Origin: an uncultured Eubacterium sp. | GTDB taxonomy: Bacteria > Bacillota_A > Clostridia > Lachnospirales > Lachnospiraceae | Direction: 5' to 3' | Length of the DNA stretch: 8,529 bases | Assembly: GCA_947653505.1 (NCBI GenBank) | Contig: CANTHI010000139.1 | Span: forward strand, 1-8,529 | Part shown: positions 1 to 8,529 of the stretch, piece by piece | Layout: each line of letters starts with the position of its first letter | How positions within the stretch are numbered: position 1 is the stretch's first letter | Notes under the pieces: generated by a model | What the model saw: the letters and a program-made list of their open reading frames with translations, nothing else | Told to the model about the DNA's origin: nothing | The model's database searches: none | Translations under genes and position numbers: made by a program

Positions 1-93
1 GACAGGTTCAAAGATGATTTTAAATCTATTATTGTTTTTCATAACAGTGATCCTGTTTATCTTCAGTGCACGGATAACAATCATTTTTTATAA
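1..93 (+). CDS. 3' end of an unidentified protein gene (partial)
   Basis: The window opens inside an open frame. Frame 1 runs from base 1 to TAA at 91-93 and gives 30 residues ending in DNNHFL. Frame 2 is also open, to TAA at 110-112, and would give a very hydrophobic, membrane-like tail ending in NKKDIC. I lean towards frame 1 because it has more purine-N-pyrimidine codons and more codons starting with G, as real coding frames tend to have, but the stretch is too short to be sure. No family is recognisable. Either version ends about 80 to 100 bases before the DUF2007 gene on the same strand, so the two could be co-transcribed. Confidence 0.35.
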   Translation, partial: DRFKDDFKSIIVFHNSDPVYLQCTDNNHFL

Positions 94-180
94 CAAAAAA
101 GACATCTGTTAACCTGATCTGTCACAGGGAAATTTGGGACTTCTTTTTATCCCGGGCATCATAAATCTTTACACAAACAC

Positions 181-186
181 AGGAGG
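181..186 (+). promoter_or_regulatory. Ribosome binding site of the DUF2007 gene
   Basis: A perfect AGGAGG lies 9 bases before the ATG at 196 and fixes that start. In the bases between the preceding stop and this site I see no convincing promoter or terminator. Confidence 0.8.
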
Positions 187-195
187 TTATTTCTG

Positions 196-441
196 ATGGA
201 ACAATGGAAATTATTGCTTTCGGTTTCTGGCGAAGCAGAAGCAGGGATCGTAACAAATATATTAAAAAATCATGACATTGCCTTTATAACGAAGGATGCG
301 GCGGCCATAGGCGGATTTATGAAAATCTATAGCGGTCACTCCATATACGGTACAGATATTTATGTGAAAGATTCACAGCTCAATGCCGCTAAGGATTATA
401 TATATAATTTCCTGCCAGATGAATCATCAGATGCTTTTTAG
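196..441 (+). CDS. DUF2007-type small protein (putative signal-transducing)
   Basis: This is a complete 81-residue protein. The opening EQWKLLLSVSGEAEAGIVTNILKNHDI, then a Gly-rich middle (GGFMKIYSGHSIYGTDIYV) and a closing helix (LNAAKDYIYNFL) fit the DUF2007 (Pfam DUF2007, putative prokaryotic signal-transducing protein) pattern of a small alpha/beta fold that begins with a strand followed by a helix that 'reaches across' a sequence. The family has no firmly established biochemical role; it is common as a short stand-alone gene in Clostridia. There is no signal peptide or membrane segment, so it should be cytoplasmic. It is convergent with the acetyltransferase gene at the end of the minus-strand operon, with about 100 bases between the two stops, and is unlikely to belong to the sulfur module. 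Family assignment is by recall of the pattern, not a search. Confidence 0.7.
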   Translation: MEQWKLLLSVSGEAEAGIVTNILKNHDIAFITKDAAAIGGFMKIYSGHSIYGTDIYVKDSQLNAAKDYIYNFLPDESSDAF

Positions 442-542
442 CGGCTGGGAATTGGCCGGTTCTTCTCATTGATTATGCAACAATTTACATAATAATGTTG
501 TGTATTGGCTTCGGGGACGCCGGATGAGGGAAGCGGCCCTGT

Positions 543-1028
543 TTATTTCAGCCGCATCCTCATCTGATGCCAGCATACTCCCCCATGCACAGATTCCGAT
601 ACTCCTTCATCCTGAAACCCGAATTTCGCATAATAATGCACAAGCCGTTCCTTACAGGTCAGAACAAGCCCGTCCCTTCCCTGTGCCCCTGCTTCTTCTA
701 TCACATACCGGAGCAGCTGTCCCGCATATCCCCTGCACCGGTACTGCGGGCGGACATCCACTCCAAAGATCATCTGCCAGCTGCCATCGCTCTGATGCAT
801 ACCAGCATCGTCATACATTTCATCTTTCAGATCTTTCTGGCTGCTGACCATTCCGTTTACAAAGCCTATGATTTCCGCGCCGTCGCATAAAACCCAGAAA
901 TGATCCGGATAATACGTGAGACGGTTTTCAAATGACTGGCGCGTTGCCGCTTCGGCTGGCGGAAAGCATTCCTGTTCGATTTCCGTGATCTGGTCCAGAT
1001 CGTCTGCCTTTGCCGTACGGATCTTCAT
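543..1028 (-). CDS. GNAT-family N-acetyltransferase
   Basis: A 161-residue single-domain GNAT protein, which would transfer acetyl from acetyl-CoA to an amine. The opening MKIRTAKADDLDQITEIEQECFP is the usual first strand and helix. Motif A follows FGVDVRPQYRCRGYAGQLL, with the acetyl-CoA pyrophosphate loop R97-x-x-G100-x-A102. HYYAKFGF near residue 131 is the typical motif B end, with Y132 or Y133 as candidate general acid. The form resembles arylalkylamine-N-acetyltransferase-like members; the substrate cannot be read from sequence. A GTG start at 1037 would add three residues and overlap the preceding stop as GTGA, but GAGGTG at 1040-1035 is then the ribosome binding site, six bases before the ATG at 1028, so I chose the ATG. 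It is the last gene of the operon, 5 bases after the desulfidase gene. Acetylation of a cysteine-related amine or S-substituted cysteine is possible but only inferred from position. Confidence 0.88.
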   Translation of the reverse strand: MKIRTAKADDLDQITEIEQECFPPAEAATRQSFENRLTYYPDHFWVLCDGAEIIGFVNGMVSSQKDLKDEMYDDAGMHQSDGSWQMIFGVDVRPQYRCRGYAGQLLRYVIEEAGAQGRDGLVLTCKERLVHYYAKFGFQDEGVSESVHGGVCWHQMRMRLK

Positions 1029-1033
1029 GGTGT

Positions 1034-2374
1034 TCACCTCGTTTCTGTTTCTGCCTGCGCGGAACGTGCCGTTTCATGCATCATGATTTTTACAATTTCC
1101 TTATCTGTCTGGCGCATTCCTTCCCGTCCCAGACGTCCAATGTTGCGGATGGTGGCCTCCACGCCGGATGTTACGATCCCGTCCCCGCCATAAAACTGCT
1201 GCCCGTTCTGATACATATGAAATCCAAGAATCCCGGCTTCCACACTGGATGCTATTTTCGCTGCGCACGATGCCTTTGCGCCGTCGCAAATGATGCCGGA
1301 CACAATCGCCAGCGCATTCACAAGCGTGTGGGCAACTGCCTCGTAGTCCCCGCCCTGCAGATACGCAATGCCGCAGCCTGCCGCGCAGCCTGCACTGACA
1401 GCCCCGCAGTAGGCGGAGAGCCTGCCAATCCCGGTCTTTTCATGGATGGCAGTGAGGTTGGATACGAGCAGCGCACGGTAAAGCCTGTCTTTTGGCACGG
1501 ACAGCTCCTTTGCGTACTCTGTCACAGGTACGGAAACGGTCAGTCCCTGATTGCCGCTGCCGGAATTGATCACAACCGGCAGTTCACAGCCGCTCATTCT
1601 TGCGTCGGAACCGGCTGCAGCTTTTGCGATTGCGCGGTTTCGCACATCACTGCCGTAGTATTTCAGATACGTAGAACCAATGTTTGCCCCATAATCCCCA
1701 AGCAGCCCTTCTTCCGCAATCTGCGTGTTATACTGAATCTGTGTGTCCAGCACCTGTCTGACATCCGAAAGATCACATGTGTCCGCAAATTCAAGAATAT
1801 CCCTGATATTCAGCAGCGATTTGTCAGCCAGTCCCTGATCCGTATGCGCGCACTCCTCACAGGAAGTCACACTGGCTTCGCTCATGCGGTCAGAAAGCAC
1901 ACTGCCATTTTTTTCGATATATACAATGTTTGTATGATGCTGGCAGATCCGGACAGATGCCGTCTCCTGCCCGCTGGAAAGTGTCAGTATAATGTCAAAA
2001 ATGTATCCGCTGTCAGCGGAAGTGATTTCCACGGGCACTTCTTCCAGAAATTTTTTCATCTCAGCTTTCTGCTGCGGTGTGACGCTGGCGATGACCTCCA
2101 GTTTTTTTCCGGCGTCTCCTGCTACGATGCCTGCGGCGGCAGCTGACGCGATGCCCCGCATCCCACCTGTATTCGGAACGATCACGCTTTTTACATTTTT
2201 GATGATATTATCGCTGACGCTGACCGTCACATGGTCAGGCGCCGTACCCAGCACTTCCCTCGCCTTTGCTCCCGCATAAGCGATGGCAATCGGCTCTGTA
2301 CATCCCATCGCAGGCACCAGCTCTTCTTTCAGAATCTGTACATATGTCTGATAACGGATATCACTTTTTTCCAT
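1034..2374 (-). CDS. cyuA: L-cysteine desulfidase, Fe-S dependent (CyuA/YhaM, UPF0597 family)
   Basis: A 446-residue member of the serine-dehydratase-alpha-like UPF0597 family, whose characterised members (CyuA of E. coli, MJ1025 of Methanocaldococcus) split L-cysteine into sulfide, ammonia and pyruvate through 2-aminoacrylate. The hallmark PAMGCTEPIAIAYA puts Cys at residue 25, the position of the proposed catalytic base in the archaeal enzyme. HTNI (147-150) and SGSGNQG (271-277) are conserved family blocks. C323, C363 and C370 (in SAYCGA and IICDGAKASC) match the [4Fe-4S] ligands; C330 and C334 are extra. Length is normal for the family and there is no signal peptide, so it is cytoplasmic. 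The ATG at 2374 follows the stop of the upstream paralog by one base, with AAAGGGA inside that gene's end as ribosome binding site, so translation is probably coupled. The enzyme class is oxygen sensitive, fitting an anaerobe. The family is often mis-annotated as serine dehydratase; cysteine is the better-supported substrate. Confidence 0.9.
   Translation of the reverse strand: MEKSDIRYQTYVQILKEELVPAMGCTEPIAIAYAGAKAREVLGTAPDHVTVSVSDNIIKNVKSVIVPNTGGMRGIASAAAAGIVAGDAGKKLEVIASVTPQQKAEMKKFLEEVPVEITSADSGYIFDIILTLSSGQETASVRICQHHTNIVYIEKNGSVLSDRMSEASVTSCEECAHTDQGLADKSLLNIRDILEFADTCDLSDVRQVLDTQIQYNTQIAEEGLLGDYGANIGSTYLKYYGSDVRNRAIAKAAAGSDARMSGCELPVVINSGSGNQGLTVSVPVTEYAKELSVPKDRLYRALLVSNLTAIHEKTGIGRLSAYCGAVSAGCAAGCGIAYLQGGDYEAVAHTLVNALAIVSGIICDGAKASCAAKIASSVEAGILGFHMYQNGQQFYGGDGIVTSGVEATIRNIGRLGREGMRQTDKEIVKIMMHETARSAQAETETR
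1035..1040 (-). promoter_or_regulatory. Ribosome binding site deciding the GNAT start
   Basis: On the minus strand GAGGTG lies six bases before ATG at 1028. It overlaps the TGA stop (1036-1034) of the upstream desulfidase gene, which suggests translational coupling and argues against the alternative GTG start that would lie inside this site. Confidence 0.6.
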
Positions 2375-2375
2375 C

Positions 2376-3686
2376 TCATTCGTTCCCTTTCTGATTTAAA
2401 ATGTCCAGAATTGTCTGCTCCGTTCCTGTCATTCCCGGCGACGCGATCAGTCCCATATTCCGCATCGTTTCTTCCGGTGTGCCTGCGTTAATCCCATGTC
2501 TGCGGTCAACCGCAACCTGTTTCATTGCCATGTCCGCAGACACAAAAGCGGCATCCACCGCAACCACGCCTTTCATCGTACATCCCTGATTGCCGCCGTC
2601 GCAGATCATTCCGGTAATGCTGCATGCCATATTGCTGATTGCCATGCCCATAGCCTTCGCATCCCCGCCCCGCAGAAAGACAAGTCCGCATGCCATGCCG
2701 GTTCCGGCCGCGATCGCACACCCGCAGAACGCGGACAGCCTGCCGGAATACTCTTTCAGGTACATACAGACCAGATAGCTTAAGGCCGTGGCACGCAGCA
2801 GAGATTCTTCTGAAAGATGCCGCACCTTACAGACCGCATATAACGGCATGGTAGCGATAATGCCATGTGCTCCGGAGCCTGTAATGCTCATCGCCGGTCT
2901 GGCCAGACCAGTTACACGGGCCTCAATCGCGGCATTGCATAAAAGAGAAGCCGTCCTGCGTTCATCTTCTGAGATAACTACCCCGCCGTTTGCCTCCAGA
3001 AGGTAATGCGCAAACACGGTCTTTTCACTGCGCAGCCCTTCCTGCATCAGCTCCCAGTTCAGACGGTACGCTTCGCTGATAAACGCAAGCTCTTCTGCCG
3101 GAACATGCACCACATATTCATAAATCTGCTGTAACGAATACTGATGAATCAGCGCATGTTCTCCCATTGCACAGTCTTCCCCGGCTGTCTGCACACCTTC
3201 TTTTTCCGGCTCTTTTACTTTTTCATAGACAATATTTCCATCAGCCGTGATGCGGACAATATTGGTATGTGAGTCACGGATCGTTACAGCAGCCGTGCTG
3301 CCGCCTGCCGTACAGACAACCGCATCGATCATGATTCTGGCCGTAACCTCTTTCATCACCACATGGATTCTGTTTTCCGCCACCATCCGCGCGGCCTTCT
3401 GCTTTTCTTCTTCCGAAATCCCTTCCAGACATTCCAGCCCTTTTTCCGGATCCGCCGCCACGGCGCCAAGCGCCGCAGCATATGCATTTCCGACTTCGCC
3501 AGTACCCGGTATTCCGCACGTAAACGCATTTTTATAAATACCGCTGTTCAGATACAGGGTGACATTTTCTACATCCCCTGTGACATAATTTCTGGCTGTT
3601 GAAACCGCGAATGCGATAGCTGCCGGTTCCGTCACCCCGAGCGCCGGCTTCATATCATCCCGTATGAGTTTTGTAAGTTCATGCAT
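2376..3686 (-). CDS. UPF0597 cysteine-desulfidase-like protein lacking the catalytic Cys
   Basis: A 436-residue paralog of the next gene downstream, aligned along its full length: PALGVTEPAAIAFA (14-27), SHTNIV (139-144), TGSGAHG (269-275), SAFCGC (318-323) and MICDGGNQGC (360-369). The putative Fe-S ligands C321, C362 and C369 are kept, but the residue matching catalytic C25 of CyuA is Val (V18, codon GTG at 3635-3633), and the SGSGNQG block has become TGSGAHG. The gene is otherwise intact, with an AAGGAGGG ribosome binding site nine bases before the ATG, so it is not a decayed copy. It may be a non-catalytic partner that forms a mixed complex with CyuA, or an enzyme for another substrate using a different base. 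Its stop is separated from the CyuA start by a single base, which favours balanced production of the two proteins. Databases would probably label it serine dehydratase alpha subunit family; the function is not known to me. Confidence 0.85.
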   Translation of the reverse strand: MHELTKLIRDDMKPALGVTEPAAIAFAVSTARNYVTGDVENVTLYLNSGIYKNAFTCGIPGTGEVGNAYAAALGAVAADPEKGLECLEGISEEEKQKAARMVAENRIHVVMKEVTARIMIDAVVCTAGGSTAAVTIRDSHTNIVRITADGNIVYEKVKEPEKEGVQTAGEDCAMGEHALIHQYSLQQIYEYVVHVPAEELAFISEAYRLNWELMQEGLRSEKTVFAHYLLEANGGVVISEDERRTASLLCNAAIEARVTGLARPAMSITGSGAHGIIATMPLYAVCKVRHLSEESLLRATALSYLVCMYLKEYSGRLSAFCGCAIAAGTGMACGLVFLRGGDAKAMGMAISNMACSITGMICDGGNQGCTMKGVVAVDAAFVSADMAMKQVAVDRRHGINAGTPEETMRNMGLIASPGMTGTEQTILDILNQKGNE

Positions 3687-3701
3687 TTGTGCAGACCCTC
3701 C

Positions 3702-4349
3702 TTACTGGAAAGCGGCCAGTATCTGTGCAAGCTCCAGCGTATGCGTCCCGTCCTCTCTGACAAAGCATGGAATGCCCAAAGATGCCGTCCCGCGGATGTT
3801 TTCGTATGCCTGACTGCTTTCCCGCAGGGCAAGATATGCTTTCAGATCCGCGTGGCAGGACAGAATATCCTGAAAATCCGCTTCAATCCCAGCCTGCGCA
3901 AGCTGTCCGAGCGCATAAAGCGTATCCGGACACAAATGGCTCCCGATCACGGTTACTTTCGCACCTGTTCCGGTCGCTTTCTGCTTTACCGCGGCTGCTT
4001 CGATCTCGCATAATACACCTTTGGGCAGCGTCTTTACTGCCACGCAGCTGCGGGCCGGATGGGATGGAAAGTACTGCGCGTAGACTTCATTAAACGCGGC
4101 AAAGTCATCCATGCTGGCCAGAAAGCAGGTCGTTTTAAATACATCTGACATACTGCCGCCTGCCGCTTCGATTACTGCCTTTACGTTTTCACAGCTTTGT
4201 CTGGCCTGCTCCTGAATCCCTTCCGGTACGCTTCCATCTGACGGGCAGACCGGAAGCTGGCCTGAGGTACAGATCATACCGTTTACTTCGTATCCCTGTG
4301 AATATGGTCCGATCGCTCCTGGAGCATTCTGTGTTTTGATTGTGTTCAT
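3702..4349 (-). CDS. RidA (YjgF/UK114) fused to a glutaredoxin-like domain
   Basis: A 215-residue two-domain protein. Residues 1-124 are a complete RidA domain: GPYSQGYEVNG (14-24), SGQLP (29-33), and PARSCVAVKTLPKGVLCEIEA with R100 (the substrate-carboxylate Arg, R105 of E. coli RidA), C102 and E117 (E120 in E. coli). RidA hydrolyses 2-aminoacrylate and other reactive imines to keto acids. After a short linker (KATGTGA), residues 130-215 form a thioredoxin fold: strand KVTVIGSH, active site C140-P-D-T143, and GIP with cis-Pro P194 followed by C195. This matches small glutaredoxin-related proteins of anaerobes with a CPDT, single-Cys site. RidA proteins are normally about 125 to 130 residues, so this is a genuine C-terminal extension in one frame. 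The ATG at 4349 has AGGAGG eight bases upstream. The context, between a symporter and desulfidases that make aminoacrylate, explains the RidA half; the redox half suggests disulfide or persulfide handling. Confidence 0.88.
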   Translation of the reverse strand: MNTIKTQNAPGAIGPYSQGYEVNGMICTSGQLPVCPSDGSVPEGIQEQARQSCENVKAVIEAAGGSMSDVFKTTCFLASMDDFAAFNEVYAQYFPSHPARSCVAVKTLPKGVLCEIEAAAVKQKATGTGAKVTVIGSHLCPDTLYALGQLAQAGIEADFQDILSCHADLKAYLALRESSQAYENIRGTASLGIPCFVREDGTHTLELAQILAAFQ

Positions 4350-4369
4350 ACTAATATCCTCCTATATTC

Positions 4370-5614
4370 TTAAGCATTCGTCAATTGTTTTTTACTTTTT
4401 CTTTCCAGCCATTCTTTTCCTTCTACGATACGTGTGATAATCATCGACGCGATCGTATCTCCGGACGCGTTCAGGCAGGTGGCCATCGGATCTACCAGAA
4501 ATCCTATCGTCGCGACAAGTGGAAATGCCTCACCCGGAAATCCAAACAGGCTGACAATCAGCATCTCGCCGACCAGCCCGCCGCCCGGCGCGCCGGATAA
4601 TACAAACGCGCTCAGTACCGATACCACAATCGCCATTGCGTAAGTCCCCACCCCGCGAAACGGCATCTGAAATACGCCGAATAAAAACGCGATTTTCGTA
4701 ATCGATGACAGTACCGAACCATCCATATGCATGGTGGCGCCCATAGGCAGTACAATATTGCTGATATCATCCGGCACCCCGATTTCATCACACGCTTCCT
4801 TGTTTACCGGCAGGGAAGCTACGGAGCTTTGTGTCGCAAAAGCGGTGACAGCCGGCTTTAAAATATGAGCCGCCATTGTCCGGACTCCTTTTTTGCCCGC
4901 CGCAAAATAAGCATACAGTGGAAAAAATACAAGTCCGTATACGATACACATCGGATAATAAATGAGCATACACCGCCCGTAATCCCCGATCAGCTGCGGG
5001 CCAAATTCTCCTACCAGATTGGCAAAATAAGCGCCCAGTCCAACCGGTGCCAGCTTCATAATCATATCCACGATCTTCATAATAATATGATTCAGGTTCT
5101 CCATTAATCTGCCAAACGCGCTCTCCTGCCCACCGCACTTTGCGACTGCCAGTCCGGTAAAAATAGCCGCTATAATAATTGCCAGCATATTTTCACGGTT
5201 CAGCAGACCGGAAAAATTGTCTACCGTCAGTGTATTTACGATCATATCGCTGACCTCAGACATCTCTCCCATCTCAGCGCCTGACAGCTCCATTGCCGTA
5301 TTGGCAGCCGGAGGCCAGATAACAGCCAGTACCAGCACGGCCGCAAACAGGCCGGTAATGATAAATACCGATACCATAGAGCCCAGAATCTTACCAAGCC
5401 GCTTCATGTTCAGCATACTCCCTACCGCATTAACAATAGAGACAAACACCATCGGCACCACAACGGTAAACAATAAATTGATAAAAATATCCCCAACCGG
5501 AGCCAGAACAGATGCTTTTTCTCCCAAAACCGCACCGATCGCGGCGCCCAGCAGTATACCGCCTAAAAGGATCAGCGGAAACCGGTAATTTTCCCAGATT
5601 TTCTTTTTATCCAT
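4370..5614 (-). CDS. Dicarboxylate/amino acid:cation symporter (DAACS, GltP-like), probably for neutral amino acid
   Basis: A 414-residue inner-membrane protein with the glutamate-transporter-homolog layout of eight helices and two re-entrant hairpins. HP1 is TQSSVASLPV (261-270), the TM7 cation motif is GATMHMDGS (292-300, NMDGT in the family type), HP2 is SGAPGGGLVG (340-349), and TM8 is DPMATCLNASGD (375-386). Aligned with GltPh, D375, T379, N382 and D386 match D394, T398, N401 and D405, but the Arg that binds the side-chain carboxylate of Asp/Glu (R397) is Ala (A378). In this family that Arg is lost in carriers of neutral amino acids, so uptake of serine, cysteine or cystine is more likely than glutamate. 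The ATG at 5614 has a G-rich GGGGGAG site six bases upstream. It is the second operon gene, 43 bases after the lyase gene and 20 before RidA-Grx, in the right place to feed the enzymes with substrate. Coupling ion (Na+ or H+) cannot be told. Confidence 0.9.
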   Translation of the reverse strand: MDKKKIWENYRFPLILLGGILLGAAIGAVLGEKASVLAPVGDIFINLLFTVVVPMVFVSIVNAVGSMLNMKRLGKILGSMVSVFIITGLFAAVLVLAVIWPPAANTAMELSGAEMGEMSEVSDMIVNTLTVDNFSGLLNRENMLAIIIAAIFTGLAVAKCGGQESAFGRLMENLNHIIMKIVDMIMKLAPVGLGAYFANLVGEFGPQLIGDYGRCMLIYYPMCIVYGLVFFPLYAYFAAGKKGVRTMAAHILKPAVTAFATQSSVASLPVNKEACDEIGVPDDISNIVLPMGATMHMDGSVLSSITKIAFLFGVFQMPFRGVGTYAMAIVVSVLSAFVLSGAPGGGLVGEMLIVSLFGFPGEAFPLVATIGFLVDPMATCLNASGDTIASMIITRIVEGKEWLERKSKKQLTNA

Positions 5615-5657
5615 GATCTACTCCCCCAGATTTTATCATTTGCACCTGCCTTCTGAA

Positions 5658-6827
5658 TCAGAGTGCGTCCGCCGCCTCCCGCAGCTGCTTCATTGCCTGT
5701 TCCAGAACGGCTCTCGGACACGCTGCGTTTAACCGCATAAACCCGTTCAGCGACCGTCCAAACGTATAGCCTTCATTCAACCCCAGCTTTGCCTTTTCAA
5801 TCATAAACGTCCGCAGCGCTTCATTACTGAGTCCAAGCTCCCTGCAGTCCAGCCACATCAGGTAAGTCGCATCCGGCAGATTGGGCCTGATTTTTGGAAT
5901 ATAATGATTGCAATACTCCCTTACAAACTCAAAATTACCGGATAAGTATTCCAGCAGCTGATCCAGCCATTCCCTGCCTTCCCGATAAGCCGCTTCGATC
6001 GCAACCGCGCTGAACGCACTATTGCGGTGGATATCCATGCTGCTCCAGTATTTGTCAAAATCCCTCTTCATATGCGCATCCGGAAAGATCGTGGTAGAAG
6101 CCTGAAGCCCGGCCAGATTAAATGTCTTTGTAACCGATACGCATGTCACCACATATTCGCCGGCTTCTTTTGACAGCGTGGCTGTACGTGTATGCTTCTT
6201 CCCGTGAAAGACAAGATCCGAATGGATTTCATCCGAAATAACCATCACATGATGCTTCCTGCAGATATTCACCATCCGTTCCAGCTCTTCCGGCTCCCAG
6301 ACAATGCCCAGCGGATTGTGCGGACTGCACAGCAAAAATACCTTGCATTTCTTTGCACATTCCTCGAAATCCTCAAAATCTATCCTCCATCTGCCGTCTG
6401 TTTCCACCAGTCTGTTTTCCACAACCACACGCCCGATTGCCTCCGGAATATCGTAAAATTCGGAATATACAGGCGTCTGGATCAGCACCCGGTCGCCGGG
6501 CATCGTATAGATCTTCATAAGCGCCGCCATCGTCTGGACTACGCCAATCGCCCAGCTCATCAGGGATGTATCCGGACTCCAGCCATAATACCGCTCCTCC
6601 CACTCCCTGACTGCCTCAAAATAACTGTCCGTGCGCGAAGTATAGCCCCAGATCCCTTCCTCTGCCTTTTTCACGCATGCGTCGATGATTGGCTGTGCCG
6701 TACGGAAATCCATATCCGCCACCCACAGCGGGATCACATCATCCGTGCCAAATTTCATCATCCGCTCGTCATATTTTGAAGAATGGGTATTTCCGCGGTC
6801 GATGACCTCATCAAAATTATATTTCAT
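5658..6827 (-). CDS. patB: PatB/MalY-type PLP-dependent C-S lyase (cystathionine/cysteine beta-lyase)
   Basis: A 389-residue fold-type-I PLP enzyme of the aminotransferase class I/II family. The opening NFDEVIDRGNTHSSKYD (residues 4-20) and LWVADMDF (34-41) are characteristic of the PatB/MalY branch, which cleaves C-S bonds of cystathionine, cystine, cysteine or S-substituted cysteines to give a thiol or sulfide, ammonia and pyruvate through aminoacrylate. GYTSR (61-65), SPHNPLG (168-174), DEIHSDL (199-205), SVTKTFNLAGLQ with Schiff-base K234, and MRLN with carboxylate-binding R365 are all present, so it should be active. It is cytoplasmic. The ATG at 6827 has AAAGGAG about ten bases upstream, and it is the first gene of the operon, directly behind the promoter at 6938-6910. 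True aminotransferase activity is less likely because of the branch motifs. Which thioether or disulfide it prefers cannot be decided; with a cystine-like uptake system the disulfide lyase reaction is attractive. Confidence 0.85.
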   Translation of the reverse strand: MKYNFDEVIDRGNTHSSKYDERMMKFGTDDVIPLWVADMDFRTAQPIIDACVKKAEEGIWGYTSRTDSYFEAVREWEERYYGWSPDTSLMSWAIGVVQTMAALMKIYTMPGDRVLIQTPVYSEFYDIPEAIGRVVVENRLVETDGRWRIDFEDFEECAKKCKVFLLCSPHNPLGIVWEPEELERMVNICRKHHVMVISDEIHSDLVFHGKKHTRTATLSKEAGEYVVTCVSVTKTFNLAGLQASTTIFPDAHMKRDFDKYWSSMDIHRNSAFSAVAIEAAYREGREWLDQLLEYLSGNFEFVREYCNHYIPKIRPNLPDATYLMWLDCRELGLSNEALRTFMIEKAKLGLNEGYTFGRSLNGFMRLNAACPRAVLEQAMKQLREAADAL

Positions 6828-6853
6828 ATTTTCAGCTCTCCTTTTCTTCTGAC

Positions 6854-6885
6854 GGGCTTAGCAGCGGCGCCTTACTAACCAGCCC
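6854..6885 (-). promoter_or_regulatory. Hairpin in the operon leader
   Basis: In the transcript GGGC and GCCC pair at the base, then a TGG bulge, then TTAG pairs with CTAA, giving eight base pairs around a GC-rich loop. It sits between the predicted start of transcription (about 6903) and the lyase gene's ribosome binding site. There is no U-run after it, so it is not an ordinary terminator; it may stabilise the message or do nothing. Confidence 0.35.
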
Positions 6886-6909
6886 TGTTTCCGGTTCCTT
6901 ATGTCCCAT

Positions 6910-6938
6910 AATATAGCAGACAGATTCCTTTTTTACAA
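6910..6938 (-). promoter_or_regulatory. Sigma-A-like promoter of the sulfur operon
   Basis: On the minus strand TTGTAA (6938-6933) and TATATT (6915-6910) are separated by exactly 17 bases. Transcription would start near 6903, leaving a leader of about 75 bases before the PatB-type gene. It is the best promoter-like pair upstream of the operon, and the genes behind it are spaced by at most 43 bases, so it probably drives all six. Confidence 0.6.
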
Positions 6939-6948
6939 ACTCCTTCTA

Positions 6949-6963
6949 TTTCCTGTCAGGAAA
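6949..6963. promoter_or_regulatory. Palindromic operator candidate next to the operon -35
   Basis: TTTCCTGTCAGGAAA is a perfect inverted repeat of 7+1+7 bases. It starts 10 bases upstream of the operon -35 box. The minus-strand reading, TTTCCTGACAGGAAA, shares its first 11 bases with the motif at 7163-7173 next to the regulator promoter. A site just upstream of -35 fits an activator; the binder is presumably the divergent XRE protein, which is inference. Confidence 0.5.
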
Positions 6964-6979
6964 CAATCGTTACTATTCA

Positions 6980-6993
6980 CGGCCCAGGGGCCG
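6980..6993. repeat. GC-rich palindrome 6-2-6
   Basis: CGGCCC and GGGCCG are perfect inverted arms around AG. It has the same geometry and a similar C3-N2-G3 core to the palindrome at 7098-7111. It could be a protein-binding site or a short hairpin; there is no U-run. Confidence 0.35.
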
Positions 6994-7056
6994 CTCAGGA
7001 CAGCAATCCGGGGTGATATGGAAAATCTGCTTCGCAAAATCGCCCCTCACTCCTGA

Positions 7057-7082
7057 ATCATGTTCTTATATCATGTTCTTAT
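7057..7082. repeat. Perfect tandem duplication, 13 bases x 2
   Basis: The unit ATCATGTTCTTAT occurs twice with no gap (7057-7069 and 7070-7082). It lies in the middle of the divergent control region, outside both core promoters. It may be a recent slippage event or a pair of binding sites spaced slightly more than one helix turn. Confidence 0.8.
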
Positions 7083-7097
7083 GAAACACGCAGCTGG

Positions 7098-7111
7098 TGC
7101 CCCGTGGGGCA
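7098..7111. repeat. GC-rich palindrome 6-2-6 (second copy type)
   Basis: TGCCCC and GGGGCA are perfect inverted arms around GT. Same geometry as the palindrome centred 118 bases to the left at 6980-6993. Possible operator; no terminator-like U-run. Confidence 0.35.
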
Positions 7112-7122
7112 GACCCTGCGCG

Positions 7123-7130
7123 TTCCTGAC
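7123..7130 (+). promoter_or_regulatory. Half-site of the shared motif
   Basis: TTCCTGAC here is identical to eight bases within the motifs at 6962-6955 (minus strand) and 7164-7171. It lies 41 bases left of the copy beside the regulator promoter, close to four helix turns. Chance occurrence is possible for eight bases. Confidence 0.25.
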
Positions 7131-7162
7131 CCATGAAAAGTAACAACAATCAGGGCATCCTG

Positions 7163-7177
7163 TTTCCTGACAGTACT
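7163..7177 (+). promoter_or_regulatory. Operator candidate next to the regulator -35
   Basis: TTTCCTGACAGTACT matches the first 11 bases of the perfect palindrome beside the operon promoter, with a degenerate right arm. It ends 7 bases before the regulator's -35 box, mirroring the arrangement on the other side, as expected for one regulator acting on its own gene and the operon. Confidence 0.45.
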
Positions 7178-7184
7178 TTTTTGA

Positions 7185-7213
7185 TTGTCTTTTTCCAAAA
7201 AATTGTGTATACT
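7185..7213 (+). promoter_or_regulatory. Promoter of the XRE regulator
   Basis: TTGTCT (7185-7190) and TATACT (7208-7213) are separated by 17 bases. Transcription would start near 7220, about 40 bases before the ATG. The nearby TTGATT at 7181 would need a 21-base spacer and is less likely. Confidence 0.6.
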
Positions 7214-7261
7214 GAAAAAAACACAGAAGATTCATAAAATATTGATTATGGAGAAACAAAG

Positions 7262-7960
7262 ATGGAGATAGCAAAAGAGGTCGGTCATTCCATTAAATTT
7301 TACCGGAAGCAGAACAACATGACAACCGAAGAGCTCGCCGCGAAGATCTGCAAAAGCAAATCCTGCCTGTCCAAATACGAAAACGGCAGAATCGCCGCTG
7401 ACATTGTCACCTTATACGAGATCGCCGACGCGCTGCACATCCGCGTGGAACAGCTGCTACATCGCAACAGCGGCTGTAATGCACAGACAGGAACGTCAGC
7501 GTCCGTGCCTGCTTTTTTTCAAAATCTGAATCAGTTTTATTTATATTATTACGACGGGAGAAAACAGCAGATCTGCTGCTGCGTGACCGATATCGGCGAC
7601 GAGACCAGAGAAGGCGTCTTTCAGGCCGATATGTATATGAACATACGGGATTACCGGCTGTGCGAAAATACATATGCAGGCTATATTTACCATTATGATT
7701 CCATCAGCTGTATCATTTTGCAAAATGCAGACATGCCTATGGAACAGTATCAGGTCAGTATCCCGCATCCATATCTGAACGCTTCTGTAAAATGGGGGCT
7801 GGCTTATGGGATCTCTTCCCGTCCCCTGATGCCTACTTCTACAAAAATACTGGTCAGCAAGACGATACAGGAGGAAACTCCTGAGCTGAAAAAAGAACTG
7901 CTGCTCTCCAAAGAAGATATCCGGTTAATGAAGCTGTATAATATGCTGACGGTGCAGTGA
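7262..7960 (+). CDS. XRE-family helix-turn-helix regulator with unknown C-terminal domain
   Basis: A 232-residue protein with an N-terminal HTH_3/Cro-CI-type DNA-binding domain at about residues 7-66: GHSIKFYRKQNNMTTEELAAKICKSK, recognition segment SKSCLSKYENGR (32-43) and VTLYEIADALHIRVEQLL. The remaining 165 residues are rich in aromatic residues (YLYYYDGR, YAGYIYHYD) and match no effector domain that I recognise. Eight cysteines are spread over the protein, including a C105-C106-C107 run, which is unusual for this family and could sense thiols or bind metal; this is speculation. GGAG eight bases before the ATG at 7262 supports the start. It is divergent from the sulfur operon and probably controls it and itself through the TTTCCTGACAG motifs. 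Whether it activates or represses is unknown; sites upstream of -35 hint at activation. Confidence 0.85.
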   Translation: MEIAKEVGHSIKFYRKQNNMTTEELAAKICKSKSCLSKYENGRIAADIVTLYEIADALHIRVEQLLHRNSGCNAQTGTSASVPAFFQNLNQFYLYYYDGRKQQICCCVTDIGDETREGVFQADMYMNIRDYRLCENTYAGYIYHYDSISCIILQNADMPMEQYQVSIPHPYLNASVKWGLAYGISSRPLMPTSTKILVSKTIQEETPELKKELLLSKEDIRLMKLYNMLTVQ

Positions 7961-8017
7961 AAAGGCAGCCATTTTAAAGCGTAAATCCGGAGTTTAATTT
8001 TTTAATAAAGAAACCCA

Positions 8018-8047
8018 AAAAGGACAGCCTTTACGGTCTGTCCTTTT
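8018..8047. terminator. Bidirectional Rho-independent terminator
   Basis: AAAAGGACAG (8018-8027) and CTGTCCTTTT (8038-8047) form a ten-base-pair stem; CC/GG can extend it towards the loop. The T-run on the + strand ends the regulator message, and the A-run of the left arm gives a T-run on the minus strand for the small gene beyond it. Confidence 0.88.
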
Positions 8048-8082
8048 ATTCATTATCCATGTATAGCCTGGCATACCTAATC

Positions 8083-8268
8083 TCAGCGGACTGTATACCG
8101 GCCGGCTGCTTCTATGCTTGCAGCCCGCTCTGCCTCATTCTGCCTTACTTTTTGTCTAATCGCCCTGTCAAGTTCTTCCATATGGCTACTAGGAACAGCA
8201 ATCCTATCCACCGGAGGGGTCTTTGACACAGCCGACAAATAATTTATTTTTACTCTCTTTATAGCCAT
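8083..8268 (-). CDS. Small hypothetical protein, 61 residues
   Basis: I do not recognise the family. The protein is basic at its start (MAIKRVKINYL), has a central SKTPPVDRIAVPSSH and ends in a charged helix of about 27 residues (MEELDRAIRQKVRQNEAERAA and on) that could be a short coiled coil. There is no signal peptide or membrane segment. AGGAGA eight bases before the ATG at 8268 and a near-consensus promoter at 8343-8314 make it a real, separately transcribed gene. It ends 35 bases before the shared terminator. Small basic proteins with a helical tail occur as antitoxin-like or element-borne genes, but nothing here proves that. Confidence 0.65.
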   Translation of the reverse strand: MAIKRVKINYLSAVSKTPPVDRIAVPSSHMEELDRAIRQKVRQNEAERAASIEAAGRYTVR

Positions 8269-8301
8269 AATATGATTCTCCTATTCTAAGGCACTTTTTT
8301 A

Positions 8302-8312
8302 TACATGTACAT
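8302..8312. promoter_or_regulatory. Overlapping palindromes at the small gene's start of transcription
   Basis: TACATGTA (8302-8309) and ATGTACAT (8305-8312) overlap, directly downstream of the -10 box of the small gene's promoter. This is where a repressor would block transcription, but the arms are short. Confidence 0.35.
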
Positions 8313-8313
8313 T

Positions 8314-8343
8314 ATTATATGCCTATATCTTCTTATTTGTCAA
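8314..8343 (-). promoter_or_regulatory. Strong sigma-A promoter of the small gene
   Basis: On the minus strand perfect TTGACA (8343-8338) and perfect TATAAT (8319-8314) are separated by 18 bases. It is the most consensus-like promoter in the window. Transcription would start near 8307, about 40 bases before the ATG at 8268. Confidence 0.8.
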
Positions 8344-8382
8344 CAGTATATTTTTTTGTAAAAAAATTTTCACATGTTATCT

Positions 8383-8529
8383 CTATGTATCCTGTCCATT
8401 TTCCGGACATCTATACACTTTCCTGATTTTCTCAGGCGGGAACAAATTATGATCATATCCAGCAAATGCCTCCCATTTACGAACTTTTTCAAACTCCTCG
8501 TCTGTATCAAAAAGCTTATCTACATTTTC
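8383..8529 (-). CDS. 3' end of an unidentified protein gene (partial)
   Basis: The minus strand is open from the window edge to TAG at 8385-8383 and gives 48 residues: acidic-to-basic start ENVDKLFDTDEEFEKVRKWE, then AFAGYDHNLFPPEKIRKVYRC and PENGQDT. The balanced, soluble composition and absence of other open frames of similar quality support it as coding. No family is recognised. It lies upstream of the small gene on the same strand, with a 114-base gap that contains the small gene's own promoter, so the two need not share a transcript. I see no good terminator between them. Confidence 0.6.
   Translation of the reverse strand, partial: ENVDKLFDTDEEFEKVRKWEAFAGYDHNLFPPEKIRKVYRCPENGQDT

Follow-up and report, generated by a model that had tools for sequence, protein, structure and literature searches.

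A rare fusion of RidA to a CPDT glutaredoxin-like domain in a cysteine-catabolic operon of an uncultured Eubacterium sp.

Why would a cysteine-degrading operon encode RidA and a thiol-redox domain as one protein? The window analyzed here, an 8,529-nucleotide stretch of DNA from an uncultured Eubacterium sp. (contig CANTHI010000139.1), carries such a gene, which raises the questions of whether the protein is real, whether it represents a new kind of system, and what its two halves could do together. Cysteine-fermenting, H2S-releasing gut Clostridia must handle both 2-aminoacrylate and reactive disulfides/persulfides. The chemistry of RidA is established, as is the formation of 2-aminoacrylate by PLP enzymes that cleave cysteine, and RidA genes cluster with those of cystathionine beta-lyase and of cysteine-cleaving enzymes that form 2-aminoacrylate, as reported in the relevant sections of PMC4433059. 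The RidA fusions described in those sections are tandem Rid domains (3x-RidA, PMC4433059), whereas the partner in the window is a redox domain. In the open-licence literature we found no description of a RidA-glutaredoxin fusion or of a glutaredoxin in a cysteine desulfidase operon, in keeping with a preliminary description of this locus that knew of no protein of this form.

Results

The gene joins a full RidA domain to a glutaredoxin-like domain

The preliminary description had read one uninterrupted frame encoding RidA followed by a thioredoxin-fold domain, and had pointed to residues 124 to 131 as the place where a frameshift or stop codon would undo that reading. We found the frame open throughout its 215 codons, and the corresponding protein cluster spans 21 contigs, which together rule out a frameshift or assembly artefact (Table 1). 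The RidA part scored 152.4 bits against the subfamily model TIGR00004 (cut-off 106.25) and 132.6 against PF01042 (cut-off 27.3). Alignment to TdcF, the closest solved structure, showed that the catalytic R100 (4050-4052) and its partner E115 (4005-4007) are both kept, as the preliminary description had claimed; the window thus shares with RidA/TdcF a full domain and the catalytic Arg and Glu. A cysteine, C102, lies two residues from R100 within a PARSC motif. In the weakly resolved RidA tree, the window RidA sits on a long branch (0.6 versus a median of 0.078), which despite the kept catalytic residues indicates fast change, perhaps following the fusion.

Table 1 Features of the window and the evidence for each
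Feature	Position	Strand	Basis
RidA-CPDT-glutaredoxin fusion, 215 aa	3702..4349	-	single open frame
RidA (Ribonuc_L-PSP) domain, residues 6-121	3987..4334	-	PF01042, TIGR00004
Linker, residues 122-130	3960..3986	-	pLDDT 62 over residues 121-130
CPDT glutaredoxin-like domain, residues 131-215	3705..3959	-	predicted structure and stand-alone relatives
PatB-family C-S (cysteine beta) lyase, first operon gene	5658..6827	-	TIGR04350 464 bits, cut-off 340
SDF-family (sodium:dicarboxylate/amino-acid) symporter	4370..5614	-	PF00375 E 4e-94; 20 bp upstream of fusion
CyuA-like L-cysteine desulfidase paralogue 2 (GVTEP)	2376..3686	-	PF03313; alignment to MmCyuA 9fsl
CyuA-like L-cysteine desulfidase paralogue 1 (GCTEP, cluster cysteines kept)	1034..2374	-	PF03313; alignment to MmCyuA 9he0
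GNAT acetyltransferase, last gene of set	543..1037	-	overlaps desulfidase gene by 4 bp
XRE-type regulator, divergent from operon	7262..7960	+	family match

The C-terminal part (about residues 129-215) matched no Pfam model at E<=1, PF00462 included, and a PDB sequence search with this domain gave no usable match, so we turned to structure prediction. The predicted structure is glutaredoxin/NrdH-like (pLDDT 92), which upholds the fold proposed earlier where Pfam is silent. Matches to HrpA and a dehydratase (E 0.25-0.73) were off-topic and were set aside. More distant relatives (L136, L139, and L142) do pass the PF00462 cut-off, unlike the window domain. In place of a CxxC redox pair we found CPDT in the window and in 28 of the 32 fetched relatives. 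Judged by conservation, the active site appears to be a monothiol CPDT centered on C140 (codon TGT, 3930-3932), with C195 (3765-3767), after a predicted cis-Pro, as the second conserved thiol. The earlier assignment of C140-P-D-T143 and a cis-Pro therefore stands as to the motif, with the cis-Pro as predicted, and is amended to a single-thiol motif plus C195. On inspection by eye, the domain has no GG-type glutathione motif. It thus departs from NrdH redoxin and glutaredoxin (PF00462) in motif, in profile match, and in this glutathione element.

The fusion lies in a cysteine-catabolic operon

The fusion gene is the third of a tightly packed minus-strand set in the order PatB, SDF symporter, fusion, two CyuA-like genes, and GNAT, with gaps of 43, 20, 15, and 1 bp followed by a 4-bp overlap. 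The cysteine-catabolic setting proposed earlier was borne out, since the lyase exceeds its TIGR04350 cut-off and both desulfidase-like genes match PF03313. The best NCBIfam model for the symporter is SstT, below cut-off. The symporter carries Ala, near its TTVNVTGD stretch, where the aspartate transporter 9bgz has Arg; this replacement fits a neutral amino-acid substrate.

In alignments to MmCyuA, whose residue roles we took from the relevant part of PMC12647591, paralogue 1 keeps all three cluster cysteines together with Cys23 and Glu25. Paralogue 2 keeps the cluster cysteines and the Glu and has Val at the position of Cys23. Because this Val replaces the catalytically important Cys of GCTEP, paralogue 2 may be a non-catalytic partner or may act on another substrate. 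The GVTEP variant also occurs in three related loci (L127, L128, and L129). The CyuPA/CdsAB cysteine-use operons of E. coli and Yersinia ruckeri share with the window a CyuA-type desulfidase beside an amino-acid importer; the window adds the PatB lyase, RidA, and the CPDT redoxin, and its transporter is of the SDF family.

The divergent XRE-type regulator is a possible controller of the operon by its position, and no XRE match was found in the 32 related loci described below. Since relatives carry sigma-54 regulators, we checked the window for -24/-12 promoters. Allowing at most 2 mismatches to the consensus gave 9 matches, where 9.78 would be expected, and hence no evidence for such a promoter in the window.

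The redox half belongs to a family of small stand-alone proteins

A protein search with the CPDT domain alone returned 355 homologues. Among the 120 listed, most are 82-87 aa long, and most of those named are called glutaredoxin, with one hypothetical protein; the names of stand-alone relatives among the matches listed include Lachnospiraceae, Enterocloster, Hungatella, Mediterraneibacter, other Clostridia, and one Treponema, which makes a gut clostridium the likely host of the window genes. By sequence, we assign the redox half to an ~84-aa stand-alone "CPDT" redoxin family, mostly from Clostridia and without a Pfam model. G-S-H-L-C-P-D-T-L is invariant in 39 aligned rows, and the GxP motif likewise never varies at its Gly or its Pro. 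The window domain shares the CPDT and GIPCF motifs with the stand-alone "glutaredoxins" of Lachnospiraceae and other Clostridia at up to 77% identity over the domain; the stand-alone form differs in being a separate ~84-aa gene with its own start codon, which in many loci keeps the same operon company as the window domain.

To sample this company we searched genomes with a profile of the CPDT-domain alignment (A1). Matches at E<=1e-22, with repeats counted once, gave a core set of 32 stand-alone loci of up to 16 kb in 31 genomes, one of which (G1385) contributed two (9 loci in L127-L135, 12 in L159-L170, and 11 in L182-L192). The match in one core locus, L191, holds a stop codon. The core redoxin was uncommon: the first family had it in 6 of 397 genomes, that of G778 in 9 of 71, and that of G001 in 7 of 350, while an order-level draw gave 4 of 392, one of these a repeat. 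Weaker matches were left out of the core set: of the 69 genomes (of 397) in the first family that matched at E<=1e-3, 6 qualified as core, and of the 8 (of 391) that matched at E<=1e-15 in another search, 1 did. The loci of the 11 next-ranking weaker genomes, which hold more distant Grx relatives, served as a control.

PatB is a more frequent neighbor than RidA

We called a neighbor at E<=1e-8 and at least 35% identity to reference proteins. PatB was found near the redoxin in 22 of the 32 core loci, a transporter likewise in 22 (SDF in 14, an NhaC-type antiporter in 8), a sigma-54 regulator in 18, and RidA in 12; because the loci share ancestry, each cannot be counted as a separate trial. CyuA-like genes were near in 9 of 32, in 5 of the 9 on the strand opposite to the redoxin. 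None of these genes, nor the reductase genes considered below, occurred in the 11 control loci at the same thresholds, and short stretches of 24 weaker loci yielded a single PatB match (L116) at 26% identity, below the threshold. PatB is missing from 10 of the 32 core loci, and 9 have none of PatB, SDF, NhaC, RidA, or the sigma-54 regulator at threshold; in one of the nine (L163) a sigma-54 regulator falls just under it (34%). CPDT together with a Cys after the predicted cis-Pro was kept in 22/22 PatB-linked copies versus 4/10 of the others, while a Cys at 165 was kept in 9/22 of the PatB-linked copies. A second, divergent PatB-SDF pair, 35-41% identical to that of the window, flanks the operon in four loci (L130, L159, L160, and L161).

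CoA-disulfide-reductase-type genes lie near the redoxin in 3 of the 32 loci, and two of them carry a C-terminal rhodanese domain: one divergent from the redoxin (L133:3983-5689) and one between RidA and Grx (L134:6186-7859), both below NCBIfam cut-offs. The third, in L135, adjoins the redoxin, is above its NCBIfam cut-off, and has no rhodanese domain. A CoA persulfide reductase of the same flavoprotein class in E. faecalis clears CoA persulfide, according to the part of PMC9405070 that treats it. This company makes a disulfide or persulfide chemistry for the redoxin more plausible.

Seen from the redoxin, then, the gene tracks PatB more closely than RidA. In a control centered on RidA (the best 80 of 122 loci by similarity), PatB occurred at the same thresholds in 2 loci, SDF and CyuA-like genes in 0, and a CPDT domain in none, so the RidA-redoxin link comes to light in searches that begin with the redoxin and not in those that begin with RidA.

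RidA and redoxin are often neighboring genes and have probably been joined more than once

In 10 of the 32 core loci (L127, L131, L164, L166, L167, L169, L170, L186, L187, and L188), a RidA gene of the same orientation ends 12-130 bp upstream of where the redoxin begins, an adjacency recovered in three separate family searches. The two genes share a frame in 3 of the 10 pairs, and the fused form occurs in 0/32 core loci (open frames of 86-140 aa). L127 has the gene order of the window, PatB, SDF, RidA, Grx, CdsB2, CdsB1, and GNAT, at 59-77% identity, with RidA and Grx separate; its GNAT, also last, is 59% identical to that of the window. Given these separate neighbors, and L127 in particular, the window gene is a rare fusion of genes that are partners in related operons. 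It is real and not an artefact, but it does not amount to a new kind of system. In L127 a gene for RpoN, sigma-54 itself, is inserted after the redoxin on the other strand (L127:8256-9692). L127 also has a sigma-54 regulator; neither RpoN nor the regulator is among the window ORFs that we scanned.

Protein searches for fusions gave six clusters with both domains. In the list of the 120 top-ranking proteins out of 7999 scored, five clusters have RidA first (P0001-P0005) and one the reverse order (P0006); the other proteins listed are at most 157 aa long, and both 157-aa proteins, when inspected, were without a redox domain. A search with P0006 found the redox domain in P0006 and P0002 among 120 listed, the rest being at most 145 aa and judged by length. 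Scoring in both searches was limited to the 7999 candidates with the most words in common with the query, which may have left divergent fusions unseen. A 256-aa protein combining a topoisomerase start with RidA (P0259) looks like a chimera and was set aside. With six clusters seen and 0/32 among the fetched loci, RidA-redoxin fusions look rare. The genomic link between RidA and the redox domain that the preliminary description drew is thus upheld by the adjacent stand-alone copies and the six clusters; the fused protein that it described is real, and is now seen as a rare derivative of neighboring genes.

The route to fusion can be read from the relatives. In L187, an unfused pair of the P0003 type, RidA, TAA, 12 bp, and ATG all lie in one frame, which shows how loss of a single stop codon fuses such a pair. 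At their junctions P0003-P0005 retain the internal Met, and the stop codon is the one point at which they depart from this pair. Each of the three was found on one contig, the E115 position is changed in P0004 and P0005, and sequencing error or strain noise may account for them. In the window the change is a step more advanced, since the redoxin has also lost its start codon: the codon after the linker is GCG where stand-alone relatives have ATG. By this comparison, the fusion probably arose when RidA lost its stop codon in a pair of closely spaced genes, with loss of the start codon of the redox gene presumably following.

In a Grx-domain tree with few columns and many open forks, P0003-P0005 fall outside a supported clade (99/96) that holds P0001 and P0002, and P0002 belongs to a supported clade (99/95) from which P0001 is absent. 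In the RidA tree, with its weak resolution, P0002 and P0003-P0005 group with two stand-alone RidAs in a 94/92 clade, which weakens the case for separate origins of these fusions. The split positions of the fused Grx domains, together with the reversed P0006, point to multiple fusion events, probably at least two in forward order and one in reverse.

These data bear on whether the fusion matters at all. Chance loss of a stop codon in a tight gene pair could leave two domains that work just as they did when separate. The close spacing and shared frames of the adjacent pairs, the appearance of P0003-P0005 as sense changes of an L187-type stop codon with the internal Met intact, and the long RidA branch, which would fit relaxed constraint, all suit such a neutral event. 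Against it, the window gene has lost its internal start codon yet keeps R100, E115, C140, and C195, its cluster is spread over 21 contigs, and both domain orders exist, with the fused Grx domains on different branches. We regard a neutral fusion as possible but unlikely.

Discussion

From its fold, its pair of conserved thiols, the lack of a glutathione motif as judged by eye, and the reductase-type company in 3/32 loci, we infer that the redoxin takes part in disulfide or persulfide removal. We favor, with about an even chance of being right, a reading in which RidA removes the 2-aminoacrylate made by PatB and CyuA while the CPDT domain handles the disulfide/persulfide side of the same pathway. 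The preliminary proposal that both activities handle linked products of cysteine or cystine cleavage thus gains partial support. The SDF symporter would import cysteine, cystine, or another cysteine disulfide. Going by its family, PatB would cleave the C-S bond to give 2-aminoacrylate and a thiol, the latter being replaced by cysteine persulfide when cystine is cleaved; PLP enzymes (CBS/CSE) are reported to convert cystine to thiocysteine (PMC9484011, in the part concerned with these enzymes). The CyuA-like desulfidases would release H2S and, via 2-aminoacrylate, pyruvate and ammonia, in line with the products given for CyuA in the relevant part of PMC12647591. RidA, with its catalytic residues kept, would hydrolyze 2-aminoacrylate/2-iminopropionate to pyruvate and ammonia before PLP enzymes are damaged, and the CPDT domain may reduce the incoming disulfide or outgoing persulfide through monothiol attack by C140, and C195 may serve to resolve the product. 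In the fused protein both clean-up steps would share a single particle, probably formed by a RidA trimer bearing three redox domains. Several points speak against this reading: CPDT has one Cys where a classical redox pair has two, the Cys at 165 is poorly kept, many loci have no adjacent RidA gene or no PatB, and fusions are rare. Since CyuA-like genes are near the redoxin in so few loci, and often on the opposite strand, the operon substrate may be a cysteine S-conjugate and not cystine.

A more specific version is doubtful in our estimation. Here the three monothiol redoxins on a RidA trimer would take the persulfide (or mixed disulfide) of the PatB cystine lyase directly while RidA takes the 2-aminoacrylate of the same turnover, and CPDT/GIPC proteins would form an undescribed class of glutathione-independent persulfide/cystine reductases dedicated to cysteine catabolism in gut Clostridia.

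Could the redox domain instead serve RidA itself, keeping C102 or further thiols of RidA in the reduced state or clear of sulfane sulfur? The proximity of C102 to the catalytic R100 invites the idea, and H2S-rich operon chemistry could conceivably persulfidate exposed thiols, but 22 of the 32 redox genes have no directly adjacent RidA, the redox gene follows PatB more closely, and the RSC motif is also found in TdcF, which to our knowledge has no redoxin partner. We consider such a service role very unlikely.

The only NCBIfam match of the CPDT domain, over its first half, is to UXX-star family 1 (NF041114). A review (PMC13188914) lists this family as "Distant Grx-like protein 1" with a UxxT motif and states that its Sec may bind metal or unknown substrates. 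That the domain is a metal- or selenium-handling relative of these selenoproteins, and not a disulfide/persulfide reductase, is highly improbable: the Thr of UxxT is shared with CPDT, but the scores (16.4 bits, 21.4 for the best relative tested) are far under the cut-off of 72, the window has Cys and not Sec, its active-site codon being TGT with no in-frame TGA there, and the company in 22/32 loci is that of cysteine catabolism.

Returning to the pathway that RidA and the redoxin may share, the fusion of RidA to a redoxin that is often its separate operon neighbor hints that both jobs belong together. The fusion, and more so the recurring set of PatB, transporter, RidA, and CPDT, ties a redoxin family without a Pfam model to the cysteine pathway and gives it a precise, testable list of substrates. 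The CPDT redoxin family of cysteine-catabolic operons is a more interesting object than the fusion itself. Redoxins of this wider kinship have also been joined to one another: distant relatives form tandem proteins in which a single frame of 180-206 aa holds two copies (L139, L140, and L141, and also L106, L109, L110, and L114), and in L139 the first motif is CKDC.
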